DNA of 64,000 bases from Aureitalea marina (GTDB taxonomy: Bacteria > Bacteroidota > Bacteroidia > Flavobacteriales > Flavobacteriaceae). Below the pieces are notes generated by a model, which made no database searches, was not told where the DNA came from, and was given only the letters and a program-made list of their open reading frames with translations. Shown here piece by piece: positions 1 through 64,000 of the stretch. The number at the start of each line of letters is the position of its first letter. Positions within the stretch are counted from its first letter, which is position 1. The position numbers and the translations under genes were made by a program. The stretch covers positions 248,001 through 312,000 of the forward strand of contig NZ_MQUB01000001.1 in assembly GCF_002943755.1 (NCBI RefSeq). The letters are read 5' to 3'.

Positions 1-77
1 TCAAGGAGGCCTATGCCGAAGCGATCAAGGAAAAGTACAAGTTCTACTCCTATGGTGACGCCATGCTGATCCTCTAG
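1..77 (+). CDS. queA: QueA C-terminus (partial, runs off the left edge)
   Basis: Only the last 24 codons and a TAG stop are in the window, read in the frame that starts at base 3. The final residues FYSYGDAMLIL match the conserved C-terminal end of QueA, the S-adenosylmethionine:tRNA ribosyltransferase-isomerase that makes epoxyqueuosine on tRNA. A strong terminator hairpin follows 22 bases after the stop. The call rests on this short tail alone, so it is likely rather than certain. Confidence 0.7.
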   Translation, partial: KEAYAEAIKEKYKFYSYGDAMLIL

Positions 78-98
78 ATTAAAATACATTGAATAGTG

Positions 99-125
99 AA
101 CCCCGGTTTTGACCGGGGTTTTTTT
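99..125 (+). terminator. Rho-independent terminator after queA
   Basis: A perfect 9-bp stem (AACCCCGGT, 99-107, with ACCGGGGTT, 112-120) has a TTTG loop and is followed by a run of T. It separates queA from the secreted protease gene. Confidence 0.9.
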
Positions 126-194
126 GTGCTCTTCTTCGAGATAAACCAATGGAAAACAGTATCTTTAAGTACTAACTAACCTTACTGCTCTCTT

Positions 195-1853
195 TTGAAA
201 GCGCTAATATCATTGCTGGTCATTCTTCTAACTGTACCTTTTACTTGGGCGCAGACCACCACTGAAGAATTACCCTATTCCTGGAGGACGAATGGTGTTG
301 AAACTGTAGACCCCATAGTTTTGCCTGCCTTGGACCTAGACGCGATTAGAGAGGAGGACCGCATAAACGATCTGGATAAAAGTATTCCTTGGCGTTACGG
401 TGTGGAACGTCCGCTTTACGTCAACATGCAAACTCATGGCCAGTGGACGGAATTGGAGAATGGAGGACGATTGTGGCGAGTTGCTATTCGTTCTACAGGA
501 GCACAGAACGTCAGTATCAATTTCGACCGCTTCAAATTACCTAAAGGATCTCGGCTCTATTTCTACAATCGGGAACGTTCCGACCTCAGTCCTACCTTCA
601 CAGCTGATACCAACCGAGAGAATCAATTATTCGGTTCGTGGTTTGTTTATGGGCAGGAGATCATCGTAGAGTATTACCAGGCCAAAAGACAAGCAGAGAA
701 CCCAATACTACAAATTGGCAGTGTGATCCATGGGTATCGTCTCAGTAGGCTTGAGGCGTTGGACTTTTCTGAAAGGGGTTTGAACGACTCCGGAGATTGT
801 CAATATGACGTGAATTGCCCCATTGGTGCCGATTTCGACAATAAGAAGGATGTACTGAAAAAGGCAGTGGCCCTGCTTAATCTGGGTAATGGATATTTGT
901 GCACCGCAACCTTGCTAAACAATACTGCCTCCGACAAAACACCTTTTTTGTTAACGGCTAACCACTGTCTGGAGAACTCCAATCCCGCTTTGTGGAGTGT
1001 TCGATTCAATTGGATGAGCCCGAATCCGATCTGTGGTGAATCATCGGCCAGCTCGGACATTCAGTCCAACTTTACCATGAGTGGATCGCAATTACGAGCA
1101 AGTTCTGAGCTCAGTGATTTCGCCTTGGTCGAATTGGTGAACAGTATCCCAGAACCATGGGATGTGGCATTTGCCGGTTGGGACAATCGCGATCTGTTGC
1201 CCGAGTTCGAGATCGGCATTCATCATCCCAAAGGAGATATCATGAAAGTGTGCCGGGACGATAGCGGCGCCGTGAGAGAAACGGCCGACGGAACCGAAGT
1301 ATGGCTCATTGGCGGTGTTTCTGCCGGCAGTGGTGATGGTTGGGAAATAGGTACGACCGAAAGCGGCTCTTCCGGATCCCCGCTCTTTGATCAGGACGGA
1401 CGTTTGATCGGTCAACTCTTTGCAGGACGATCGGCATGTGAAGGCAATACAAACAATAAAGATATTGATGTTTACGGTCGCTTTGGTGTTTCCTGGGCCA
1501 CGGGTAATACTCCGGAAAGCAGATTAATGGATTGGCTGGACCCCTTGGATACCGGACAACCTACTACGGAGACCCTTCAGAATATTTTGAGTGTGCAGGA
1601 CTTCGATTTAATTGGCGACTTGAGCATTTTCCCCAATCCAGCAACCAATTACCTGACGGTATTGAACTACAGATATCCCAATCTCTCTTACTCACTCTTC
1701 AATTTACTGGGACAGGAAGTAGGATCCGGATCCCTCTCTGACTCTCAGAATCTGATACCCCTTACCGATCTATCGGAGGGGATGTATTTACTTTATCTTA
1801 TTGATGGTGATAGCGGTGAGACCCAGACCAAGAAAATAGTCGTTAGCCGATAA
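195..1853 (+). CDS. Secreted lysyl-endopeptidase-like serine protease with T9SS sorting domain
   Basis: The 552-residue protein begins with a cleavable signal peptide (residues 1-20, ending TWA-Q). The protease domain spans about residues 200-450. The likely trypsin-type triad is His257 in TANHC, Asp308 in SDFAL and Ser395 in GSSGSPLF. The DCQYDVNCP segment before it resembles the disulfide region of Achromobacter-type lysyl endopeptidases (family S1). The last 75 residues (from about 477, with the SIFPNP motif) form a type A T9SS sorting domain, so the enzyme should cross the outer membrane by type IX secretion. The start is TTG; no ATG precedes the signal peptide. Substrate specificity for Lys is inferred only from family resemblance. 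Confidence 0.85.
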   Translation: MKALISLLVILLTVPFTWAQTTTEELPYSWRTNGVETVDPIVLPALDLDAIREEDRINDLDKSIPWRYGVERPLYVNMQTHGQWTELENGGRLWRVAIRSTGAQNVSINFDRFKLPKGSRLYFYNRERSDLSPTFTADTNRENQLFGSWFVYGQEIIVEYYQAKRQAENPILQIGSVIHGYRLSRLEALDFSERGLNDSGDCQYDVNCPIGADFDNKKDVLKKAVALLNLGNGYLCTATLLNNTASDKTPFLLTANHCLENSNPALWSVRFNWMSPNPICGESSASSDIQSNFTMSGSQLRASSELSDFALVELVNSIPEPWDVAFAGWDNRDLLPEFEIGIHHPKGDIMKVCRDDSGAVRETADGTEVWLIGGVSAGSGDGWEIGTTESGSSGSPLFDQDGRLIGQLFAGRSACEGNTNNKDIDVYGRFGVSWATGNTPESRLMDWLDPLDTGQPTTETLQNILSVQDFDLIGDLSIFPNPATNYLTVLNYRYPNLSYSLFNLLGQEVGSGSLSDSQNLIPLTDLSEGMYLLYLIDGDSGETQTKKIVVSR

Positions 1854-1877
1854 GGCCATTCTCCCTTTGTTATTCCG

Positions 1878-1886
1878 TATTTTTGC
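1878..1886 (+). promoter_or_regulatory. Bacteroidota -7 box TATTTTTGC before rlmN
   Basis: The sequence matches TANNTTTGC, the -7 element used by the Bacteroidota primary sigma factor. It ends 7 bases before the ATG at 1894, which would leave almost no 5' leader. No TTG lies at the expected 17-19 spacing upstream, so only half of the consensus is present. Confidence 0.5.
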
Positions 1887-1893
1887 ACTGTTT

Positions 1894-2934
1894 ATGCAGT
1901 CAAAGAAAGATATTCGATCCCTAACTAAGGAGCAGTTGAGACAATTCTTCGTGGATCTAGGCGATAAGGCCTTCCGTGGGAACCAGGTCTATGAATGGTT
2001 ATGGTCCAAAGGAGCACATAACTTCGAGGATATGACCAATCTTTCCAAAGAAATCAGGGCTCATCTGCAAGAGAACTTTGTGATCAATCACATTGCGGTG
2101 GACCAGATGCAACGCAGCACTGATGGAACAATTAAGAATGCTGTCAGGCTACATGATGGTTTGGTGGTAGAATCTGTACTCATTCCCACCGAGACCAGGA
2201 CTACGGCCTGTGTCTCCTCCCAGGTTGGCTGCAGCCTGGATTGTAAATTCTGCGCAACAGCCAGACTTAAACGCATGAGAAACCTGAATCCCGATGAGAT
2301 CTTTGACCAGGTTGTCGCCATAGATCGGGAAAGCAGACTGTATCACGGTCGGCCTTTAAGCAATATTGTATTCATGGGCATGGGAGAACCCCTGATGAAC
2401 TACAAGAACGTGCTGAAGTCCATTGATAAGATCACCCAGGATGACGGTCTGGGTATGTCCCCAAAGCGGATCACCCTTTCTACCTCCGGTGTTCCTAAAA
2501 TGATCCGTAAACTAGCAGACGATGAGGTTAGGTTCAATTTAGCCGTCTCTCTGCATTCTGCTATTCAGGAGACCCGGGAGAGCATCATGCCTTTTGCCAA
2601 GCAGTTCACTTTGGACGATCTGCTGGACTCCATTATCTACTGGTATGAGAAGACCAGGAAGATGGTGACCTATGAGTATGTGGTCTGGAAGGGAATAAAC
2701 GATGGGGATGAGGACATCAAGGCCCTGGTCAGATTTTGTAGCCGAGTGCCATCCAAGGTCAACCTGATCGAATATAATCCCATTGATGATGGGCAGTTCC
2801 AACAAGCGCACGATAGCCGGATAGATGCTTATATCAAAGGCTTGGAGAAAGCCAGGATACCGGTTACGGTAAGGCGTTCCAGGGGGAAGGACATTGATGC
2901 TGCCTGTGGGCAGCTGGCCAATAAAAAAGCCTGA
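1894..2934 (+). CDS. rlmN: Dual-specificity 23S rRNA/tRNA adenine-C2 methyltransferase RlmN
   Basis: This radical-SAM enzyme methylates C2 of A2503 in 23S rRNA and of A37 in certain tRNAs. The cluster CGCSLDCKFC-type motif CxxxCxxC is at residues 113-120 (counted from ATG 1894), followed by the GMGEPLMNY SAM-binding segment. The conserved second methylation cysteine is in AACGQLA near the C-terminus. The open frame extends to a TTG at 1867, but the ATG at 1894 gives the normal family N-terminus and lies downstream of the -7 box. Length is 346 residues, as usual. A shared terminator hairpin overlaps the stop codon. Confidence 0.93.
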   Translation: MQSKKDIRSLTKEQLRQFFVDLGDKAFRGNQVYEWLWSKGAHNFEDMTNLSKEIRAHLQENFVINHIAVDQMQRSTDGTIKNAVRLHDGLVVESVLIPTETRTTACVSSQVGCSLDCKFCATARLKRMRNLNPDEIFDQVVAIDRESRLYHGRPLSNIVFMGMGEPLMNYKNVLKSIDKITQDDGLGMSPKRITLSTSGVPKMIRKLADDEVRFNLAVSLHSAIQETRESIMPFAKQFTLDDLLDSIIYWYEKTRKMVTYEYVVWKGINDGDEDIKALVRFCSRVPSKVNLIEYNPIDDGQFQQAHDSRIDAYIKGLEKARIPVTVRRSRGKDIDAACGQLANKKA

Positions 2935-2960
2935 AGTGAGCTCAGCTCTACTTCAGGCTT
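2927..2960. terminator. Bidirectional terminator between rlmN and the convergent secreted-protein gene
   Basis: A perfect 11-bp stem (AAGCCTGAAGT, 2927-2937, with ACTTCAGGCTT, 2950-2960) has A-rich sequence on the left and T-rich on the right, so it can act on both strands. The loop contains GAGCTCAGCTC, which can pair further. Confidence 0.8.
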
Positions 2961-2982
2961 GATTTTATGAGTTAGTCTTAGC

Positions 2983-3894
2983 TTATCGCTTGACGATCTT
3001 GAAGCTAGTAGCTTGTCCTTGAGCTACTACACGCACAACATACACTCCCTGGTTAAGGGCAGCAATGTCTACACGCTCGCTAGAAGCATTTAGACGTTGG
3101 CTTATTACTTGCTGTCCCAAGATATTGTAGATCTCAACATTCTCGAAAGGACGAGCAGCACGCAGGATCAGTTCGCTGGCAGTTACACTGTGCTCAACAC
3201 TCTCCAATACGTTGTCTTCAACACTAAGTACATCGTCGGCACTAACCTCGAAGTCATCCATCTGTAATACGAAAGAATCTTGAGCTACATAATGGATAGC
3301 AATGTAAATCTGTTCTCCGTCGTAAGCAGAAAGATCGTAAGTGTACTCAGTATAATCAATGGGAGCCTGAAGCTCACCACCTCCCAGGTCAACTGTGAAG
3401 TCAGCTTCGTCAGTTCCAGTAGTAGAAAGCAATACCTCAAAACGCTCTAGACCAAAAGCGTCAGTAACACTCTTAGCGTAGAAAGTGATTGAAGAACCAG
3501 TAGCTCCGGCAAGGTCAATTTGCGGAGTAATGATGTAGTCATCGTTCAAAGGTGTACCACTCACGTCTCCCTGAGAAGCAATCATGTACATTCCTTTAGT
3601 TCCTGTTCTTACATCCCAGGCTGTACCTGTGGCATCAACTCCACCTCCATCGAAAGCACCTGTTGGGTTAAAGATGATGGCGGTTCCGGTATAATTTTCG
3701 TTCTCGAAGTCGTAAGTAGCAGAACCATAAGTCGCGTCTCCGTCATTATCTATGGAAGTCCAACCATTAAAGTCCCCGTTCGGCACTCCGATAAAGAAAT
3801 CATCGAAAGATTCGAATCCTTCTTCCCAGATGGTAACTTGAGCGTTTAGTGAAAAAGCGGCGAAAATCATCGCCAGTAAAGTAATTTTCTTCAT
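2983..3894 (-). CDS. Secreted choice-of-anchor/MAM-like protein with T9SS sorting domain
   Basis: The 303-residue protein has a signal peptide (MKKITLLAMIFAAFSLNAQ). Residues 20-220 form an all-beta, Asp/Gly-rich domain of the choice-of-anchor J or cleaved-adhesin kind; YIITPQIDL and the later QMDDFEV are typical segments. The last 75 residues (VEIYNILGQQV, then a C-terminal FKIVKR) form a type A T9SS sorting domain. It is probably exported and attached to the cell surface. No catalytic residues can be recognised, and the ligand is unknown. It is convergent with rlmN and divergent from the prenyl synthase gene. Confidence 0.75.
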   Translation of the reverse strand: MKKITLLAMIFAAFSLNAQVTIWEEGFESFDDFFIGVPNGDFNGWTSIDNDGDATYGSATYDFENENYTGTAIIFNPTGAFDGGGVDATGTAWDVRTGTKGMYMIASQGDVSGTPLNDDYIITPQIDLAGATGSSITFYAKSVTDAFGLERFEVLLSTTGTDEADFTVDLGGGELQAPIDYTEYTYDLSAYDGEQIYIAIHYVAQDSFVLQMDDFEVSADDVLSVEDNVLESVEHSVTASELILRAARPFENVEIYNILGQQVISQRLNASSERVDIAALNQGVYVVRVVAQGQATSFKIVKR

Positions 3895-3996
3895 AGTTTA
3901 TTGATTAAGAATAATAAGTTATGTACCTCAAATATAGCTAATTTCTTCGATTAGCTCTTATTTCGAGCCGAATTAACTTAATTTTACGGGCAAGCA

Positions 3997-4974
3997 ATGA
4001 AGATCGTATCCCGCATAAAGGAGCCCATCGAAAAAGAAATGGAACTTTTTGATCAAAAGTTCTCCAAAACTGCCGCTTCCCATGTATCGCTTTTTAACCG
4101 GATCATGCATTATGTAGTGAACCGTAAGGGTAAGCAAATGCGACCCATGTTCGTGTTCCTTATTGCCAAAATGGTCGGGAAAGGACAAGTGAACGAACGT
4201 ACCTATCGCGGTGCCTCGGTCATCGAGCTTATCCATACAGCTACCCTGGTGCATGACGACGTTGTTGACGACAGTGACAGAAGGCGAGGATTTTTTTCGG
4301 TCAATGCCCTGTGGAAGAACAAGATTGCTGTCTTGGTCGGGGACTATTTATTGTCGCGGGGCCTCCTGTTGTCCATAGATAATGGGGATTTTGATCTCTT
4401 AAGGCAGATTTCGGTAGCGGTAAGAGAGATGAGTGAAGGAGAGTTGCTGCAGATCGAAAAGGCCCGACGGTTGGACATAACGGAAGAGGTCTACTTTAAT
4501 ATTATCCGCCAAAAAACAGCTACCCTTATTGCAGCCTGCTGTGCGATCGGGGCCGAATCTGTTCACGCGCCGGAGGAAGAAGTGGAAAGGATGAGAGAGT
4601 TCGGGTCACTTATCGGTATCGCTTTCCAGATCAAAGATGACCTGTTCGATTATGGGGAGGAGCAGATCGGGAAACCAACGGGCATCGATATAAAAGAACA
4701 GAAAATGACCTTGCCGCTTATCCATGTGCTCAATCAGGCTAAGCCGGATAAAAGAAGGTGGCTGATCAATTCCATCAAGAATCACAATAAGGACAAGAAA
4801 CGGGTCAAGGAGGTGATCAGTTATGTGAAGGAAGAGGGTGGTTTGGACTATGCCATTGGCCGAATGCGGGATTACCGGGAACGAGCTCTTGATATTCTGG
4901 GTCATTATCCAGATTCAGCATATAAGGATTCCTTGGAGTTGATGGTCAATTATGTGATCGACAGAAAAAAATAA
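3997..4974 (+). CDS. Polyprenyl diphosphate synthase (octaprenyl-type)
   Basis: This trans-prenyltransferase (325 residues) condenses isopentenyl diphosphate onto an allylic primer to make the long side chain of menaquinone. The first Asp-rich motif DDVVDD is near residue 87, followed by the RRR segment. The second motif DDLFDY is near residue 210. FQIKDDLFDY and the downstream GKPTGIDI fit the IspB/heptaprenyl synthase branch. Chain length cannot be read from the sequence. The ECF sigma-factor gene follows 75 bases later on the same strand. Confidence 0.88.
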   Translation: MKIVSRIKEPIEKEMELFDQKFSKTAASHVSLFNRIMHYVVNRKGKQMRPMFVFLIAKMVGKGQVNERTYRGASVIELIHTATLVHDDVVDDSDRRRGFFSVNALWKNKIAVLVGDYLLSRGLLLSIDNGDFDLLRQISVAVREMSEGELLQIEKARRLDITEEVYFNIIRQKTATLIAACCAIGAESVHAPEEEVERMREFGSLIGIAFQIKDDLFDYGEEQIGKPTGIDIKEQKMTLPLIHVLNQAKPDKRRWLINSIKNHNKDKKRVKEVISYVKEEGGLDYAIGRMRDYRERALDILGHYPDSAYKDSLELMVNYVIDRKK

Positions 4975-5049
4975 GTCTCCCGGGCAACCTTTCTGTTCCC
5001 ACCTGCGTCTTTCCAATAAAGCGTAGCCAGCTAAACAGTTAACAGCCGG

Positions 5050-5616
5050 ATGAAAGTAGTCTCTTTACATAAGAATTATGCCAAACTGATCGACCGGTCT
5101 CTGAAGGGTGACCGACGGGCTCAGCATCAGCTTTATGAGCTCTTTGCTCCTAAGATGTTGAGTGTATGCCGGCAATATGTAAAGAACATGGATCAAGCTG
5201 AAGAGGTCATGCTTTCCGGTTTCTTAAAAGTCTTTGTCAACCTGGGGAGTTTCAGGTCGGAGGGCAGTTTCGAAGGGTGGATCCGTCGCATCATGGTTAA
5301 CGAAGCCTTGTCTTTCTTGAGGAAACAGCAACGGCTAAAGTTCAGTGATCCGGAGGAGATGTCCAGTCACGAGTTGCCGGTGGCCTATGTGGAAAGCGAG
5401 TTGGAGGTAGAGGAGATCCAGCGGTTGATCGATCAACTGCCGGAAGGATACAAGACCGTTTTTGTGCTCTACGCTGTAGAAGGATATAAACACAGTGAAA
5501 TTGCCGAGTTGCTGCAGATTAGTGAAAGCACCTCCAAAACGCAGCTATTTAAGGCCAGGAAACTGTTGCAGTCCAAAGTGGATCAAGTAAATAAATTGAG
5601 TTATGGCTCCAATTAA
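5050..5616 (+). CDS. ECF-type RNA polymerase sigma factor
   Basis: The 188-residue protein has sigma region 2 (about residues 20-95, with the FEGWIRRIMVNEALSFLRK segment) and region 4 (about 120-175, LPEGYKTVFVLYAVEGY then a helix-turn-helix). Regions 1 and 3 are absent, as in extracytoplasmic-function sigma factors. The 14-base overlap with the next gene, a single-pass membrane protein, suggests that protein is its regulator. Promoter targets are unknown. Confidence 0.9.
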   Translation: MKVVSLHKNYAKLIDRSLKGDRRAQHQLYELFAPKMLSVCRQYVKNMDQAEEVMLSGFLKVFVNLGSFRSEGSFEGWIRRIMVNEALSFLRKQQRLKFSDPEEMSSHELPVAYVESELEVEEIQRLIDQLPEGYKTVFVLYAVEGYKHSEIAELLQISESTSKTQLFKARKLLQSKVDQVNKLSYGSN

Positions 5617-6376
5617 ATTTGAAGACAACATTCGGGAAAAATTGCAGAACCGAGAGATCGAGCCAAGTTCCCATGCCTGGAATAAGTTAGACCAGGCCTT
5701 GGGGAAGCCGCCAAAGCGGAGGCTTGCTCCAAGGACCTGGTGGGCGATCGCCGCTTCGGTGATGATTCTCATCTTTCTGGGTAGTTCACTCTTGCAAGAG
5801 GAGTCTCCGGGGGAAGAAATAGCAGAAGAGACCATTGAGCAACCGGAGAAGAGGTCAGAAGCAGTGCAATCTGTAATCCAGATCGCAGAAAAGGATGAGA
5901 CTTTTCTTGAATCCGAAACGGTCGTACCTGAAAAGGATGAAGCATTGGCGGTCGAGGAGACAGAGGCAGAACTGATCCAGGAAAAAGAGTACATCCAACA
6001 GCAAGTTTCGTCCAAACCGGAAGATGTGGTTGCCGTTATCCAACAAGAAGAGATTGCGCCTGAACCTACCTTAGTGGAAAGAACTGAAGAGACCTTCGTC
6101 AGTGGGAAGGTAGATGAGGTCGTAGCCCAGGTGCAGGCCTTGCAACTGGAGAACAAAGAGGTGAGTCCGGAAGAAGTAGAAGCCTTGCTAGATGCTGCTC
6201 AGCGCGAGATCGCTAACAGGAGGGTATTAGAGGAAGTCGGTGGTAAAGTGGATCCTATGGCTCTGCTCATGGATGTGGAGAGCGAGATGGAGCGAAGCTT
6301 CAGGGATAAGGTATTCGATGCTTTGGGCGACGGCTTCGATAAAGTCAGGACAGCCGTAGCCGAAAGAAACAACTAA
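5603..6376 (+). CDS. Single-pass membrane protein, putative anti-sigma factor of the adjacent ECF sigma
   Basis: The 257-residue protein has a short N-terminal cytoplasmic part (about residues 1-44, with FEDNIREKLQNREIEPSSHAW). One transmembrane segment follows at about 46-64 (WWAIAASVMILIFLGSSLL). The remaining 190 residues are very rich in Glu and Val. This layout, and the 14-base overlap with the sigma gene, fit a Bacteroidota-type anti-sigma or membrane regulator. No zinc (HxxxCxxC) anti-sigma motif is present, so the role is inferred from position and topology. Confidence 0.6.
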   Translation: MAPIKFEDNIREKLQNREIEPSSHAWNKLDQALGKPPKRRLAPRTWWAIAASVMILIFLGSSLLQEESPGEEIAEETIEQPEKRSEAVQSVIQIAEKDETFLESETVVPEKDEALAVEETEAELIQEKEYIQQQVSSKPEDVVAVIQQEEIAPEPTLVERTEETFVSGKVDEVVAQVQALQLENKEVSPEEVEALLDAAQREIANRRVLEEVGGKVDPMALLMDVESEMERSFRDKVFDALGDGFDKVRTAVAERNN

Positions 6377-6420
6377 ACATTCATCAATAAGACCCCCGCG
6401 GGTCATAAATCACGAACATC

Positions 6421-7470
6421 ATGAGATTAATTACTATTTACGCCGCCATGGTGGCCTGGGTTATTTTTGCCCCAACTCTCCTGGCACAGGAGACTACAAA
6501 CACCAATAGTGTGGAGGTGTTAAAGTCTGCCCGTCAAGACATCATCAATGAAGAAAAGAATGCACTTAAGCGCGACGTAGAGGCGATCAACAAGCAATTG
6601 GAAGAGGGCATTATAACAGAAGAGGAAGCCGAAAAGAAAAAGTTGGAGGCAGCGGAGGTCAGGGCCCTAAACATAGAGAACCGAGTGGCCATCATCGATA
6701 ACAAGATCGCTTTGATAGAGCGTAATCCGGACGGAAATTATGCGGATGATGACGACAGTATCAACATTTCAATTTTTTCTGAAGAAAGCGTTCTTGATAT
6801 CACTACCAATCACCGTCGACGCAAATACGACAGAAGGACCACCAGTCACCTGGTCTTTGCCTTTGGACTCAATAACGTCATTACCGAAGGTGAATCCCTG
6901 GACGATTCAGAGTTCAAAGTAGGTGGAAGCCGGTTTGCTGAATTGGGATGGGCTTGGAGAACCCGGGTATTCAAGAACAGCAACTGGCTACGGATCAAAT
7001 ATGGATTTTCCTTTGTCTGGAATGGATTGAAGCCTATCGATAACCAGTACTATGTGGATACTGGGGACCAAACTGAACTACAGGTATTCCCAGAGAACCT
7101 GAATAAGTCCAAATTTCGGATCGATAACCTGGTCTTCCCGGTTCATTTTGAAGTAGGACCGTCCAGGAAGATAGAACGGGAGGACTATTTTCGATATTCC
7201 ACGAGGAGAAAGTTCAAATTTGGATTTGGGGGCTATGCCGGTTTCAAGCTCGGTACCAGGCAAAAACTGAAGTACGAAATGAACGGGGAGAAGATCAAAG
7301 AAAAGCAAAAAGGAAGCTTCAACACCAACAATTTCATATACGGTATCAGTGGATATATGGGATGGTCCGGAATCTCCCTTTATTGCAAATACGACCTGAA
7401 TCCGATATTTAAGGATAATCCGGTTGAGCAGCGAAACATCTCGCTGGGGCTCAGACTGGACGTAGATTAA
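6421..7470 (+). CDS. Outer-membrane beta-barrel protein with N-terminal coiled coil
   Basis: The 349-residue protein has a signal peptide (residues 1-22, ending LLAQ). A charged helical stretch at about 30-100 (AEKKKLEAAEVRA) is probably a periplasmic coiled coil. The rest is rich in alternating aromatic and polar strands and ends in LGLRLDVD, as in PorT-like outer-membrane barrels. It follows the sigma/membrane-regulator pair by 44 bases and is likely in the same operon, so it may be a sensor or target of that system. A terminator follows. Confidence 0.65.
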   Translation: MRLITIYAAMVAWVIFAPTLLAQETTNTNSVEVLKSARQDIINEEKNALKRDVEAINKQLEEGIITEEEAEKKKLEAAEVRALNIENRVAIIDNKIALIERNPDGNYADDDDSINISIFSEESVLDITTNHRRRKYDRRTTSHLVFAFGLNNVITEGESLDDSEFKVGGSRFAELGWAWRTRVFKNSNWLRIKYGFSFVWNGLKPIDNQYYVDTGDQTELQVFPENLNKSKFRIDNLVFPVHFEVGPSRKIEREDYFRYSTRRKFKFGFGGYAGFKLGTRQKLKYEMNGEKIKEKQKGSFNTNNFIYGISGYMGWSGISLYCKYDLNPIFKDNPVEQRNISLGLRLDVD

Positions 7471-7492
7471 CACTAACTTTAATCATCAAAAC

Positions 7493-7520
7493 AGACCTGC
7501 CAAGAGCGGGTCTTTTTTTT
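7493..7520 (+). terminator. Terminator after the sigma/regulator/OMP operon
   Basis: The stem AGACCTGC (7493-7500) pairs with GCGGGTCT (7506-7513) and is followed by eight T. It closes the operon ahead of dnaG. Confidence 0.85.
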
Positions 7521-7570
7521 ATAATTGTGCTACATTTACAGAGGTCCACGTTGGGCCTCTTTTCCAATCC

Positions 7571-9541
7571 ATGATCAGCCGTCAGACCATAGATGCCGTA
7601 TTTGATGCCGCCCGGGTAGAGGAGGTCATTGGTGATTTTGTCCAATTGAAGAAATCCGGTAGTAACTTCAAAGGTCTGAGTCCATTTACGGACGAGCGAA
7701 CGCCCAGTTTCATGGTCTCGCCGGTAAAGCAGATCTGGAAAGATTTTTCCAGTGGTAAGGGAGGAAATGTGGTGTCTTTTGTGATGGAGCACGAGCATTT
7801 CAGTTATCCCGAGGCCATCCGATACCTAGCCAGGAAATACGGTATAGAGATAGAGGAGACCCAGCAAACCGACGAGCAGAAGGAGGAGGCATCTGAAAAA
7901 GAGAGCCTCTACCTGATAAGTGAATTTGCCAGAGATTATTTTCATCGGGTCTTGTTGGAGGAGGAAGAAGGAAAGGCCATAGGAGGGACCTACTTCAAAG
8001 AAAGAGGGTTCACCGCAGATACGATAGAAAAGTTTGCTCTTGGTTATTCTCCTCAGCAGTGGGATGCGTTCACCCTTGCTGCAAAGGAGAAAGGGTATCA
8101 GATTGACCTGTTAGAGAAGACCGGACTAACCATCGTCCGGGAGGACAAGCAATTTGATCGGTTCAAAGGGCGGGTCATGTTCCCCATTCGGAGCATGAGT
8201 GGCCGCGTCTTGGGATTTGGGGGCCGAATATTATCCAGCGAGAAAAAGGCTGCCAAGTACCTGAACTCCCCGGAAAGTCCGATCTATCAAAAGAGCAAGG
8301 TACTCTATGGGATCTACCAGGCCAAGCAGGCCATTGCGAAACAGGATAATTGTTACCTGGTAGAAGGATATACCGATGTGATCCAAATGAATCAGCGTGG
8401 ACTGGAGCATGTGGTGGCTTCTTCGGGTACGGCACTTACTGTAGAGCAGATCCGTCTGGTCCGTCGACTAACCAATAATATCACCTTGTTGTTTGACGGA
8501 GATGCGGCAGGGATTAGAGCATCCCTAAGGGGGGTAGACCTCATCCTGGAACAAGGCATGAATGTGCGAATCTGTACATTCCCTGAAGGAGAGGATCCGG
8601 ATAGTTTTGCAAGGAACAACACCCTGGATCAACTACAGGATTATCTCAGTGCGAATACCCAGGATTTCATACGGTTCAAGACTTCCTTGTTGTTACAGGA
8701 TTCTGGGAACGATCCGCATAAACGGGGACAGACCATAAGAGACATTGTCCAAAGCATCTCCAAAGTACCTGATGCAATCCAGCGTGAAGTCTATATCCAG
8801 GAATGTGCCCGGCTGATGGATATCAGCGAAGAGGTGCTCTTCAACTCCCTGGCCCAGCAACTGGAGAAGAGCAGGCGTGATGCCAAAAAGGACAGATCCA
8901 GGCAAGAGGTAACTCAGCCCATGGAGGTCATTGCAGATAGGACCCCTGTAACAGCAAAGGTGGATGGTCTCTTTGAATTGGAGCGCAAACTGATCGAGTT
9001 GCTCTTACTGTACGGACACAAGCAAGAGGAGTTTGAAGACTTGGTCTTGGAATCGGACGCGGAAGGTGAGATCTCCTTCAGGCCGGATATTGTCGAAGCC
9101 AAAGTCTATGAGAAGATCTACCTGGATCTTCAAGAGGACGAGATCGAATTCACCAATCTGGGATTCCGCAAGTTGTACTCCCACATCATCGATTCACTGA
9201 ATCAGGATCAGGAAATTCAGACGGAGGTGTTCGTGAGCCGCTTACCACAGGAGTTAGCAATCTTGGCCAGTGACCTGCTTATGGAAGAGGAAAAACACAA
9301 ATTGCATGCCTGGCAGCGGAAGGAGATCTTTGTACGGGACAAGGACCACCAGATTGGTCAGGTGGTTTCAGAGACCATTCTCAATTTGAGGAGGCACCTG
9401 GTCAGTTTAAAGATCGATGAATTATCTACTGAGATCAAGGAGTCTGACGATGAGAATCAAAAGCAATCCAATATGCAGGATATAATCGATTATATCATGC
9501 TGAAAAAAGTACTTTCCGAAAAATTGAACCGGGTGGTGTGA
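7571..9541 (+). CDS. dnaG: DNA primase DnaG (zinc-ribbon ligands replaced)
   Basis: DnaG makes RNA primers at the replication fork. The 656-residue protein has the N-terminal CHC2-type domain (1-100), the primase core and TOPRIM domain (about 120-350, with VEGYTDVI and LLFDGDAAGIRA) and a C-terminal helicase-binding region. In the N-terminal domain the usual four zinc ligands (CPFH and CFGC) are Ser37, Thr40, Asp58 and Ser61, so zinc cannot bind there in the usual way; the surrounding fold residues (PSFMVSP, GKGGNVVSFVM) are kept. The catalytic acidic residues are present. It is convergent with the regulator gene at 9549. Confidence 0.93.
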   Translation: MISRQTIDAVFDAARVEEVIGDFVQLKKSGSNFKGLSPFTDERTPSFMVSPVKQIWKDFSSGKGGNVVSFVMEHEHFSYPEAIRYLARKYGIEIEETQQTDEQKEEASEKESLYLISEFARDYFHRVLLEEEEGKAIGGTYFKERGFTADTIEKFALGYSPQQWDAFTLAAKEKGYQIDLLEKTGLTIVREDKQFDRFKGRVMFPIRSMSGRVLGFGGRILSSEKKAAKYLNSPESPIYQKSKVLYGIYQAKQAIAKQDNCYLVEGYTDVIQMNQRGLEHVVASSGTALTVEQIRLVRRLTNNITLLFDGDAAGIRASLRGVDLILEQGMNVRICTFPEGEDPDSFARNNTLDQLQDYLSANTQDFIRFKTSLLLQDSGNDPHKRGQTIRDIVQSISKVPDAIQREVYIQECARLMDISEEVLFNSLAQQLEKSRRDAKKDRSRQEVTQPMEVIADRTPVTAKVDGLFELERKLIELLLLYGHKQEEFEDLVLESDAEGEISFRPDIVEAKVYEKIYLDLQEDEIEFTNLGFRKLYSHIIDSLNQDQEIQTEVFVSRLPQELAILASDLLMEEEKHKLHAWQRKEIFVRDKDHQIGQVVSETILNLRRHLVSLKIDELSTEIKESDDENQKQSNMQDIIDYIMLKKVLSEKLNRVV

Positions 9542-9548
9542 TCAGGTA

Positions 9549-10181
9549 TCACCCAAACTGAAACATCCTGGACTGGTGGATAAGATCGGCCAGGTTGTCT
9601 ACTTTGAGTTTCTTGAGCAGTCGCGTCTTATAAGTACTGACGGTTTTCTCGTTGATGTTAAGCGCGTTGGCAATGTCCTTGTTGCGCTTGCCGCGAGAGA
9701 GTAAGTTTAGAACTTCGATCTCACGGGAGGAAAGCTTTTTGTAACGGCTCAAGGCACTGCTTTCGCCCACATTCCTGCTGGTGAATGTGGAAGTAAGCTC
9801 TTCATTTAAGAAGATACCTCCTTTCGCTATTTGCTTTAAAGCTTTCATAAAGATCTTGGTAGATGCCGTTTTAGGCACATACCCAGCCGCTCCTGATTTA
9901 ATCGATCTCAGCGCATAGATCTCTTCAGGGTGTGTAGAGAAGATAAGGACCCTAGTCTCCGGATATTGAGACTTGATCGCCCGAAGAGCATTGATCCCAT
10001 TGATCTGCGGCATGTCGATCTCCATTATCAGGATATCGGGTTTCAGCTCTTCAAGACTTTTATATAACTCGTTACCGTTATTAGCGCGCCCAATGATTGA
10101 AAAATTTTCATTCTTTTTGAGCATACAGGATATACCCTTTCGGGTAATCGGGTGGTGATCCGCAATAACGATGTTTTTCAT
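9549..10181 (-). CDS. NarL/FixJ-type response regulator with Glu at the phospho-acceptor site
   Basis: The 210-residue protein has a receiver domain (1-120) and a LuxR-type helix-turn-helix (about 145-205, LSSREIEVLNLLSRG and KTVSTYKTRLLKKL). The receiver keeps Asp8, the Ser/Thr site (FST) and the Lys of VPKT. Position 54, normally the phosphorylated Asp, is Glu (IMEIDMP, codon GAG at 10020-10022), and the second acidic-pocket residue is His (ADHHP). It may therefore act without phosphorylation. No histidine kinase is adjacent. It is a transcriptional regulator by family; the targets are unknown. Confidence 0.85.
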   Translation of the reverse strand: MKNIVIADHHPITRKGISCMLKKNENFSIIGRANNGNELYKSLEELKPDILIMEIDMPQINGINALRAIKSQYPETRVLIFSTHPEEIYALRSIKSGAAGYVPKTASTKIFMKALKQIAKGGIFLNEELTSTFTSRNVGESSALSRYKKLSSREIEVLNLLSRGKRNKDIANALNINEKTVSTYKTRLLKKLKVDNLADLIHQSRMFQFG

Positions 10182-10344
10182 TCTAAATGGTCCTTAAAAG
10201 ACACTTAAAACAAATGCGGTTGTGATAAGTGTGAGGTTTTTGTAATACTTCTACTACAAATCAAATCTATAAAAAAGGCTAAAAAACAGAAAGCAATTTC
10301 GTTAAACGTCAATAATACTCGACAAATAACAGAAGCCCGCCAGA

Positions 10345-11136
10345 TTATTCCTTCAAATTTGTAGGAATTTCGCACACAGGTATTGGGACCATTTTGTGCT
10401 GGTTGGCGCGGTTAAGTCGTTGATATATAAGATATACCTCTTTTTGCCTGCCTTCAAAGGCTTCCGGGCCCTTCCCAGAATCCTGCATTTTCATGGCCCA
10501 CTCCAATTCGTCGTAGGATGCCCCGATCTGGTCTTCGTCCGTCCGGTTATCGCCCCAAAGCCCATCTGTTGGAGCGGCTTGTTGAATGTCTTTATTGATA
10601 CCTAGCAATCGGGCAATTTCATACACTTCGCTCTTCATCAGGTCGGCTATCGGGCTGAGGTCTACACCACCATCTCCATACTTGGTGAAGAAGCCAACAC
10701 CAAAGTCTTCTACCTTATTTCCTGTCCCGGCAACAAGGTATCCGTTAAGGGCCGCGAAATAATAGAGAGTGGTCATACGGAGCCTGGCACGCGTATTGGC
10801 CAAGGCCATAAACCTGGACTCTTCTTCGGCTACTTCGGGCAGAGAATCGATGAGGCTGTCAAAGACCGGGGTCAGGTTGACCTGGATCATTCTTACCTTG
10901 GGGTGTTGCTCTTTAAGCCAATTGATATGATCGATGGCCCGGCTCACTTGAGAAGGAGCCTGGTGGATTGGCATTTCCAGACAAAGCACTTCCATTCCGG
11001 TCAAGGCACAGAGGGTAGAAGTGACCGCAGAGTCGATACCTCCGCTCACTCCTACAACAAAGCCTTTTATCCCAGCGTTTTCAGCATAGGATCTCATCCA
11101 TTCCACAATGTGATCGACTACTTTCTGTGTTTGCAT
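10345..11136 (-). CDS. nadE: NH3-dependent NAD+ synthetase
   Basis: NadE converts deamido-NAD+ to NAD+ using ATP and ammonia. The 263-residue length shows the short form with no glutaminase domain. The PP-loop motif SGGIDSAV is at about residues 30-38, and AGTGNKVEDFGVGFFTKYGDGG forms the substrate and metal site. nadE is divergent from gldB across about 100 bases, the arrangement known from other flavobacteria. Confidence 0.93.
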   Translation of the reverse strand: MQTQKVVDHIVEWMRSYAENAGIKGFVVGVSGGIDSAVTSTLCALTGMEVLCLEMPIHQAPSQVSRAIDHINWLKEQHPKVRMIQVNLTPVFDSLIDSLPEVAEEESRFMALANTRARLRMTTLYYFAALNGYLVAGTGNKVEDFGVGFFTKYGDGGVDLSPIADLMKSEVYEIARLLGINKDIQQAAPTDGLWGDNRTDEDQIGASYDELEWAMKMQDSGKGPEAFEGRQKEVYLIYQRLNRANQHKMVPIPVCEIPTNLKE

Positions 11137-11165
11137 TTTTGTCCGGTTTTAACCGATTATAGTAA

Positions 11166-11174
11166 TACCTTTGT
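11166..11174 (+). promoter_or_regulatory. -7 box TACCTTTGT for gldB-gldC
   Basis: The sequence matches TANNTTTG and lies about 65 bases before the GTG start of gldB. No TTG is at the usual upstream spacing. The nearby palindrome CGGTTTTAACCG (about 11144-11155) lies between the divergent nadE and gldB starts and could be an operator. Confidence 0.4.
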
Positions 11175-11238
11175 CAAAAAATTTTCGGCTTCTCAAAATT
11201 AATAAATTCTCTGTTCGTTTGTCAGATAAATCTGAACT

Positions 11239-12201
11239 GTGAAAAATAGTTGGAATATCCTATTTCTGAGTTTCGTTCTCTTGCTTTCATGTGCCGATGA
11301 AAATCGATTAGAGGAAGAGATCTCGGCCATCCCTGTAGAGGTCGATCTAACCCGCTTCGAGCTATTGTTTGACCAGGCGAATGAGGCCACCTTACCCGGC
11401 CTGAAACGGCAATATCCTCAGTTCTTTCCGGAGCAATACGGAGATAGTCTTTGGGTGAGTATGATCAATGATACCTTACAAAAAGAGCTGCGGACGGAAG
11501 TTTTAAGTCAATACCCTCCAGGGGGTGGTTTAACAGTAGAGCTGGAGGATTTCTATCGGCATTTAGCTTATTATTTTCCAAATTTCGATGTTCCCCAGGT
11601 ATTCACCATTACCACAGATGTAGATTATCAGAACCCCATCGTTTTGACGGATCAGATGCTGGTGTTGGGTCTGGATAATTACCTTGGGGAGGAACATCCT
11701 TTTTACCAGAATATTCCTCGCTATGTTGTTCAGAATATGAGACCTGGGCGGATTAAAGCTGACCTTGCTCAAATCTATGCACAGCGGGTGGTGCCTCCAC
11801 CATCGGACAGAACTTTGTTGGGTCAGATGATCTATCACGGGAAGGTCCTTTATATTAAGTCGCTATTGTTGCCAGGCGTATCCGATAATACCCTTATTGG
11901 TTATTTGCCCGAGCAACTGCAATGGGCCCAGGAGAACGAGGTAGAGATCTGGAGGTACTTTATCGAAAAGGAGATGCTCTATCTGACCGACCCTAAATTG
12001 TCACCCAGGTTCATCAATCCGGCTCCGTTTTCCAAATTCTATTTGGAGATAGACAACGAATCCCCTGGTATGATAGGCCGTTATATTGGCTGGCAAATGG
12101 TCGGAGCATATGTTGCAAGACAAGATGGGGATTTGGAGCAACTACTGAGTAGCGATTACAAAACCATTTACGAACAATCCAAATACAAACCCAGCAAATA
12201 A
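11239..12201 (+). CDS. gldB: Gliding motility lipoprotein GldB
   Basis: The 320-residue protein begins with a lipoprotein signal peptide (lipobox LLSC, Cys18) and reads with GTG as the start. Its overall sequence (VDLTRFELLFD near residue 38, then LTDQMLVLGLDNYLG) matches GldB, a lipoprotein needed for gliding and linked to type IX secretion in Flavobacterium. It overlaps gldC by one base, and nadE is next door, which supports the assignment. Confidence 0.9.
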   Translation: MKNSWNILFLSFVLLLSCADENRLEEEISAIPVEVDLTRFELLFDQANEATLPGLKRQYPQFFPEQYGDSLWVSMINDTLQKELRTEVLSQYPPGGGLTVELEDFYRHLAYYFPNFDVPQVFTITTDVDYQNPIVLTDQMLVLGLDNYLGEEHPFYQNIPRYVVQNMRPGRIKADLAQIYAQRVVPPPSDRTLLGQMIYHGKVLYIKSLLLPGVSDNTLIGYLPEQLQWAQENEVEIWRYFIEKEMLYLTDPKLSPRFINPAPFSKFYLEIDNESPGMIGRYIGWQMVGAYVARQDGDLEQLLSSDYKTIYEQSKYKPSK

Positions 12202-12539
12202 TGGCCGCACATCAATCTAAGATCGAGATCGAAGTCCAATTGGACGAGAATAAGATTCCGGAAAAACTAAACTGGTCTGCACCGGACGGTGGAGTGAATA
12301 ATGAAGAATCCAAGGCGGTACTCTTATCGGTTTGGGATCACAAGGCCCAGGAAGCCCTTAGGATCGACCTCTGGACCAAGGATATGCCTCTGGACGAGAT
12401 GAAGGTGTTCTTCCATCAGACCCTAACGGCCATGTCGGACACCTTTGAGCGTGCTACTGGCGATCAGAAGATGAGTGCCACTATGCGCGACTTCTGCGAT
12501 TACTTTGCCGAAAAACTGGAGTTGGGACGCAAGTCGTGA
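12201..12539 (+). CDS. gldC: Gliding motility protein GldC
   Basis: The 112-residue soluble protein has no signal peptide. Its conserved stretches (IPEKLNWSAPDGG, ALRIDLWTKDMP and MRDFCDYFAEKL) are typical of GldC, which assists GldB-dependent gliding and may be more auxiliary than essential. It starts one base inside the end of gldB and overlaps the following gene by four bases, so all three are translationally coupled. Confidence 0.9.
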   Translation: MAAHQSKIEIEVQLDENKIPEKLNWSAPDGGVNNEESKAVLLSVWDHKAQEALRIDLWTKDMPLDEMKVFFHQTLTAMSDTFERATGDQKMSATMRDFCDYFAEKLELGRKS

Positions 12540-12901
12540 AGCTGATCTTTGTCTACAACGCAGACTCGGGAGCTGTTAACGCCATGTTGGATAGCGCCCA
12601 TAAAGCGATCAGCCCTTCTACCTATGATTGCGCACTTTGCTCCATTACTCATGGTGTTTTCAGTGAACGGGAACAGTGGAAGGCGTATCGAGAATCTTCA
12701 GAACACGAATTTCTATTTCTTCACCGGGATGAGTTCCAGCGGCAATTTCGATCCAAATGGTTGCCTAAATTTAGTTTCCCAATAGTGCTGGAGGCGGGTT
12801 CTGAAGGACTTCAGGTATTGATAAGTAATGAAGAATTAGCCGAGATGGCCCAGCCACAAGAGCTGATCGACCTGATCAACGGCCGGATACTTCCCGGTTA
12901 A
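12536..12901 (+). CDS. Conserved hypothetical protein with CALC-ITHG motif, in the gldB-gldC operon
   Basis: The 121-residue protein begins at a GTG overlapping the gldC stop (GTGA). It starts with a hydrophobic strand (LIFVYNADSG), followed by YDCALCSITHG at about residues 30-40; a CxxC followed by His could bind metal or be redox-active. A second half carries LEAGSEGLQVLIS. I recognise no named family and assign no function. It overlaps the end of the convergent engB by 26 bases. Confidence 0.7.
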   Translation: MKLIFVYNADSGAVNAMLDSAHKAISPSTYDCALCSITHGVFSEREQWKAYRESSEHEFLFLHRDEFQRQFRSKWLPKFSFPIVLEAGSEGLQVLISNEELAEMAQPQELIDLINGRILPG

Positions 12902-13481
12902 TACTATCGATATATTCCAATAGCTGATCTCGTCCTGTTCGTTTGCTGGAAGAGGTCACAAAATAAGGAGGGTGCTCCTCCCAATGCTCCAGCATTTTTT
13001 CCAGGTAGTTGTCGATCTGTTGCTGCAGGGCCTGAGGTTTTAACTTGTCCGCTTTGGTAAAGACCATGGAAAAAGGAATGCCGTTGGATCCCAGCCAATT
13101 CATGAATTCCATGTCAATAGGTTGCGGGTCGTGGCGGCAATCGATCAGCACAAACGCGGAAACCAACTGTTTGCGCTTTTCAAAATATTGAGTGATAAAC
13201 TTTTGGAAGGTCTTTTTTGCCTTTTTGGAGACCCGGGCATAACCATATCCTGGAAGATCGACCAAGTACCACTCTTCGTTTACAATAAAATGATTGATCA
13301 ACTGGGTCTTTCCAGGTCGTCCGGAAGTTTTGGCAAGGCTTTTTCGCTCCATCAACATATTGATCAAGGAGGATTTCCCCACATTGGACCGGCCGATAAA
13401 GGCGTACTCGGGCAGGCGATGGTCCGGGCATTTGGCCACATCGCTATTGCTCATCACAAAACGGGCTGAGCTGATCTTCAT
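12876..13481 (-). CDS. engB: Ribosome biogenesis GTP-binding protein EngB/YsxC
   Basis: This GTPase of 201 residues is needed for large ribosomal-subunit assembly. Its motifs in order are G1 GRSNVGKSSL (about 31-40), G3 DLPGYG and G4 TKADK, with GKTQLINHF between them. It begins ten bases after the hydrolase gene on the same strand, so the two are probably co-transcribed. Confidence 0.95.
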   Translation of the reverse strand: MKISSARFVMSNSDVAKCPDHRLPEYAFIGRSNVGKSSLINMLMERKSLAKTSGRPGKTQLINHFIVNEEWYLVDLPGYGYARVSKKAKKTFQKFITQYFEKRKQLVSAFVLIDCRHDPQPIDMEFMNWLGSNGIPFSMVFTKADKLKPQALQQQIDNYLEKMLEHWEEHPPYFVTSSSKRTGRDQLLEYIDSINREVSGR

Positions 13482-13490
13482 GTCGGTGAA

Positions 13491-14255
13491 TTAAAATCCT
13501 CTTTTCTGTAACCAGCCGTAGAGTAGCTCATTGAAAAGATCAGGGTGCTCCATCATGGCTGCATGACCGCATTTGTCTATCCAGTACAGATCTGAATCCG
13601 GAAGCAATAAATGGAATTCGTCGGCTACTTCAGGTGGGGTCACCGTATCGTTCTTGCCCCAAATTATGCAGGTGGGATTCTTCATGTGTGGCAGGTCCTT
13701 GGCCATATTGTGCCGGATCGCGCTCTTGGCTATTGCCAGGGTGCGGATCAGTTTGTTCCTGTCATTAACCGAAGCGTAAACCTCGTCTACGATCTCCTTG
13801 GTGGCAACTACCGGATCATAGAAGACGGCTTCTGCCTTCTTCTGGATATAGTCGTAATCGCCACGTTTAGGATAGGTTTCTCCCATAGCGCTTTCGTACA
13901 ATCCTGAGCTCCCGGTAATAACTAGTCCTTTCACCTTTTCCGGATATAATTTGGTGCACAACAAGCCGATGTGGCCTCCCAGGGAATTCCCCAGCAGTAT
14001 TGCTTCCTCATATCCTTTATAGTCGATGAATTCTTTGACGTAGACGGCAATGCTCTTCACATTGGTTTTAAGTAAAGGCATAGTGTAAATGGGTAGTTCC
14101 GGGATCACAACCTTGTATCCTTTGGCCGGGAAAAAATCAACAACCCCGTCAAAGTTGCTTAGTCCTCCCATGAGGCCGTGCATGATTATGATCGGGGTTC
14201 CTTCTCCAAGTTCCAGGTAAGAGTATTTCCCTTCCTTCTTTAATGGATATGCCAT
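13491..14255 (-). CDS. Alpha/beta-fold hydrolase
   Basis: From the ATG at 14255 the protein is 254 residues; the open frame extends to a TTG at 14282 that lies inside the -7 box and is unlikely to be used. The oxyanion-loop HGLMGG, the nucleophile elbow GNSLGGH, an acidic residue in GKNDTVTPP and the catalytic His in CGHAAMMEHP form a standard triad. There is no signal peptide, so it acts in the cytoplasm. The substrate is unknown; DhaA-, esterase- and C-C hydrolase-like functions are all possible. Confidence 0.82.
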   Translation of the reverse strand: MAYPLKKEGKYSYLELGEGTPIIIMHGLMGGLSNFDGVVDFFPAKGYKVVIPELPIYTMPLLKTNVKSIAVYVKEFIDYKGYEEAILLGNSLGGHIGLLCTKLYPEKVKGLVITGSSGLYESAMGETYPKRGDYDYIQKKAEAVFYDPVVATKEIVDEVYASVNDRNKLIRTLAIAKSAIRHNMAKDLPHMKNPTCIIWGKNDTVTPPEVADEFHLLLPDSDLYWIDKCGHAAMMEHPDLFNELLYGWLQKRGF

Positions 14256-14278
14256 ATGCGCGTCAAAAAATGAACAGA

Positions 14279-14287
14279 GCAAAAGTA
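14279..14287 (-). promoter_or_regulatory. -7 box TACTTTTGC for the hydrolase-engB operon
   Basis: On the minus strand the sequence matches TANNTTTGC exactly and ends 23 bases before the ATG at 14255. It supports choosing that ATG over the upstream TTG. No TTG is found at the 17-19 spacing. Confidence 0.6.
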
Positions 14288-14401
14288 ATCAAATTTTCAT
14301 GAAAAGGTTTTGGCAAGAACTGCTTGCGGAGCTTGAGAATGACTTACTCAGAAACGGCATTCAAACGGATTAATACCAGCAATTTGAGTGGTTATGTCGC
14401 C

Positions 14402-14450
14402 GAGTGGGAAAACTTATCAACAAAGTGTCAAAAAGTGGGAAAAAGTGGGA
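14402..14450 (+). promoter_or_regulatory. MraZ-type operator: AGTG repeats at 10-bp spacing
   Basis: AAAGTG occurs at 14422, 14432 and 14442, exactly 10 bases apart, and a further AGTGGGAA copy starts at 14403, in the same phase two periods earlier. MraZ in other bacteria binds short GTG(G)-type direct repeats spaced by one helical turn upstream of its own gene. These lie just upstream of the mraZ -7 box, so they are a likely autoregulatory operator for the dcw cluster. Confidence 0.75.
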
Positions 14451-14459
14451 AACTTTGGC

Positions 14460-14468
14460 TATATTTGA
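14460..14468 (+). promoter_or_regulatory. -7 box TATATTTGA for mraZ and the dcw cluster
   Basis: The sequence matches TANNTTTG and lies 30 bases before the mraZ ATG, directly after the MraZ-type repeats. Repressor bound to those repeats would cover the -33 region. Confidence 0.6.
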
Positions 14469-14498
14469 ATCAATCATCCACTCTTTCATAGCGCGTAA

Positions 14499-14972
14499 AT
14501 GCTCAACCTAATCGGGACATTTGAATGTAAGGCAGACAATAAAGGACGTCTTAAGGTGCCAGCCAGTTTGAAGAAACAACTGGATCCTGTGGCTTCTTCC
14601 GGTTTTGTGGTCAAGCGTGCTGTATTCCAGCCTTGCCTGGAATTGTATCCAATGGAAGAATGGAACAAGTTGATGGAAAAGGTTAGCGAGCTCAACCGCT
14701 TCAACCGCAAGAACAACGATTTCATACGACGGTTCACTGCCGGGGTAAGAACCCTGGAATTAGATGCTGCAGGACGCATTTTGATCCCTCGGGATCTGAT
14801 AGCTGTGGCCGGCATCGAAAAAGAGGTCGTGCTCAATTCTGCCATCAACATTATCGAGATCTGGGATAAATCGAAATACGAACAAGCCATTGACGACGCA
14901 GCCAATGACTTTGCTGATTTGGCTGAGGAGGTGATGGGGGATGCGAATGATGCTGCTAATGGAATACCATAA
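14499..14972 (+). CDS. mraZ: Transcriptional regulator / division protein MraZ
   Basis: MraZ is a small DNA-binding protein that controls the dcw cluster. The 157-residue protein holds two SpoVT/AbrB-like repeats: residues 1-55 (GTFECKADNKGRLKVPASLKK) and 75-130 (ELDAAGRILIPRDL). Its stop overlaps the start of rsmH. Binding repeats for this protein are visible upstream. Confidence 0.95.
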   Translation: MLNLIGTFECKADNKGRLKVPASLKKQLDPVASSGFVVKRAVFQPCLELYPMEEWNKLMEKVSELNRFNRKNNDFIRRFTAGVRTLELDAAGRILIPRDLIAVAGIEKEVVLNSAINIIEIWDKSKYEQAIDDAANDFADLAEEVMGDANDAANGIP

Positions 14973-15855
14973 GCCGGTTTTGCTTCAGGCAACCGTAGAG
15001 GGACTAAACATTCAACCCAATGGGGTTTATGTGGATGTGACCTTTGGCGGCGGCGGCCACTCGCGTGAAATTCTTAAATGCTTAGGTCCGGAAGGCAGAT
15101 TGGTGGCCTTCGATCAGGACAAGGACGCTTTAGAAAATGCTATCGACGATCCGCGTTTCCTGCTCATCAATGAGAACTTTCGTCATCTCAAACGATTCCT
15201 GCGTTTTCATGGGTATCGGGAAGTAGATGGTATACTGGGAGATTTTGGAGTGTCCTCCCATCAATTCGATGAGCCGGAACGCGGGTTTTCTACTCGCTTC
15301 GATGGGCGTCTGGATATGCGGATGGATCAGGACAGTCCTGTGTCTGCTTACGAAGTGATCAATGAGTATACCGAGGCCCAGCTCCGGGACGTATTCTATC
15401 AATACGGAGAATTGCGGGCGGCAGCGGGAATGGCACGGGTTATAGTGTCCTTTAGACAACAGCATCCAATTGAGACTACTGCGCAATTAAAGCAAGCCTT
15501 AGGTCGTTTTTTACCTAGACACCGTGAGAATAAGATCCTTGCTCAGATCTACCAGGCTATTCGTATCGAAGTAAATGGCGAATTGGAGGCCTTGAAGGAG
15601 TTCTTGATCCAATCCCAGGATGTGTTGAAGCCCGGTGGCAGATTGAGTCTGATCTCATACCATTCGCTGGAAGATCGTCTGGTCAAGCGCTTCATGCGCA
15701 ATGGACTATTTGAGGGAGAACCAGAGAAGGATGTTTTCGGTAGGGTGTCGGTTCCATTCAAGCCGGTGGGTAAGTTCATTATCCCTTCGGAGGATGAGAT
15801 CCAAACTAATAACCGGGCCAGGAGCGCCAAACTCAGAATAGCCGAACGACTATGA
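14959..15855 (+). CDS. rsmH: 16S rRNA m4C1402 methyltransferase RsmH (MraW)
   Basis: RsmH N4-methylates C1402 of 16S rRNA. The SAM-binding motif DVTFGGGGHSREIL is near residue 27, and the conserved YHSLEDR is in the C-terminal half. The ATG at 14959 gives the usual MEYHKPVLL start (298 residues), overlapping mraZ by 14 bases; ATG codons at 14941, 14947 and 14950 are in-frame alternatives. It overlaps the next gene as ATGA. Confidence 0.95.
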   Translation: MEYHKPVLLQATVEGLNIQPNGVYVDVTFGGGGHSREILKCLGPEGRLVAFDQDKDALENAIDDPRFLLINENFRHLKRFLRFHGYREVDGILGDFGVSSHQFDEPERGFSTRFDGRLDMRMDQDSPVSAYEVINEYTEAQLRDVFYQYGELRAAAGMARVIVSFRQQHPIETTAQLKQALGRFLPRHRENKILAQIYQAIRIEVNGELEALKEFLIQSQDVLKPGGRLSLISYHSLEDRLVKRFMRNGLFEGEPEKDVFGRVSVPFKPVGKFIIPSEDEIQTNNRARSAKLRIAERL

Positions 15856-16169
15856 AGCGGAATTTCTATAACCTTGTCAAGGGAAAATTTCTTATTTCCG
15901 ACGATTCCTTAAAGAATTGGCGGTTCATCATCTTTTTGTCTGTATTGGCACTGATCATGGTGGCCAGTTCGCATAGCGCGGACAAGAAGGTGCATCGCAT
16001 TGCTCAACTGAACAATGAGGTCAAGGAACTGAATAGTCAGTATGTGGATGTTCGGATGCAATTGATGCAGCTGCGTTTTGAAAGTCGGATCATCTCCGTT
16101 ATGGCTAATAGGGGACTGGCTCCCAGCGAGACCCCTCCGCAAAAGATCTTAATTAACTCCGAAGACTGA
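15852..16169 (+). CDS. ftsL: FtsL-like septum protein
   Basis: The 105-residue protein has one transmembrane segment at about 26-42 (WRFIIFLSVLALIMVAS) followed by a heptad-like region (IAQLNNEVKELNSQYVDVRMQL). This topology and the position between rsmH and the division transpeptidase are those of FtsL, which bridges FtsQ/FtsB and FtsW/FtsI. Sequence conservation in FtsL is low, so the symbol rests on position and layout. It overlaps rsmH by four bases. Confidence 0.8.
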   Translation: MKRNFYNLVKGKFLISDDSLKNWRFIIFLSVLALIMVASSHSADKKVHRIAQLNNEVKELNSQYVDVRMQLMQLRFESRIISVMANRGLAPSETPPQKILINSED

Positions 16170-16172
16170 ATC

Positions 16173-18173
16173 ATGGCGACAGAACCCAAGCATATCATGA
16201 ATCGGTTGTACTTCGTTGCTGGGGGCATGTTCATCTTTGCCTTGGCCATCGTATTCAAGTTGGTCGATATTCAGTTCCTTCAGGGAGACCGCTACCGCGA
16301 CCTGGCCAGGGAGAACACCATGCGAAACTATGTCATTGAGGCCAATCGTGGCAACATTTATGCAGACGATGGCAGCTTACTGGCTACCTCTGTTCCCAAA
16401 TACGAGATTCGATTTGATGCCGTAACCGTCTCTCAGGCAGATTTCAATGCCCAGTTGGAGGATCTGTCCAAGGCACTGAGTCAGATGCTTGGAAGATCTG
16501 TTGCCTATCATTCGGACAGGCTCCGCAAGGCAAGGGCGGATCAGAACCGCTATCTCTTCATCGCAGAGGACCTGGGTTATTCGGATTATGTGAAGATCAA
16601 AGGCTTTCCATTGTTTAAGCTAGGACCGTACAGAGGTGGTTTTATAGTCAACCAACGCACCGTCAGGGAGCATCCTTTGGGTAAGGTTGGAGAGCGTATT
16701 GTGGGTAACGAAAGTCGTCAGCAACCCGGACATTATGACGTTGGTCTGGAAGGGGCTTTCAATGAGTATTTGACCGGCAAAGCCGGTAGACGCCTTCAGC
16801 AAAAGATCGCCAAGGGGCAATGGAAGCCTGTCTCTGACGAGAATGAAGTAGAGCCTCAAGATGGTCTAGACATCATCACCACCATCAATGTCAACATTCA
16901 GGATATTGCTCATCATGCCCTGCTCAAGCAATTGGAGTATTACGAAGCTGAGCACGGATCGGTCGTGGTCATGGATGTAAAGTCCGGAGAGATCAAGGCT
17001 GTTTCTAATTTGGGTCGAACCAAGAACGGAACCTACTACGAGCGCCTCAACTATGCCGTTGGCGAGAGCCATGAGCCGGGCTCTACCTTTAAGGTGATCG
17101 CTATGATGGCAGCCTTGGAGGACAAGGTTATCGATACCATGACCGTGGTCGACACCAAGGCAGGTTCAAAAAAATTCTACGGACGTTTGATCCACGATTC
17201 CCGTCGAGGCGGATACGGAAAAATATCGGCTGCCCGAGCATTGGAGGTGTCTTCCAATATTGGGTTGGCCACTATTATCGACAGCAATTACGCGGATCAG
17301 CCTCAAAAATTCATCGACCATTTGCTGGAGTGGAAACTGGATCAGCCAACCGGGATTCCTATTAAGGGAGAAGGCAATCCTTTAATTCCCGGTCCTGGGC
17401 ATGACCGATGGAGCAAGAACGCTCTGCCATCTATCGCTTATGGCTACAACTTACAAATGACTCCCCTTCAAACCCTGACATTCTATAACGCAATCGCAAA
17501 TGGCGGTGTCATGGTCAAACCTCGGTTTATTAAAGAGATCCGGGTCATGAACAAAGAAGTTCAGTATTTCGATACAGAGGTGATGCATCCCAAGATCTGT
17601 TCTGATGTGACTCTTTCAAAGATACAGGACATACTGAAGAATATTGTAATTAGAGGAACTGGAGAAGGGCTATACTCCGAGCATTTTTCCATGGCCGGTA
17701 AGACCGGAACGGCCAGGACAGAATATTGGTTCCCGGATTGGGAAGAGAACAAGCGCTATATCTCCTCCTTTGCCGGTTACTTCCCTGCCGAAGATCCGAA
17801 ATACTCTTGCATAGTGGTCATCCATAAGCCGAGTATCAAGAAGGGCTATTATGGGGCGGATGTCTCCGGACCAGTCTTCAAGCGGATCGCTCAAAAAATA
17901 TTTACCGATAGTCCTTTGATGGACGAGGTCCGTCAATTAGATGATGAAACCCAAGTTGTAAAGGACGATTACCTGGATTACTTCGCACAGGCACAAGCGG
18001 GACATACCCAGGTGCCTAATGTAGTTGGGATGGCTGGAATGGATGCTATTGCCTTGTTGGAGAATCTTGGGTTTGAAGTCAAAGTCATTGGTGCTGGAAC
18101 AGTAAGTAAGCAATCTCTTTCCTCCGGAGGTAAACTGAATAAAGGCCAACTAATCGTACTTACGCTTTCATGA
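16173..18173 (+). CDS. ftsI: Septal peptidoglycan transpeptidase (FtsI/PBP class B) with PASTA domain
   Basis: The enzyme cross-links septal peptidoglycan. The 666-residue protein has one N-terminal membrane anchor (about 11-31), a dimerisation domain and a transpeptidase domain. The active site comprises Ser304 in GSTFK (SxxK), SSN in EVSSNIG and KTG in AGKTGTA. A single PASTA domain occupies about residues 613-666 (VPNVVGMAGMDAI). PASTA tails are best known from Gram-positive division PBPs, yet are common in Bacteroidota. It overlaps murE by four bases. Confidence 0.93.
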   Translation: MATEPKHIMNRLYFVAGGMFIFALAIVFKLVDIQFLQGDRYRDLARENTMRNYVIEANRGNIYADDGSLLATSVPKYEIRFDAVTVSQADFNAQLEDLSKALSQMLGRSVAYHSDRLRKARADQNRYLFIAEDLGYSDYVKIKGFPLFKLGPYRGGFIVNQRTVREHPLGKVGERIVGNESRQQPGHYDVGLEGAFNEYLTGKAGRRLQQKIAKGQWKPVSDENEVEPQDGLDIITTINVNIQDIAHHALLKQLEYYEAEHGSVVVMDVKSGEIKAVSNLGRTKNGTYYERLNYAVGESHEPGSTFKVIAMMAALEDKVIDTMTVVDTKAGSKKFYGRLIHDSRRGGYGKISAARALEVSSNIGLATIIDSNYADQPQKFIDHLLEWKLDQPTGIPIKGEGNPLIPGPGHDRWSKNALPSIAYGYNLQMTPLQTLTFYNAIANGGVMVKPRFIKEIRVMNKEVQYFDTEVMHPKICSDVTLSKIQDILKNIVIRGTGEGLYSEHFSMAGKTGTARTEYWFPDWEENKRYISSFAGYFPAEDPKYSCIVVIHKPSIKKGYYGADVSGPVFKRIAQKIFTDSPLMDEVRQLDDETQVVKDDYLDYFAQAQAGHTQVPNVVGMAGMDAIALLENLGFEVKVIGAGTVSKQSLSSGGKLNKGQLIVLTLS

Positions 18174-19633
18174 AGATTCTACGGGACATACTCTACGGTG
18201 TGACCATCGAAAAGGTGATCGGTAGTACTGCGGCCGCCATTCAGAATATTCATTTCGACTCCCGTAAGGTTCAACTGAACGATCTGTTTGTGGCAATAAG
18301 AGGTACGCAGGCAGATGGTCATGATTACATCCGTAAGGCTTGTGAACAAGGTGCATTAGTAGTAGTGTGCGAAGAGATTCCGGAGTTGGTCATCAACGGA
18401 GTGACCTATGTGGAGGTCAGTAACTCCCAGGACGCACTGTCAATTATGGCCTCCAATTATTACGACAATCCTTCGGCTTCCTTGACCCTGGTGGGTGTAA
18501 CCGGGACCAATGGCAAGACCACAGTCACCACTTTGTTGTACCAATTATTTGGAGCTGCCGGTTACGCTACAGGTTTGCTATCTACGGTTCGAGTGATGGT
18601 TGGGAATCAGGAGTATGCCGCAACCCATACCACCCCGGATTCACTGACCATCAATTACTATCTGAGTCAGATGCTGGAAGCGGGAATTGAATATTGCTTT
18701 ATGGAGGTTAGCTCCCATGGGATCGACCAGGGGCGTACTGCAGGTCTTAGCTTCGCCGGGGGTGTGTTTACCAATCTGAGTCACGATCATTTAGACTATC
18801 ACGAGACTTTCAAGGCTTATCGGGATGTGAAGAAAAGCTTCTTCGACGGATTACCCAAATCTGCTTTCGCCCTGACCAATGTGGACGATAAGAATGGAGC
18901 CTATATGCTCCAGAATACGCGTGCAAAAAAGAAGACCTACTCCCTCAAGTCAGTCTCAGACTATTCTGCCCGCATATTGGAGAACCAATTCAATGGACTG
19001 CTGCTCAAGATCGAGAACAATGAGATCTGGGTCAAGTTGATCGGAGCCTTTAATGCCTACAACCTATTGGCCGTTTACGCAACCGCGGATCTCTTAGGCA
19101 TGGATTGCTTGGAGAATTTGCAACTGCTGAGCACGCTGGAGAGTGTTGATGGGCGGTTTCAATACAATCTAACCGAGGGTCAGATCACCACCATAGTGGA
19201 CTATGCGCATACTCCCGATGCCCTGGAGAATGTACTGTCTACCATCAATGCGATCCGTACTGGTAATGAGACCCTGATCACCGTGGTAGGTTGTGGAGGT
19301 GACAGAGACAGGGAAAAGCGCCCCAGGATGGGGGCCATAGCAGCGGCATCCAGTAATAAGGTCATATTTACCAGCGATAATCCCAGGTCTGAGGACCCGG
19401 AAGCCATTATTAAAGCCATGGTCGAGGGGGTCTCTCCGGAGCACTTTAACAGAATGCTTTCTATTACAGATAGGCGGCAAGCTATTCAAACAGCTTGCCA
19501 ATTAGCCGATGCGGGGGACATTATCCTGGTAGCGGGAAAAGGCCATGAAACCTATCAAGAGATTGCTGGTAAGCGTCACGATTTTGATGATTTTGAAATA
19601 GTCAATGAATACCTAAACGCGCTCAATAAATAA
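18170..19633 (+). CDS. murE: UDP-MurNAc-L-Ala-D-Glu:meso-diaminopimelate ligase MurE
   Basis: MurE adds the third amino acid to the peptidoglycan precursor. The ATP loop is GTNGKTT at about residue 111. The DNPR motif ([10 protein letters not shown]), which marks meso-diaminopimelate specificity, is present, so the wall should be of the mDAP type. Length is 487 residues, as usual. Its start codon overlaps the PBP stop as ATGA. Confidence 0.95.
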
Positions 19634-19635
19634 GG

Positions 19636-20868
19636 ATGCTGTACTATCTTTTCGAATATCTGGATAAAGCCTACGACCTGCCCGGTGCAGGACTGTTCCA
19701 ATACATCACCTTCCGTGCGGCCATGTCTGTCATTCTCTCACTGACCATTGCTACGGTCTACGGTAAGAAGATCATCAGTTATCTGCAACGCAAACAGGTG
19801 GGCGAGACCATTCGTGATCTCGGGCTAGAAGGGCAGCAGCAGAAAGCCGGCACTCCAACCATGGGAGGAATAATCATAATCCTTGCTACCATTGTTCCTG
19901 TCCTCTTGTTCGCAAAATTGGAGAACATCTATGTAATCCTGCTAATCGTAACTACCTTATGGATGGGAACCATTGGTTTTATAGACGATTATATCAAGAA
20001 ATTCAAGCAGGATAAGGCAGGCTTACCTGGCAAGTTCAAGGTAGTTGGTCAGGTAGGTCTTGGGGTCATCGTAGGTGCAACTATGTATTTCCATCCGGGA
20101 GTAACCGTACAGCGTCAAAAGTCGGATACGGTTCAGGTTGAACAGACAGAGAATCTCACCTCCAAGGATAAGTTCTACCCGGAAGAGAAGACCTTGTTGA
20201 CCACCATCCCTTTTGTGAAGGACAATGAGATAAACTATGAGAAACTGGTGACCTGGGCAGGAGAAGAATATCGCTCTTATGCCTGGATTTTGTTCATACC
20301 TATTGTGATCTTTATCATTACGGCGGTCTCCAATGGTGCCAACCTAACGGACGGAATTGACGGGCTGGCGGCAGGAAGCTCGGCTATAATTGGGGTCACA
20401 CTGGCCATTTTTGCTTGGGTTTCCGGCAATTTCATCTTTGCCGATTATCTCAACATCATGTATCTGCCCAATACGGGTGAGATCACCATCTTCATTACAG
20501 CATTTGTCGGAGCCTTGATCGGTTTCCTGTGGTACAATGCCTACCCGGCCCAAGTTTTTATGGGGGACACCGGTAGCCTGACCATAGGAGGAATCATCGC
20601 GGTGATAGCTATTGCCATTCGGAAAGAGTGGTTGATCCCCATACTCTGTGGGATCTTCCTGATGGAGAACCTATCGGTGGTGCTGCAGGTTAGCTGGTTC
20701 AAGTTCACCAAGAAGAAATATGGAGAGGGTAGACGAATTTTCAAAATGTCACCCTTGCATCATCATTACCAGATGAAGGGATATCACGAGAGCAAGATCG
20801 TGACCCGATTCTGGATTGTAGGTATTGTCCTGGCCATACTGACCATAGTTACACTTAAGATCAGGTAG
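19636..20868 (+). CDS. mraY: Phospho-MurNAc-pentapeptide translocase MraY
   Basis: MraY attaches phospho-MurNAc-pentapeptide to undecaprenyl phosphate, giving lipid I. Signature motifs are [27 protein letters not shown] and MGDTGSL, with about ten membrane spans. At 410 residues it exceeds the E. coli length of 360 because of a hydrophilic insert at about residues 155-210, with no membrane span. The insert is discussed as a separate finding. Confidence 0.95.
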
Positions 20869-20869
20869 T

Positions 20870-22207
20870 GTGAATGTTAAACTGGTCGTTCTTGGAGGGG
20901 GAGAAAGTGGAACCGGTGCGGCAGTGCTGGGGAAGAAAGAGAATTTCGAAGTCTTTTTATCAGACTTTGGCCAAATAGAAAAAAAGTACAAACAAGTTCT
21001 TTTACATCATGAGATCGAGTGGGAGGAAAACGGGCATAGCGATGCTCGAATTCTCCAGGCGGAATTAGTCGTTAAAAGCCCGGGTATCCCCGATACGGCA
21101 CCGATTGTACGGCAATTGAACGAAGCCGGCATCCCGGTTATATCGGAGGTGGAATTTGCCTCCCGGTTTACGGATGCTCAATTGGTGGCTATTACTGGTA
21201 GTAATGGTAAGACCACTACCGCTACTCTGACCAATTATCTGCTGGATAAAGGTGGGTTGGATGTCAGTTTAGCCGGTAATATCGGTGACAGCTTCGCCCT
21301 GGATGTAGCCAACAGGACGGTTAAAAATTACGTGCTGGAGGTGAGTTCATTCCAGTTGGATGGTATAGCAGATTTTAAGCCGCATATAGCGGTGTTGACC
21401 AATATCACACCAGATCATCTGGATCGGTATGATTATCAACTGGAAAACTATGTGGCATCCAAATTTAGAATTGCCATGAATCAGTCTGCGGATGACTATT
21501 TCATTTATGATGCAGATGATCCTATCATTCGGAAGGGAATGGAAGTCCACCCGGTTCGAGCTCGATTGATCCCGTTCTCCTTGGAGAGAATCTTGGAAGA
21601 AGGGGCCTATGTAAAAGACGAAAACATAATAGTGAATATAAACAATACCCAATTTATCATGCCAGTTGCAACACTTAACCTTCAGGGAAAACACAACATC
21701 AAGAATGCCATGGCGGCCTCTACCGTGGCCACCTTGGTCCAGATCAGGAAAGAGACCATTCGGGCCTGCCTGGAGAATTTCCAGGCTGTTGAGCATCGGC
21801 TGGAGAAGGTCTTGAAGATCAACCAGGTCAACTATATCAACGATTCCAAGGCGACCAATGTCAACGCTACTTTCTATGCCTTGGAAAGTATGACCAGTCC
21901 AACTGTATGGATCGTAGGTGGGGTGGACAAAGGCAATGATTACAGTGAACTGCTGCCGCTTGTCAATGAGAAGGTGAAGGCTATTATCTGTCTCGGGTTG
22001 GAAAATGATAAGATCATCTCGGCCTTTGGGAATGTGGTCGATCTGATGATAGAAGCTCATTCCATGTCGGATGCCGTTCAGGTAGCCTACAGACTGGCGA
22101 AAAAAGGAGATACGGTCTTGCTTTCACCGGCCTGTGCCAGCTTCGATCTGTTTGAGAATTACGAAGACCGAGGAAAACAATTTAAAGAAGCAGTAAGAAA
22201 CCTGTAA
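20870..22207 (+). CDS. murD: UDP-MurNAc-L-alanine:D-glutamate ligase MurD
   Basis: MurD adds D-Glu to UDP-MurNAc-L-Ala. The N-terminal Rossmann motif LGGGESGTGAA, the P-loop GSNGKTTTATL and the EVSSFQLDGI segment are present; length is 445 residues. The start is GTG, one base after the mraY stop. The coding order murE-mraY-murD-ftsW-murG-murC follows the common dcw plan. Confidence 0.95.
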   Translation: MNVKLVVLGGGESGTGAAVLGKKENFEVFLSDFGQIEKKYKQVLLHHEIEWEENGHSDARILQAELVVKSPGIPDTAPIVRQLNEAGIPVISEVEFASRFTDAQLVAITGSNGKTTTATLTNYLLDKGGLDVSLAGNIGDSFALDVANRTVKNYVLEVSSFQLDGIADFKPHIAVLTNITPDHLDRYDYQLENYVASKFRIAMNQSADDYFIYDADDPIIRKGMEVHPVRARLIPFSLERILEEGAYVKDENIIVNINNTQFIMPVATLNLQGKHNIKNAMAASTVATLVQIRKETIRACLENFQAVEHRLEKVLKINQVNYINDSKATNVNATFYALESMTSPTVWIVGGVDKGNDYSELLPLVNEKVKAIICLGLENDKIISAFGNVVDLMIEAHSMSDAVQVAYRLAKKGDTVLLSPACASFDLFENYEDRGKQFKEAVRNL

Positions 22208-22209
22208 GG

Positions 22210-23400
22210 ATGAAGACTCTGTTCCAGCATATTAGTGGAGACCGAACCATTTGGGCTGTTTTGGCCCTGTTGGCCTTGTTTTCCTTTTTGCCGGTCTACA
22301 GCGCCAGTAGTAACCTGGCATATCTATACGGGGACGGGGATACCTTCAGATATCTCATCAAGCATGCGGCCCATTTGCTACTGGGATTTGCCATACTCTA
22401 TGGGGTGCATCGGATACCTTATCGCTATTTCAAGGGTCTATCCGTTATTGCATTGCCGGTGGTCATCGTGTTGCTGGTCATCACCCTGAGCCAGGGAACA
22501 ACCATAGACGGGGCTAATGCCAGCCGTTGGATCCGTGTTCCCTTTGTTGGGGTTACTTTTCAAACCTCGACACTTGCGGCTGTTGTATTACTGACCTATG
22601 TGGCCCGTTATTTGTCCCGCATAAAGGACAAGACGGTTACCTTCAAAGAAACAATCCTACCCTTATGGGTTCCCGTTTTTATAGTGCTGGCCCTGATCTT
22701 ACCAGCCAATTTCTCGACCGCTGCAATCATTTTTGCCATGGTGGTTGTGCTGGTTTTCATAGGGGGTTATCCGCTGCGCTACCTGGGTGTAGTCCTAGGC
22801 GCAGGTTTGATCTTGCTCACCTTCTTTATCCTGATGGCCAAGGCCTTTCCCGATGTGTTCCCCAATAGGGTGGATACCTGGATATCCCGGATAGAGAATT
22901 TTACGGATAAGCAAGATACCGAAGCCGATTATCAGATCGAAAAAGCCAAGATCGCCATCGCCTCAGGAGGGCTCACGGGTTTAGGCCCAGGGAAGAGCGT
23001 GCAAAAGAATTTTCTGCCTCAATCGTCCTCCGACTTTATCTACGCCATCATCGTGGAGGAGTTTGGACTGGGAGGAGCCCTAACCCTTATGTTCCTGTAT
23101 TTATTGTTGCTGTTCAGGTTGGTTATTGTGGCTCATAAGGCGGATTCGGTTTTCGGGAAACTGTTGGTGGTAGGCGTGGGCTTGCCCATGATCTTCCAGG
23201 CTATGATCAACATGGCCGTGGCTGTAGAACTGTTTCCAGTTACCGGTCAGACCTTACCACTGATCAGTAGTGGAGGAACCTCCATCTGGATGACCTGTCT
23301 GGCTATGGGAATGGTGTTAAGCGTCAGCGCAAAAAGAGCAGTTAAAGCGAATACAGAACAAGAAGAAAATCCACTGGATATATTAAGTGAGGCCTTATAG
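22210..23400 (+). CDS. ftsW: Septal peptidoglycan glycosyltransferase FtsW
   Basis: This SEDS-family polymerase has 396 residues and about ten transmembrane segments. The C-terminal signature [16 protein letters not shown] is present, as is the NRVDTWISR segment. It partners the class B PBP encoded three genes upstream... the two are separated by murE, mraY and murD. The murG start codon lies within its last 14 bases. Confidence 0.95.
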
Positions 23401-24480
23401 ATTCGTCATATCAGGAGGAGGAACGGGTGGGCACATCTACCCGGCAGTCGCTATTGCCAGAGGTTTGCAAGCCCGATTCCCGGAAGCGGAGTTCCTATTT
23501 GTGGGAGCATTGGGTAGAATGGAAATGGAGAAGGTGCCCCAAGCTGGTTATAAGATTGTGGGATTGCCCATTGCAGGAATACAAAGAAGATTGACGCTGA
23601 AGAATTTATCTGTACCGTTCAAGCTACTCAGTAGTCTGATGAAATCCCGGAAGATCATCAGGGAATTTAAGCCGGATGTGGCCATTGGCACCGGGGTTAT
23701 GCGAGTGCCCCATTGCTGAAGGCCGCTACACGAGCTGGCCTACCCAGTTTGATACAGGAACAGAACAGTCATGCGGGAATTACCAACAAATGGTTGAGCA
23801 AAGGAGCTTCCAAAATATGTGTGGCCTATCCTGGAATGGAAAGTCAGTTTCCCGCGGAGAAGATCGTCTATACAGGAAACCCGGTCCGCTCGGACTTGAT
23901 AGGAGTATCCGAGAATAAGCATGCTGGACTGGCTCATTTCAAACTGGATGAACAGAAAACAACACTCTTGGTCTTGGGCGGAAGTTTAGGAGCTGCTCGT
24001 GTCAATCAATTGATCATGGACAACCTAGGGCTGTTTGATAAGCTGGGAATACAACTGATCTGGCAATGTGGTAAGGGGTACTATGAAAGTTACCGACAAT
24101 ACGACAGTACATCTGTTCGTGTAGTGGCCTTTATCGATAGGATGGATCTGGCCTATTCGGTGGCAGACCTGATCATTTCAAGATCCGGGGCTCTCTCGGT
24201 TTCAGAATTATGCCTGGTGGGCAAACCAGTGATCTTCATTCCATCACCCAATGTGGCGGAAGATCATCAGACCAAGAACGCCAAGTCCATAGCCGAACAG
24301 GGAGGTGCCATACTTATACCAGAGTCGGAACTGGAAGCACAATTTGCCCAAAAGCTTGGGTCTTTACTGTCCGATGCTGGAGGGATGAAAGCATTGGGGA
24401 AGAAGATCAAGGCCTTATCCAGGCCAAATGCAACTTCTGATATTGTTGATGAAGTCGTAAAACTGTTGCCAACTGAATGA
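23387..24480 (+). CDS. murG: MurG, interrupted by a one-base frameshift in this sequence
   Basis: MurG adds GlcNAc to lipid I, giving lipid II. Two frames cover it: 23387-23695 (GGGTGGH motif, GTG start) and 23695-24480 ([10 protein letters not shown] to the stop). In the first frame GTG is followed by an aberrant VMRVPHC and a stop. Reading one extra G in the GGGG run at 23693-23696 gives [14 protein letters not shown], the normal family sequence, and a 364-residue product of usual length. A missing base in the assembly is most likely because the gene is essential; a -1 slippage could also restore the frame. It overlaps murC by four bases. Confidence 0.9.
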
Positions 24481-25829
24481 AGGGTCTGAAGCACATAGAT
24501 GAGTTGTTCTTTATCGGCATAGGCGGAATAGGAATGAGCGCTTTAGCCCGATATTTCAATGCGCGTGGATACGCTGTTAGCGGATATGACAGGACCAGAA
24601 GTCCAATAACTGAACAGTTAGAGGAGGAGGGAATTACAATCAATTATCTGGACATAGTAAGCCCTGAAATGCATGGATGGAGGCCAGAGAATGTTAGGGT
24701 GATATACACTCCTGCCATACCTACCAGTAATACCATTTTCACCCATTTTGAAAATTCTGGATTTGAGCTGTTAAAGCGGGCAGACCTGCTGCAGCTAGTT
24801 ACTGCTCAAACTAATTGTCTTGCCGTTGCCGGTACCCACGGCAAGACCACGACCTCTGCAATCTTAGGCCATTTAATGGCGGCGTGTGACATGCCGGTTA
24901 CTGCTTTCCTGGGTGGTATACTGGAGAACTACCAGTCCAATTTTATCGATCAGGGAGATAGCTGGACGGTCGTTGAGGCGGATGAGTTTGACCGGTCATT
25001 CCTAAAACTCAGTCCTTGGGCGGCATGTATTACTACTGTCGATGCAGACCATTTAGACATTTACGGTTCGGCCGACGAACTGACCAATACCTTCCGGCAG
25101 TTCTCAGCTCTGATCACAGAGAATGACAGGCTGCTGGTGGGACTTGATTCAGGACTTGACGGAAGTACGGTTGCTGTAGATCAACCCGCCGATTATTACG
25201 CAACGAACATACGGATCAGTAAAGGGAGCTATCTCTTCGATCTGATCACTCCCCATACAAAACTGGAAGATTTGGTGTTTCACCTACCCGGACATCATAA
25301 CCTACACAATGCGGTAAACGCTTTGGGCCTGGCGATTTTAGCAGGTGCCCCGACCGATCGCCTGCCCGAAGCGTTATTTAATTTCAAGGGAGTTCACAGA
25401 AGATTCAGTTATCGGATCAGGCGTGAAGACCTTATACTGATCGATGATTATGCTCATCACCCAACGGAGATCAATGCGCTGTTCCAGGCCGTCGATGAAA
25501 TGTACCCCGGAGAACGAAAACTGATCGTTTTCCAACCTCATCTGTATAGTCGAACACGGGATTTTGCTGCTGGTTTTGCCAATAGCTTAAACCAATTTGA
25601 TCAGGTCGTTCTATTGGATATCTATCCAGCTAGAGAAGAGCCGATCGAAGGGGTCACTTCAGACTGGTTAATGGGGCTGATGAAGCATCCGGATGCGGCA
25701 TTGGTCCGCAAGGAGGAATTACCGGAAACCATCTCCAATTCCAATTGCATGATCAAGCTTATGGTTGGTGCTGGAGATATCGGAGAAGAAGTGTCTAAAA
25801 TAACCCAGGTTTTGAGTTATGCGAGTTAA
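24477..25829 (+). CDS. murC: UDP-MurNAc:L-alanine ligase MurC
   Basis: MurC adds L-Ala to UDP-MurNAc, the first step of stem-peptide synthesis. The N-terminal FIGIGGIGMSALA loop, the ATP motif GTHGKTTTSAI and YAHHPTEI are present; length is 450 residues. It overlaps murG (ATGA) and ends 11 bases inside ftsQ. Confidence 0.95.
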   Translation: MKGLKHIDELFFIGIGGIGMSALARYFNARGYAVSGYDRTRSPITEQLEEEGITINYLDIVSPEMHGWRPENVRVIYTPAIPTSNTIFTHFENSGFELLKRADLLQLVTAQTNCLAVAGTHGKTTTSAILGHLMAACDMPVTAFLGGILENYQSNFIDQGDSWTVVEADEFDRSFLKLSPWAACITTVDADHLDIYGSADELTNTFRQFSALITENDRLLVGLDSGLDGSTVAVDQPADYYATNIRISKGSYLFDLITPHTKLEDLVFHLPGHHNLHNAVNALGLAILAGAPTDRLPEALFNFKGVHRRFSYRIRREDLILIDDYAHHPTEINALFQAVDEMYPGERKLIVFQPHLYSRTRDFAAGFANSLNQFDQVVLLDIYPAREEPIEGVTSDWLMGLMKHPDAALVRKEELPETISNSNCMIKLMVGAGDIGEEVSKITQVLSYAS

Positions 25830-26535
25830 TTGGAAGATATTCGGCATGTTGTTGGTCATCGTGGTGTTGGCTGGCTTGTATGGTTTTAGTAATCAGCGAA
25901 ATAGCATTCGTAATTTGACTGATATTTCTGTACAATTCACCGACGAAAACCCTCCATTTATCAGCCGAAATGCGGTTAATAAATTGTTAATACAAAATGA
26001 AGATAGCCTTTCGGGCATGCACAAAGATGAGTTAGTTTTGAGAGTAATGGAGCAGAGGTTGCAGGCACATCCAATGGTCCAGAACGCTCAGGTTTTTCTT
26101 ACAGTTGACGGGCAGGTTGGAGCTCGGATCGAGCAGCGAAAGCCATTGGCCAGAGTTGTTGGATCACCATCCTTTTATCTGGACGACCAGGGGGAGAAAA
26201 TGCCCCTGTCTGAAGTCTATTCGGCAAGGGTACCACTGGTTTCGGGAATACAACCGGATCAGTATCAGGTGATACTTCCTTTTTTACGGGAATTGGACCA
26301 AGACGAATTTTTAAAACAGATGGTAGTCGGTGTCCAGATCGATTCCAATGACGAATTAGCCTTGCATCTGAGAAAGCATGATCTGGTGGTCCAGTTTGGG
26401 AAACCGACCTCCCTGGCACAAAAGATTCGGAATTTTAAAGCGTTTTATCAGAAAACAAGAAAAGATAACACGCTGGTCAATTACGAAAGTGTCGATTTGA
26501 AATTCGGAAATCAGGTAGTGGCCACAAAAAAATAA
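25819..26535 (+). CDS. ftsQ: Cell division protein FtsQ
   Basis: The 238-residue protein has one N-terminal membrane anchor (about 5-23, WKIFGMLLVIVVLAGLYGF). A periplasmic part follows, with a POTRA-like region (about 30-105) and a beta domain. The position between murC and ftsA and the single-pass topology identify FtsQ, which links the septal synthases to the ring. Sequence identity across phyla is low, so the evidence is largely topology and context. Confidence 0.88.
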   Translation: MRVNWKIFGMLLVIVVLAGLYGFSNQRNSIRNLTDISVQFTDENPPFISRNAVNKLLIQNEDSLSGMHKDELVLRVMEQRLQAHPMVQNAQVFLTVDGQVGARIEQRKPLARVVGSPSFYLDDQGEKMPLSEVYSARVPLVSGIQPDQYQVILPFLRELDQDEFLKQMVVGVQIDSNDELALHLRKHDLVVQFGKPTSLAQKIRNFKAFYQKTRKDNTLVNYESVDLKFGNQVVATKK

Positions 26536-26538
26536 GCC

Positions 26539-27864
26539 ATGGAACAGGAACAAAAAGCGGTTGGGTTAGACATCGGAACGACAAAGATCGTTGCCATGAT
26601 TGGGCGGCGTAATGAGTACGGGAAGATGGAAATACTAGGCATTGGAAAGTCCAAAAGTCTGGGAGTCCACAGAGGCGTTGTCAACAATATCACGCAAACC
26701 ATTCAATCCATACAGCAGGCCGTTCAGGATGCTGAAGCCTCCTCTGGGTATTCGATCTCAGAAGTGGTGGTTGGAATTGCTGGTCAACACATTCGCAGCT
26801 TACAGCATTCGGATTATATCACCCGTTCCAATTCTGACGAAGTTATCGACGAGGAGGATATAGATCGACTCTGTAACCAGGTTCACAAGTTGGTGATGTT
26901 ACCAGGAGAGGAGATCATTCACGTATTACCCCAGGATTTCAAAGTAGATGGCCAGGCTGAGATCAAGGAACCCATTGGTATGTACGGGGGCCGCTTGGAA
27001 GCCAATTTCCATGTGGTTGTTGGTCAAGTATCCTCCATCCGAAATATCGGTCGATGTGTTAAGAGTGCTGGCTTGGAATTGTCCGGAATAACCCTGGAGC
27101 CGTTGGCATCGGCCAATGCTGTTTTGAGCCAGGAAGAGAAGGAGGCAGGAGTTGCCCTGATCGACATAGGAGGCGGAACAACGGATCTGGCCATTTTCAA
27201 GGATGGTATTATCCGGCATACGGCAGTAATTCCATTTGGAGGTAATGTGATCACCGAAGACATCAAGGAAGGCTGTAGCATCATTGAGAAACAAGCGGAA
27301 CTGCTCAAGATCAAATTTGGTTCGGCATGGCCTGGAGAGAATAAGGACAATGAAATCGTTTCCATACCAGGTCTCAGAGGCCGCGAACCCAAGGAGATCA
27401 CCTTGAAGAATCTCTCCAAGATCATTCACGCCAGAGTGGTGGAGATCATCGAGCAGGTCTACCTGGAGATAAAGAATTACGGTCACGAAGAACAAAAGAA
27501 GAAGCTGATCGCAGGTATCGTATTGACCGGTGGTGGATCACAATTACGTCACCTCAAACAGTTGGTGGAGTACATCACTGGAATGGATACTCGAGTGGGA
27601 TATCCTAATGAGCATTTAGCGGGGGATTCCGATAGCGAAACAACATCGCCCATGTATGCCACAGCTGTTGGGTTGGTACTCAACAGCCTGGAAACCAGCG
27701 AGCGTGTTCCACAGATGAAACCGGCCGGATCACTGGCCGAGCATGCAGAAGAAGAAATAACCGAACCGGAAATTCAGGAAGAAGGTCCGGAACCTCAGAA
27801 AAAGACCCGCTTCTTTGACAAGTGGGCCGAGAAGTTCAAGGATTTCCTGGATAACGCAGAATAA
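26539..27864 (+). CDS. ftsA: Cell division protein FtsA
   Basis: FtsA is an actin-like ATPase that anchors the FtsZ ring to the membrane. The 441-residue protein has GLDIGTTKIVAMIG (phosphate 1), IDIGGGTTDLAIF (phosphate 2) and VLTGGGSQLRHL (adenosine) motifs. The last residues (RFFDKWAEKFKDFLDN) form a probable amphipathic membrane-targeting helix. Confidence 0.95.
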   Translation: MEQEQKAVGLDIGTTKIVAMIGRRNEYGKMEILGIGKSKSLGVHRGVVNNITQTIQSIQQAVQDAEASSGYSISEVVVGIAGQHIRSLQHSDYITRSNSDEVIDEEDIDRLCNQVHKLVMLPGEEIIHVLPQDFKVDGQAEIKEPIGMYGGRLEANFHVVVGQVSSIRNIGRCVKSAGLELSGITLEPLASANAVLSQEEKEAGVALIDIGGGTTDLAIFKDGIIRHTAVIPFGGNVITEDIKEGCSIIEKQAELLKIKFGSAWPGENKDNEIVSIPGLRGREPKEITLKNLSKIIHARVVEIIEQVYLEIKNYGHEEQKKKLIAGIVLTGGGSQLRHLKQLVEYITGMDTRVGYPNEHLAGDSDSETTSPMYATAVGLVLNSLETSERVPQMKPAGSLAEHAEEEITEPEIQEEGPEPQKKTRFFDKWAEKFKDFLDNAE

Positions 27865-27913
27865 TTAGAAAAGGTAACAAACTAAATAAGACAATCTCAC
27901 AAAAAAAATACTT

Positions 27914-29878
27914 ATGCCCAAGAAAGCCGAATTTGAGAATATCGCTTTTGATCTACCCAAGAATCAATCCAATGTGATCAAGGTTATAGGTGTTGGTGGA
28001 GGTGGTAGCAATGCCATTAACCACATGTTCAGCCAGGGGATCAAGGGAGTGGATTTCGTGATCTGCAATACCGATGCCCAGGCCTTGGAAAACAGCCCTG
28101 TCCCTATCAAGATCCAACTGGGTGTTTCCCTGACCGAAGGATTGGGCGCCGGTGCCAACCCAAAGATCGGAGAACAGTCCGCCATGGAGAGCCTGGAGGA
28201 GATCAAAGCCATGCTGTCTACTCATACTAAGATGGTCTTCATCACAGCCGGAATGGGAGGTGGAACCGGTACAGGGGCAGCTCCGATCATTGCCCGCATG
28301 GCCAAAGAGCTCGATATACTAACGGTTGGGATCGTAACCAGTCCTTTCTTGTTTGAAGGTAAGTTGCGCAATGAACAAGCCCAACTCGGTGTGGAGAACT
28401 TGAGAAATAATGTTGACTCGCTCATCGTGATCAACAACAACAAACTGAGAGAGGTTTACGGTAATTTGGGCTTTAAAGCAGGCTTTTCCAAGGCTGACGA
28501 GGTATTGGCAACTGCCGCGCGCGGGATAGCCGAAGTCATCACCCATCACTACACTCAGAACATTGACCTTAGAGATGCGAAGACCGTCCTGGCGGATAGC
28601 GGAACGGCCATTATGGGAAGTGCTCATGCCACTGGAGCAAACCGAGCTAAAGAGGCCATTTCCAAAGCCTTGGATTCTCCATTGCTCAACGATAATAAGA
28701 TCAATGGGGCCAAGAATGTATTATTGTTGATCGTCTCTGGATCTGAAGAGATCACCATCGATGAGATCGGTGAGATTAGTGATCACATCCAGGACGAGGC
28801 TGGTCACAGCGCCAATATCATCATGGGGGTTGGAGAAGATTCTTCTCTTGAAGGTGCAATCTCCATCACGGTCATTGCAACTGGATTTGACGCCGAGCAG
28901 CAGAATGAGATCGTCAATGCAGAGACCACTCGCATCATCCATACCCTGGAAGACGAGCAGCGGGCAGAACATGACTTGACTGCCACTCCTATGCGTTCTA
29001 CTGTTGAAGTTCCATTGAATACGACTACTCAGGAATCTCAATCTGAGGAACCTGAAGTGATCCGACACGAGTTGTTTGAAGATGAACCCATGACGGAGGT
29101 TAAGGATGGAGGCCCTTTTGAAGGCTATGTGAAGACCACTGAGCTAATCAAGGATATCGAAGTGGAGTCTACCCTGATCGATATTCATTACCTGGCAGAG
29201 TTCGAACAGATACAGATCAATGAGATCGATGTGAACCAATTCACTATTGTGGAGGCCGAAGAAGAGGCGGTCAAGGATGATCGTCAGGAGGTAGAGGAGC
29301 AGATGTTGATGTTCGATTTACCGATCAATCAACCAACACAAGCTGAGCCGGTAAAAATGCCGGAGAGCCAGCCTGTAGCAGAAGAACCTGAATTACTGGT
29401 CCACAATTTGGAGGAGATCGAAGTAAAGGATGCGGTAGAGATCGTGCCCATTACCGAAGTGTCAGACGAGGGGGTTAAGCGATACAGCCTGGACGATTAC
29501 GAGGAGATCGAGAATCACCTCAATAGTGCCAAACCATCTGAAGAGGAAGTAGAATTCACCACTCGGACTGAAGAAGCTCCTGTAGAGGAAGAGGTGGATG
29601 AGGAAAATGCTGACCCATTGAATTCGCCCATCTCCAAATTACTTCGGGATAGAACGGACGAGCGAAGAAGGAAGATGAAGGAATTCAATTATAAATTCCG
29701 CAATAGTCCTTCCAAGATAGACGAGATCGAAAAACAACCTGCTTACAAGCGGATGGGAATAGAATTGGACGAAAGTGATCCGAGCGAATCGAATATTTCG
29801 AGAACCTCGATCAACACAGACGATGATGATATTGATCTGCGTTCCAACAATTCTTTCTTGCACGACAACGTCGATTAA
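27914..29878 (+). CDS. ftsZ: Cell division protein FtsZ with long acidic C-terminal extension
   Basis: FtsZ is the tubulin-like GTPase of the division ring. The GTPase core (about 1-330) shows GVGGGGSNAINHM, the tubulin signature GGGTGTGAAP and the T7 loop segment. At 654 residues it is far longer than the roughly 380 of E. coli: an acidic, low-complexity linker of about 250 residues follows, then a conserved-looking basic segment (ERRRKMKEFNYKFRNSP) and the terminal NSFLHDNVD tail. The E. coli-type C-terminal peptide is not apparent. A terminator follows. Confidence 0.95.
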   Translation: MPKKAEFENIAFDLPKNQSNVIKVIGVGGGGSNAINHMFSQGIKGVDFVICNTDAQALENSPVPIKIQLGVSLTEGLGAGANPKIGEQSAMESLEEIKAMLSTHTKMVFITAGMGGGTGTGAAPIIARMAKELDILTVGIVTSPFLFEGKLRNEQAQLGVENLRNNVDSLIVINNNKLREVYGNLGFKAGFSKADEVLATAARGIAEVITHHYTQNIDLRDAKTVLADSGTAIMGSAHATGANRAKEAISKALDSPLLNDNKINGAKNVLLLIVSGSEEITIDEIGEISDHIQDEAGHSANIIMGVGEDSSLEGAISITVIATGFDAEQQNEIVNAETTRIIHTLEDEQRAEHDLTATPMRSTVEVPLNTTTQESQSEEPEVIRHELFEDEPMTEVKDGGPFEGYVKTTELIKDIEVESTLIDIHYLAEFEQIQINEIDVNQFTIVEAEEEAVKDDRQEVEEQMLMFDLPINQPTQAEPVKMPESQPVAEEPELLVHNLEEIEVKDAVEIVPITEVSDEGVKRYSLDDYEEIENHLNSAKPSEEEVEFTTRTEEAPVEEEVDEENADPLNSPISKLLRDRTDERRRKMKEFNYKFRNSPSKIDEIEKQPAYKRMGIELDESDPSESNISRTSINTDDDDIDLRSNNSFLHDNVD

Positions 29879-29913
29879 TACGCCCAACTGCTCATTTTTG
29901 AGTTTCTATAGCG

Positions 29914-29946
29914 GGCCTGCACAGGATTTATTTGTGCAGGCCTTTT
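29914..29946 (+). terminator. Terminator of the dcw cluster after ftsZ
   Basis: A perfect 10-bp stem (GGCCTGCACA, 29914-29923, with TGTGCAGGCC, 29933-29942) is followed by TTTT. It lies 35 bases after the ftsZ stop and upstream of the yqeY promoter. Confidence 0.9.
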
Positions 29947-29948
29947 CT

Positions 29949-29978
29949 TTGTTAAACAGATTAAATAGCTATCTTTGC
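29949..29978 (+). promoter_or_regulatory. Complete Bacteroidota promoter for the yqeY-like gene
   Basis: TTG at 29949-29951 and TATCTTTGC at 29970-29978 are separated by 18 bases. This is the full TTG-N17-19-TANNTTTGC pattern of the Bacteroidota sigma factor and the only complete example I found. The start codon follows 22 bases later; the upstream gene's terminator overlaps it by a few bases. Confidence 0.85.
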
Positions 29979-30000
29979 GACCTGTTTTAAACAAGTTGAA

Positions 30001-30453
30001 ATGAGTCTTCAAAAGCAGATAATGGACGCCATGAAAACGGCTATGAAAGAGAAAAATGCGGTGGCATTGGAATCTCTTCGTGCGGTTAAATCGGCCATAC
30101 TGCTAGCCCAGACAGAAAGCGGTGCCAAAGCCGAATTGTCCGAGGATCAGGAAATGAAGATCTTGCAAAAACTGGTCAAGCAACGCAAGGATAGTGCTGC
30201 TATCTTTACAGAACAGGGCAGGGATGACCTGGCTCAACCAGAATTGGCCCAGGCTGCTGTGATCGAACAGTTCTTACCCGAGCAATTGGGAGAGGAGGAG
30301 ATCGCAGCTGTCGTTGACCAGATCATTGCCCAGACCGGTGCCTCCAGTATGAAGGACATGGGAAAGGTAATGGGAATGGCCTCCGGAAAATTAGCCGGAA
30401 AAGCCGATGGCAAGACCATTTCGACCATAGTAAAGCAAAGACTCAGTTCTTAA
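30001..30453 (+). CDS. GatB/YqeY domain-containing protein
   Basis: The 150-residue protein is a stand-alone YqeY-type domain, related to the C-terminal tail of the GatB amidotransferase subunit. Typical segments are MKTAMKEKNAVALESLRAVKSAI, EEIAAVVDQII and MGMASGKLAGKADGK. Its role is not settled in the family: it may bind tRNA or aid amidotransferase function. A tRNA gene follows 7 bases after its stop, so both may share a transcript. The position right after ftsZ is common in flavobacteria. Confidence 0.88.
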   Translation: MSLQKQIMDAMKTAMKEKNAVALESLRAVKSAILLAQTESGAKAELSEDQEMKILQKLVKQRKDSAAIFTEQGRDDLAQPELAQAAVIEQFLPEQLGEEEIAAVVDQIIAQTGASSMKDMGKVMGMASGKLAGKADGKTISTIVKQRLSS

Positions 30454-30460
30454 CCATATT

Positions 30461-30533
30461 GGCCGCGTAGTTCAACTGGATAGAATATCAGATTTCGGCT
30501 CTGAGGGTTGGGGTTCGAATCCTCCCGCGGTCA
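30461..30533 (+). tRNA. tRNA-Arg, anticodon TCG
   Basis: The acceptor stem is GGCCGCG with CGCGGTC, the anticodon stem TCAGA with TCTGA, and the loop TTTCGGC carries anticodon TCG (30495-30497), reading CGA. The T loop is TTCGAAT. No CCA is encoded. At 73 bases it is one short. The T stem (30509-30513 with 30521-30525) begins with an unpaired T-C; one more G in the GGGG run at 30510-30513 would restore a full stem and a normal variable loop. Confidence 0.92.
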
Positions 30534-30543
30534 CATCAAGCGC

Positions 30544-30580
30544 AAAAACCTGCAACGATAGTTGCGGGTTTTTTGTTTTT
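30544..30580 (+). terminator. Terminator after tRNA-Arg
   Basis: The stem AACCTGCAAC (30547-30556) pairs with GTTGCGGGTT (30561-30570, one G-U pair) around a four-base loop and is followed by TTTTG and a second T run. It sits 11 bases after the tRNA. Confidence 0.85.
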
Positions 30581-30583
30581 AAA

Positions 30584-30612
30584 GGCCACAGAAAACTTGT
30601 TTTCGAGTGGCC
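30584..30612. repeat. Hairpin next to the duplicated intergenic repeat
   Basis: GGCCAC and GTGGCC close a stem whose inner part GAAAAC/GTTTTC leaves only a two-base loop, with a small bulge between the two halves. It immediately precedes the first copy of the 90-bp repeat and may be part of the same element. It is not followed by a T run. Confidence 0.55.
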
Positions 30613-30701
30613 GCAAAAACAAAAAACTCAAGGCCTATGGCCTTGCAGGTTTTTGCATTTGCAGCGGTGAGCGTTTTGAGGATCACGAGTAATCCTTCTA
30701 A
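30613..30701. repeat. Intergenic structured repeat, copy A
   Basis: This 89-bp copy shares with copy B (30799-30889) an A-rich lead, a hairpin, then GCAG(G/C), GCA(T/C)TTGCAGC and an almost identical block ending GAGTAATCCTTCTAA. The hairpin here is CAAGGCC-TAT-GGCCTTG (30629-30645), a perfect 7-bp stem. No open frame explains the region. Confidence 0.75.
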
Positions 30702-30734
30702 CTTACTTTGCAGCAGCGAGCGCAGCAAGTAACC

Positions 30735-30779
30735 CGTTCTCGATACAATTTTGCTTCGCAAAACCACTCGAACTGACGT
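30735..30779. repeat. Extragenic palindromic element
   Basis: Inside is the palindrome TTTTGCTTCGCAAAA, flanked by GTTCTCGATAC on the left and ACTCGAACTGACG on the right, which are partly complementary. The arrangement resembles a short intergenic repeat I have seen in other flavobacterial genomes. It lies between the two structured repeats. Confidence 0.55.
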
Positions 30780-30798
30780 AAAGCTTGCTTTTAGGGGT

Positions 30799-30889
30799 GC
30801 AAGAAACAAAAAAGCACATGGTGTTCCACCATGCAGCTTTTGCACTTGCAGCAGTGAGCGTTTTGAGGATCACGGAGTAATCCTTCTAA
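30799..30889. repeat. Intergenic structured repeat, copy B
   Basis: This is the second copy of the 90-bp unit. Its hairpin is CATGGTG-TTC-CACCATG (30817-30833), a perfect 7-bp stem in the same place as in copy A but with a wholly different sequence, while the flanks are nearly identical. In the rest of 30534-30955 I see no gene, only these repeats and the terminator. Confidence 0.75.
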
Positions 30890-30955
30890 AATTAAGAGAA
30901 TGACGTTCGGTCCGGATCACCTAGAAATCCTTCCAGCTTACTTCACTCCATACAC

Positions 30956-31462
30956 TCACTCAAACGCCATATAAGTAAGGGGAATCATAACCCATTTATC
31001 AGAAGGCTTAAATAATGCAGACCGCATTTTTTGTTCGGTTCCGTCTTCGTTTAAGTATTGGATAGCGTATAATTTGATGTCTTTCTTAAGTTGATTAGCC
31101 AATACCAGATACTCTCTGGGAAAGCCGTTAGTTACTCCTTGTTGAAGGTCATTTTTGGAGACTACCAATATTTTCAGCTCGGCATCTTCGGTCACAGGCT
31201 TTACTATATTGGGCGGGATCTTATCTGGTTCACCCCATTTCAGGTTGCAGTATGCCATCACGCGGGCAACAGCTATTTCCCCCTCAAAAATCTGCCTGAT
31301 ATCATTCGCAGATGGCTTCAAGGTGAGCAAAATTTCATGATTTTGATCGGCCTTTAATTGATCGACAAGCCCGACTAGCTCAGCCATTTCATCCTGCTTG
31401 TCTTCCTGGCAAGAAATAAATAAGCAAGTAATTAGTCCTAAGGTGAGTGTTATTCTGTTCAT
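30956..31462 (-). CDS. Hypothetical lipoprotein
   Basis: The 168-residue protein has a lipoprotein signal (lipobox FISC, Cys18), followed by an acidic helix and then a mixed domain (EIAVARVMAYCNLKWGEPDKIP). I do not recognise a family. It is the last of a string of minus-strand genes and starts 13 bases after the end of the next gene, so the two are probably one operon. Confidence 0.65.
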   Translation of the reverse strand: MNRITLTLGLITCLFISCQEDKQDEMAELVGLVDQLKADQNHEILLTLKPSANDIRQIFEGEIAVARVMAYCNLKWGEPDKIPPNIVKPVTEDAELKILVVSKNDLQQGVTNGFPREYLVLANQLKKDIKLYAIQYLNEDGTEQKMRSALFKPSDKWVMIPLTYMAFE

Positions 31463-31474
31463 GATAATGTTTCT

Positions 31475-32035
31475 CTAATACTTATATATATCAAATGCCT
31501 GCTCATAGACCTCACCATCTTCATGCTGTCTGAGGATAACAATCTTTTTCTGTTCAGTATCGATCTTTTTGATACGATTACCTCCGGCATAGAAATCGAA
31601 ACTTTCCTGGGTACTTAACATGAGGCCATTGTTGTAACTCCAAATACCATTGTGCATTTTGGTGACAAAGACTTGGCCCTCTTCACTTAAGTCTACCAAG
31701 TAAAGCAATTCTCGGATAACAGTATAAACACTTGCAAAATCATTCTGATCCTTAAACACCTGGGTAACTACCACAAATTGTTTTTCGTCTTCATCCTCAA
31801 AGATTTCAAAGAAGTGATCATAGATCTGCTTGAGTGGAGGTTGGAACATCAACTTACCGCTTGAATATACATCTCCATCTTTGATTTTTACAGTATGGTC
31901 AGGATAATACCGACCTTCCTTTTTGTAACTCTTTTCTACATTTTCATGAATATAGTAGAGGTTTTGACCTGTAAGGTGCTGACCGAAAATTGTTATTAGA
32001 AAGACGAGAAGAAAGTTCCTATTATTTCTAGTCAT
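31475..32035 (-). CDS. Hypothetical secreted protein
   Basis: From the ATG at 32035 (186 residues) the protein begins with a signal peptide (MTRNNRNFLLVFLITIFGQ, cleavage near TGQ). The frame extends upstream to 32074 but the extra residues would spoil the signal. The mature part is rich in charged and aromatic residues (IKDGDVYSSGKLMF, FEIFEDEDEKQF). It has no recognisable motif. It may be a periplasmic or outer-membrane-associated protein of the accessory block. Confidence 0.6.
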   Translation of the reverse strand: MTRNNRNFLLVFLITIFGQHLTGQNLYYIHENVEKSYKKEGRYYPDHTVKIKDGDVYSSGKLMFQPPLKQIYDHFFEIFEDEDEKQFVVVTQVFKDQNDFASVYTVIRELLYLVDLSEEGQVFVTKMHNGIWSYNNGLMLSTQESFDFYAGGNRIKKIDTEQKKIVILRQHEDGEVYEQAFDIYKY

Positions 32036-32063
32036 GCATACATATTTTGAGATACTGATGGTG

Positions 32064-32354
32064 TCATGATCCAATAAAAAGGGATATACTAAAGAAAAAC
32101 CCGATAATTATTTCGATAATATTCAGAATCAGTTTGTTTTTCCGCAAAAGACATAGTAAAAAATCTACACCAACCAAGACCAGGCCAACAAAACCAAGTC
32201 CGACCATGTACACTACACCCCAACCCTCTCCTTTGGATAGTATGTCCCACCTGATTATGGTAAAGATAAAAAGCACAAGGTAGTAAATGACCATATAGAT
32301 CTTTAGAAAACTAAGTTGAAGTGCCGGTTTTAGATTCATAATCTGTCTATTCAT
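32064..32354 (-). CDS. Small membrane protein, three predicted spans
   Basis: The 96-residue protein has three hydrophobic segments, at about 17-33, 48-69 and 76-94. It resembles no family I know. A second in-frame ATG at 32339 (MNLKPAL) is an alternative start. It lies directly upstream of the secreted protein gene on the same strand. Confidence 0.5.
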   Translation of the reverse strand: MNRQIMNLKPALQLSFLKIYMVIYYLVLFIFTIIRWDILSKGEGWGVVYMVGLGFVGLVLVGVDFLLCLLRKNKLILNIIEIIIGFFFSISLFIGS

Positions 32355-32478
32355 TGCTTGAATTCGGTGTAGTTATTCAAGAATTCAAAGTAGTGATCTT
32401 TGGATAAATTGACAGGTACAAATGGAATAATTAACTTGTCTCGGGAGGGGAACAGCGCCCCAAGGTAGAACCTTTACA

Positions 32479-32841
32479 TCACCACATTTTCTGGGTCTTG
32501 ACCACCTTCAATAGGGTATACTTAAGACTACTTCCATCGGCAGGCGGATTATAAACAGTGTCCACACGGACCCTGATAAGTTGTCGCACCCCTTGTTTAA
32601 TTTCGAAACCGTCAATAGAAGAATAGAAGTATTCCCATTCGCCTGTGTTCGGATCCTTGGATCTATTGATCAAATAGCACTGTATTTTAGCCGCCCCGGC
32701 ATCACATGTTTCACCTGTTCCTTCTACCCAGAATAGTTCTCCATCATTCAGAGAGGTACATCCTGTGAATGTGCTAAGAGTGATAAGTGTGATGGCCATA
32801 AAGATCCAATGACCAAAGATTTGCTGGACGATCTTTCTCAC
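32479..32841 (-). CDS. DUF4377-like lipoprotein
   Basis: The 120-residue protein has a signal peptide with lipobox FTGC (Cys28). Its mature part (CYLINRSKDPNTGEWEYFY, then IDGFEIKQGVRQLIRVRV) follows the W-x-x-F-Y-x-x-I-x-G-F pattern of the DUF4377 family, whose function is unknown. It overlaps the upstream cupin lipoprotein by four bases, so the two are co-translated. Confidence 0.7.
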   Translation of the reverse strand: MRKIVQQIFGHWIFMAITLITLSTFTGCTSLNDGELFWVEGTGETCDAGAAKIQCYLINRSKDPNTGEWEYFYSSIDGFEIKQGVRQLIRVRVDTVYNPPADGSSLKYTLLKVVKTQKMW

Positions 32842-33209
32842 TGTTTTGGTTCGATAATTAAAAATTGGGCTGTGCTGTCGCCAACATTCAATGCCTCATG
32901 CCATTCTACGCCTTCACTGTAGTAGTGAAGCCCTGTTGGCACTTCCAATGTTCTTACACCAGTTGTGTCTGTCATCTGGAAGGTACTCCCGGCCAATGTG
33001 TAGGCAACATGTGGAGGGTGATAATGACGTTCATGGCCAACTCCAGGCGGAAAGGTACAACGCAGTACGCGTATCTCGTCGTTCTCTTCGATCACCTCGC
33101 ACACCTTGTTTCCTTTCCAGCCCGCTGCAAGGGGGTCAGGCAAAGAACTTTCCTTTTTGCAGGATGCAAGCAGGAGGATGCAGAATAAAGGAATTACAAA
33201 GGCTCTCAA
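32838..33209 (-). CDS. Cupin-domain lipoprotein
   Basis: The 123-residue protein has a lipobox LASC (Cys17) and a small cupin barrel. GHERHYHPPHVAYTLAG is the first cupin motif, with three His, and YYSEGVEWHEALN the second. The metal site looks intact. The function is unknown; possible roles include sugar or small-molecule binding in the cell envelope. It is upstream of, and overlaps, the DUF4377-like gene. Confidence 0.75.
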   Translation of the reverse strand: MRAFVIPLFCILLLASCKKESSLPDPLAAGWKGNKVCEVIEENDEIRVLRCTFPPGVGHERHYHPPHVAYTLAGSTFQMTDTTGVRTLEVPTGLHYYSEGVEWHEALNVGDSTAQFLIIEPKQ

Positions 33210-33269
33210 GAGATAAACTATGCGTTCACCTCCCTAAGTTACAGAATTGTAGGAGTGCAGAAAAGTGCT

Positions 33270-33710
33270 TTAGTTATTGGCAGGTGCAAAAAGCTCATGT
33301 ACGGCCTCATTATCGATCTGAAGCCGACCGATCTCTTCACCATTCTCTTGGTGAGTTATCGCCATTCGGTCCTCTTCGAAACTGATATATAATTCAGCCT
33401 TGCCAACTTCGATCTCTGATGTTTGGCCGGTACCAATTTGCTCGAAGATCCATTCTCTCAATTGATCGTAATCATCTGTACCGTAAAAGGTAATGGACTC
33501 GTATTTGGCTTTGGAGGTTTCGCTTTCGTTCTTGTAGGTCCAGTAGAATTTTTCCTTACCGGAATGGTAGTTGATAAAGGCTGTTTTACCTTCTTTACAA
33601 CTTAGGCTGCCAATTTCCTTTAATTCGACAATCTTAGTTTCATCCAACTTGATCTGGGCCATCAAAAAGGTGCTCGTCAAGAGAGCAACCATCATCATCA
33701 ATACACGCAT
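33270..33710 (-). CDS. Hypothetical secreted protein
   Basis: The 146-residue protein has a signal peptide (residues 1-18, ending LMAQ). The mature part alternates acidic and aromatic residues and contains a single Cys (SLSC), with no family I can name. It sits 60 bases upstream of the cupin gene on the same strand and is divergent from the DUF2490-like gene. Confidence 0.6.
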   Translation of the reverse strand: MRVLMMMVALLTSTFLMAQIKLDETKIVELKEIGSLSCKEGKTAFINYHSGKEKFYWTYKNESETSKAKYESITFYGTDDYDQLREWIFEQIGTGQTSEIEVGKAELYISFEEDRMAITHQENGEEIGRLQIDNEAVHELFAPANN

Positions 33711-33764
33711 AAATTCTGTTAAAATGTTATCGAATCTAAATTAGCTGAGTGAAGATAATAAATT

Positions 33765-33783
33765 CCCGACAGAAGATGTCGGG
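33765..33783. other. Perfect 7-bp hairpin in the divergent intergenic region
   Basis: CCCGACA-GAAGA-TGTCGGG (33765-33783) lies between divergent genes. It has no T run on either side and no gene ends nearby, so it could be an operator or leader structure for the plus-strand gene at 33822. Confidence 0.35.
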
Positions 33784-33821
33784 TTGGATTTAGGTTTTCA
33801 TATTTTAGTCTACTCAACTAG

Positions 33822-34658
33822 ATGTATTCCAGAAGTCCTGCTACGACGGATAACTTAGTCGTTAGTATGGTCGACCACATTATGCTTCCCCGATCGAAGT
33901 CTTTTCCGTTACGAAGATTACCTATGGTCTTATTTTGCTTGCTTGGACTGGCGGAAATAGAGGATTCACAGGCCCAGACGGATAATCAGATATGGTCCAA
34001 TTTTGCTATAAAGGCCCCTTTGGACGAGAAGTTTTCCATTGGAGGGGATGCGGGTATCAGGGGATTGATCTCTGGTAGGGAATGGAGTCAGATATTGATC
34101 CGGCCTACAGCAACTTACCGGGCCCATAAATTGCTCAAAGTATCGGCGGGCCTTGCCTTATTCTCTACCTTCAATGTGAACACCTACAATGTCAATGAAT
34201 TTAGATTGAACCAGGATTTCAATCTTACCTGGCCGGATCTGGGTTGGTCCAAGCTGTTTTTCAGGCTGCGTTTTGAAGAACGTTGGTTCTACTATCAGGA
34301 CCGAGTCAATAACTTTAGTCTCAGGGGCAGGATACTGGGTGGAATCCAGTCAAGGGATCTCACTTTCCTGGGAGAGAAGCGGCCCATTTACCTCAAGATG
34401 ATGTTGGAAGGTTTCATTCCTTTTGAACGGGATATCGAAGAGGTCTTTGTCAATAACTTTCGTTGGTACTTCGCATTAGGACACAGGCTGTCCAAGGATT
34501 GGCGCTACGAGGTCCATTACATCCGGCAGATATCCAAACTTTTTGACAGTTCAGGGTCTACTACTCCACAGAATATCTTTCGGCTAAGAGTCTTTTATTC
34601 CTTAGATCCCAAAGAAGAACAGATCGACGACGATGTGATCAACCCGGATGGAGATTAA
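33822..34658 (+). CDS. DUF2490-domain outer-membrane protein
   Basis: The protein has 278 residues from the first ATG. A signal-like stretch follows MLPRSKSFPLRRLPMVLFCLLGLAE, so the true start may be the ATG at 33882. The rest is a beta-barrel of the DUF2490 type (ITWNFAI-like IWSNFAIKAPLD, FRLRFEERWFYY, GHRLSKDWRYEVHYI). Such proteins lie in the outer membrane; function is unknown. It is convergent with the acetyltransferase, with a 20-base overlap. Confidence 0.7.
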   Translation: MYSRSPATTDNLVVSMVDHIMLPRSKSFPLRRLPMVLFCLLGLAEIEDSQAQTDNQIWSNFAIKAPLDEKFSIGGDAGIRGLISGREWSQILIRPTATYRAHKLLKVSAGLALFSTFNVNTYNVNEFRLNQDFNLTWPDLGWSKLFFRLRFEERWFYYQDRVNNFSLRGRILGGIQSRDLTFLGEKRPIYLKMMLEGFIPFERDIEEVFVNNFRWYFALGHRLSKDWRYEVHYIRQISKLFDSSGSTTPQNIFRLRVFYSLDPKEEQIDDDVINPDGD

Positions 34659-35226
34659 ATCTGGATAAACACAATTCTTTGGCAAGATAATCGGTCCTGT
34701 ATAACTGATACACCTTGCAGCTTTCTAGATTAGGATGATCTTTCAGCTTAGGGTGTGAAAAATCGGTCAGGTAGTCCAAACCTATCTTCCTCATAACGGC
34801 AATCGATGCCTTGTTGATCTTGGGGGCAATGGAAAAAATCCGATCCAATCCGATTTCCTGAAAACCATACTGAAGAACACGATTGGCACCCTCGCTGGCC
34901 AGTCCTTGGCCCCAAAATTCTTTCTTTAATCGCCAACCAATATCCACTCCAGGTGTAAATGGTGCTGGGTAGTCCTGGTCTGCTATACCGATGAATCCTA
35001 CAAATTGACCCGAGCTTAACTTTTCCACAGGGAAGTAGCAATATTCATTGGTTTCATAAAGATCAATCATCCGGAGTAACAGACTCTTATTTTGTTCCCT
35101 GTTAGGAATTGAGGGAAAGTAACGCATTACCTCATGGTCCGAATTGAGCTCATCAATGAAATGCAGATCCTCCGGTTTCCACGCTCGGAAACCCAGTCGC
35201 TCACTGGTAAACAAATAACGCTCCAA
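34639..35226 (-). CDS. GNAT-family N-acetyltransferase (RimJ/RimL-like)
   Basis: The 195-residue protein starts TSERLGFRAWKPEDLHFI, the usual beginning of RimJ/RimL-type acetyltransferases. The acetyl-CoA region (GWRLKKEFWGQGLASEGANRVLQYG) includes the Q/RxxGxA-type motif, and NKASIAVMRKIGL is the conserved helix. The substrate (protein N-terminus or a small molecule) is unknown. Confidence 0.85.
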   Translation of the reverse strand: MERYLFTSERLGFRAWKPEDLHFIDELNSDHEVMRYFPSIPNREQNKSLLLRMIDLYETNEYCYFPVEKLSSGQFVGFIGIADQDYPAPFTPGVDIGWRLKKEFWGQGLASEGANRVLQYGFQEIGLDRIFSIAPKINKASIAVMRKIGLDYLTDFSHPKLKDHPNLESCKVYQLYRTDYLAKELCLSRFNLHPG

Positions 35227-35236
35227 ATAGTTTAGA

Positions 35237-36346
35237 TTAAAAGGCTTGATTTACCCCAAAGTAGAAGCCGCTGTTACCGGATTCGCCATATCCCAGGTCT
35301 AGGCGTACCAAGGTGTTCTGTTCTTTCAATATTTTGAAACGGATTCCACCACCAGCACTAAATTTCGGATCCTGGAAAAAGTCCTGGTTCAGACTGGAAA
35401 CTTCTCCCACCAGGCCAAAAGCAGCAAGGCTCCATCTTGGTAAGAATCGCCAGCGGTATTCGGCCGTGAGTACATACATTTGATCATCGATGAACCGCCC
35501 TTTAAAATATCCACGTGCAATGTCTCCACCCCCAAATTGTGATTTCGCCTGAAAGGGAACGTCTCCAAAATTGTTCTCCACATACAACCGGGCAGCCAAT
35601 AAACTGTTCTCGTTTAAGGGCCGATAGGCACGCATGTCAGTAATAAATCGATTAAATCCATGAGTTGAACCCAGGTTTTCACTGGAAAATTGTGCGTTAA
35701 AGCTTACGTAATATCCCCCATGCGGATCTTCAATCTGGTCACGGGTATCCAGGTTAAATATGGCTCCAAGGCCCACAATTACAGCCCGATCACTACCTAA
35801 CACCTCACCGGAATCCAAAATACCACCTTCGGCAACCTCGGTTACCTCGTGATTTTCAAAATTGAAGCGGAATCCGAAATTCAATGAAGGAGGGAGTCGC
35901 TTTAGGAAGTCCACATTGAACTTATGGCTGGTCATGTCGTAGTTCTCCTCGTTACTATCTGGCGTGTCATTCCCAATTCCCCAGAATTTATTGGGATAGA
36001 TCCTAAATTCGTAGGTGCCATCCAGGTAATAGTTTCCGGCTCCAAAATAGACCTGTGGGCTGGCTTCTATCACTATCTGAGAATTGGCGGTATAAATTCC
36101 GGTAAACAGAATGTTAGACTGTCTTGCCAGAAAGGTGTTTTGTTCCCTGGTGATAAACAACTGACCCCCTCCACCAAATCCAAATCCGGTCTCCGGTGTA
36201 CTGAAAATGACAGGTATGCCAATCAACTTGAAGCTCTTTCCTTTTCCCAAGGTGTCGGAGCGAACAATGCCTTGATCGTCCCCGGTTTGTGCCATAGAGC
36301 CAGAGATGAAAACCAGGAATAATATAATAGACAGCCTTGCTTTCAT
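35237..36346 (-). CDS. BamA/D15-family outer-membrane protein
   Basis: The 369-residue protein has a signal peptide (residues 1-19) but no POTRA domains. The C-terminal barrel shows segments such as DPHGGYYVSFNAQFSSE and FLPRWSLAAFGLVGEVSS, as in the surface-antigen D15 domain. It probably forms an outer-membrane barrel with no assembly role that can be inferred. It overlaps the gene upstream by one base (TGATG). Confidence 0.8.
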   Translation of the reverse strand: MKARLSIILFLVFISGSMAQTGDDQGIVRSDTLGKGKSFKLIGIPVIFSTPETGFGFGGGGQLFITREQNTFLARQSNILFTGIYTANSQIVIEASPQVYFGAGNYYLDGTYEFRIYPNKFWGIGNDTPDSNEENYDMTSHKFNVDFLKRLPPSLNFGFRFNFENHEVTEVAEGGILDSGEVLGSDRAVIVGLGAIFNLDTRDQIEDPHGGYYVSFNAQFSSENLGSTHGFNRFITDMRAYRPLNENSLLAARLYVENNFGDVPFQAKSQFGGGDIARGYFKGRFIDDQMYVLTAEYRWRFLPRWSLAAFGLVGEVSSLNQDFFQDPKFSAGGGIRFKILKEQNTLVRLDLGYGESGNSGFYFGVNQAF

Positions 36347-37032
36347 CAGAAAAAGAATTCGTCTAGTATGACATTAAAACCAAAGGAGAAGAAAGTGGAA
36401 TTGTTGAAGATGGAATCACTCCGATCTGCTCCCAGTGCTTCTGAGGTTAGATCAATATCTAACCAAGCCAGGCTCGTTCCAACGCCTACGTCCAGAACTA
36501 CCCTGTCCGATATTACATATGCATATCCCAAGCGAGTTCGAAGCGCAAATCCTGGACCCTCCACAGTTTGCTGTACCAGTCTCCTTTCCAGATCGACGCT
36601 GCTGGTCTCTCGTATTCGAATATATCCAGGAAGCACGCTGAGATAGAGCGAGCCATACGATTCCTTCAGGAAATAATAGCCTATGGAAGGACCGAGCAAG
36701 AATGTTTCTGACTCTCTTTCAACAAGGCCACTACCTTCTGATCTCCCCGCCAAAATGTTCGCTCCAACAAACCAGCGGTCCTTGAAGAAAGTACCTGTGA
36801 AGACTTCCAGGGAATAAGCATTAGAGGAGACCAATTCATCAGAACCACTGATCTCCAAAGCGCTAGAACTAAATGAACCGCTCAGACCACTTAACCATCT
36901 CCCTTTCCTGAAGGGAGTGGTAACGCTATCCTGGGTTACTTCTTGAGCCGAGGCCAAAAGAATCGGGAGCAACAAAAATCCGATCACAAGGATGGATTTC
37001 AGCTGGTCCCGATTGATTACTGTAAAAGTCAT
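36346..37032 (-). CDS. Hypothetical outer-membrane beta-barrel protein
   Basis: The 228-residue protein has a signal peptide (ending near residue 29) and about eight amphipathic strands, ending in SFGFNVILDEFFF with a terminal Phe, as in many outer-membrane barrels. It shares an operon with the D15-like gene below it, the stop and start overlapping by one base. Confidence 0.65.
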   Translation of the reverse strand: MTFTVINRDQLKSILVIGFLLLPILLASAQEVTQDSVTTPFRKGRWLSGLSGSFSSSALEISGSDELVSSNAYSLEVFTGTFFKDRWFVGANILAGRSEGSGLVERESETFLLGPSIGYYFLKESYGSLYLSVLPGYIRIRETSSVDLERRLVQQTVEGPGFALRTRLGYAYVISDRVVLDVGVGTSLAWLDIDLTSEALGADRSDSIFNNSTFFSFGFNVILDEFFF

Positions 37033-37074
37033 TAGTGTAAAACTAAGTAACTTTTCTTTAAGAGGATAAGAGTT

Positions 37075-37623
37075 TTAGAAGGGATTAAACTTTAATTTTT
37101 GCCCGCCTACAGAAGCCTCATACATCAACCCGCCTTTGGCCATGGTGAATACCATTACTCCGTCCGTATAGCTGGCATCCGCCGATGCACCTGCTGTTGC
37201 GGCAACAGCCGAAACCTGGGCCGCAACCTCAAATTTATTCTCTTTAAAACGATCCATGGCGGCCTTGTCTTTAAAAAATATCACTTCTCTAAAAGCTTGA
37301 CCACCGGCCTGAAATCCAATACTTACTTGTGTCAACTTGGCCATGCCTATTTCGGCACCACCCTGATAAACGACACCATTTCCAGCTGCTCCTCCAATAC
37401 CTAATCCTCCCTTACCAACATTAGGGAAAATCACGTAGCCATGAGCGGAGGAGAAATGTTTCTCCATCTGATAGTCCGCTTCAAGAAATTCTTTTTTGGC
37501 CTCTTGAGCGTCCACCTTCAGTTCCGTCACCTTCTTTTGGGACTGGGCTTGCGCACTCGGGGCAACTAAAAATGCCAGGATCAGTAATCCACTTAATAAA
37601 GAAATGAATTTTCCACGATTCAT
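37075..37623 (-). CDS. SYLF-domain lipid-binding protein
   Basis: The 182-residue protein has a signal peptide (residues 1-26) and a SYLF/Ysc84 domain: VIFPNVGKGGLGIGGAAGNG, GFQAGGQAFREVIFFKD and DGVMVFTMAKGGLMYEASVGGQ. In other organisms the domain binds phosphoinositides or membranes. The envelope role here is unknown. It is 42 bases from the outer-membrane barrel gene. Confidence 0.85.
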   Translation of the reverse strand: MNRGKFISLLSGLLILAFLVAPSAQAQSQKKVTELKVDAQEAKKEFLEADYQMEKHFSSAHGYVIFPNVGKGGLGIGGAAGNGVVYQGGAEIGMAKLTQVSIGFQAGGQAFREVIFFKDKAAMDRFKENKFEVAAQVSAVAATAGASADASYTDGVMVFTMAKGGLMYEASVGGQKLKFNPF

Positions 37624-37925
37624 AATGCTTTGATTTAAAGGTTAATGTTAGTTGAATAGTAGCAAGTAAGGTACAAAAGTTTTCAGAGTTTAAAGCTTAC
37701 TTTTCGTGAGAAAATCCTTGGGTCGAATGACCGTTGTCATAGTTTAAAACAGTCGGATAACTGGTATATCAGGGACCAGGTACATTGTGTTTTTCTATCA
37801 GGGAAGAAGTTAATATGCTCATATGTTGTTCAAAAATAATAGGAGGTCCAAGGGGTAAAAATGATATCGATCAGACTCGAGCTTTAATTTTCATTATTAA
37901 CTTAGTATTCGGAAAATTTAGAACC

Positions 37926-38462
37926 ATGAGCAGACCAATATTGGGAATAGGATCCCGCATCAACCATCCTCAATACGGAAAAGGAGTAGTGACCAATGTG
38001 ACTTCCAAAATGTATTGGGTAACATTTATCGACAAAGGATTAGAGACTATCGATGTAGAAGATGAATTCGAATTGATCGAACTTTCAGAAGACGAGGTCG
38101 ACTCCGTGAGTCTGTATGAGGTGGAAAAAAGTCTGAGGAATATACTCAAAAAGTGGAGTGATATCAGTGAGGTGGTGCCTATTGCGGATAGGTACAAGGG
38201 TGGAAAGTTGATCTTGGAGCCCAAGGATACCAATCTTTCAAGCAAGGAGATCCCAATCAATACTTTCTTTCATAAGATCGTTATGCTGCGAGACCGTTTG
38301 AGGGTGATGGAACAAAAGATCAACAGCAACAAGGCTTTGGAAGAACAAGATAAGATCGACTTGCAACAGTATATCACCCGTTGTTATGGGAGTCTTACAA
38401 CCTTCAACGTACTGTTTAAGAATAGCTCTCAGAATTTTAAGGGAGAGGGCGGGAAGTCCTGA
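37926..38462 (+). CDS. Hypothetical cytoplasmic protein with an SH3/Tudor-like N-terminus
   Basis: From the ATG at 37926 the product has 178 residues; the open frame extends to 37785 but the upstream part looks non-coding. Residues 1-50 (GSRINHPQYGKGVVTNVTSKMYWVTF) resemble the UvrD/PcrA C-terminal Tudor segment. The rest is helical, with a conserved-looking FFHKIVMLRDRLRVMEQKI. The match to Tudor is by eye, and no function is assigned. Confidence 0.6.
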   Translation: MSRPILGIGSRINHPQYGKGVVTNVTSKMYWVTFIDKGLETIDVEDEFELIELSEDEVDSVSLYEVEKSLRNILKKWSDISEVVPIADRYKGGKLILEPKDTNLSSKEIPINTFFHKIVMLRDRLRVMEQKINSNKALEEQDKIDLQQYITRCYGSLTTFNVLFKNSSQNFKGEGGKS

Positions 38463-38538
38463 GACAACTGCTTTGTTAAGAGCTAATTAGAGTAAATAGG
38501 GGATTTATCGCTATCTTCAACATCCCAAATCCCTCTTT

Positions 38539-39387
38539 GTGCTCCTTTTTCAGACAGACGAGAATTTCACATGGCTGGCGCCTTACGCCTATGTCATTGT
38601 TCTGCTAGGTTTTGGATTTGTCCTGTTTCGTCTCTTCGAGTCCTGGTATGCGGCTTATTATCAGAGGCCCCTTTACCGGCATTGGCGGGTGTTTAGAACC
38701 TTGAATCCCGATCAGTTGGCCATCATCAAAAAAGAAGTTCTATTCTTTGGTCAACTAAGCAAGCAAGAACAACGTCAGTTTGAACATCGCGTGGCTACTT
38801 TCCTGCAGGAAAAGGAGTTTGTAGGACGTGATGGTCTAGATGTGACTCCGCGAATGAAGGTGCTGATATCTTCACTGGCGATACTTCTGAGTTTTGGGCG
38901 TAAGAACTATCTCTATAACCTGATCTCCTTTATTTTGATCTATCCTGGAGAGTTTTACAGCAATATTAATGAGACCTATCATCTGGGTGAGTTCAATCCT
39001 CGGGAAAAGGCCTTGGTACTTTCCTGGACAGATTTCGAGAAGGGCATTTCAGATACTTCAGACAATCGGAATTTAGGGATACATGAATTTATGCATGCCA
39101 TGCAATTGGAGGCCCGGAGCAGCAAGGATCTGGATGCGTCCCGATTTGCCAGACAATTTCAGAACATTCTGAAGTACCTAACCCAGACAGATGTCAGGGA
39201 TCGGCTTAACAGCATGGCCTATTTCAGGGATTATGCCTTTACCAATCAGTATGAATTCATGGCCGTTCTGGCGGAATACTTTATTGAATCTCCAAAGGAA
39301 TTTGAACGGGAATTCCCTGAACTCTATGACTATACCAGGAAGCTATTGAACTTCCACTATGCCCATTATCGGGATGATCGCAGTTGA
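38539..39387 (+). CDS. MtfA-like zinc peptidase with membrane anchor
   Basis: The 282-residue protein begins with a hydrophobic segment (about residues 11-31, LAPYAYVIVLLGFGFVLF) and then matches the MtfA/DUF980 peptidase family: YPGEFYSN, VLSWTDFEKG and HEFMHAMQLE, which is the HExxH zinc motif, with an ETN-like downstream region (EFMAVLAEYF). MtfA is linked to glucose-PTS regulation in E. coli; the role here is unknown. The start is GTG. It is convergent with ypdA, overlapping by 22 bases. Confidence 0.8.
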   Translation: MLLFQTDENFTWLAPYAYVIVLLGFGFVLFRLFESWYAAYYQRPLYRHWRVFRTLNPDQLAIIKKEVLFFGQLSKQEQRQFEHRVATFLQEKEFVGRDGLDVTPRMKVLISSLAILLSFGRKNYLYNLISFILIYPGEFYSNINETYHLGEFNPREKALVLSWTDFEKGISDTSDNRNLGIHEFMHAMQLEARSSKDLDASRFARQFQNILKYLTQTDVRDRLNSMAYFRDYAFTNQYEFMAVLAEYFIESPKEFEREFPELYDYTRKLLNFHYAHYRDDRS

Positions 39388-40352
39388 TCGACGATCAATT
39401 TGGCATGGATTCGCGAGTTCTCAATAAACCACTTATGGGTTTCCATTCCACCACAGATCACCCCAGCCAAATAGATACCTTTCACGTTGGATTCCATGGT
39501 CTCAGTATCGTGTTCCGGGATCTGTTTTTCGTCCTCGGATAAACGAATACCCATGGCCTGCAAAAAGTCAAAATTAGGCCGATAACCAGTCAGGGCTAGA
39601 ACATAATCGTTTTCCAGAGCTATTTCACCCTGCGGTGTTCTCACTAGAATTTGGTCCTGCTGGATCTCCGTGATCTCAGAATTGTAATAGGCTTTTATAC
39701 TGCCCTCGGCGATCCGGTTGATGATATCTGGCCGAACCCAGTATTTTACCCGATCTCCAATATCGGGTCCTCTTACGATCATGCTAACTCGTCCTCCTTT
39801 TCTCCAGATCTCCAGGGCGGCATCTACAGCCGAATTGCTGGCACCAACTACAGCGACATCCTGCAAGGTATAGGAGTGAGCCTCTTTGTAATAATGACTC
39901 ACTTTTTGTAGATCCTCTCCTGGCACTTCAAGGAGCTTAGGGATGTCATAAAAACCTGTACAGACGATGGCATAGCTCGTTCTATAATCTGCTTTGTTGG
40001 TCTTTATCCGAAAACCTTCATCCTCTTTGGAAACGGTTTGAACCTCCTCGTAAAGCCGGATATTGAGTTTGTTCGAAGTTGCTACCCGTCTGTAGTATTC
40101 TAATGCTTCGTCACGGTCGGGTTTTGCTTGATTGGAAATGAAAGGGATCTGGTCTATCTCCAATTTTTCCGAGGTGGAGAAGAAGGTCATGTTCAGTGGG
40201 TAGTTGAACAAGGAATTGGTCAGGGCTCCTTTTTCGATGACCACATAAGACAAACCGGCCTTTTTGCACTCCAATGCACAGGCAATACCTATAGGTCCTG
40301 CCCCCACGATGAGTACATCAAAGGTTGGGTTGGTATCAGGGTTCATCTTCAA
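39366..40352 (-). CDS. ypdA: YpdA-family bacillithiol-disulfide reductase (putative)
   Basis: The flavoprotein of 328 residues has an FAD motif (VGAGPIGIACALE) near residue 15, the FFSTSEKLEI segment characteristic of YpdA, and an NADPH-binding motif (VGASNSAVDAALEIW). YpdA reduces bacillithiol disulfide, the antioxidant thiol found in Firmicutes and some Bacteroidota. No other bacillithiol gene is in the window. It may share a transcript with rpe, 11 bases away. Confidence 0.85.
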   Translation of the reverse strand: MKMNPDTNPTFDVLIVGAGPIGIACALECKKAGLSYVVIEKGALTNSLFNYPLNMTFFSTSEKLEIDQIPFISNQAKPDRDEALEYYRRVATSNKLNIRLYEEVQTVSKEDEGFRIKTNKADYRTSYAIVCTGFYDIPKLLEVPGEDLQKVSHYYKEAHSYTLQDVAVVGASNSAVDAALEIWRKGGRVSMIVRGPDIGDRVKYWVRPDIINRIAEGSIKAYYNSEITEIQQDQILVRTPQGEIALENDYVLALTGYRPNFDFLQAMGIRLSEDEKQIPEHDTETMESNVKGIYLAGVICGGMETHKWFIENSRIHAKLIVDQLRSSR

Positions 40353-40363
40353 GTTTTCTGTAA

Positions 40364-41038
40364 TTAGTGGGTTCCCGAGGTGGCGTTGGTCAAGGCCTTC
40401 AAATTGGCAACCGTAGCTACAGGATCCTGGGCCCGGAATACAAAGCTACCGGCTACCAGCACATCGGCTCCCGCATCCACCAGGGCCTTTGCATTTTGAT
40501 CGGTTACACCTCCGTCGATCTCGATTCGGGTAGAGGCTCCCTTGGCCTCGATCATTTGACGCAGTTCCCTAACCTTACTGTAAGTGTTTTCAATGAATTT
40601 TTGCCCACCAAAGCCGGGATTCACACTCATCAGACAGACCAGATCGATATCCTGGATCACGTCCTGTAGCAAATGCACAGGGGTATGGGGATTCATGGCT
40701 ACACCAGCCTGCATGCCTTCGGCTTTTATAGCCTGAAGTGTTCGGTGTAAATGGGTACAGGCTTCGTAATGTACAGTCAACACATTTGCTCCCAGTTTGG
40801 CAAAGGTTTCTATGTATCGATCCGGGTCCACGATCATCAGGTGAACATCCATGGGTTTGGTCGCGTGCTTCACAATATCACGAAGAACCGGCATCCCGAA
40901 CGAGATATTAGGAACAAAAACACCGTCCATAATGTCGATATGGAACCAATCTGCCTCACTGCGATTGATCATTTCTACATCGCGCTGAAGATTGGCAAAG
41001 TCCGCTGCAAGAACAGAGGGGGCTATAAGGGTTTGCAT
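40364..41038 (-). CDS. rpe: Ribulose-phosphate 3-epimerase
   Basis: Rpe interconverts ribulose-5-phosphate and xylulose-5-phosphate in the pentose phosphate pathway. The 224-residue TIM-barrel has ADWFHIDIMDGVFVPN, VHLMI and the MSVNPGFGGQ signature. A DGG motif (IDGGVTDQN) binds phosphate. Its -7 box lies 20 bases upstream of the start. Confidence 0.95.
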   Translation of the reverse strand: MQTLIAPSVLAADFANLQRDVEMINRSEADWFHIDIMDGVFVPNISFGMPVLRDIVKHATKPMDVHLMIVDPDRYIETFAKLGANVLTVHYEACTHLHRTLQAIKAEGMQAGVAMNPHTPVHLLQDVIQDIDLVCLMSVNPGFGGQKFIENTYSKVRELRQMIEAKGASTRIEIDGGVTDQNAKALVDAGADVLVAGSFVFRAQDPVATVANLKALTNATSGTH

Positions 41039-41057
41039 AGGGAAATGGATTAGTGTT

Positions 41058-41066
41058 GCAAAAATA
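41058..41066 (-). promoter_or_regulatory. -7 box TATTTTTGC for rpe
   Basis: On the minus strand TATTTTTGC matches TANNTTTGC and ends 20 bases before the rpe ATG. No TTG occurs at 17-19 bases upstream. Confidence 0.55.
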
Positions 41067-41084
41067 CGACCTTCCCTTGGATAA

Positions 41085-41113
41085 AGAAAAAACCTCCGGT
41101 AATCAGCCGGAGG
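41085..41113 (-). terminator. Terminator of rpoD
   Basis: CCTCCGG (41093-41099) pairs with CCGGAGG (41107-41113); on the minus strand this is followed by TTTTTTC. It ends the rpoD transcript just before rpe. Confidence 0.85.
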
Positions 41114-41173
41114 TCATTCATCAATCAAAAAACGAACAGTTATCTTTTAACTGTTGTAGCCGTAATATAGGAA

Positions 41174-42037
41174 TTATCCTAGATATGTCTTCAAAATTTT
41201 ACTTCTTGAGGTATGTTTTAGCCTTCTGATGGCTTTTTCCTTGATCTGACGAACACGTTCCCGGGTCAGATCGAAGGTCTCCCCAATTTCTTCCAAGGTC
41301 ATGGGGTGTTGATTACCTAAACCGAAATAAAGGCGGATCACATCGGCCTCCCTGGGAGTAAGTGTTTCTAACGCACGCTCGATCTCAGTACCTAGGGACT
41401 CGTGCAACAAGGTGCGATCCGGGTTTGGCGACTCTCCACTGTTCAGTACATCATATAGATTAGAATCCTCACCCTCTACCAAAGGTGCATCCATGGATAC
41501 GTGACGTCCGGAATTCTTCATGGATTCCTTCACATCATTGATCGTCATATCTAATTCCTTGGCAATCTCTTCTGCAGATGGCGGACGTTCGTGTGCCTGC
41601 TCCAGGAAAGCATAGGTCTTGTTGATCTTATTGATGCTACCTATCTTATTGAGCGGAAGACGAACAATTCTGGATTGTTCTGCTAACGCCTGAAGGATAG
41701 ACTGTCGGATCCACCAAACCGCATACGAAATGAACTTAAACCCACGGGTCTCGTCAAATCGTTGTGCAGCTTTGATCAATCCAAGATTTCCTTCATTGAT
41801 CAGATCGGGCAAGGTCAAGCCTTGGTTCTGGTATTGTTTGGCCACAGAAACCACGAAACGAAGGTTAGCCTTGGTCAACTTCTCCAACGCGCGCTGATCT
41901 CCGGCTTTTATACGCTGAGCCAATTCCACCTCTTCTTCGGCGGTAATCAGATCAACTTTTCCTATTTCTTGAAGGTATTTGTCTAGCGAAGCAGTTTCCC
42001 GGTTGGTAACCTGCTTGGTGATTTTAAGTTGTCTCAT
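41174..42037 (-). CDS. rpoD: Primary RNA polymerase sigma factor (RpoD/SigA type)
   Basis: The 287-residue protein has regions 1.2 ([20 protein letters not shown]), 2 ([48 protein letters not shown]) and 4 ([24 protein letters not shown]). The N-terminal region 1.1 of other primary sigmas is missing, as in other Bacteroidota, whose primary sigma reads TTG/TANNTTTG promoters. This factor is expected to drive the promoters listed here. Confidence 0.95.
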
Positions 42038-42114
42038 TTACAGTAATGCGCTAAGTAAGTTAATGTTCTGCCTGTGATTTATTATACGCAGTTAATAACC
42101 CAAATGTTACAAAA

Positions 42115-42177
42115 TGGTCAAAAAAATATTATCCGGACCGAGTTTGACTTCATCATTAGCCAATCGATCCGGATAAT
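42115..42177 (-). terminator. Possible terminator of the 42190 lipoprotein gene
   Basis: ATTATCCGGA (42128-42137) and TCCGGATAAT (42168-42177) form a 10-bp stem around a 30-base loop. Read on the minus strand it is followed by ATATTTTTTT. The long loop makes it less typical. Confidence 0.5.
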
Positions 42178-42189
42178 AAAATGTCTTGA

Positions 42190-43125
42190 TTATTGCTTGG
42201 TCAACCTGTAAGTGGTGTCTTCTGGAGGTGCACAATCTGATTGAACATCATTCTCAAAAGTCAACAGGAATACTGAATCGTCAGTTAGATCGTAGCTCGC
42301 CGGATTGTCAGATGGGCCAAAATAATCAGCTCCGGACCCGCAGGCACAGTTACTCTCCTGGATAGGTACAACGACAGTTCCACAGACCAAGGTAAAGCGG
42401 AAGTCGTTTGGAGTGGTACAATAGTCCGGGTAGTTAGAGGTCAGGAAGTAACGCTCTGTACTGAAGTCTCCAACAAACACCTCGGTTACTGAACCGTCAT
42501 CGAAGGTAGGACCATCAACATATGGAGTGATCTCCTCTAACAAATACATACCGGTTAAGTAGGTATCCGGGATTGGACAAATAACTGTAGCAGTATATTG
42601 GAAAGGAGAGTTAAAGAATCCTCCCGTAATGATACCTCCGGCGTTATCAACGCTAAAAGTACGTCCATCCGTCAAATTCAATGCCAATCGCACGGTGAAG
42701 GCATCACCACCAAAAAGATCTCCTTGCTGAAGCCCTAGAGCACCTAGAATTTCATCCAAGGAAGCATCGATCACACCTCTTGGCAATCCGAAGGGTCCTT
42801 CAGTAAAGGCATCTCGACCAACGGTTTTCAGCGCAACTTCAGATTTGGAAGCATCACCATTCTCTGGCGAGTTATCTGTAAAGGCCACGAATACGTCAAC
42901 GTTATCCAGCAAGGCACCATCCTGACTATCTTGTTCCTCGACCTCGACTGCAAATCCGGCTCCTTCAGTCCCTAGTGGAACTTCACCCGAGATAATGGAG
43001 AGCGTACGAAGGACAGCCCCACTGTCTACTCCGTCCAGTACGGCATCAATAGTATTGTCTTTCTCTGTACATGCCTGAAAGCCAACGGTTAAGGCAACAA
43101 GTAATAGAACGTAAAGTTTTTTCAT
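42190..43125 (-). CDS. Hypothetical lipoprotein, Asp/Gly-rich
   Basis: The 311-residue protein has a lipobox FQAC (Cys19). The mature part is rich in Asp, Ser and Gly and looks largely beta. It has paired cysteines (ATVICPIPDTYLTG, TLVCGTVVVP, NCACGSG) that may form disulfides in the envelope. It is not SusD- or SusE-like by eye, and I assign no function. It stands alone between the rpoD and pnp regions. Confidence 0.65.
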   Translation of the reverse strand: MKKLYVLLLVALTVGFQACTEKDNTIDAVLDGVDSGAVLRTLSIISGEVPLGTEGAGFAVEVEEQDSQDGALLDNVDVFVAFTDNSPENGDASKSEVALKTVGRDAFTEGPFGLPRGVIDASLDEILGALGLQQGDLFGGDAFTVRLALNLTDGRTFSVDNAGGIITGGFFNSPFQYTATVICPIPDTYLTGMYLLEEITPYVDGPTFDDGSVTEVFVGDFSTERYFLTSNYPDYCTTPNDFRFTLVCGTVVVPIQESNCACGSGADYFGPSDNPASYDLTDDSVFLLTFENDVQSDCAPPEDTTYRLTKQ

Positions 43126-43185
43126 AGGGACTGTTTATTGGTTCGGTTATATTAAATCAGTGTTAAAAATAAACTAAATTTCCAA

Positions 43186-43220
43186 ACAAAAAAAAAGCCG
43201 CGGATTTCCGCGGCTCTTTT
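43186..43220 (-). terminator. Terminator of pnp
   Basis: GCCGCGG (43197-43203) pairs with CCGCGGC (43208-43214) around ATTT, and on the minus strand a run of about ten T follows. It lies 20 bases beyond the pnp stop. Confidence 0.9.
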
Positions 43221-43234
43221 ATATGCAAGGAAGA

Positions 43235-45457
43235 CTACTCTTCTCTTCTTCTTTCTCTAGGTCGGTTATCGCGATTATCGCGACGTCTGTTATCCCTTCC
43301 TCGGTTGTTGCCACCGTCTCTTCGGGGAGGACGTTCTTTGTACCCTTCTGGCTTCGGAAGAAGCGCCTTACGGGAAACCTTGTCCTTCTTGGTACGACTA
43401 TCAACACCCAGATATTTGATATCTAAGACATCACCCATATTCACGATATCGGTAACATTTTCAGTTCGTTTCCAATCCAATTCTGAAACGTGAAGCAGAA
43501 CTTCGTTCCCCGGAGCTTCCAGGTATTCCACGACCGCACCAAATTCAAGGATCTTGATCACTTTGACCTCGTAAACACTGCCTAATTCTGGCTTGAAGGT
43601 CAGGGCCTCAACGGCTTTGATCACATCTTCTATACCTTGTTGGTTGGTTCCGAGGATCTCCACGATTCCTTTACCATCCTCCTCGTTTATTACGATGGTG
43701 GTCTCGGTTCGTTTCTGCAGTTCCTGGATGTTCTTACCACCAGGGCCGATAAGTGCTCCAATATAATCTTCAGGAATTGTCGTAGTAACGATCTTCGGTG
43801 CATGAGGCTTAACAGACTCATTAGGCTGAGCAATGGTGTCGGTTAATTTCTCCATAATATGAAGACGTCCATCTCTCGCTTGCTTCAGGGCCTTGACCAG
43901 GATCTCATAACTAAGACCTTTGATCTTGATATCCATCTGGCAGGCTGTGATACCGTTTGCAGTTCCGGTCACTTTAAAGTCCATGTCTCCAAGGTGATCC
44001 TCATCTCCAAGAATATCACTTAAGACTGCGTAGTTCTCTCCGTCACTGATCAGTCCCATAGCTATTCCGCTAACAGGAGCTTTCAGTTGGATACCAGCGT
44101 CCATCAGGGCCATGGTACCACTACAAACGGTCGCCATGGAAGAGGAACCGTTAGACTCAAGTACTTCACTAACTACACGAACAGTATAAGGACAATCGTC
44201 TGGGATCATACCTTTAAGGGCTCGCTGGGCCAGGTTTCCGTGTCCAATCTCACGTCGGGAAGTACCGCGCAATGGGCGGGCTTCACCAGTTGAGAAAGGA
44301 GGGAAGTTGTAGTGCAGGTAGAAGGTCTCTTCGCCTTGAATTGTTGGCAGGTCAATGATGTTGGCCTCTCTGGAAGTTCCCAAGGTAACCGTTGCCAATG
44401 CCTGAGTTTCTCCCCGGGTAAAGATGGAAGAACCATGAGTAGACGGCAGATAATCCACCTCGCACCAGATCGGTCTCACATCTGTCGTCTGACGTCCGTC
44501 CAATCGGATACCTTCTTTCAAGACTACATCCCTTACGGCATCTTTGTGAGCTGCAGAGAAATATTTCTTGATCATGGCTCCGCGTTCTTCAAGGGTTTCC
44601 TCGTCAAACATAGCCAGGACCTCATCCTTTACAGCAGAAAAGGCCTCACCTCGCTCTTGCTTTCCAAGACCTTGTTTGGCGATGGCATAACACTTATCGT
44701 ATACGGCATCGTGAATCTTTTTCTGAAGATCTTCATCTTCTTCACTTCCTTCGTAGTCTCTGGTTTCTTTTTTACCAACAGCGGCTACCAAGCGTTCCTG
44801 AGCAGCAACCTGCACTTTGATCGCTTCGTGAGCGAAGCGGATAGCATCTGCCATTTCTTCCTCAGATACCTCGTCCATTTCACCTTCAACCATGGCAACA
44901 CTGTCTGCAGAGGCACCGACCATCAGGTCAATATCTGCATTGGCTACTTGTTCAAAGCTTGGATTGATGACGAACTCACCATCAATACGGGCCACTCGGA
45001 CCTCTGAGATAGGACACTCAAAAGGAATGTCACTCAATTGGATCACTGTAGAAGCGGCAAGTCCGGCCAAGGCATCCGGCATGACATTTTCGTCATGGGA
45101 CATCAATTGGATCATTACCTGGATCTCGTAGCGGTAATCTTTAGGAAATAAAGGTCTGAGCACACGGTCAACAAGACGCATGGTCAGAATTTCGTCTGTA
45201 CTTGGTCGTGCTTCCCGTTTAAAGAAACCTCCAGGGTATCGCCCAGCTGAGGCGAATTTTTCACGATAATCTACTGTTAATGGCAGGAAGTCGAAAGGAC
45301 TTTTGTCTCGGGACGAAACCACCGTCGCTAACAGCATGGTGTTACCCATCTGGATAACTGCAGATCCGTCAGCTTGCTTGGCCAATTTTCCGGTTTCGAT
45401 AGAGATCTCCCTACCGTCACCCAGGTCTATGACCTCTTTGTACGTTTTTGGAATCAT
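43235..45457 (-). CDS. pnp: Polyribonucleotide nucleotidyltransferase (PNPase)
   Basis: PNPase degrades RNA from the 3' end using phosphate and belongs to the degradosome. The 740-residue protein has two RNase PH domains ([17 protein letters not shown] and [20 protein letters not shown]), a KH domain (about 555-625, [13 protein letters not shown]) and an S1 domain (about 630-700). The last 35 residues are an Arg/Asn/Asp-rich tail, probably disordered, that may bind RNA. It is preceded by the rpsO gene and an intervening terminator, so pnp probably has its own start. Confidence 0.97.
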
Positions 45458-45618
45458 TTGTTTTTCATTTGTCCCTTCTAAGCCGGGACGTTTGTCTGAT
45501 CATTATCCGGTTTTCAGATAACGGTTGTGTTGTGTGTGATCGACCAATGAAAAACTAAAAAGTAGCTTTTTTGATTGTTCCTTTAAGGAAACAAATTACA
45601 AAAAGTGAAGATCAAATA

Positions 45619-45645
45619 AAAAAGGGGCTAAATGCCCCTTTTTTC
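45619..45645 (-). terminator. Terminator between rpsO and pnp
   Basis: AAAAGGGGC and GCCCCTTTT form a 9-bp stem around TAAAT, with A runs and T runs on both sides. It lies just beyond the rpsO stop. In the 160 bases before pnp I see no matched promoter, though TACTTTTTA and the palindrome TTCCTTTAAGGAA (near 45583) are present. Confidence 0.9.
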
Positions 45646-45648
45646 ATA

Positions 45649-45918
45649 TTATTTACGCAGTCCAAGCTCTTTAACGATCGCACGGTAGCGCATGATGTCC
45701 TTTTTCATAAGGTAATCAAGCAACGCACGACGCTTACCTACCAGCTTAACCAAAGAACGCTCAGTGTTGAAGTCCTTGTGGTTTTGCTTCAGGTGCTTGG
45801 TCAGGTGTTCGATACGGTGAGTGAATAGTGCGATTTGACCCTCGGCCGAACCAGTATCCGATTCTCCCTTACCGTGTTTTTTAAAGATCTCCTTTTTTAC
45901 TTCTGGTGATAAATACAT
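45649..45918 (-). CDS. rpsO: 30S ribosomal protein S15
   Basis: The 89-residue protein is S15, which binds 16S rRNA in the 30S platform (LSPEVKKEIFKKHGKGESDTGSAEGQIALFTHRI, then LVGKRRALLDYL). The open frame runs upstream to 46035, but the ATG at 45918 gives the exact family start (MYLSPEV). A -7 box lies 57 bases upstream, within a 9-bp inverted repeat. rpsO-pnp is the classic gene order, separated here by a terminator. Confidence 0.97.
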   Translation of the reverse strand: MYLSPEVKKEIFKKHGKGESDTGSAEGQIALFTHRIEHLTKHLKQNHKDFNTERSLVKLVGKRRALLDYLMKKDIMRYRAIVKELGLRK

Positions 45919-45967
45919 GCCAATATTATTTAAATGATTTTTATGTATCCGATAACCCTCGTGGTAA

Positions 45968-46010
45968 TCGAGCGGCAAAGATACGTAAAATTCATTATTG
46001 AGCCGCTCGA
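45968..46010 (-). promoter_or_regulatory. rpsO promoter enclosed by a 9-bp inverted repeat
   Basis: TATCTTTGC on the minus strand (45975-45983) matches TANNTTTGC. It lies between TCGAGCGGC (45968-45976) and GCCGCTCGA (46002-46010), a perfect 9-bp inverted repeat with a 25-base spacer, so the -7 box overlaps one arm. No TTG is at the right spacing. The arms could be an operator. Confidence 0.55.
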
Positions 46011-46062
46011 GGATCAAAAAATTAAATATCCGCATACGTATTAAACCATTGATTGTTAAGGG

Positions 46063-46075
46063 TGTCTTAAAGACA
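46063..46075. promoter_or_regulatory. Small palindrome before the 46099 lipoprotein gene
   Basis: TGTCTT-A-AAGACA is a perfect 6-bp inverted repeat 24 bases upstream of the start. It could be an operator; no promoter motif of the usual type is visible nearby. Confidence 0.3.
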
Positions 46076-46098
46076 TGAACCTATAAAACAATTCAATT

Positions 46099-46935
46099 AT
46101 GAGATCACATGTAATGAAATTAGCTATGGTGTCCCTGGTCTTTGCGACCCTCTTGGCTTCCTGCTCGGAGGATGATGGAGCAACCGACCCGGTTCAGGAT
46201 GAGCAATCGGCCCAGCTGACCGCGGAAGATTCTCAACTATCCGCTGAAGCAGATGAAGCGTCCGATATGGCTCTGGATATGATCGACATCGCCTATGCTG
46301 AACGGGAGGAGTGGGCAGCACAGCAGGAGAGTTTCTTCTCAGACTGTGTGACTGTGATCGTAAGTTCAGAGAATGATGTAACCTTTGTCACCCTGGATTT
46401 TGGACTTGGTTGCGAACTCAGGAACGGTGCAATTATCTCCGGGAAGATCAATTTTTCCTATGGGCCACTTGTGGCTGAAACACGAAGCATCACCTATCAA
46501 TTTGAAGATTTCGTCTACAACGACAAGACAGTCGCAGGGGGAGGTTCTATCTTCCGCGAGCGCGGCAATTTAAACGGTAACCCCCAATCTACCGCCAATA
46601 AGGATCTGGAAGTAACATTATCTGACGGGATAATTGCCCAAGTCCGGGGTACCCGTGTCCTGGAATGGATAGAAGGAGTTGGTAGCGGAGTATGGAGAGA
46701 CAATGTCTACCTGATCACCGGAAACAGAAATGTAGAGGTGTCTACAGGTTTCACTCACCAAGCTGAAGTCATTGTCCCCTTGCGCAAGGAGGCAAGCTGT
46801 CCGTTTATTGTCAGTGGTGAGGTCTCCTTGCTTCGCAACCAGAAGGAGGGAACCTTGAATTTTGGCGACGGAACTTGTGATCGCCGCGCCACATTAAGTG
46901 TTAACGGAGAAGATTTTGTTATTATCCTGAGGTAA
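46099..46935 (+). CDS. Hypothetical lipoprotein
   Basis: The 278-residue protein has a lipobox LASC (Cys22); a second ATG at residue 6 is an alternative start. After a Glu/Asp/Gln/Ala-rich linker (residues 24-75), a beta-rich domain follows, with GCELRNGAIISGKINFSYG and SITYQFEDFVYNDKTVAG. It contains four cysteines, at least some probably in disulfides (FSDCVTV with LGCEL, CPF with GTCDRRA). Family unknown; the domain is common in Bacteroidota lipoproteins by my recollection. A terminator follows. Confidence 0.65.
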   Translation: MRSHVMKLAMVSLVFATLLASCSEDDGATDPVQDEQSAQLTAEDSQLSAEADEASDMALDMIDIAYAEREEWAAQQESFFSDCVTVIVSSENDVTFVTLDFGLGCELRNGAIISGKINFSYGPLVAETRSITYQFEDFVYNDKTVAGGGSIFRERGNLNGNPQSTANKDLEVTLSDGIIAQVRGTRVLEWIEGVGSGVWRDNVYLITGNRNVEVSTGFTHQAEVIVPLRKEASCPFIVSGEVSLLRNQKEGTLNFGDGTCDRRATLSVNGEDFVIILR

Positions 46936-46965
46936 GCAAGCAGGATAAGTTTTCTCGATGGTTGA

Positions 46966-46989
46966 GGCCGCCCGTAAGGGCGGTTTTTT
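46966..46989 (+). terminator. Terminator after the 46099 lipoprotein gene
   Basis: CCGCCC (46968-46973) pairs with GGGCGG (46978-46983) around GTAA and is followed by TTTTTT. It ends the lipoprotein transcript ahead of the convergent accD. Confidence 0.9.
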
Positions 46990-47854
46990 ATGCTGTCATC
47001 TCCCGGATAGGCCGGTTAAGGATCAGATCCAGGTACAGGTTGATCTGTCGCTTCAGGTCTTTCCGGTGGCTGATAAAATCCAGGAATCCATGATCCAGGA
47101 CAAATTCGGCTGTTTGGAATCCTTCAGGCAATTCTTTCCCGGTAGTGTCACGAACAACTCGAGGGCCTGCAAAACCGATCAGTGCTCCGGGTTCGGAAAC
47201 ATTGATATCTCCCAGCATGGCGAAAGAAGCTGTAGTTCCTCCGGTAGTTGGATCGGTGCACAACGAAATGTATGGAATACCAGCCTTGGCGAGTTGGGCA
47301 AGTTTTGCACTGGTCTTGGCCAACTGCATCAGTGAGAGTGCGGCTTCCATCATTCGGGCGCCACCACTTTTAGAGATGATCATAAAAGGGGTGTTATTCT
47401 TAAGCGCATAATCGGCTGCACGAGCAATCTTTTCTCCAACCACACTACCCATAGAGCCACCGATGAACTTGAAATCCATACAGGCGACAACCAGGTCTTC
47501 TCCCATAGACTTTCCCACTGCGGTTCTTACCGCATCTTTAAGTCCTGTCTTCTCAATGGCGGTTTTTAGCCTGTCCGAGTATTTCTTGCTGTCCTCAAAT
47601 TTCAACGGATCCTTGGAGACCATATTCTTGTCCAATTCCTTGAAGGTATTGTCGTCAAACAGGATCTCAAAGTATTCTTTACTCCCTATTCGGACGTGAT
47701 ATCCGTCCTCTGGGCTCACATAGAAATTCTTCTCCAACTCGTCGGCATCGACGATCTTACCGGTTGGGGATTTATACCACAGTCCTTTGGGTACATCCTT
47801 CTTTTGTTCGGTGGGAGTTTGAATTCCCTTTTTTGTTCGTTTAAACCAAGCCAT
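46988..47854 (-). CDS. accD: Acetyl-CoA carboxylase carboxyltransferase subunit beta (zinc ligands replaced)
   Basis: AccD forms, with AccA, the carboxyltransferase that makes malonyl-CoA for fatty-acid synthesis. The 288-residue crotonase-fold part matches well ([46 protein letters not shown]). The N-terminal zinc ribbon of E. coli AccD has four Cys. Here the aligned positions are Ser29, Gly32, Ser47 and Asp50, while the flanking GLWYK and GYHVRI are kept. It follows fbaA by 12 bases. Confidence 0.93.
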
Positions 47855-47866
47855 GAGGATAGTTGT

Positions 47867-48940
47867 TTAGTTAGCCAGGGTGTTGATATTATTCAGGTCT
47901 TCGAAGGCCTTTTTCAATCTGGCCTTAAAGGTGAGTTCACCTTCCCTCAACCATTTTCGTGGGTCGTAATATTTCTTGTTTGGAATATCGTCCCCCTCCG
48001 GGTTACCGATCTGGGTCTTTAAATACTCCACATTGTTCACCATATAATCCCTGATACCTTCATTGAAGGCGAATTGCAAATCTGTATCGATGTTCATCTT
48101 TACAACTCCATAGCCAATGGCTTCTCGGATCTCTTCTACGGTCGATCCACTTCCGCCATGGAAAACAAAATCGATGGGATTGTGTCCCGTTCCGTGTTTC
48201 TCCTGCACATAGGTTTGCGAATTGAGCAGAATCTTTGGGGTCAATTGCACATTTCCTGGTTTGTATACCCCGTGAACATTTCCAAAAGCGGCTGCAATGG
48301 TGAATTGATCACTTACGCTCTTAAGTTGCTGGTATGCGAAATCAACCTCTTCAGGCTGGGTATAGAGGCGGGAAGAATCCACATCGGTGTTATCTACCCC
48401 GTCTTCTTCACCCCCGGTGATCCCTAATTCGATCTCGAGTGTCATGCCCATCTTGCTCATGCGCGTCAAATAGCGATGACAGATCTCCAGGTTCTCTTCT
48501 ATCGGTTCTTCCGACAGGTCGATCATATGAGAGCTAAACAAAGGAGAGCCAGTCTTTTCAAAATGAGCCTCACTCGCGTCTAGTAAACCGTCAATCCAAG
48601 GAAGCAATTTCTTGGCACAGTGGTCGGTATGTAAGATGACCACAGCTCCGTACGCCTTCGCCAATTCATGCACATGCAACGCTCCTGCAACAGCTCCTGC
48701 GATTGCTGCTTTTTGATCTTCATTGGACAATCCCTTCCCGGCATTGAATTGGGCTCCTCCATTGGAGAACTGTATGATGACCGGAGAGTTCAACTCGACC
48801 GCTGTCTCCAGGACTGCATTGATACTGTTGGATCCCACCACGTTGACAGCGGGCATGGCAAAACCTTTTTCCTTGGCTAGTTGATGGATACGTTGAACAT
48901 CTTGTCCGGTGGCTACCCCCGGTTTAAATTGGTGGCTCAT
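47867..48940 (-). CDS. fbaA: Class II fructose-bisphosphate aldolase
   Basis: The enzyme cleaves fructose-1,6-bisphosphate to triose phosphates. The 357-residue protein is of the zinc-dependent type: HTDHCAKKLLPW carries the Asp and His metal ligands, and FHGGSGSTVEEI and NIDTDLQFAF are the phosphate/substrate-binding segments. Its -7 box is 19 bases upstream of the start. accD probably shares its transcript. Confidence 0.96.
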   Translation of the reverse strand: MSHQFKPGVATGQDVQRIHQLAKEKGFAMPAVNVVGSNSINAVLETAVELNSPVIIQFSNGGAQFNAGKGLSNEDQKAAIAGAVAGALHVHELAKAYGAVVILHTDHCAKKLLPWIDGLLDASEAHFEKTGSPLFSSHMIDLSEEPIEENLEICHRYLTRMSKMGMTLEIELGITGGEEDGVDNTDVDSSRLYTQPEEVDFAYQQLKSVSDQFTIAAAFGNVHGVYKPGNVQLTPKILLNSQTYVQEKHGTGHNPIDFVFHGGSGSTVEEIREAIGYGVVKMNIDTDLQFAFNEGIRDYMVNNVEYLKTQIGNPEGDDIPNKKYYDPRKWLREGELTFKARLKKAFEDLNNINTLAN

Positions 48941-48958
48941 AATGCGTAAGATTAGAAG

Positions 48959-48967
48959 GCAAAAATA
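48959..48967 (-). promoter_or_regulatory. -7 box TATTTTTGC for fbaA-accD
   Basis: On the minus strand TATTTTTGC matches TANNTTTGC and ends 19 bases before the fbaA ATG. A TTG at the usual spacing is missing. It lies between fbaA and the TamL-like gene, so fbaA need not depend on read-through. Confidence 0.6.
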
Positions 48968-48982
48968 ATAAAATAATACAGC

Positions 48983-51535
48983 CTAAAATGGATAATTGAT
49001 ACCGATGTTATAGACGGCATTTCCGAAATTATAGTCCTTGAACCATCGGGCTCCTTCTGGTAATCCCGGATCATAAGTCTTAAACCCGATATCCAGTCTG
49101 AAAACGAAGAATCCGAAATCATATCTCAAGCCGAAGCCGGTCGCAAGTGCGAGTTCTGTCAAGTCTTCTATACCTGTAAACCGGAAGGATTCTACCTGCA
49201 CGTCGTCAAGCACGTTCCAGATGTTACCGGCATCAGCAAAGATTGCTCCTTTCAGATCCCGAATGAGTGGAAAACGTAGTTCGGCATTGAATGCCAATTT
49301 AAAGTTGGCTTCATTGAAGTCCAAGATACTACCACTGCTTCCGGGACCTAGATCGTAAGCTCTCCAACCTCTGTTGTCGTTTGCACCCCCAGCAAAGTAA
49401 TTACGGGTAAACGGCATACTTCCACTGTTTCCGTAAGGTAGTGCTAAGCCTATAAATGCCCTTGTCGCAAAGACAGAACGATTGGCAACTTGCCAGTGTT
49501 TTTGGTATTCGATCTCTCCTTTGGCATATTGAGAGAAAGCAACGCCGAAGATCTTCTCACGCCCTTGCTCGTCCTCTTCCAGGTTGAAGTAACTGGTGAC
49601 CAACGATAAAAAGTTCCCTGCGAACTCCACTTTCCAACGCAGCCTGGAGAAACTTCTGTCTGCCAATCCCTGCCTGGTATCTCGGATCCATTGGAAGTTG
49701 GTGGCAAAGATCAGATTGTCCTCACTCAAACGAACCTGTCTTTCGGCTATTCCCAAAACCTCCTGTTGCTGGCTGCTATTTAGGTCCAGAGGATTATTTG
49801 GGTCCAGCGATTCCTGAATGAACATATTGACCTCCTCCGGAATGCCCAGTTCCATACTGATAGGATCTTCAAAGGGGTAATTCACATCCTCGGCAATATC
49901 GTTCAGCAGATCGTAAGAGCTTGTATATACATTGTAGTAATTGTCCGGGTTGAGGTTCCTAACGTACTGCAGATTGAAAAGGTCAAACTGATAGGACTTA
50001 ATGTTGGTCGGTTTCCAGCGATAACTAAAGATGGAACTGATGTTCCTTCGATCCAGACCGATATTGTTTTGAGCATTCACCCCTACACTGGCACTGGTTA
50101 CCGGAGACATATATTTAGGAATCCAATTGTCAGTATTACCAGGGAACAGGATTTTTGGAATGGATAATTTGGCATTTACTCCTACATCGGAAATGTTGAA
50201 GAATTTACTTTCACTATCTGCCGCATCCTTGGAAGATCCAACACTTCCGCTACCGGAGATCTCCAGTAATTCGGCACCACGGAAAACATTACGGATACCC
50301 AGGGTTGCACTAAAACCAATCCCGAATTGTTGGATGGTCGAAGTAAATGCATCAAAGTCCAATCCAAGGGTATACTTTTTCTGAGGACTGAGTAAGATGG
50401 TGGTGATCAGACCTGTTCCCGTGCTGTCCGAAGGATCTTCCCGATAATCGATATTAGGGTACTTAAATGTTCTCAGATCCCTCACCTGATTGTAGGTCAG
50501 GCGACGGTCAATATCTTTAAAGATGGAATTGGGAGCGATGGAAATAGCATCTGTAATAGCCTTGGGCCTGTATTTTATCTCGTCATAGCCGTAAAGCTTG
50601 TATCCGTTGTATACAATCGAATCCGTATATGGACGGCCCCTGTTGGAGTAGCTATAATCGGTCACTATCCTGACATCGGAGATATGATGGACCTTAAAGG
50701 GTTCTGTGTAGACCGAATCCTGGGTGGTGATCCGTCGGTCCGGTATGATGTAATCCACCAATACTTTGTGCCCGGTATTTACCGTATCGGCATCGAACTC
50801 GATATATTCCTGGGAGAAGTAATACAATCCATTATTTCTAAACAATATGTTGAGGCGATCCCGCTCATTGATAAAATCGTCCACATCGTATTGTTTGCCT
50901 GATTTTATAAATGTTCGGGCCTCGGTCGCCCGGAAAAGTGAATCTATAGCTGGTGAACTGATCTGGGTAGTGATTGAATCCAATATATAAGGTGTGTAGC
51001 GAGTCACGTCGTACACTACACTTCCTCTATTCTCTTTGGTTGAATCCTGAACCACGCGTGCGCTGGCCTTTACATTGAACCAGCCTTTGGAAAAGTAATA
51101 CTCCTCCAATCTGTCAATGGATTTATTGGTCTTGGATTCCTCAATGATCACCGGGGCATTTCCGGTATCTTGTAACCACTTGTTGAAACCAGAATAGAAT
51201 CTTCCCAATTGAACGACCTGCTTGCGGGAATGGAATTTGACCATTCGCTCTTCTCTTTTGGGTTTCTTGCCGAGCCAATTCTGGTAGGTAGAATCAGGAT
51301 TTTGATCGGCCAGATTGTAGATATGCAGTCCAACTGGCATTCCCAGGGTCTTGGGATTCGGTTTTTGATTTAACAGGCTGTAGGGTTCTGGATTTTTGGT
51401 TACTTCACCGTCTACCACGATGGAGTTCTCAGTGAGGAGCAGATCGTCCTCTTCCAGATGTTTAACTGCATTACAGGAGAAAAGAGAGGTAATGACTACT
51501 AAAAATATTGATATTTTTATGCTGGAGTTGGACAA
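48983..51535 (-). CDS. TamL-type lipoprotein of the BamA/TamA family
   Basis: From a TTG at 51535 (850 residues) the protein begins with a lipoprotein signal (MSNSSIKISIFLVVITSLFSC; Cys21), which a cytoplasmic or periplasmic protein would lack. The N-terminal half contains POTRA-like repeats (residues about 90-350), and the C-terminal half is an Omp85 barrel (NRGWRAYDLGPGSSG, then FRLDIGFKTYDPGLP; the last residue is Phe). A lipid-anchored TamA-like protein is termed TamL in Bacteroidota. No tamB lies beside it; fbaA follows after 42 bases. The open frame extends to a TTG at 51589. Confidence 0.8.
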   Translation of the reverse strand: MSNSSIKISIFLVVITSLFSCNAVKHLEEDDLLLTENSIVVDGEVTKNPEPYSLLNQKPNPKTLGMPVGLHIYNLADQNPDSTYQNWLGKKPKREERMVKFHSRKQVVQLGRFYSGFNKWLQDTGNAPVIIEESKTNKSIDRLEEYYFSKGWFNVKASARVVQDSTKENRGSVVYDVTRYTPYILDSITTQISSPAIDSLFRATEARTFIKSGKQYDVDDFINERDRLNILFRNNGLYYFSQEYIEFDADTVNTGHKVLVDYIIPDRRITTQDSVYTEPFKVHHISDVRIVTDYSYSNRGRPYTDSIVYNGYKLYGYDEIKYRPKAITDAISIAPNSIFKDIDRRLTYNQVRDLRTFKYPNIDYREDPSDSTGTGLITTILLSPQKKYTLGLDFDAFTSTIQQFGIGFSATLGIRNVFRGAELLEISGSGSVGSSKDAADSESKFFNISDVGVNAKLSIPKILFPGNTDNWIPKYMSPVTSASVGVNAQNNIGLDRRNISSIFSYRWKPTNIKSYQFDLFNLQYVRNLNPDNYYNVYTSSYDLLNDIAEDVNYPFEDPISMELGIPEEVNMFIQESLDPNNPLDLNSSQQQEVLGIAERQVRLSEDNLIFATNFQWIRDTRQGLADRSFSRLRWKVEFAGNFLSLVTSYFNLEEDEQGREKIFGVAFSQYAKGEIEYQKHWQVANRSVFATRAFIGLALPYGNSGSMPFTRNYFAGGANDNRGWRAYDLGPGSSGSILDFNEANFKLAFNAELRFPLIRDLKGAIFADAGNIWNVLDDVQVESFRFTGIEDLTELALATGFGLRYDFGFFVFRLDIGFKTYDPGLPEGARWFKDYNFGNAVYNIGINYPF

Positions 51536-51571
51536 GTATGCTACATTACCTTCGTTCAAAAATAAACTATT

Positions 51572-52300
51572 TTGCTCAGCAAGGCTCAAATTAAACTAAT
51601 AACCGGATTGCATCAAAAAAAGTACCGAAACAAAACCGGACTTTTTCTTGCCGAAGGCCCAAAAGTAGTCCGCGAACTGTTAAACTCCGGATTGCAACTT
51701 CACAGCCTACTGACCACAGATGATATTTCGAAATGGCCCAATGGGACCCTTCAAGTAAGCGATACAGAGCTTAAAAAGCTCAGCGCATTGAAAAATCCAG
51801 GCACTACTTTAGGCATTTTTTATATCCCAGATCCTGTTGAAGCTCGAGTGGATGGCTTAGTTCTGGCATTGGATGCTGTGCGTGATCCCGGCAACCTGGG
51901 GACCCTCATCCGCCTGGCCGATTGGTATGGGATTTCATCTATTGTTTGCAGTGAAGACACGGCAGATTGCTTCAATCCCAAAGTAGTCCAGGCCACCATG
52001 GGTTCTATCGCCCGGGTCAGACTACATTATCTGAATTTGCGAGAGTTTCTCAATCATTGTCCAAATCCGGTATACGGTGGTTATATGGATAGCGATTCGG
52101 TTTACTCGACAACCTTATCGGAAAATGCTGTACTGGTTTTGGGAAATGAAGGTCAGGGCATTTCAGACGAAGTGAGTCAAGTCATCGATCACCGAATTAG
52201 TATTCCCCGGTTTGGTGAGAACGGAACAACCGAAAGCCTGAACGTGGCCACGGCTGGAGCCATCCTGATCAATGAGTTCAGACGGCCTACTGGAAGGTGA
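51572..52300 (+). CDS. SpoU/TrmH-family RNA 2'-O-methyltransferase
   Basis: The 242-residue protein has the three SpoU motifs: LDAVRDPGNLGTLIRLADW (motif 1), VLGNEGQGIS (motif 2) and IPRFGENGTTESLNVATAGAIL (motif 3). It also has the N-terminal substrate-binding extension. The target base (rRNA or tRNA) is not resolvable from sequence. The TTG at 51572 gives MLSKAQIKLI, the normal start of flavobacterial relatives. It is divergent from the TamL-like gene and ends convergent with porT. Confidence 0.88.
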   Translation: MLSKAQIKLITGLHQKKYRNKTGLFLAEGPKVVRELLNSGLQLHSLLTTDDISKWPNGTLQVSDTELKKLSALKNPGTTLGIFYIPDPVEARVDGLVLALDAVRDPGNLGTLIRLADWYGISSIVCSEDTADCFNPKVVQATMGSIARVRLHYLNLREFLNHCPNPVYGGYMDSDSVYSTTLSENAVLVLGNEGQGISDEVSQVIDHRISIPRFGENGTTESLNVATAGAILINEFRRPTGR

Positions 52301-52997
52301 AGTTTATGAATATTCCGCGCGTAGCCATGGAGGCAATGTTTCCGGTCCAAGGGCTGTTTGGGTCGACATCCGGGACCAACTCGTCACTCATAGCAAATAC
52401 ACCACGTATAGAAGGCGTAAACTTGAAGTAATAGAGGTAGAGGTCCACTCCAATTCCCATTTCGTAATAATAGGTTGAACTAGTCATCCGAAACTGCCCG
52501 GCACTGTTATCCTGTGGGTTTGACTCGTTACTGGAGAGGTTGATGCTGGTAGATACTCCTCCAATTATGAATGGCTTAAAGTTATTCATTCGTTTGGTCG
52601 AGAATTTGACCAGTAAAGGAATATGTATATAAGTAGACTTTACTTCTCTCAATTCGTCCCTTTCTTCGGCAAAACCTGGAAAGCGTAAATTTCGTTGCGC
52701 AAAGACCATTCCCGGTTCAAGCCTAAGGTTGATGTAGTTATTGATCCGCAAATCTCCGATCAATCCTACATTAAATCCTACCTGACTTTCCACCTGAACG
52801 TCTGTGTTGCTAACATCATTTCGGTCCTGGTCATAACGGAATTTGAAGTCCAAGCTATTAAAGCCAAGAAAGTATCCCCAGGTATAACGGCGCTTGTCAA
52901 AATTCTCCATATTGGATAGCCGTTCCTTACGAAAGAGTTGAGCAGAGGCCGAATAACTGAGGCCAAAGACGAACAAGATCAATAGAAATCGTTTCAT
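52287..52997 (-). CDS. porT: Type IX secretion / gliding protein PorT (SprT)
   Basis: The outer-membrane barrel protein (236 residues from the ATG at 52997) has a signal peptide (MKRFLLILFVFGLSYSASAQ). Segments such as YTWGYFLGFNSLDFKF, INLRLEPGMVFAQR and STYIHIPLLVKFS are typical of PorT, a component of the type IX secretion machinery. The frame extends to 53033, but that would put extra residues before the signal. It begins two bases after menG, the gene order known from flavobacteria. Confidence 0.88.
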   Translation of the reverse strand: MKRFLLILFVFGLSYSASAQLFRKERLSNMENFDKRRYTWGYFLGFNSLDFKFRYDQDRNDVSNTDVQVESQVGFNVGLIGDLRINNYINLRLEPGMVFAQRNLRFPGFAEERDELREVKSTYIHIPLLVKFSTKRMNNFKPFIIGGVSTSINLSSNESNPQDNSAGQFRMTSSTYYYEMGIGVDLYLYYFKFTPSIRGVFAMSDELVPDVDPNSPWTGNIASMATRGIFINFTFQ

Positions 52998-52998
52998 G

Positions 52999-53730
52999 TT
53001 ACTTGGTAGCCGAATAAATTGTTGCCGAACCAAAGGTCTGGGGCAAATTGATCACCTCTTTAAACCCGATTTTCCTCAAAATATTGTTGAGTGCTTCTCC
53101 GTGAGGAAAAACGGATGCACTTTCGCTGAGGTAGCTATAGGCCACTTTATCCCGTGCAAAGATCCGACCGATCAATGGCAGGATCGCCTTGGTATAAACA
53201 TTGTAGCCTTGTTTCCATGGGAATTTGGTTGGGACGGAGGTTTCCAGTATCACTAATTGTCCACCTGGCTGGATAACCCTTAAAATTTCTGAAAGACCCT
53301 GTTCCAGATTTTCAAAATTTCGTATCCCGAAGGACACGGTAGCCGCGTGGAAATGATTGTTCTCAAATGGCAAGGATTCGCCGTCACCACGCACAAATTG
53401 AACCCGATCGCTCCAAGATTGACCTATGCTCTTCTTACGTGCTTCGCTAAGCATCCCTTCCGAGATATCCAGGCCAACGATCTCCGGGATTTCAGTTTTA
53501 GTGGCAAAGCTTACCGCCAGGTCTCCGGTTCCTGTAGCAATATCGAGCACATTAGTGGGGTTTTCCTTAGCGATCATCGCAATCACTTTCTTTCTCCACT
53601 TGACATCGGTACCCAGTGAAATAACTCGATTTAGCCCATCATAGCGACCAGAAATGGTATCGAACATTTGTTCGACCTGTTTCTTCTTATTTAGCTCGGA
53701 GTCTTTGTAAGGTTTAACGTTCACAACCAT
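52999..53730 (-). CDS. ubiE: Demethylmenaquinone methyltransferase MenG/UbiE
   Basis: The enzyme C-methylates demethylmenaquinone in the last step of menaquinone synthesis. The 243-residue SAM-dependent methyltransferase has VLDIATGTGDLAVSFA (motif I), FGIRNFENLEQGLSEI and the RVIQPGGQLVILE segment. Bacteroidota use menaquinone, so MenG is the expected activity. Confidence 0.94.
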   Translation of the reverse strand: MVVNVKPYKDSELNKKKQVEQMFDTISGRYDGLNRVISLGTDVKWRKKVIAMIAKENPTNVLDIATGTGDLAVSFATKTEIPEIVGLDISEGMLSEARKKSIGQSWSDRVQFVRGDGESLPFENNHFHAATVSFGIRNFENLEQGLSEILRVIQPGGQLVILETSVPTKFPWKQGYNVYTKAILPLIGRIFARDKVAYSYLSESASVFPHGEALNNILRKIGFKEVINLPQTFGSATIYSATK

Positions 53731-53829
53731 TGGAAATCAGGCGTGCAAATCTACATATTTTTATGCAGTCCACTGAGTGAAAAGGACAACAAGAAAAGAC
53801 CAAATTGAAGCGGATAGACTAAATTTTGG

Positions 53830-53838
53830 TAACTTTGC
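53830..53838 (+). promoter_or_regulatory. -7 box TAACTTTGC for trkA-trkH
   Basis: TAACTTTGC matches TANNTTTGC and lies 22 bases before the trkA ATG. No correctly spaced TTG is present (the nearest lies 22 bases upstream of the box). Confidence 0.6.
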
Positions 53839-53859
53839 CCCGCATTTGCCCTTATTCTT

Positions 53860-55209
53860 ATGAAAATTATCATAGCCGGTGCCGGTGAGGTAGGATTTCA
53901 TTTAGCCAAACTCCTTTCTTTCGAATCTCAAGATATTACGCTGATCGATACCAACAGGGAATCGCTAGCCTATGCCGATACTCATTTGGATATCCGGGTC
54001 ATCAAAGGCGATGCTACTTCCATCTCTATTCTTCGGGATGCCCAGGTAGAAAGGACCGATCTGGTTATTGGGGTTACTTCCAGCGAAACCACCAACATTA
54101 CAGCCTGTGTCCTGGCCAAACAGTTGGGAGCCAAACGGACCATTGCCCGTATTGCCAATACCGAATTTATCGAGAATAAGGAGACGGTAGGCTTTACCAA
54201 ATTTGGTATTGACGAATTGATCTCTCCAGAGGCGCTTGCCGCTAGTGAGATCGAACTTTTGCTCAATCAAAGCGGGTTCAATGACACCTATGAATTTGAA
54301 GATGGCGCTCTGATCATGATCGGACTGACCCTTTCACGTACTGCTGCCTTTGTGGGCAATTCGGTAAAACAGGTTACACAGGACAATCCGCAACTCAAGT
54401 GCGTACCTATTGCTATCCAACGATTTGGAACACAGTACACCTTGATCCCCAGGGGAGACACCATTTTTAAAGAAGGGGATCAGGTATATTTCATAACGAC
54501 CAAGGATGGGGTAGAGCAGATTTATCAACTGACCGGAAAGGTGAGGGAAGAGATCAAGAATGTCATGATACTGGGCGGCAGTAATATCGGTTACAAGGCT
54601 GCGAAAGACCTCTGTAGTTCGCGCTTCAATGTAAAGTTGATCGAGAATAACAAGGAGAAGGCCTTCGAGATCGCCGACGAACTTTCGTCTGTCCTGGTCA
54701 TTCAGGGCGATGGAAGGAATGTGGAGTTGCTGGAGGAGGAGTCCATTCAGGATATGGACGCCTTTATTTCCGTGACAGGAAACAGCGAGACCAATATTAT
54801 GTCTTGCCTGGTTGCCCGCTCCAAAGGAGTCAGGAAGACCATTGCCCTTGTAGAGAATATGGATTACTTCAGGCTCTCTCAGTCTATCGGGATAGATACC
54901 CTGATCAATAAAAAGCTATTGGCGGCCAACAATATCTTTCGCTACGTTAGAAAAGGTGAGATCGTTGCCATGACCAAGCTCAACAATATGAACGCCGAGC
55001 TGCTGGAATTTGTGGTTTCAGGTTCTTCCAAGGTCTGTAACAAGTTGGTTAGGGATATTGATTTTCCTCGTTCCGCCATAATCGGTGGGGTCGTTCGCGA
55101 TGATGAAGGTTTGATCGCACTTGGAGATTTCAAAATACAACGAGGGGATAGGATCGTGGTCTGTTGCTTGCCGCAATCCATTAAGAAGGTAGAGAAACTC
55201 TTTGTCTGA
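53860..55209 (+). CDS. trkA: Trk potassium-uptake peripheral subunit TrkA
   Basis: The 449-residue protein has two copies of the RCK module, each a Rossmann NAD-binding half (GAGEVGFHLAKLLS at about 5, GGSNIGYKAAKDL at about 235) followed by a C-terminal half. It gates the TrkH channel. It overlaps trkH by one base (TGATG), so the two are coupled. Confidence 0.95.
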   Translation: MKIIIAGAGEVGFHLAKLLSFESQDITLIDTNRESLAYADTHLDIRVIKGDATSISILRDAQVERTDLVIGVTSSETTNITACVLAKQLGAKRTIARIANTEFIENKETVGFTKFGIDELISPEALAASEIELLLNQSGFNDTYEFEDGALIMIGLTLSRTAAFVGNSVKQVTQDNPQLKCVPIAIQRFGTQYTLIPRGDTIFKEGDQVYFITTKDGVEQIYQLTGKVREEIKNVMILGGSNIGYKAAKDLCSSRFNVKLIENNKEKAFEIADELSSVLVIQGDGRNVELLEEESIQDMDAFISVTGNSETNIMSCLVARSKGVRKTIALVENMDYFRLSQSIGIDTLINKKLLAANNIFRYVRKGEIVAMTKLNNMNAELLEFVVSGSSKVCNKLVRDIDFPRSAIIGGVVRDDEGLIALGDFKIQRGDRIVVCCLPQSIKKVEKLFV

Positions 55210-56714
55210 TGGGTTCTCTGTCCAAACTGAATTACCGGATCATATTCTACCTAATGGGCCTCTTGTTGCTGGTCAACGGTGGTTTTATGTGGTTGGCAGC
55301 ACTGTTCAGCCTAAGTTATGGAGATGGCGCCACCACACCCATCTCACTGGCCGGTGCAACCACCATGCTGATCGGAGCTGCCCTGATGCTTGCTACCCGG
55401 CAGCATAGAAAGGAAATTCAAAAAAGGGAAGGCTATATCATCGTCACCTTTGGCTGGTTGTTCATGTCCTTAACGGGGACCCTGCCCTATATCTATTCCG
55501 GGGCCATTCCCAGTTTTACCAATGCCTTTTTTGAGACCATGAGTGGGTACACCACCACAGGATCCTCTATACTTTCTGATATCGAAGCACTTCCGGAGGG
55601 CATACTATTCTGGCGAAGTATCACCCATTGGATAGGAGGAATGGGAATCATAGTATTGGCCATTGCCATCCTGCCACTGCTGGGAATAGGAGGGATGCAG
55701 CTGTTCGCAGCCGAAGCGCCGGGTCCTGGTGGTGACAAGCTGCACCCAAGGATCACAGATACCGCCAAGCGCTTATGGCTCATTTATGTGGGATACACCC
55801 TGGCCGAGACCCTCTTGCTGTCACTGGCGGGAATGAGTTTTTTCGATGCAATAAACCATTCCCTGAGTACACTGAGTACAGGAGGCTTTAGTACAAAAAA
55901 TGCCAGTATGGCCCATTGGAATGGCAGTCCTTTGATCCAGTACATAACTATGATCTTTATGTTCCTGGCTGGAACCAATTTTGTCCTGAGCTATTTTGCC
56001 TTTAAGACCAAATTTTCCAAGATTTTCCAGGATGAAGAATTCAAACTCTATGTCGCACTGATCTTCGGTTTTACCGTCTTGACCGGATTGATCATCTACT
56101 TTTGGGCGGATCCTAGCCAGTCCAGCATTGATCACCCTATGGTATGGGGCAAGTTTGAAAGTGCCATTCGCCACGGTATGTTCCAGGTGCTTGCTGTGAT
56201 CACAACAACCGGTTTTGTCACTGCCGATTTTACCGCATGGACCTCCTTTCTGACCATTTTCTTCCTGGGGCTGATGTTCCTGGGCGGATCTGCGGGGTCT
56301 ACGTCGGGTGGGATCAAGATCGTCCGCCACTTGATCATGATCAAAAATGGGATGTTGGAGTTCAAACGCACACTACATCCTAATGCTATCTTACCTGTGC
56401 GCTACAACCAGCGCGCAGTGCAGCAACCTATTGTGTTCAACATTCTGGCCTTTTTCATCCTGTATATGTTGTCCTTTATTGTTGGGGTCTTGGTCTTCTC
56501 TTGGATCGGCCTGGATTTCAAAACTGCCTTGGGTGGCGCGGCTAGTTCCCTGGGTAACGTCGGTCCGGCACTAGGGGCACTGGGGCCAACTGAGAACTTC
56601 GGTAACCTGCCTGAAGCCGGTAAACTATGGGCGTCTTTCCTGATGTTGATCGGACGTTTGGAGCTCTTTACTGTTCTGATCCTTTTTACGCCTTTCTTCT
56701 GGCGTAATCGATAA
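55209..56714 (+). CDS. trkH: Trk potassium channel subunit TrkH
   Basis: The integral membrane subunit (501 residues) has many transmembrane segments and four pore-loop-like segments. Conserved stretches are MSGYTTTGSSI, SLSTLSTGGFST, AVITTTGFVTADF and AASSLGNVGPALG, each resembling a selectivity filter. TrkA and TrkH together carry out potassium uptake. It is convergent with the cupin gene with two bases between. Confidence 0.95.
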   Translation: MGSLSKLNYRIIFYLMGLLLLVNGGFMWLAALFSLSYGDGATTPISLAGATTMLIGAALMLATRQHRKEIQKREGYIIVTFGWLFMSLTGTLPYIYSGAIPSFTNAFFETMSGYTTTGSSILSDIEALPEGILFWRSITHWIGGMGIIVLAIAILPLLGIGGMQLFAAEAPGPGGDKLHPRITDTAKRLWLIYVGYTLAETLLLSLAGMSFFDAINHSLSTLSTGGFSTKNASMAHWNGSPLIQYITMIFMFLAGTNFVLSYFAFKTKFSKIFQDEEFKLYVALIFGFTVLTGLIIYFWADPSQSSIDHPMVWGKFESAIRHGMFQVLAVITTTGFVTADFTAWTSFLTIFFLGLMFLGGSAGSTSGGIKIVRHLIMIKNGMLEFKRTLHPNAILPVRYNQRAVQQPIVFNILAFFILYMLSFIVGVLVFSWIGLDFKTALGGAASSLGNVGPALGALGPTENFGNLPEAGKLWASFLMLIGRLELFTVLILFTPFFWRNR

Positions 56715-56716
56715 GC

Positions 56717-57043
56717 TTATTGATAATCTTCCCGAACCGGGGTAAAGGTGTCCAGGATGATACAATCGGTCAGGGATCGTCCGGAGTGGACTGCATTGGA
56801 AGGAATCACCACCACATCTCCCTTTCCGCACACTTTTGTTTGTCCTTCGACCGTCATCTCGAATTCACCTTCCATGACCATAGAGATCTGTTCGTGGAAA
56901 TGGTGGTGCTGTGGTAAGTGACTTCCCGCCTTGGTTTTTACCAGGGATAAGGTTTGCTTATCAGTATGGATCAAATGGGCGTCAAATCCCGGAATGATCT
57001 CTCTGGCAGGTACGGTTTCAAATTTTTGAAATAGATCGTTCAT
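56717..57043 (-). CDS. Small cupin-domain protein
   Basis: The 108-residue single cupin barrel carries the motif [21 protein letters not shown] with three His and a Glu, and a second motif ([12 protein letters not shown]) with His. It is probably a metal-binding enzyme or regulator; the substrate is unknown. Its start overlaps purT by four bases, making it the last gene of the desaturase-aminotransferase-purT run. Confidence 0.8.
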
Positions 57044-58200
57044 TCCACGCTGAGTTGAGTGGCTAAATGCTTGGCTCGCCGGACAGTTTGATCCAGGTCA
57101 GAATCCAGTTCATCATAGGTTAGCACCACCGCCATACGCCGGTTGGGCCTGGCATCTGGTTTTCCAAATATGCGTACGTCCGATTTTGGTTCCGAAACCA
57201 CATTTTCCAGTCCTTTGATCTGGGGATCATCCAAATGGCCCTGGGCCAAGACAACGGCAGAGGCACCTTGTCTTTCCAGAAATATTCCCGGTAAATTATG
57301 CCCCAGGATCGCTCTGAGGTGTAATTCGAATTCATTGTAGTTTTGGGTTCCGGCCAGTGTAACCATGCCCGTATCATGTGGCCTGGGGGATAGCTCAGAG
57401 AAATATACTCCGTCATCTGCTATAAAGAATTCAACTCCCCAGATCCCGGCACCGCCTAAGGCAGTGGTGACCTGTTTAGCCATTTGCTGGGCGTCCTGTA
57501 AATCCATCTCGTCCATTGGCATGGGTTGCCAACTCTCCCTGTAGTCTCCACCTTCCTGTCGGTGTCCAATAGGTGGGCAAAATAGGGTCGGACCATCGAT
57601 TTGTGTCAAGGTGAGTAGTGTGATCTCGTAGTTGAAGTGGACAAAAGCCTCTACAATTACCTCGGCCACATCACCTCTGGAGCCTTCCTGGGAGTAATTC
57701 CAGGACTTTTCTATATCCTCTTCCCGGTGGATCGTACTTTGCCCCTTACCGCTGGAAGACATTAATGGTTTCACCACACAAGGCATCCCAATTGCGGCTA
57801 CAGCCTCCTGTAATTCTTCGGCTGAGGTTGCATAGCGGTAATCCGCTGTCTGAATTTGGAGATCCTTAGCCGCAAGGTCCCGAATGGCCTTGCGGTTCAT
57901 GGTATAATTGGCAGCCTTAGCCGACGGAACTACGGAGATTCCATTCTGTTCATAGTGGTATAGCCTTTCCGTGCGGATGGCTTCAATTTCCGGTACAATA
58001 TAATCTGGTCTGTGCTTTTCTACGATCCCATCCAGAGCTTTCCCATCCAGCATATTGATGATCTCATATTCCTGGGCTACCTGCATGGCAGGCGCATTGG
58101 GATAACGGTCAGCTGCTATCACCCAATGTCCCAATCGCTGCGCGGCAATGACAAACTCTTTGCCAAGTTCACCACTACCGAGAAGTAAGAATCGGGCCAT
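57040..58200 (-). CDS. purT: Formate-dependent phosphoribosylglycinamide formyltransferase PurT
   Basis: PurT is an ATP-grasp enzyme converting GAR to formyl-GAR with formate in purine synthesis. The 386-residue protein starts [20 protein letters not shown] and carries [16 protein letters not shown] (ATP grasp), [27 protein letters not shown] (metal-binding Glu) and LGHNLPGI. It may replace the folate-dependent PurN. Confidence 0.95.
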
Positions 58201-58210
58201 GAATCAGATA

Positions 58211-59401
58211 TTAAGAAAGTGCGTTCTTGATCCGGGACATGGCTTCTTTGATATCTTCCTCAGATGCTGCATAAGAGATTCGAATACAATTGGGGTCACC
58301 AAAAGCAGCTCCTGTTACGGTCGCCACTCCAGCTTCCTCCAGAAGGTACATCGCAAAATCTGAAGAATCAAAGATGGTTGTCCCATTGATGGTCTTGCCA
58401 AAATAGTGAGATACATCCGGAAACACATAAAATGCTCCTTCCGGTTCGTTGCATTTAAAGCCAGGGATATCGGCCAATAGTCCAAGGATGAGTTCCCTCC
58501 TGGATTGGAAGGCGTCGATCATGTACTGAATGGCAGAAGGAGGGCTTTCCAGGGCAGCAATCGTTGCTCGCTGAGCGATACAGTTGGCCCCGCTGGTCAC
58601 TTGTCCCTGCATCTTGTTACAAGCACGAGCGATCCAATCCGGTGCACCGATATACCCTATCCTCCAACCAGTCATGCTGAAAGCCTTGGATACACCATTA
58701 ACGGTAACCGTTCTGTCATACATATCCTCAAATTGCGCCATGGAGGCATGTCCGCCAACAAAATTGATGTGTTCGTATATCTCGTCACTGACCACTATGA
58801 TCTGTGGGTGATCCACCAAAACATCGGCCAGGGCCCGCAATTCTTCTTTGCTGTAGACCGAGCCACTTGGATTACAGGGAGACGAATAGATCATCATCTT
58901 TGTCCTGGGGCTAATGGCAGCTCTTAGTGACTCTGGAGTGATCTTGAAATCGGTTTCAATACTTGTATCAATGGGCACAGGAACTCCTCCGGCTACCTTA
59001 CTGATATCGCTATAACTGACCCAGTATGGAGCAGGCAAGAGCACCTCGTCTCCTTCATTCAACAGGACCTGGGCCAGGTTGGCCAAAGACTGCTTGGCTC
59101 CCGTGGATACTACGATCTGGGTCGGATTGTAGCTCAGTCCGTTATCTCGTTTGAACTTCTCGATGATCGCAGTCTTGAGATCCGCATATCCATCTACGGG
59201 GGTATAGGAATGGTAATCGTCATTGATGGCCTGAACAGCGGCTTCTTTAACAAACTCAGGTACCGTAAAATCGGGTTCTCCTAGACTCAGGCCAATGATG
59301 TCTTTACCTTGACCTCGAAGTTCGCGTGCCTTGGCTGCCATAGCCAAGGTGGCCGAAGTAGCCATTTCGTTGACACGCTTCGATAATTGTGGGTTGCTCA
59401 T
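58211..59401 (-). CDS. PLP-dependent aminotransferase (aspartate aminotransferase type)
   Basis: The class I aminotransferase of 396 residues has the PLP-binding Lys in SKAFSMTGWRIGY, the SSPCNPSGSVYSKEEL segment and the C-terminal RISYAASEEDI. It resembles bacterial aspartate aminotransferases of subgroup Ib. The exact amino-acid preference cannot be read. It is two bases from the desaturase and ten from purT, consistent with one transcript. Confidence 0.9.
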   Translation of the reverse strand: MSNPQLSKRVNEMATSATLAMAAKARELRGQGKDIIGLSLGEPDFTVPEFVKEAAVQAINDDYHSYTPVDGYADLKTAIIEKFKRDNGLSYNPTQIVVSTGAKQSLANLAQVLLNEGDEVLLPAPYWVSYSDISKVAGGVPVPIDTSIETDFKITPESLRAAISPRTKMMIYSSPCNPSGSVYSKEELRALADVLVDHPQIIVVSDEIYEHINFVGGHASMAQFEDMYDRTVTVNGVSKAFSMTGWRIGYIGAPDWIARACNKMQGQVTSGANCIAQRATIAALESPPSAIQYMIDAFQSRRELILGLLADIPGFKCNEPEGAFYVFPDVSHYFGKTINGTTIFDSSDFAMYLLEEAGVATVTGAAFGDPNCIRISYAASEEDIKEAMSRIKNALS

Positions 59402-59403
59402 GA

Positions 59404-60501
59404 TCAGATACTCAAAGCGGGATTAGCGCCTAACTGCTTCAAATGCTGGAAGTGGGCGATCACTGCTTTTCGTGTGGTTTTATATTCGTTATAAGGTAGA
59501 TTGAATTCGATGGCTGTAGACTTCACGATCTGAGAGATCTTGGTGTAGTGAATATGACTGATGTTGGGAAAGATGTGATGTTCTACCTGGTGGTTAAGCC
59601 CACCTGTGAACCAATTGACGATCCGGTTTTTAGTGGAGAAATTGACAGTGGTAAATAACTGGTGAATGGCCCAGGTATTCTTCATATTTCCAGCTTCGTC
59701 CGGTACAGGCATCTCGGCGTCTTCCACTACATGAGCTAGTTGGAATACTACACTCAAAATAAGTCCGGCTGTGTAGTGCATCACAAAGAATCCGATCAGT
59801 ATCTTCCACCAAACAATATTGAAAAACAAGATCGGGATCACCAACCAGACGATGGCATAGACCACTTTGAACAATATGAGGGTACTCCATTGCTTGAGAG
59901 GTGAAGGAAGCTTCCCGTAGGACAATTTACGGTCCAAATATCTTTTGGTTTGTTTGAAGTCCGCTGTCAGCACCCAATTGATGGTCAGCAGTCCATAGAG
60001 GAATATGCTGTAAATATGCTGAAATCGGTGAAACCATTTCCAATTGTGATGTTCTGAAAATCGCATGATGGACCCAGTTTCCATATCCTCATCGTGTCCG
60101 TGAATGTTGGTATACGTATGGTGGAGTACATTATGCTGTACTTGCCAATTGTAAACATTACCGGCAAGGATATAGATACTTCCTCCCATTAGTTTGTTCA
60201 CCCATTTCTTGGACGAATAAGAACCGTGATTAGCGTCGTGCATCACATTCATACCCACTCCGGCCATACCAACACCCATAACAACAGCTAGAATAAGCTG
60301 CAGCCAGCCGGGCATATCGATCAGCATGATCAGGAAGTAGGGCGCCAGGTAAAGCAGGAACATCACAACTGTTTTCAGATGCAATTTCCAGTTACCGGAC
60401 CGGGCAACATTATTTTCTTTAAAATATTGATTTACACGCTTGTTCAGAGTCCTGAAAAAATTAGAGGAATCCGTGCGTGAGAATTTGACTTGATTTTCCA
60501 A
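59404..60501 (-). CDS. Membrane fatty-acid desaturase
   Basis: The enzyme inserts double bonds into acyl chains. It has three His boxes (HDANH in VMHDANHGSY, HNVLHH and HQVEHH), and several transmembrane spans (about 35-55, 62-85, 170-190, 210-235). Length is 365 residues from the TTG at 60501 (MENQVKFSRTDSS). The open frame extends to 60561, but a -7 box at 60524-60532 supports the shorter start. Position and substrate (acyl-lipid or acyl-CoA) are unknown. Confidence 0.88.
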   Translation of the reverse strand: MENQVKFSRTDSSNFFRTLNKRVNQYFKENNVARSGNWKLHLKTVVMFLLYLAPYFLIMLIDMPGWLQLILAVVMGVGMAGVGMNVMHDANHGSYSSKKWVNKLMGGSIYILAGNVYNWQVQHNVLHHTYTNIHGHDEDMETGSIMRFSEHHNWKWFHRFQHIYSIFLYGLLTINWVLTADFKQTKRYLDRKLSYGKLPSPLKQWSTLILFKVVYAIVWLVIPILFFNIVWWKILIGFFVMHYTAGLILSVVFQLAHVVEDAEMPVPDEAGNMKNTWAIHQLFTTVNFSTKNRIVNWFTGGLNHQVEHHIFPNISHIHYTKISQIVKSTAIEFNLPYNEYKTTRKAVIAHFQHLKQLGANPALSI

Positions 60502-60523
60502 GAGAGCAATTTTTGGTAAAAAC

Positions 60524-60532
60524 ACAAAAATA
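60524..60532 (-). promoter_or_regulatory. -7 box TATTTTTGT for the desaturase operon
   Basis: On the minus strand TATTTTTGT matches TANNTTTG. It ends 22 bases before the TTG start at 60501 and lies inside the longer open frame, favouring the shorter start. Confidence 0.5.
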
Positions 60533-60608
60533 CGTATTCTTGACGCAATACGAGAGGGCATATCATAAAGTTATCCCAAGAATAATTAAATTCGCTGCCT
60601 CTTCTGCT

Positions 60609-61229
60609 ATGGATCGAATTCAACATTATTTTCCGGATCTTACCATAAACCAAACGGGTCAGTTCTCGCTGATGCGTGAACTCTACGAGGACTGGAACAG
60701 TAAAATCAATGTGGTCTCCAGGAAGGATGTAGACGAACTTTATTTACGGCATGTCTTACATTCCCTGGGGATTGCCAAAGTGCAACCATTTCTACCTGGA
60801 ACAGAGGTCATGGATGTTGGAACGGGAGGAGGATTCCCAGGTATTCCCCTGGCAGTTTTATTTCCTCAGACCCAATTTCACCTGGTGGACAGTATCGGGA
60901 AGAAGATCAAGGTGGTAGAGGAGGTTGTCAAGGGATTGCAGTTGGAAAATGTTCGTTTTACCCATGGTCGTGCGGAAGATGTGAACAAGGAGTATGACTT
61001 CATAGTCAGTCGTGCCGTCGCCCGAATGGATGCATTCCATCGATGGGTTAAAGGCAAAGTGAAAGCAGAAAGTCGTCATCAGTTAAGCAATGGGATCCTC
61101 TATCTAAAAGGTGGAGATCTGGTCGAAGAACTCGCGCCCTTTCCCAATGCCCGGATCTATCCGTTGTCCGCCTATTTTCAGGAGGAATTCTTCGAGACCA
61201 AGTCCGTCGTTCATCTTCCCGTGAAATAA
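60609..61229 (+). CDS. rsmG: 16S rRNA G527 methyltransferase RsmG (GidB)
   Basis: RsmG N7-methylates G527 of 16S rRNA. From the ATG at 60609 (MDRIQHYFPDL) the protein has 206 residues, as usual; the frame extends upstream to 60513 but that part overlaps the divergent desaturase and is unlike the family. The SAM motif VMDVGTGGGFPGIPLAV and the NVVSRKDVDELYLRH segment are diagnostic. Confidence 0.94.
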   Translation: MDRIQHYFPDLTINQTGQFSLMRELYEDWNSKINVVSRKDVDELYLRHVLHSLGIAKVQPFLPGTEVMDVGTGGGFPGIPLAVLFPQTQFHLVDSIGKKIKVVEEVVKGLQLENVRFTHGRAEDVNKEYDFIVSRAVARMDAFHRWVKGKVKAESRHQLSNGILYLKGGDLVEELAPFPNARIYPLSAYFQEEFFETKSVVHLPVK

Positions 61230-61254
61230 AAAACCCACCGCGATGGGTGGGTTC
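61226..61254 (-). terminator. Terminator of pruA
   Basis: AACCCACC (61232-61239) pairs with GGTGGGTT (61246-61253). On the minus strand it is followed by TTTTTTATTT, so it ends pruA; it also lies against the end of the convergent rsmG. Confidence 0.85.
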
Positions 61255-61274
61255 TGGATTTTAGTTCACTTAAA

Positions 61275-62900
61275 CTATCCCAGGAAAGGATATCTGTAAT
61301 CCGTTGGTGTTACAAAGGTCTCTTTCACCATACGGGGAGAGATCCAGCGATACAAATTCAGCTTACTTCCCGCTTTGTCGTTGGTTCCGCTTCCTCTGGC
61401 GCCTCCAAATGGTTGCTGACCAACAACTGCACCTGTTGGCTTGTCGTTGATGTAGAAGTTACCGGCAGCATTTTCCAAGGCTTGAACCGCCTCTTCCAAA
61501 GCGTATCTGTCTTCGCTGAAAACAGCTCCGGTCAATGCATACTCTCCAGTCTCATCAACCAGTTGCAGGGTTTCTGACCATTGGTTGTCCGGATAGACGT
61601 AAATGGTGACCACAGGCCCAAAGAGCTCGGTACACATGGTGGTGTACTTCGGATTATCGGTCTTGATCACCGTCGGCTCAATGAAGTATCCCTTGGACTT
61701 GTCGTAATTACCCCCTGCAATGATCTGCGCATCGCTATCAGACTTGGCTTGATCAATAAAGCTGGCCAGTTTGTCAAACGACCCCTCGTGGATCACCGCA
61801 GTGACAAAATTGTTAAGATCTTCTGGAGACCCCATACTAATGGAAGCCAAGTCAGCTTTAAGATAGCCTTCCACCTCGTTCCACATAGAGGCGGGGATGT
61901 AGCATCGGCTTGCAGCACTACACTTTTGTCCCTGGAATTCGAAGGCACCTCGAGTAATTGCCGTGGCCACTTGTTTAGGATTAGAAGTGGGGTGTGCCAC
62001 AATGAAATCCTTACCTCCGGTTTCCCCTACGATACGAGGATAAGTCTTGTAGGTGTGGATCTGAGTTCCGATCTTTTTCCAGAGGTCCTTAAATACGTTG
62101 GTGGAACCAGTGAAATGCAGCCCACTAAAATCAGGACTGGCTAGCACTGTTTCTGTGATCATCACCGGATCTCCCATTACCATATTGATGACCCCGGCGG
62201 GAACGCCTGCTTCACGGAAAACATCCATGATCACTTTGGCAGAATAGACCTGGCTATCCGATGGCTTCCAGACAACTACATTTCCCATTAGGGCTGCACT
62301 GGCGGGTAGATTCCCGGAAATCGCCGTGAAATTAAACGGAGTGATGGCGTAGATAAAACCTTCTAATGGACGGTATTCCAGTCTGTTCCATGCACCCGAG
62401 GTAGACTCTGGCTGCTCGGCATAGATCTCCGTCATGAATTGTACATTGAATCTAAGGAAATCGATCAATTCGCAGGCAGCGTCGATCTCGGCCTGGTGCA
62501 CAGTTTTGGATTGAGCCAACATAGTGGCCGCGTTGATCTTAGCGCGGTAAGGTCCAGCGATCAATTCAGCAGCGCGGAGGAAGATGCCAGCTCGCTGTTC
62601 CCAAGGCATTTTTGACCATTTCTTTCGAGCTTCCAGGGCCGTATCGATCGCTTCCTGCACCAGTGACTGGTCGGCTTTGTGATAAACACCCAGACTGTGC
62701 TGGTGGTCGTGTGGAGGAGCCATGTTACCGGTATCTCCCGTTTCCACCTCTTTTCCATTGATGAACATAGGCACATCGATCCGGCTATGATACATTTTTT
62801 TATAGGTAGCCAGAACTTCTTCGCGTTCTGCACTACCAGGGGCATAGCCCATGACCGGTTCGTTTACGGCAACCGGAACTTCATAAAATCCTTTTCCCAT
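61275..62900 (-). CDS. pruA: L-glutamate gamma-semialdehyde dehydrogenase (1-pyrroline-5-carboxylate dehydrogenase)
   Basis: The enzyme oxidises glutamate semialdehyde to glutamate in proline degradation. The 541-residue aldehyde dehydrogenase has the catalytic Glu in VGETGGKDF and Cys in FEFQGQKCSAASR, and the NAD-binding GLHFTGSTNVFKDLW. No separate proline dehydrogenase gene is in the window. A -7 box lies 34 bases upstream. Confidence 0.95.
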   Translation of the reverse strand: MGKGFYEVPVAVNEPVMGYAPGSAEREEVLATYKKMYHSRIDVPMFINGKEVETGDTGNMAPPHDHQHSLGVYHKADQSLVQEAIDTALEARKKWSKMPWEQRAGIFLRAAELIAGPYRAKINAATMLAQSKTVHQAEIDAACELIDFLRFNVQFMTEIYAEQPESTSGAWNRLEYRPLEGFIYAITPFNFTAISGNLPASAALMGNVVVWKPSDSQVYSAKVIMDVFREAGVPAGVINMVMGDPVMITETVLASPDFSGLHFTGSTNVFKDLWKKIGTQIHTYKTYPRIVGETGGKDFIVAHPTSNPKQVATAITRGAFEFQGQKCSAASRCYIPASMWNEVEGYLKADLASISMGSPEDLNNFVTAVIHEGSFDKLASFIDQAKSDSDAQIIAGGNYDKSKGYFIEPTVIKTDNPKYTTMCTELFGPVVTIYVYPDNQWSETLQLVDETGEYALTGAVFSEDRYALEEAVQALENAAGNFYINDKPTGAVVGQQPFGGARGSGTNDKAGSKLNLYRWISPRMVKETFVTPTDYRYPFLG

Positions 62901-62933
62901 TTCAGTAAAAATTATCCTTGGGTTAAACTGCGC

Positions 62934-62942
62934 ACAAAGGTA
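62934..62942 (-). promoter_or_regulatory. -7 box TACCTTTGT for pruA
   Basis: On the minus strand TACCTTTGT matches TANNTTTG and lies 34 bases upstream of the pruA ATG. No TTG is present at the usual spacing. Confidence 0.5.
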
Positions 62943-63105
62943 CGATTTTAAGGTCGAATTCTCAGGCTGTCCGAAGCTTGAATTTGGTATGATCTGACCT
63001 TGGTATTACAATCCAAAAAGTGACTCATTTCTGGTCGAATCTGTAAGTTTCCCGCTCATTTTGCTACTTTTAACTAGTTATCCCCAACAAACGGGTTTGC
63101 AATCT

Positions 63106-64000
63106 ATGAGTAAGACCACCGAAATAATTGTACTGGCCTATCCGGACACCTTTGTGACCATGAGTGACGAATGGATCTGCAAGGTCCTGCCCCTAGTTGG
63201 ACTTGGGACTCGTCATTATATCAAAGCAGGTCATGCAGCCATGCTGCTGGTTGATCCTTCAAGGGAACTACACTATTTTGACTTTGGTCGTTATATCACG
63301 CCCAAGGGATATGGCCGTGTGAGAAGTAAGGAAACAGATGCCGAATTAAAGATCCCGATCCTTGCTAGTTATGATGCCCACGGAGAGATCACTAATTTGG
63401 ACGACATTCTCCTGTGGCTGGATAAACATCCGGACCGCACCCATGGTGAAGGACGATTACTGGCCTCGGTCTGCAAAGCGGTAGACCACCAAAAAGCCTG
63501 TGATTATATCTTGGGCTTACAAAAAAGAGGAAGTATTCCTTATGGTGCTTTCCACAAGAATGGAAGCAATTGTTCTCGTTTTGTGGCCGATACCCTTTTA
63601 GCTTCGACCTCTAGCGGTCGGATCAGGAGAAGGCTTCAATGGAACAAACTTTTTACTCCCAGTACAGTGGGTAATGTTGAGATCGCCTCAAGCCAGAGAG
63701 AAATGTACCTGGTGGAGAATGGAGAAGTGAGCAGCTACAACGGGTCCGCATTTAGGGAAAACCTCAAAAATTACTTTGATAAGAGGCCAAAAGGCGAGAA
63801 TAATGAACGTTCTCTGGCAGAATGTGCCATCCCCTTGCAAGCACAGTTTCTGGATGGAATTGGGAGTCAGGCTTGGTTTTACATCGATCCGGACCCCCTG
63901 GGTGATGACCTCTTCCGGATCATGCGGTATTCATCTTCCGGACAACTGGATTATGACGGGGTTTTTAAGTCCTCAGAATTCGATCTCAGCCGTCCATATC
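63106..64000 (+). CDS. Hypothetical protein with NCSRFV motif (partial, runs off the right edge)
   Basis: The frame starts at ATG 63106 and stays open to the window end, giving 298 codons with no stop. The N-terminal part (EIIVLAYPDTFVTM, LPLVGLGTRHYIKAGHAAMLLVD, YFDFGRYITPKGYGR) and GSIPYGAFHKNGSNCSRFV suggest a papain-like, possibly circularly permuted NlpC/P60-type fold, with a likely catalytic Cys in NCSRF and His in KAGHA. I recall a DUF6695-type flavobacterial family of this look, but cannot verify it. There is no signal peptide. Confidence 0.8.
   Translation, partial: MSKTTEIIVLAYPDTFVTMSDEWICKVLPLVGLGTRHYIKAGHAAMLLVDPSRELHYFDFGRYITPKGYGRVRSKETDAELKIPILASYDAHGEITNLDDILLWLDKHPDRTHGEGRLLASVCKAVDHQKACDYILGLQKRGSIPYGAFHKNGSNCSRFVADTLLASTSSGRIRRRLQWNKLFTPSTVGNVEIASSQREMYLVENGEVSSYNGSAFRENLKNYFDKRPKGENNERSLAECAIPLQAQFLDGIGSQAWFYIDPDPLGDDLFRIMRYSSSGQLDYDGVFKSSEFDLSRPY

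Follow-up and report, generated by a model that had tools for sequence, protein, structure and literature searches.

Palindromic elements anchored at tRNA 3′ ends, often in tandem arrays, in Aureitalea marina and other Flavobacteriaceae

A complete and a truncated element behind tRNA-Arg(tcg)

Directly behind a tRNA-Arg(tcg) gene of Aureitalea marina lies what is probably an array of non-autonomous palindromic integrative elements, which contain no ORF of their own, occupy tRNA 3′ ends and leave the tRNA whole. We analyzed a 64,000-nt stretch of the genome (the window; contig NZ_MQUB01000001.1, positions 248,001 to 312,000). The genome comprises 3.07 Mb in 4 contigs, and its best named ftsZ relatives are Flavobacteriaceae, the first being Aureitalea sp. 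L0-47 (75%). Sequence comparison among genomes indicates that such elements lie on the same strand as a tRNA or tmRNA gene, vary in presence, are followed by a repeat of the tRNA end in a minority of cases and maintain their pairing, the arms being complementary over an outer stem and mostly to tRNA nt 63, less often to nt 64. As far as the literature searched shows, this family of tRNA-anchored palindromic mini-elements is undescribed, no description having been found in titles and abstract openings among the matches listed.

The original prediction placed two 90-nt intergenic copies here, just after a tRNA, with alike flanks and perfect 7-bp hairpins of differing stems. Both hairpins are present, CAAGGCC-TAT-GGCCTTG in copy 1 (Table 1) and CATGGTG-TTC-CACCATG in copy 2 (30817-30833). 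The copies share blocks of 37 nt (95%) and 15 nt (100%), a two-copy pattern well beyond chance, and the tRNA is tRNA-Arg(tcg). The predicted limits, however, cut the element in two, leaving its left half (tRNA 3′ end, trailer, terminator and centre hairpin; 30518-30612) upstream. The unit is a palindromic element, often in tandem arrays, that is anchored at a tRNA and has the tRNA gene as its left end; in the window there is a complete element and a truncated one. Element 1 is a larger palindrome of 178 nt that starts inside the tRNA gene and runs through the tRNA 3′ end, the trailer, the terminator, two more hairpins and a mirrored arm to the core GGATCAC..GTAATCC. Because positions 30542-30656 form a single inverted repeat (76% over 115 nt), the tRNA's own terminator makes up the left half of the palindrome and copy 1 the right half. 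The second hairpin together with the A tract forms a terminator-like site on the minus strand, and the core resembles a T-arm hairpin and carries a C.A mismatch. When a covariance model was trained on 30 elements, including copy 1 but not copy 2, it matched copy 2 at 30757-30883 (46.7 bits; E 1.5e-9, a rough value from a short calibration).

The array is preceded by an ORF at 30001-30453, upstream of the tRNA, and followed by a minus-strand ORF at 30956-31462. The only ORF of at least 60 aa over both copies (88 aa, minus strand, 30579-30845) spans copy 1 and part of copy 2 and was judged fortuitous. Both element copies (30542-30890) can also be read as minus-strand intrinsic terminators; two ORFs, at 30956-31462 and 31475-32074, lie on this strand. 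Between the copies, at 30736-30778, lies a 43-nt hairpin-forming repeat, GTTCTCGATACAATTTTGCTTCGCAAAACCACTCGAACTGAC, which also occurs elsewhere in the genome, partly clustered at C1:2061502-2061717 and 2065682-2065854.

Table 1. Parts of the array in the window (all on the plus strand; A2 is the alignment of 30 elements)
Feature	Position	Strand	Remark
tRNA-Arg(tcg)	30461..30534	+	right arm complementary to its nt 59-64
Element left end, tRNA 3′ part from nt 58, AATCCTCCCGCGGTCAC	30518-30534	+	
Complete element 1, tRNA nt 58 to core end	30518..30695	+	covariance model 136.7 bits, 1-176 of 176
Trailer ATCAAGC after the tRNA, common to many relatives	30535..30541	+	alignment A2
Covarying outer stem, left half, GCAAAAACC	30542..30550	+	A2 columns 25-31 = 30542-30548
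Hairpin resembling an intrinsic terminator, followed by a T tract, in the reading direction of the tRNA	30544..30573	+	
Centre hairpin GGCCAC..AAAACTTGTTTT..GTGGCC	30584..30612	+	sequence and fold
Second hairpin CAAGGCC/GGCCTTG (originally predicted hairpin, copy 1)	30629..30645	+	
Outer stem, right half, GGTTTTTGC	30648..30656	+	A2 columns 153-159 = 30650-30656
Conserved right-end motif ATTTGCAG..GTGAGCG	30657..30673	+	
Right arm GA (complements tRNA nt 63-64) and core GGATCACGAGTAATCC	30678..30695	+	
Truncated element 2: centre hairpin, A tract, CATGGTG/CACCATG hairpin, right half of outer stem, right motif	30780..30883	+	
Element 2 core GGATCACGGAGTAATCC	30867-30883	+	

Across genomes, the parts follow one order along the tRNA strand: the tRNA 3′ part AATCCNN.., a trailer (ATCAAGC, TACAAGC, GAATAAAT or others), the left outer stem, a terminator hairpin with T tract, the centre hairpin, an A tract, the second hairpin, the right outer stem, the right-end motif (ATTTGCAG.AG.GAG or, alternatively, ATTTTCAAAGCGGAG), the right arm and the core. 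By eye, the ends in alignment A2 read AATCC..GGATCA..TAATCC. Elements measure about 80-190 nt, the shorter variants being without some inner hairpins, and a median of 141 nt separates the tRNA from the core.

Distribution in Flavobacteriaceae and beyond

The 15-nt block GAGTAATCCTTCTAA has two exact copies in its own genome, both in the window, and at up to 2 mismatches it was found at 5 places versus 6 for the control; a dispersed own-genome repeat was thus rejected. The shared block of the original prediction has no third exact copy in the genome, but more elements lie behind tRNA genes in relatives. A blastn search with copy 2 gave matches in 19 of 299 family genomes, several of which were, by eye, unrelated chance stretches; the better ones lay directly behind tRNA genes (Arg-tcg, Arg-tct, Val-gac) and near a Ser/Pro/Arg cluster.

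A strict core pattern, GGATCAC-N(2-6)-GTAATCC, was present in 75 of 397 family genomes, compared with 11 for the reversed control pattern (control counted by hand), often tandemly repeated, as with the eight copies at 69-bp intervals in G078. Among 121 distinct strict cores, at loci from part of the 75 genomes, 89 lay within 850 nt downstream of a tRNA or tmRNA on the same strand, and none had an opposite-strand tRNA at its locus. tmRNA genes, which share the T-arm with tRNAs, lay upstream twice (L246 of G315 at 455 nt; L270 of G365 at 264 nt). The 32 cores with no tRNA include several that look by eye like coding sequence or chance, others being arrays away from any tRNA, and four such arrays begin with a truncated tRNA end (L252, L259, L269 and L272). 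Some tRNA-less hits seemingly due to coding sequence or chance, judged by eye or from a recurring core (L169, L171, L174, L180, L183, L187, L188, L194, L199, L228, L266 and L277), were retained among the 121.

In a sample of the phylum, the strict core was found in 41 of 395 genomes, and 2 of the 24 non-family loci scanned for tRNAs had one nearby (L290 and L302, both tRNA-Ser); G438, outside the family, carries arrays. The covariance model, which includes the tRNA end and was run in the phylum with stricter filters that lose weak matches, hit 30 of 395 genomes, 17 in the family and 13 outside it. In L368 (G456, from another family of the class), the core is followed by an exact repeat of the tRNA-Arg end and then by a second element. 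In L371 (G538), the core lies behind tRNA-Ser with nt 63 matched. The arm in L370 does not match the adjoining tRNA, and several weak partial model matches lie away from any tRNA. Among the genomes tabulated, most members of genus g128, the commonest family genus sampled, had no match. The element family is real and widespread, with members in numerous Flavobacteriaceae and in a small number of genomes elsewhere in the phylum. Separately, tandem units behind tRNA-Glu in L378 (G618) repeat a longer tRNA piece, with an insert in the T-loop, and are possibly a related phenomenon in another family.

Element ends tend to match the adjoining tRNA

The ends of the elements tend to match the individual tRNA next to them, judging from the sequences. 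We considered 82 cores, after a nearest-tRNA rule had assigned 6 of 88 to a nearer tRNA. In 70 of these, the base that precedes GG is complementary to tRNA nt 63 (mean of 29.9 with swapped tRNAs), and in 51 the following base is complementary to nt 64 (swapped mean 24.7); the match fails in 12 and 31 cores, respectively, and at nt 65 there is no signal (6/82 versus 9.8). The C.A mismatch of the core is kept in 81/82, and 81/82 show complementarity, with four pair types, at the pair two positions inward, figures that are inflated because many loci were chosen by the strict core.

The tendency also appears within a single genome. Among the 37 distinct tRNAs of A. marina, ten gave formal matches and eight were accepted as element-bearing (Arg-tcg, Arg-acg, Ala-ggc, Met-cat, Phe, Pro-tgg, Val-gac and Val-tac); the Asn and Gly matches look like chance and were left uncounted, and two further places, Arg-tct and a Leu tRNA, came from the covariance model. 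The arms track even unusual T-loops (Ala GGAC, Met GGAC and Phe GGAA).

Covariation of the outer stem and folding

Among 30 elements that share one boundary type, of which three come from A. marina, the 7-bp outer stem was paired at 97.1% of positions, compared with 64.7% after shuffling and 41-59% when one half was slid along the other (maximum 58.6%), even though the halves lie 90-105 nt apart (about 98). These elements, alignment A2, are 30 of 34 candidates chosen from the 82 by length and right-end motif; L128, L173, L242 and L182, with other trailer types or odd, were excluded. Double changes occurred at 7 of 7 pairs, in 57 cells. Aligning relatives' copies bore out covariation, and pairing preserved amid changing sequence, as originally predicted for the hairpin, proved general over the 30 elements, although in a unit that is not a free-standing 90-nt RNA; the predicted hairpin itself was compared in the two window copies only. 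RNAalifold on A2 returned the outer stem and one small helix only; a full cloverleaf was not recovered.

As single-stranded DNA of either strand, 70 of 71 elements had folds over 2 sd better than those of shuffled versions (median z of -6.9 and -5.9, 60 shuffles each; the 11 of 82 elements above 230 nt were left out). The ends were closed in the best fold of 50/71 top strands and 43/71 bottom strands. The window element, taken from tRNA nt 59 to GGAT, had z of -8.8 (top) and -7.6 (bottom) and folds closed, with several arms. Selection on structure had been read from the two hairpins. The conserved pairing is real, and it may have arisen from selection on RNA, from selection on folded DNA or from correction of the palindrome by template switching.

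Insertion versus palindrome formation in place

The strongest rival to integration, although we consider it unlikely, is that the palindromes arose in situ: replication would have switched templates at the tRNA and its terminator and left an inverted partial copy, further switches and tandem duplication would have kept the arms equal and multiplied the right half, and no site-specific mobility would be involved. This accounts well for a right arm that tracks the local tRNA, unusual T-loops included, for the covariation of the outer stem and for tandem repeats of the right half, such as the eight copies in G078. It does not readily account for the occurrence of the same right-end motifs (ATTTGCAG.AG.GAG) and the same core (GGATCAC..GTAATCC) at different tRNAs and in different genomes, nor for the core loop, which is not part of the tRNA.

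Repeats of the tRNA end bear on the same question. A copy of the tRNA 3′ end (at least 9/10 nt) follows the core in 10 of 88 cases, or 10 of 82 by the nearest-tRNA rule, against a null mean of 0.8 and a maximum of 4 in 2000. The repeated piece runs from nt 58/59 to the end of the tRNA; the tRNA stays whole, and its trailer and terminator lie inside the element. Exact repeats followed by another element or by a terminator-like flank, as in L072, where what looks like a simple terminator hairpin comes next, argue against formation in situ. Since 78 of the 88 first cores have no good copy of the tRNA end behind them, we infer integration of most elements from position and form only.

One pair, L060 and L061, was the only clear case of a new insertion among the genomes compared. 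In L061 an older element lies directly behind the tRNA; in L060 an additional element and an exact tRNA copy of 16 nt stand between the two. The two copies of the older element agree in 129/133 columns, although the ftsZ genes of the two genomes are 86% identical. An element added between a tRNA and an older element points to insertion rather than to a palindrome made on the spot. No single element came to notice at two kinds of tRNA in the loci read.

Presence at orthologous tRNAs and a possible role in RNA

Presence was also compared at one orthologous gene, tRNA-Arg(tcg), in a set not selected by the strict core (80 named ftsZ loci, 59 with the tRNA in the stretch and 56 long enough). A match at nt 63 together with a core was found in 21 of 56, versus a shuffled mean of 2.2 and maximum of 6. 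The form GGATCA..TAATCC was read in 10 of the 21, the others having a bulged A or decayed cores, and at least 3 look like chance or the wrong site (L074, L080 and L097). Conversely, at least 6 of the 35 loci that failed carry an element by eye (L056, L057, L095, L101, L104 and L111), and many loci plainly have a single ordinary terminator and no element.

This variation weighs against the view, which we hold to be quite unlikely, that the fold is under selection because the sequences serve as a functional RNA or act in cis on tRNA transcription, whether as a double or bidirectional terminator or as a signal for processing. Such a role would fit the terminator-like sites found on each strand (30544-30573 on the plus strand, 30645-30629 and 30835-30815 on the minus strand), the conserved pairing and the strong minus-strand RNA folds of 97-nt window pieces (z of -5.0 and -3.9). 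However, many orthologous tRNAs make do with an ordinary single terminator (35/56 failing, at least 6 of which carry the element), the copies form arrays, some separated from the tRNA by islands, and in a scan of the window, 7 relatives' loci and another 20 loci, no Rfam family other than tRNAs and, in the window, an unrelated S15 leader exceeded its gathering score. No Rfam family exceeded it on the copies, and a known Rfam RNA was rejected. The S15-Flavobacteria ribosomal protein leader lies elsewhere in the window, at 45916-45983 on the minus strand (68.7 bits).

Islands at the same tRNA genes

We examined the surroundings of arrays in eight stretches (2.7-19.8 kb) from eight genomes, listing ORFs in all and reading the junctions in six. 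Islands with tyrosine integrases separate the arrays from the tRNAs in L281, which is the same tRNA-Arg(tcg) locus as in the window, and in L282, where the ORF starts suggest type I restriction-modification cargo. In L278, a type I restriction-modification island (4598-11645, by Pfam) splits the array. In L284, a shortened element and then an exact repeat precede a 13-kb island that encodes a reverse transcriptase, beyond which lies the longer version of the element.

Integrating islands leave tRNA 3′-end repeats, according to an excerpt of one published account (PMC9897764), and tyrosine-integrase islands do occur at the same tRNAs (L281, L282), but a reading of the elements as att sites left behind by ordinary tRNA-targeting islands or prophages is disfavoured and very improbable, given that many elements are complete, palindromic and mutually similar, that they are found on the tRNA side of islands (L278, L284) and also on the far side (L278, L281, L282, L284), and that the island-side junctions in L281, L282 and L284 show the tRNA end without a GGATCAC core.

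Comparison with known elements and a possible mechanism

The 3′ ends of tRNA genes are a classic docking site for mobile DNA, and to our knowledge the other users of this site carry genes; the present elements, by contrast, consist of little more than secondary structure and measure <200 nt. Mobile elements with a tyrosine integrase that target tRNAs (ICEs, prophages and satellites) likewise leave the tRNA intact and repeat its 3′ end on the far side, as a minority of the present elements do, but these are only ~80-190 nt long, encode no integrase, are palindromic throughout and usually have a right arm complementary to the tRNA. Casposons insert at tRNA 3′ ends with target duplication and so resemble the elements in target and duplication, whereas Cas1 is absent from 24 of 25 element genomes. 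MITEs and REP/BIME sequences are also short, non-coding, hairpin-forming and multi-copy, but the present elements are bound to tRNAs, have tRNA-matched ends and showed no autonomous partner in the few stretches read. The distal repeats of E. coli tyrT, with rtT RNA, are similarly tandem, lie behind a tRNA gene and carry a piece of the tRNA end; they are, however, not known to be palindromic insertion elements, and no Rfam family exceeded its gathering score on the present copies.

The attC sites of integrons are imperfect palindromes of variable sequence and conserved pairing, with an unpaired position near the base of the fold. The elements share the imperfect palindrome, the variable sequence with a conserved fold and the arrays beside a fixed anchor. 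They differ from integron cassettes in having no gene, in an anchor, the T-loop half of the tRNA, that changes from tRNA to tRNA, and in ends of the form AATCC/GGAT; by eye in A2, the attC core boxes RYYYAAC and GTTRRRY are not present at the element ends.

For the elements as integrative units, movement would proceed by site-specific recombination within the tRNA gene, in its T-loop half, catalyzed by a recombinase acting in trans and not encoded by the element. The substrate would be the folded strand, a hairpin or cloverleaf closed by ATCCNN/NNGGAT. Selection for the fold, template-switch correction against the tRNA, or both, may keep the arms matched, and such correction would make each right arm fit its own host tRNA. 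Partial repeats of the right half, for example copy 2 in the window, could stem from later tandem duplication. A bolder proposal, which we put forward tentatively and regard as unlikely, is that of a system across Bacteroidota that follows the logic of integrons, recombining folded strands without a gene of its own, docking at the T-loop half of many tRNA and tmRNA genes, having its ends rewritten to complement each tRNA and growing arrays of palindromic cassettes.

If integrative, the elements would show just how short an element of this type can be. They place new terminators behind tRNA genes, and the filled and empty orthologous tRNAs constitute a comparative dataset on whether covariation in DNA palindromes comes from selection or from template-switch correction.

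Search for a mobilizing enzyme

No mobilizing enzyme, circle or episomal form was found; plasmids, phages and viral contigs, searched with one query each, gave no element match; and no autonomous partner with the same ends and an integrase was seen in the eight array stretches, in which 10 proteins were scanned. The integron integrase was rejected as the mobilizer, none of 25 element genomes exceeding the cut-off of TIGR02249, with weaker matches in 25/25. Cas1 or a casposase was likewise rejected, being absent from 24 of the 25 genomes, the A. marina genome included, and present in G438 only. An integron-like recombinase of ~390 aa is present in 249/397 family genomes at E <= 1e-40; it is not enriched among genomes with a tRNA-adjacent element, of which 19 of 38 have it (hand count; the query came from one of the 38, G078).

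The A. marina genome itself encodes a ~390-aa tyrosine recombinase that is similar to integron integrases but scores below the curated cut-off (L345, 2306-3481; G000:C1:2929000-2935000), and similar ~390-aa recombinases were found in L349, L351, L352, L353 and L356. By eye, the recombinase is followed by short ORFs separated by palindromic sites CAACAACG...CCGTTGTGnnnAATT, with variants in L351 and L352, and the loci look like integron-type cassette arrays. In L353, one cassette-like ORF is seemingly present twice.
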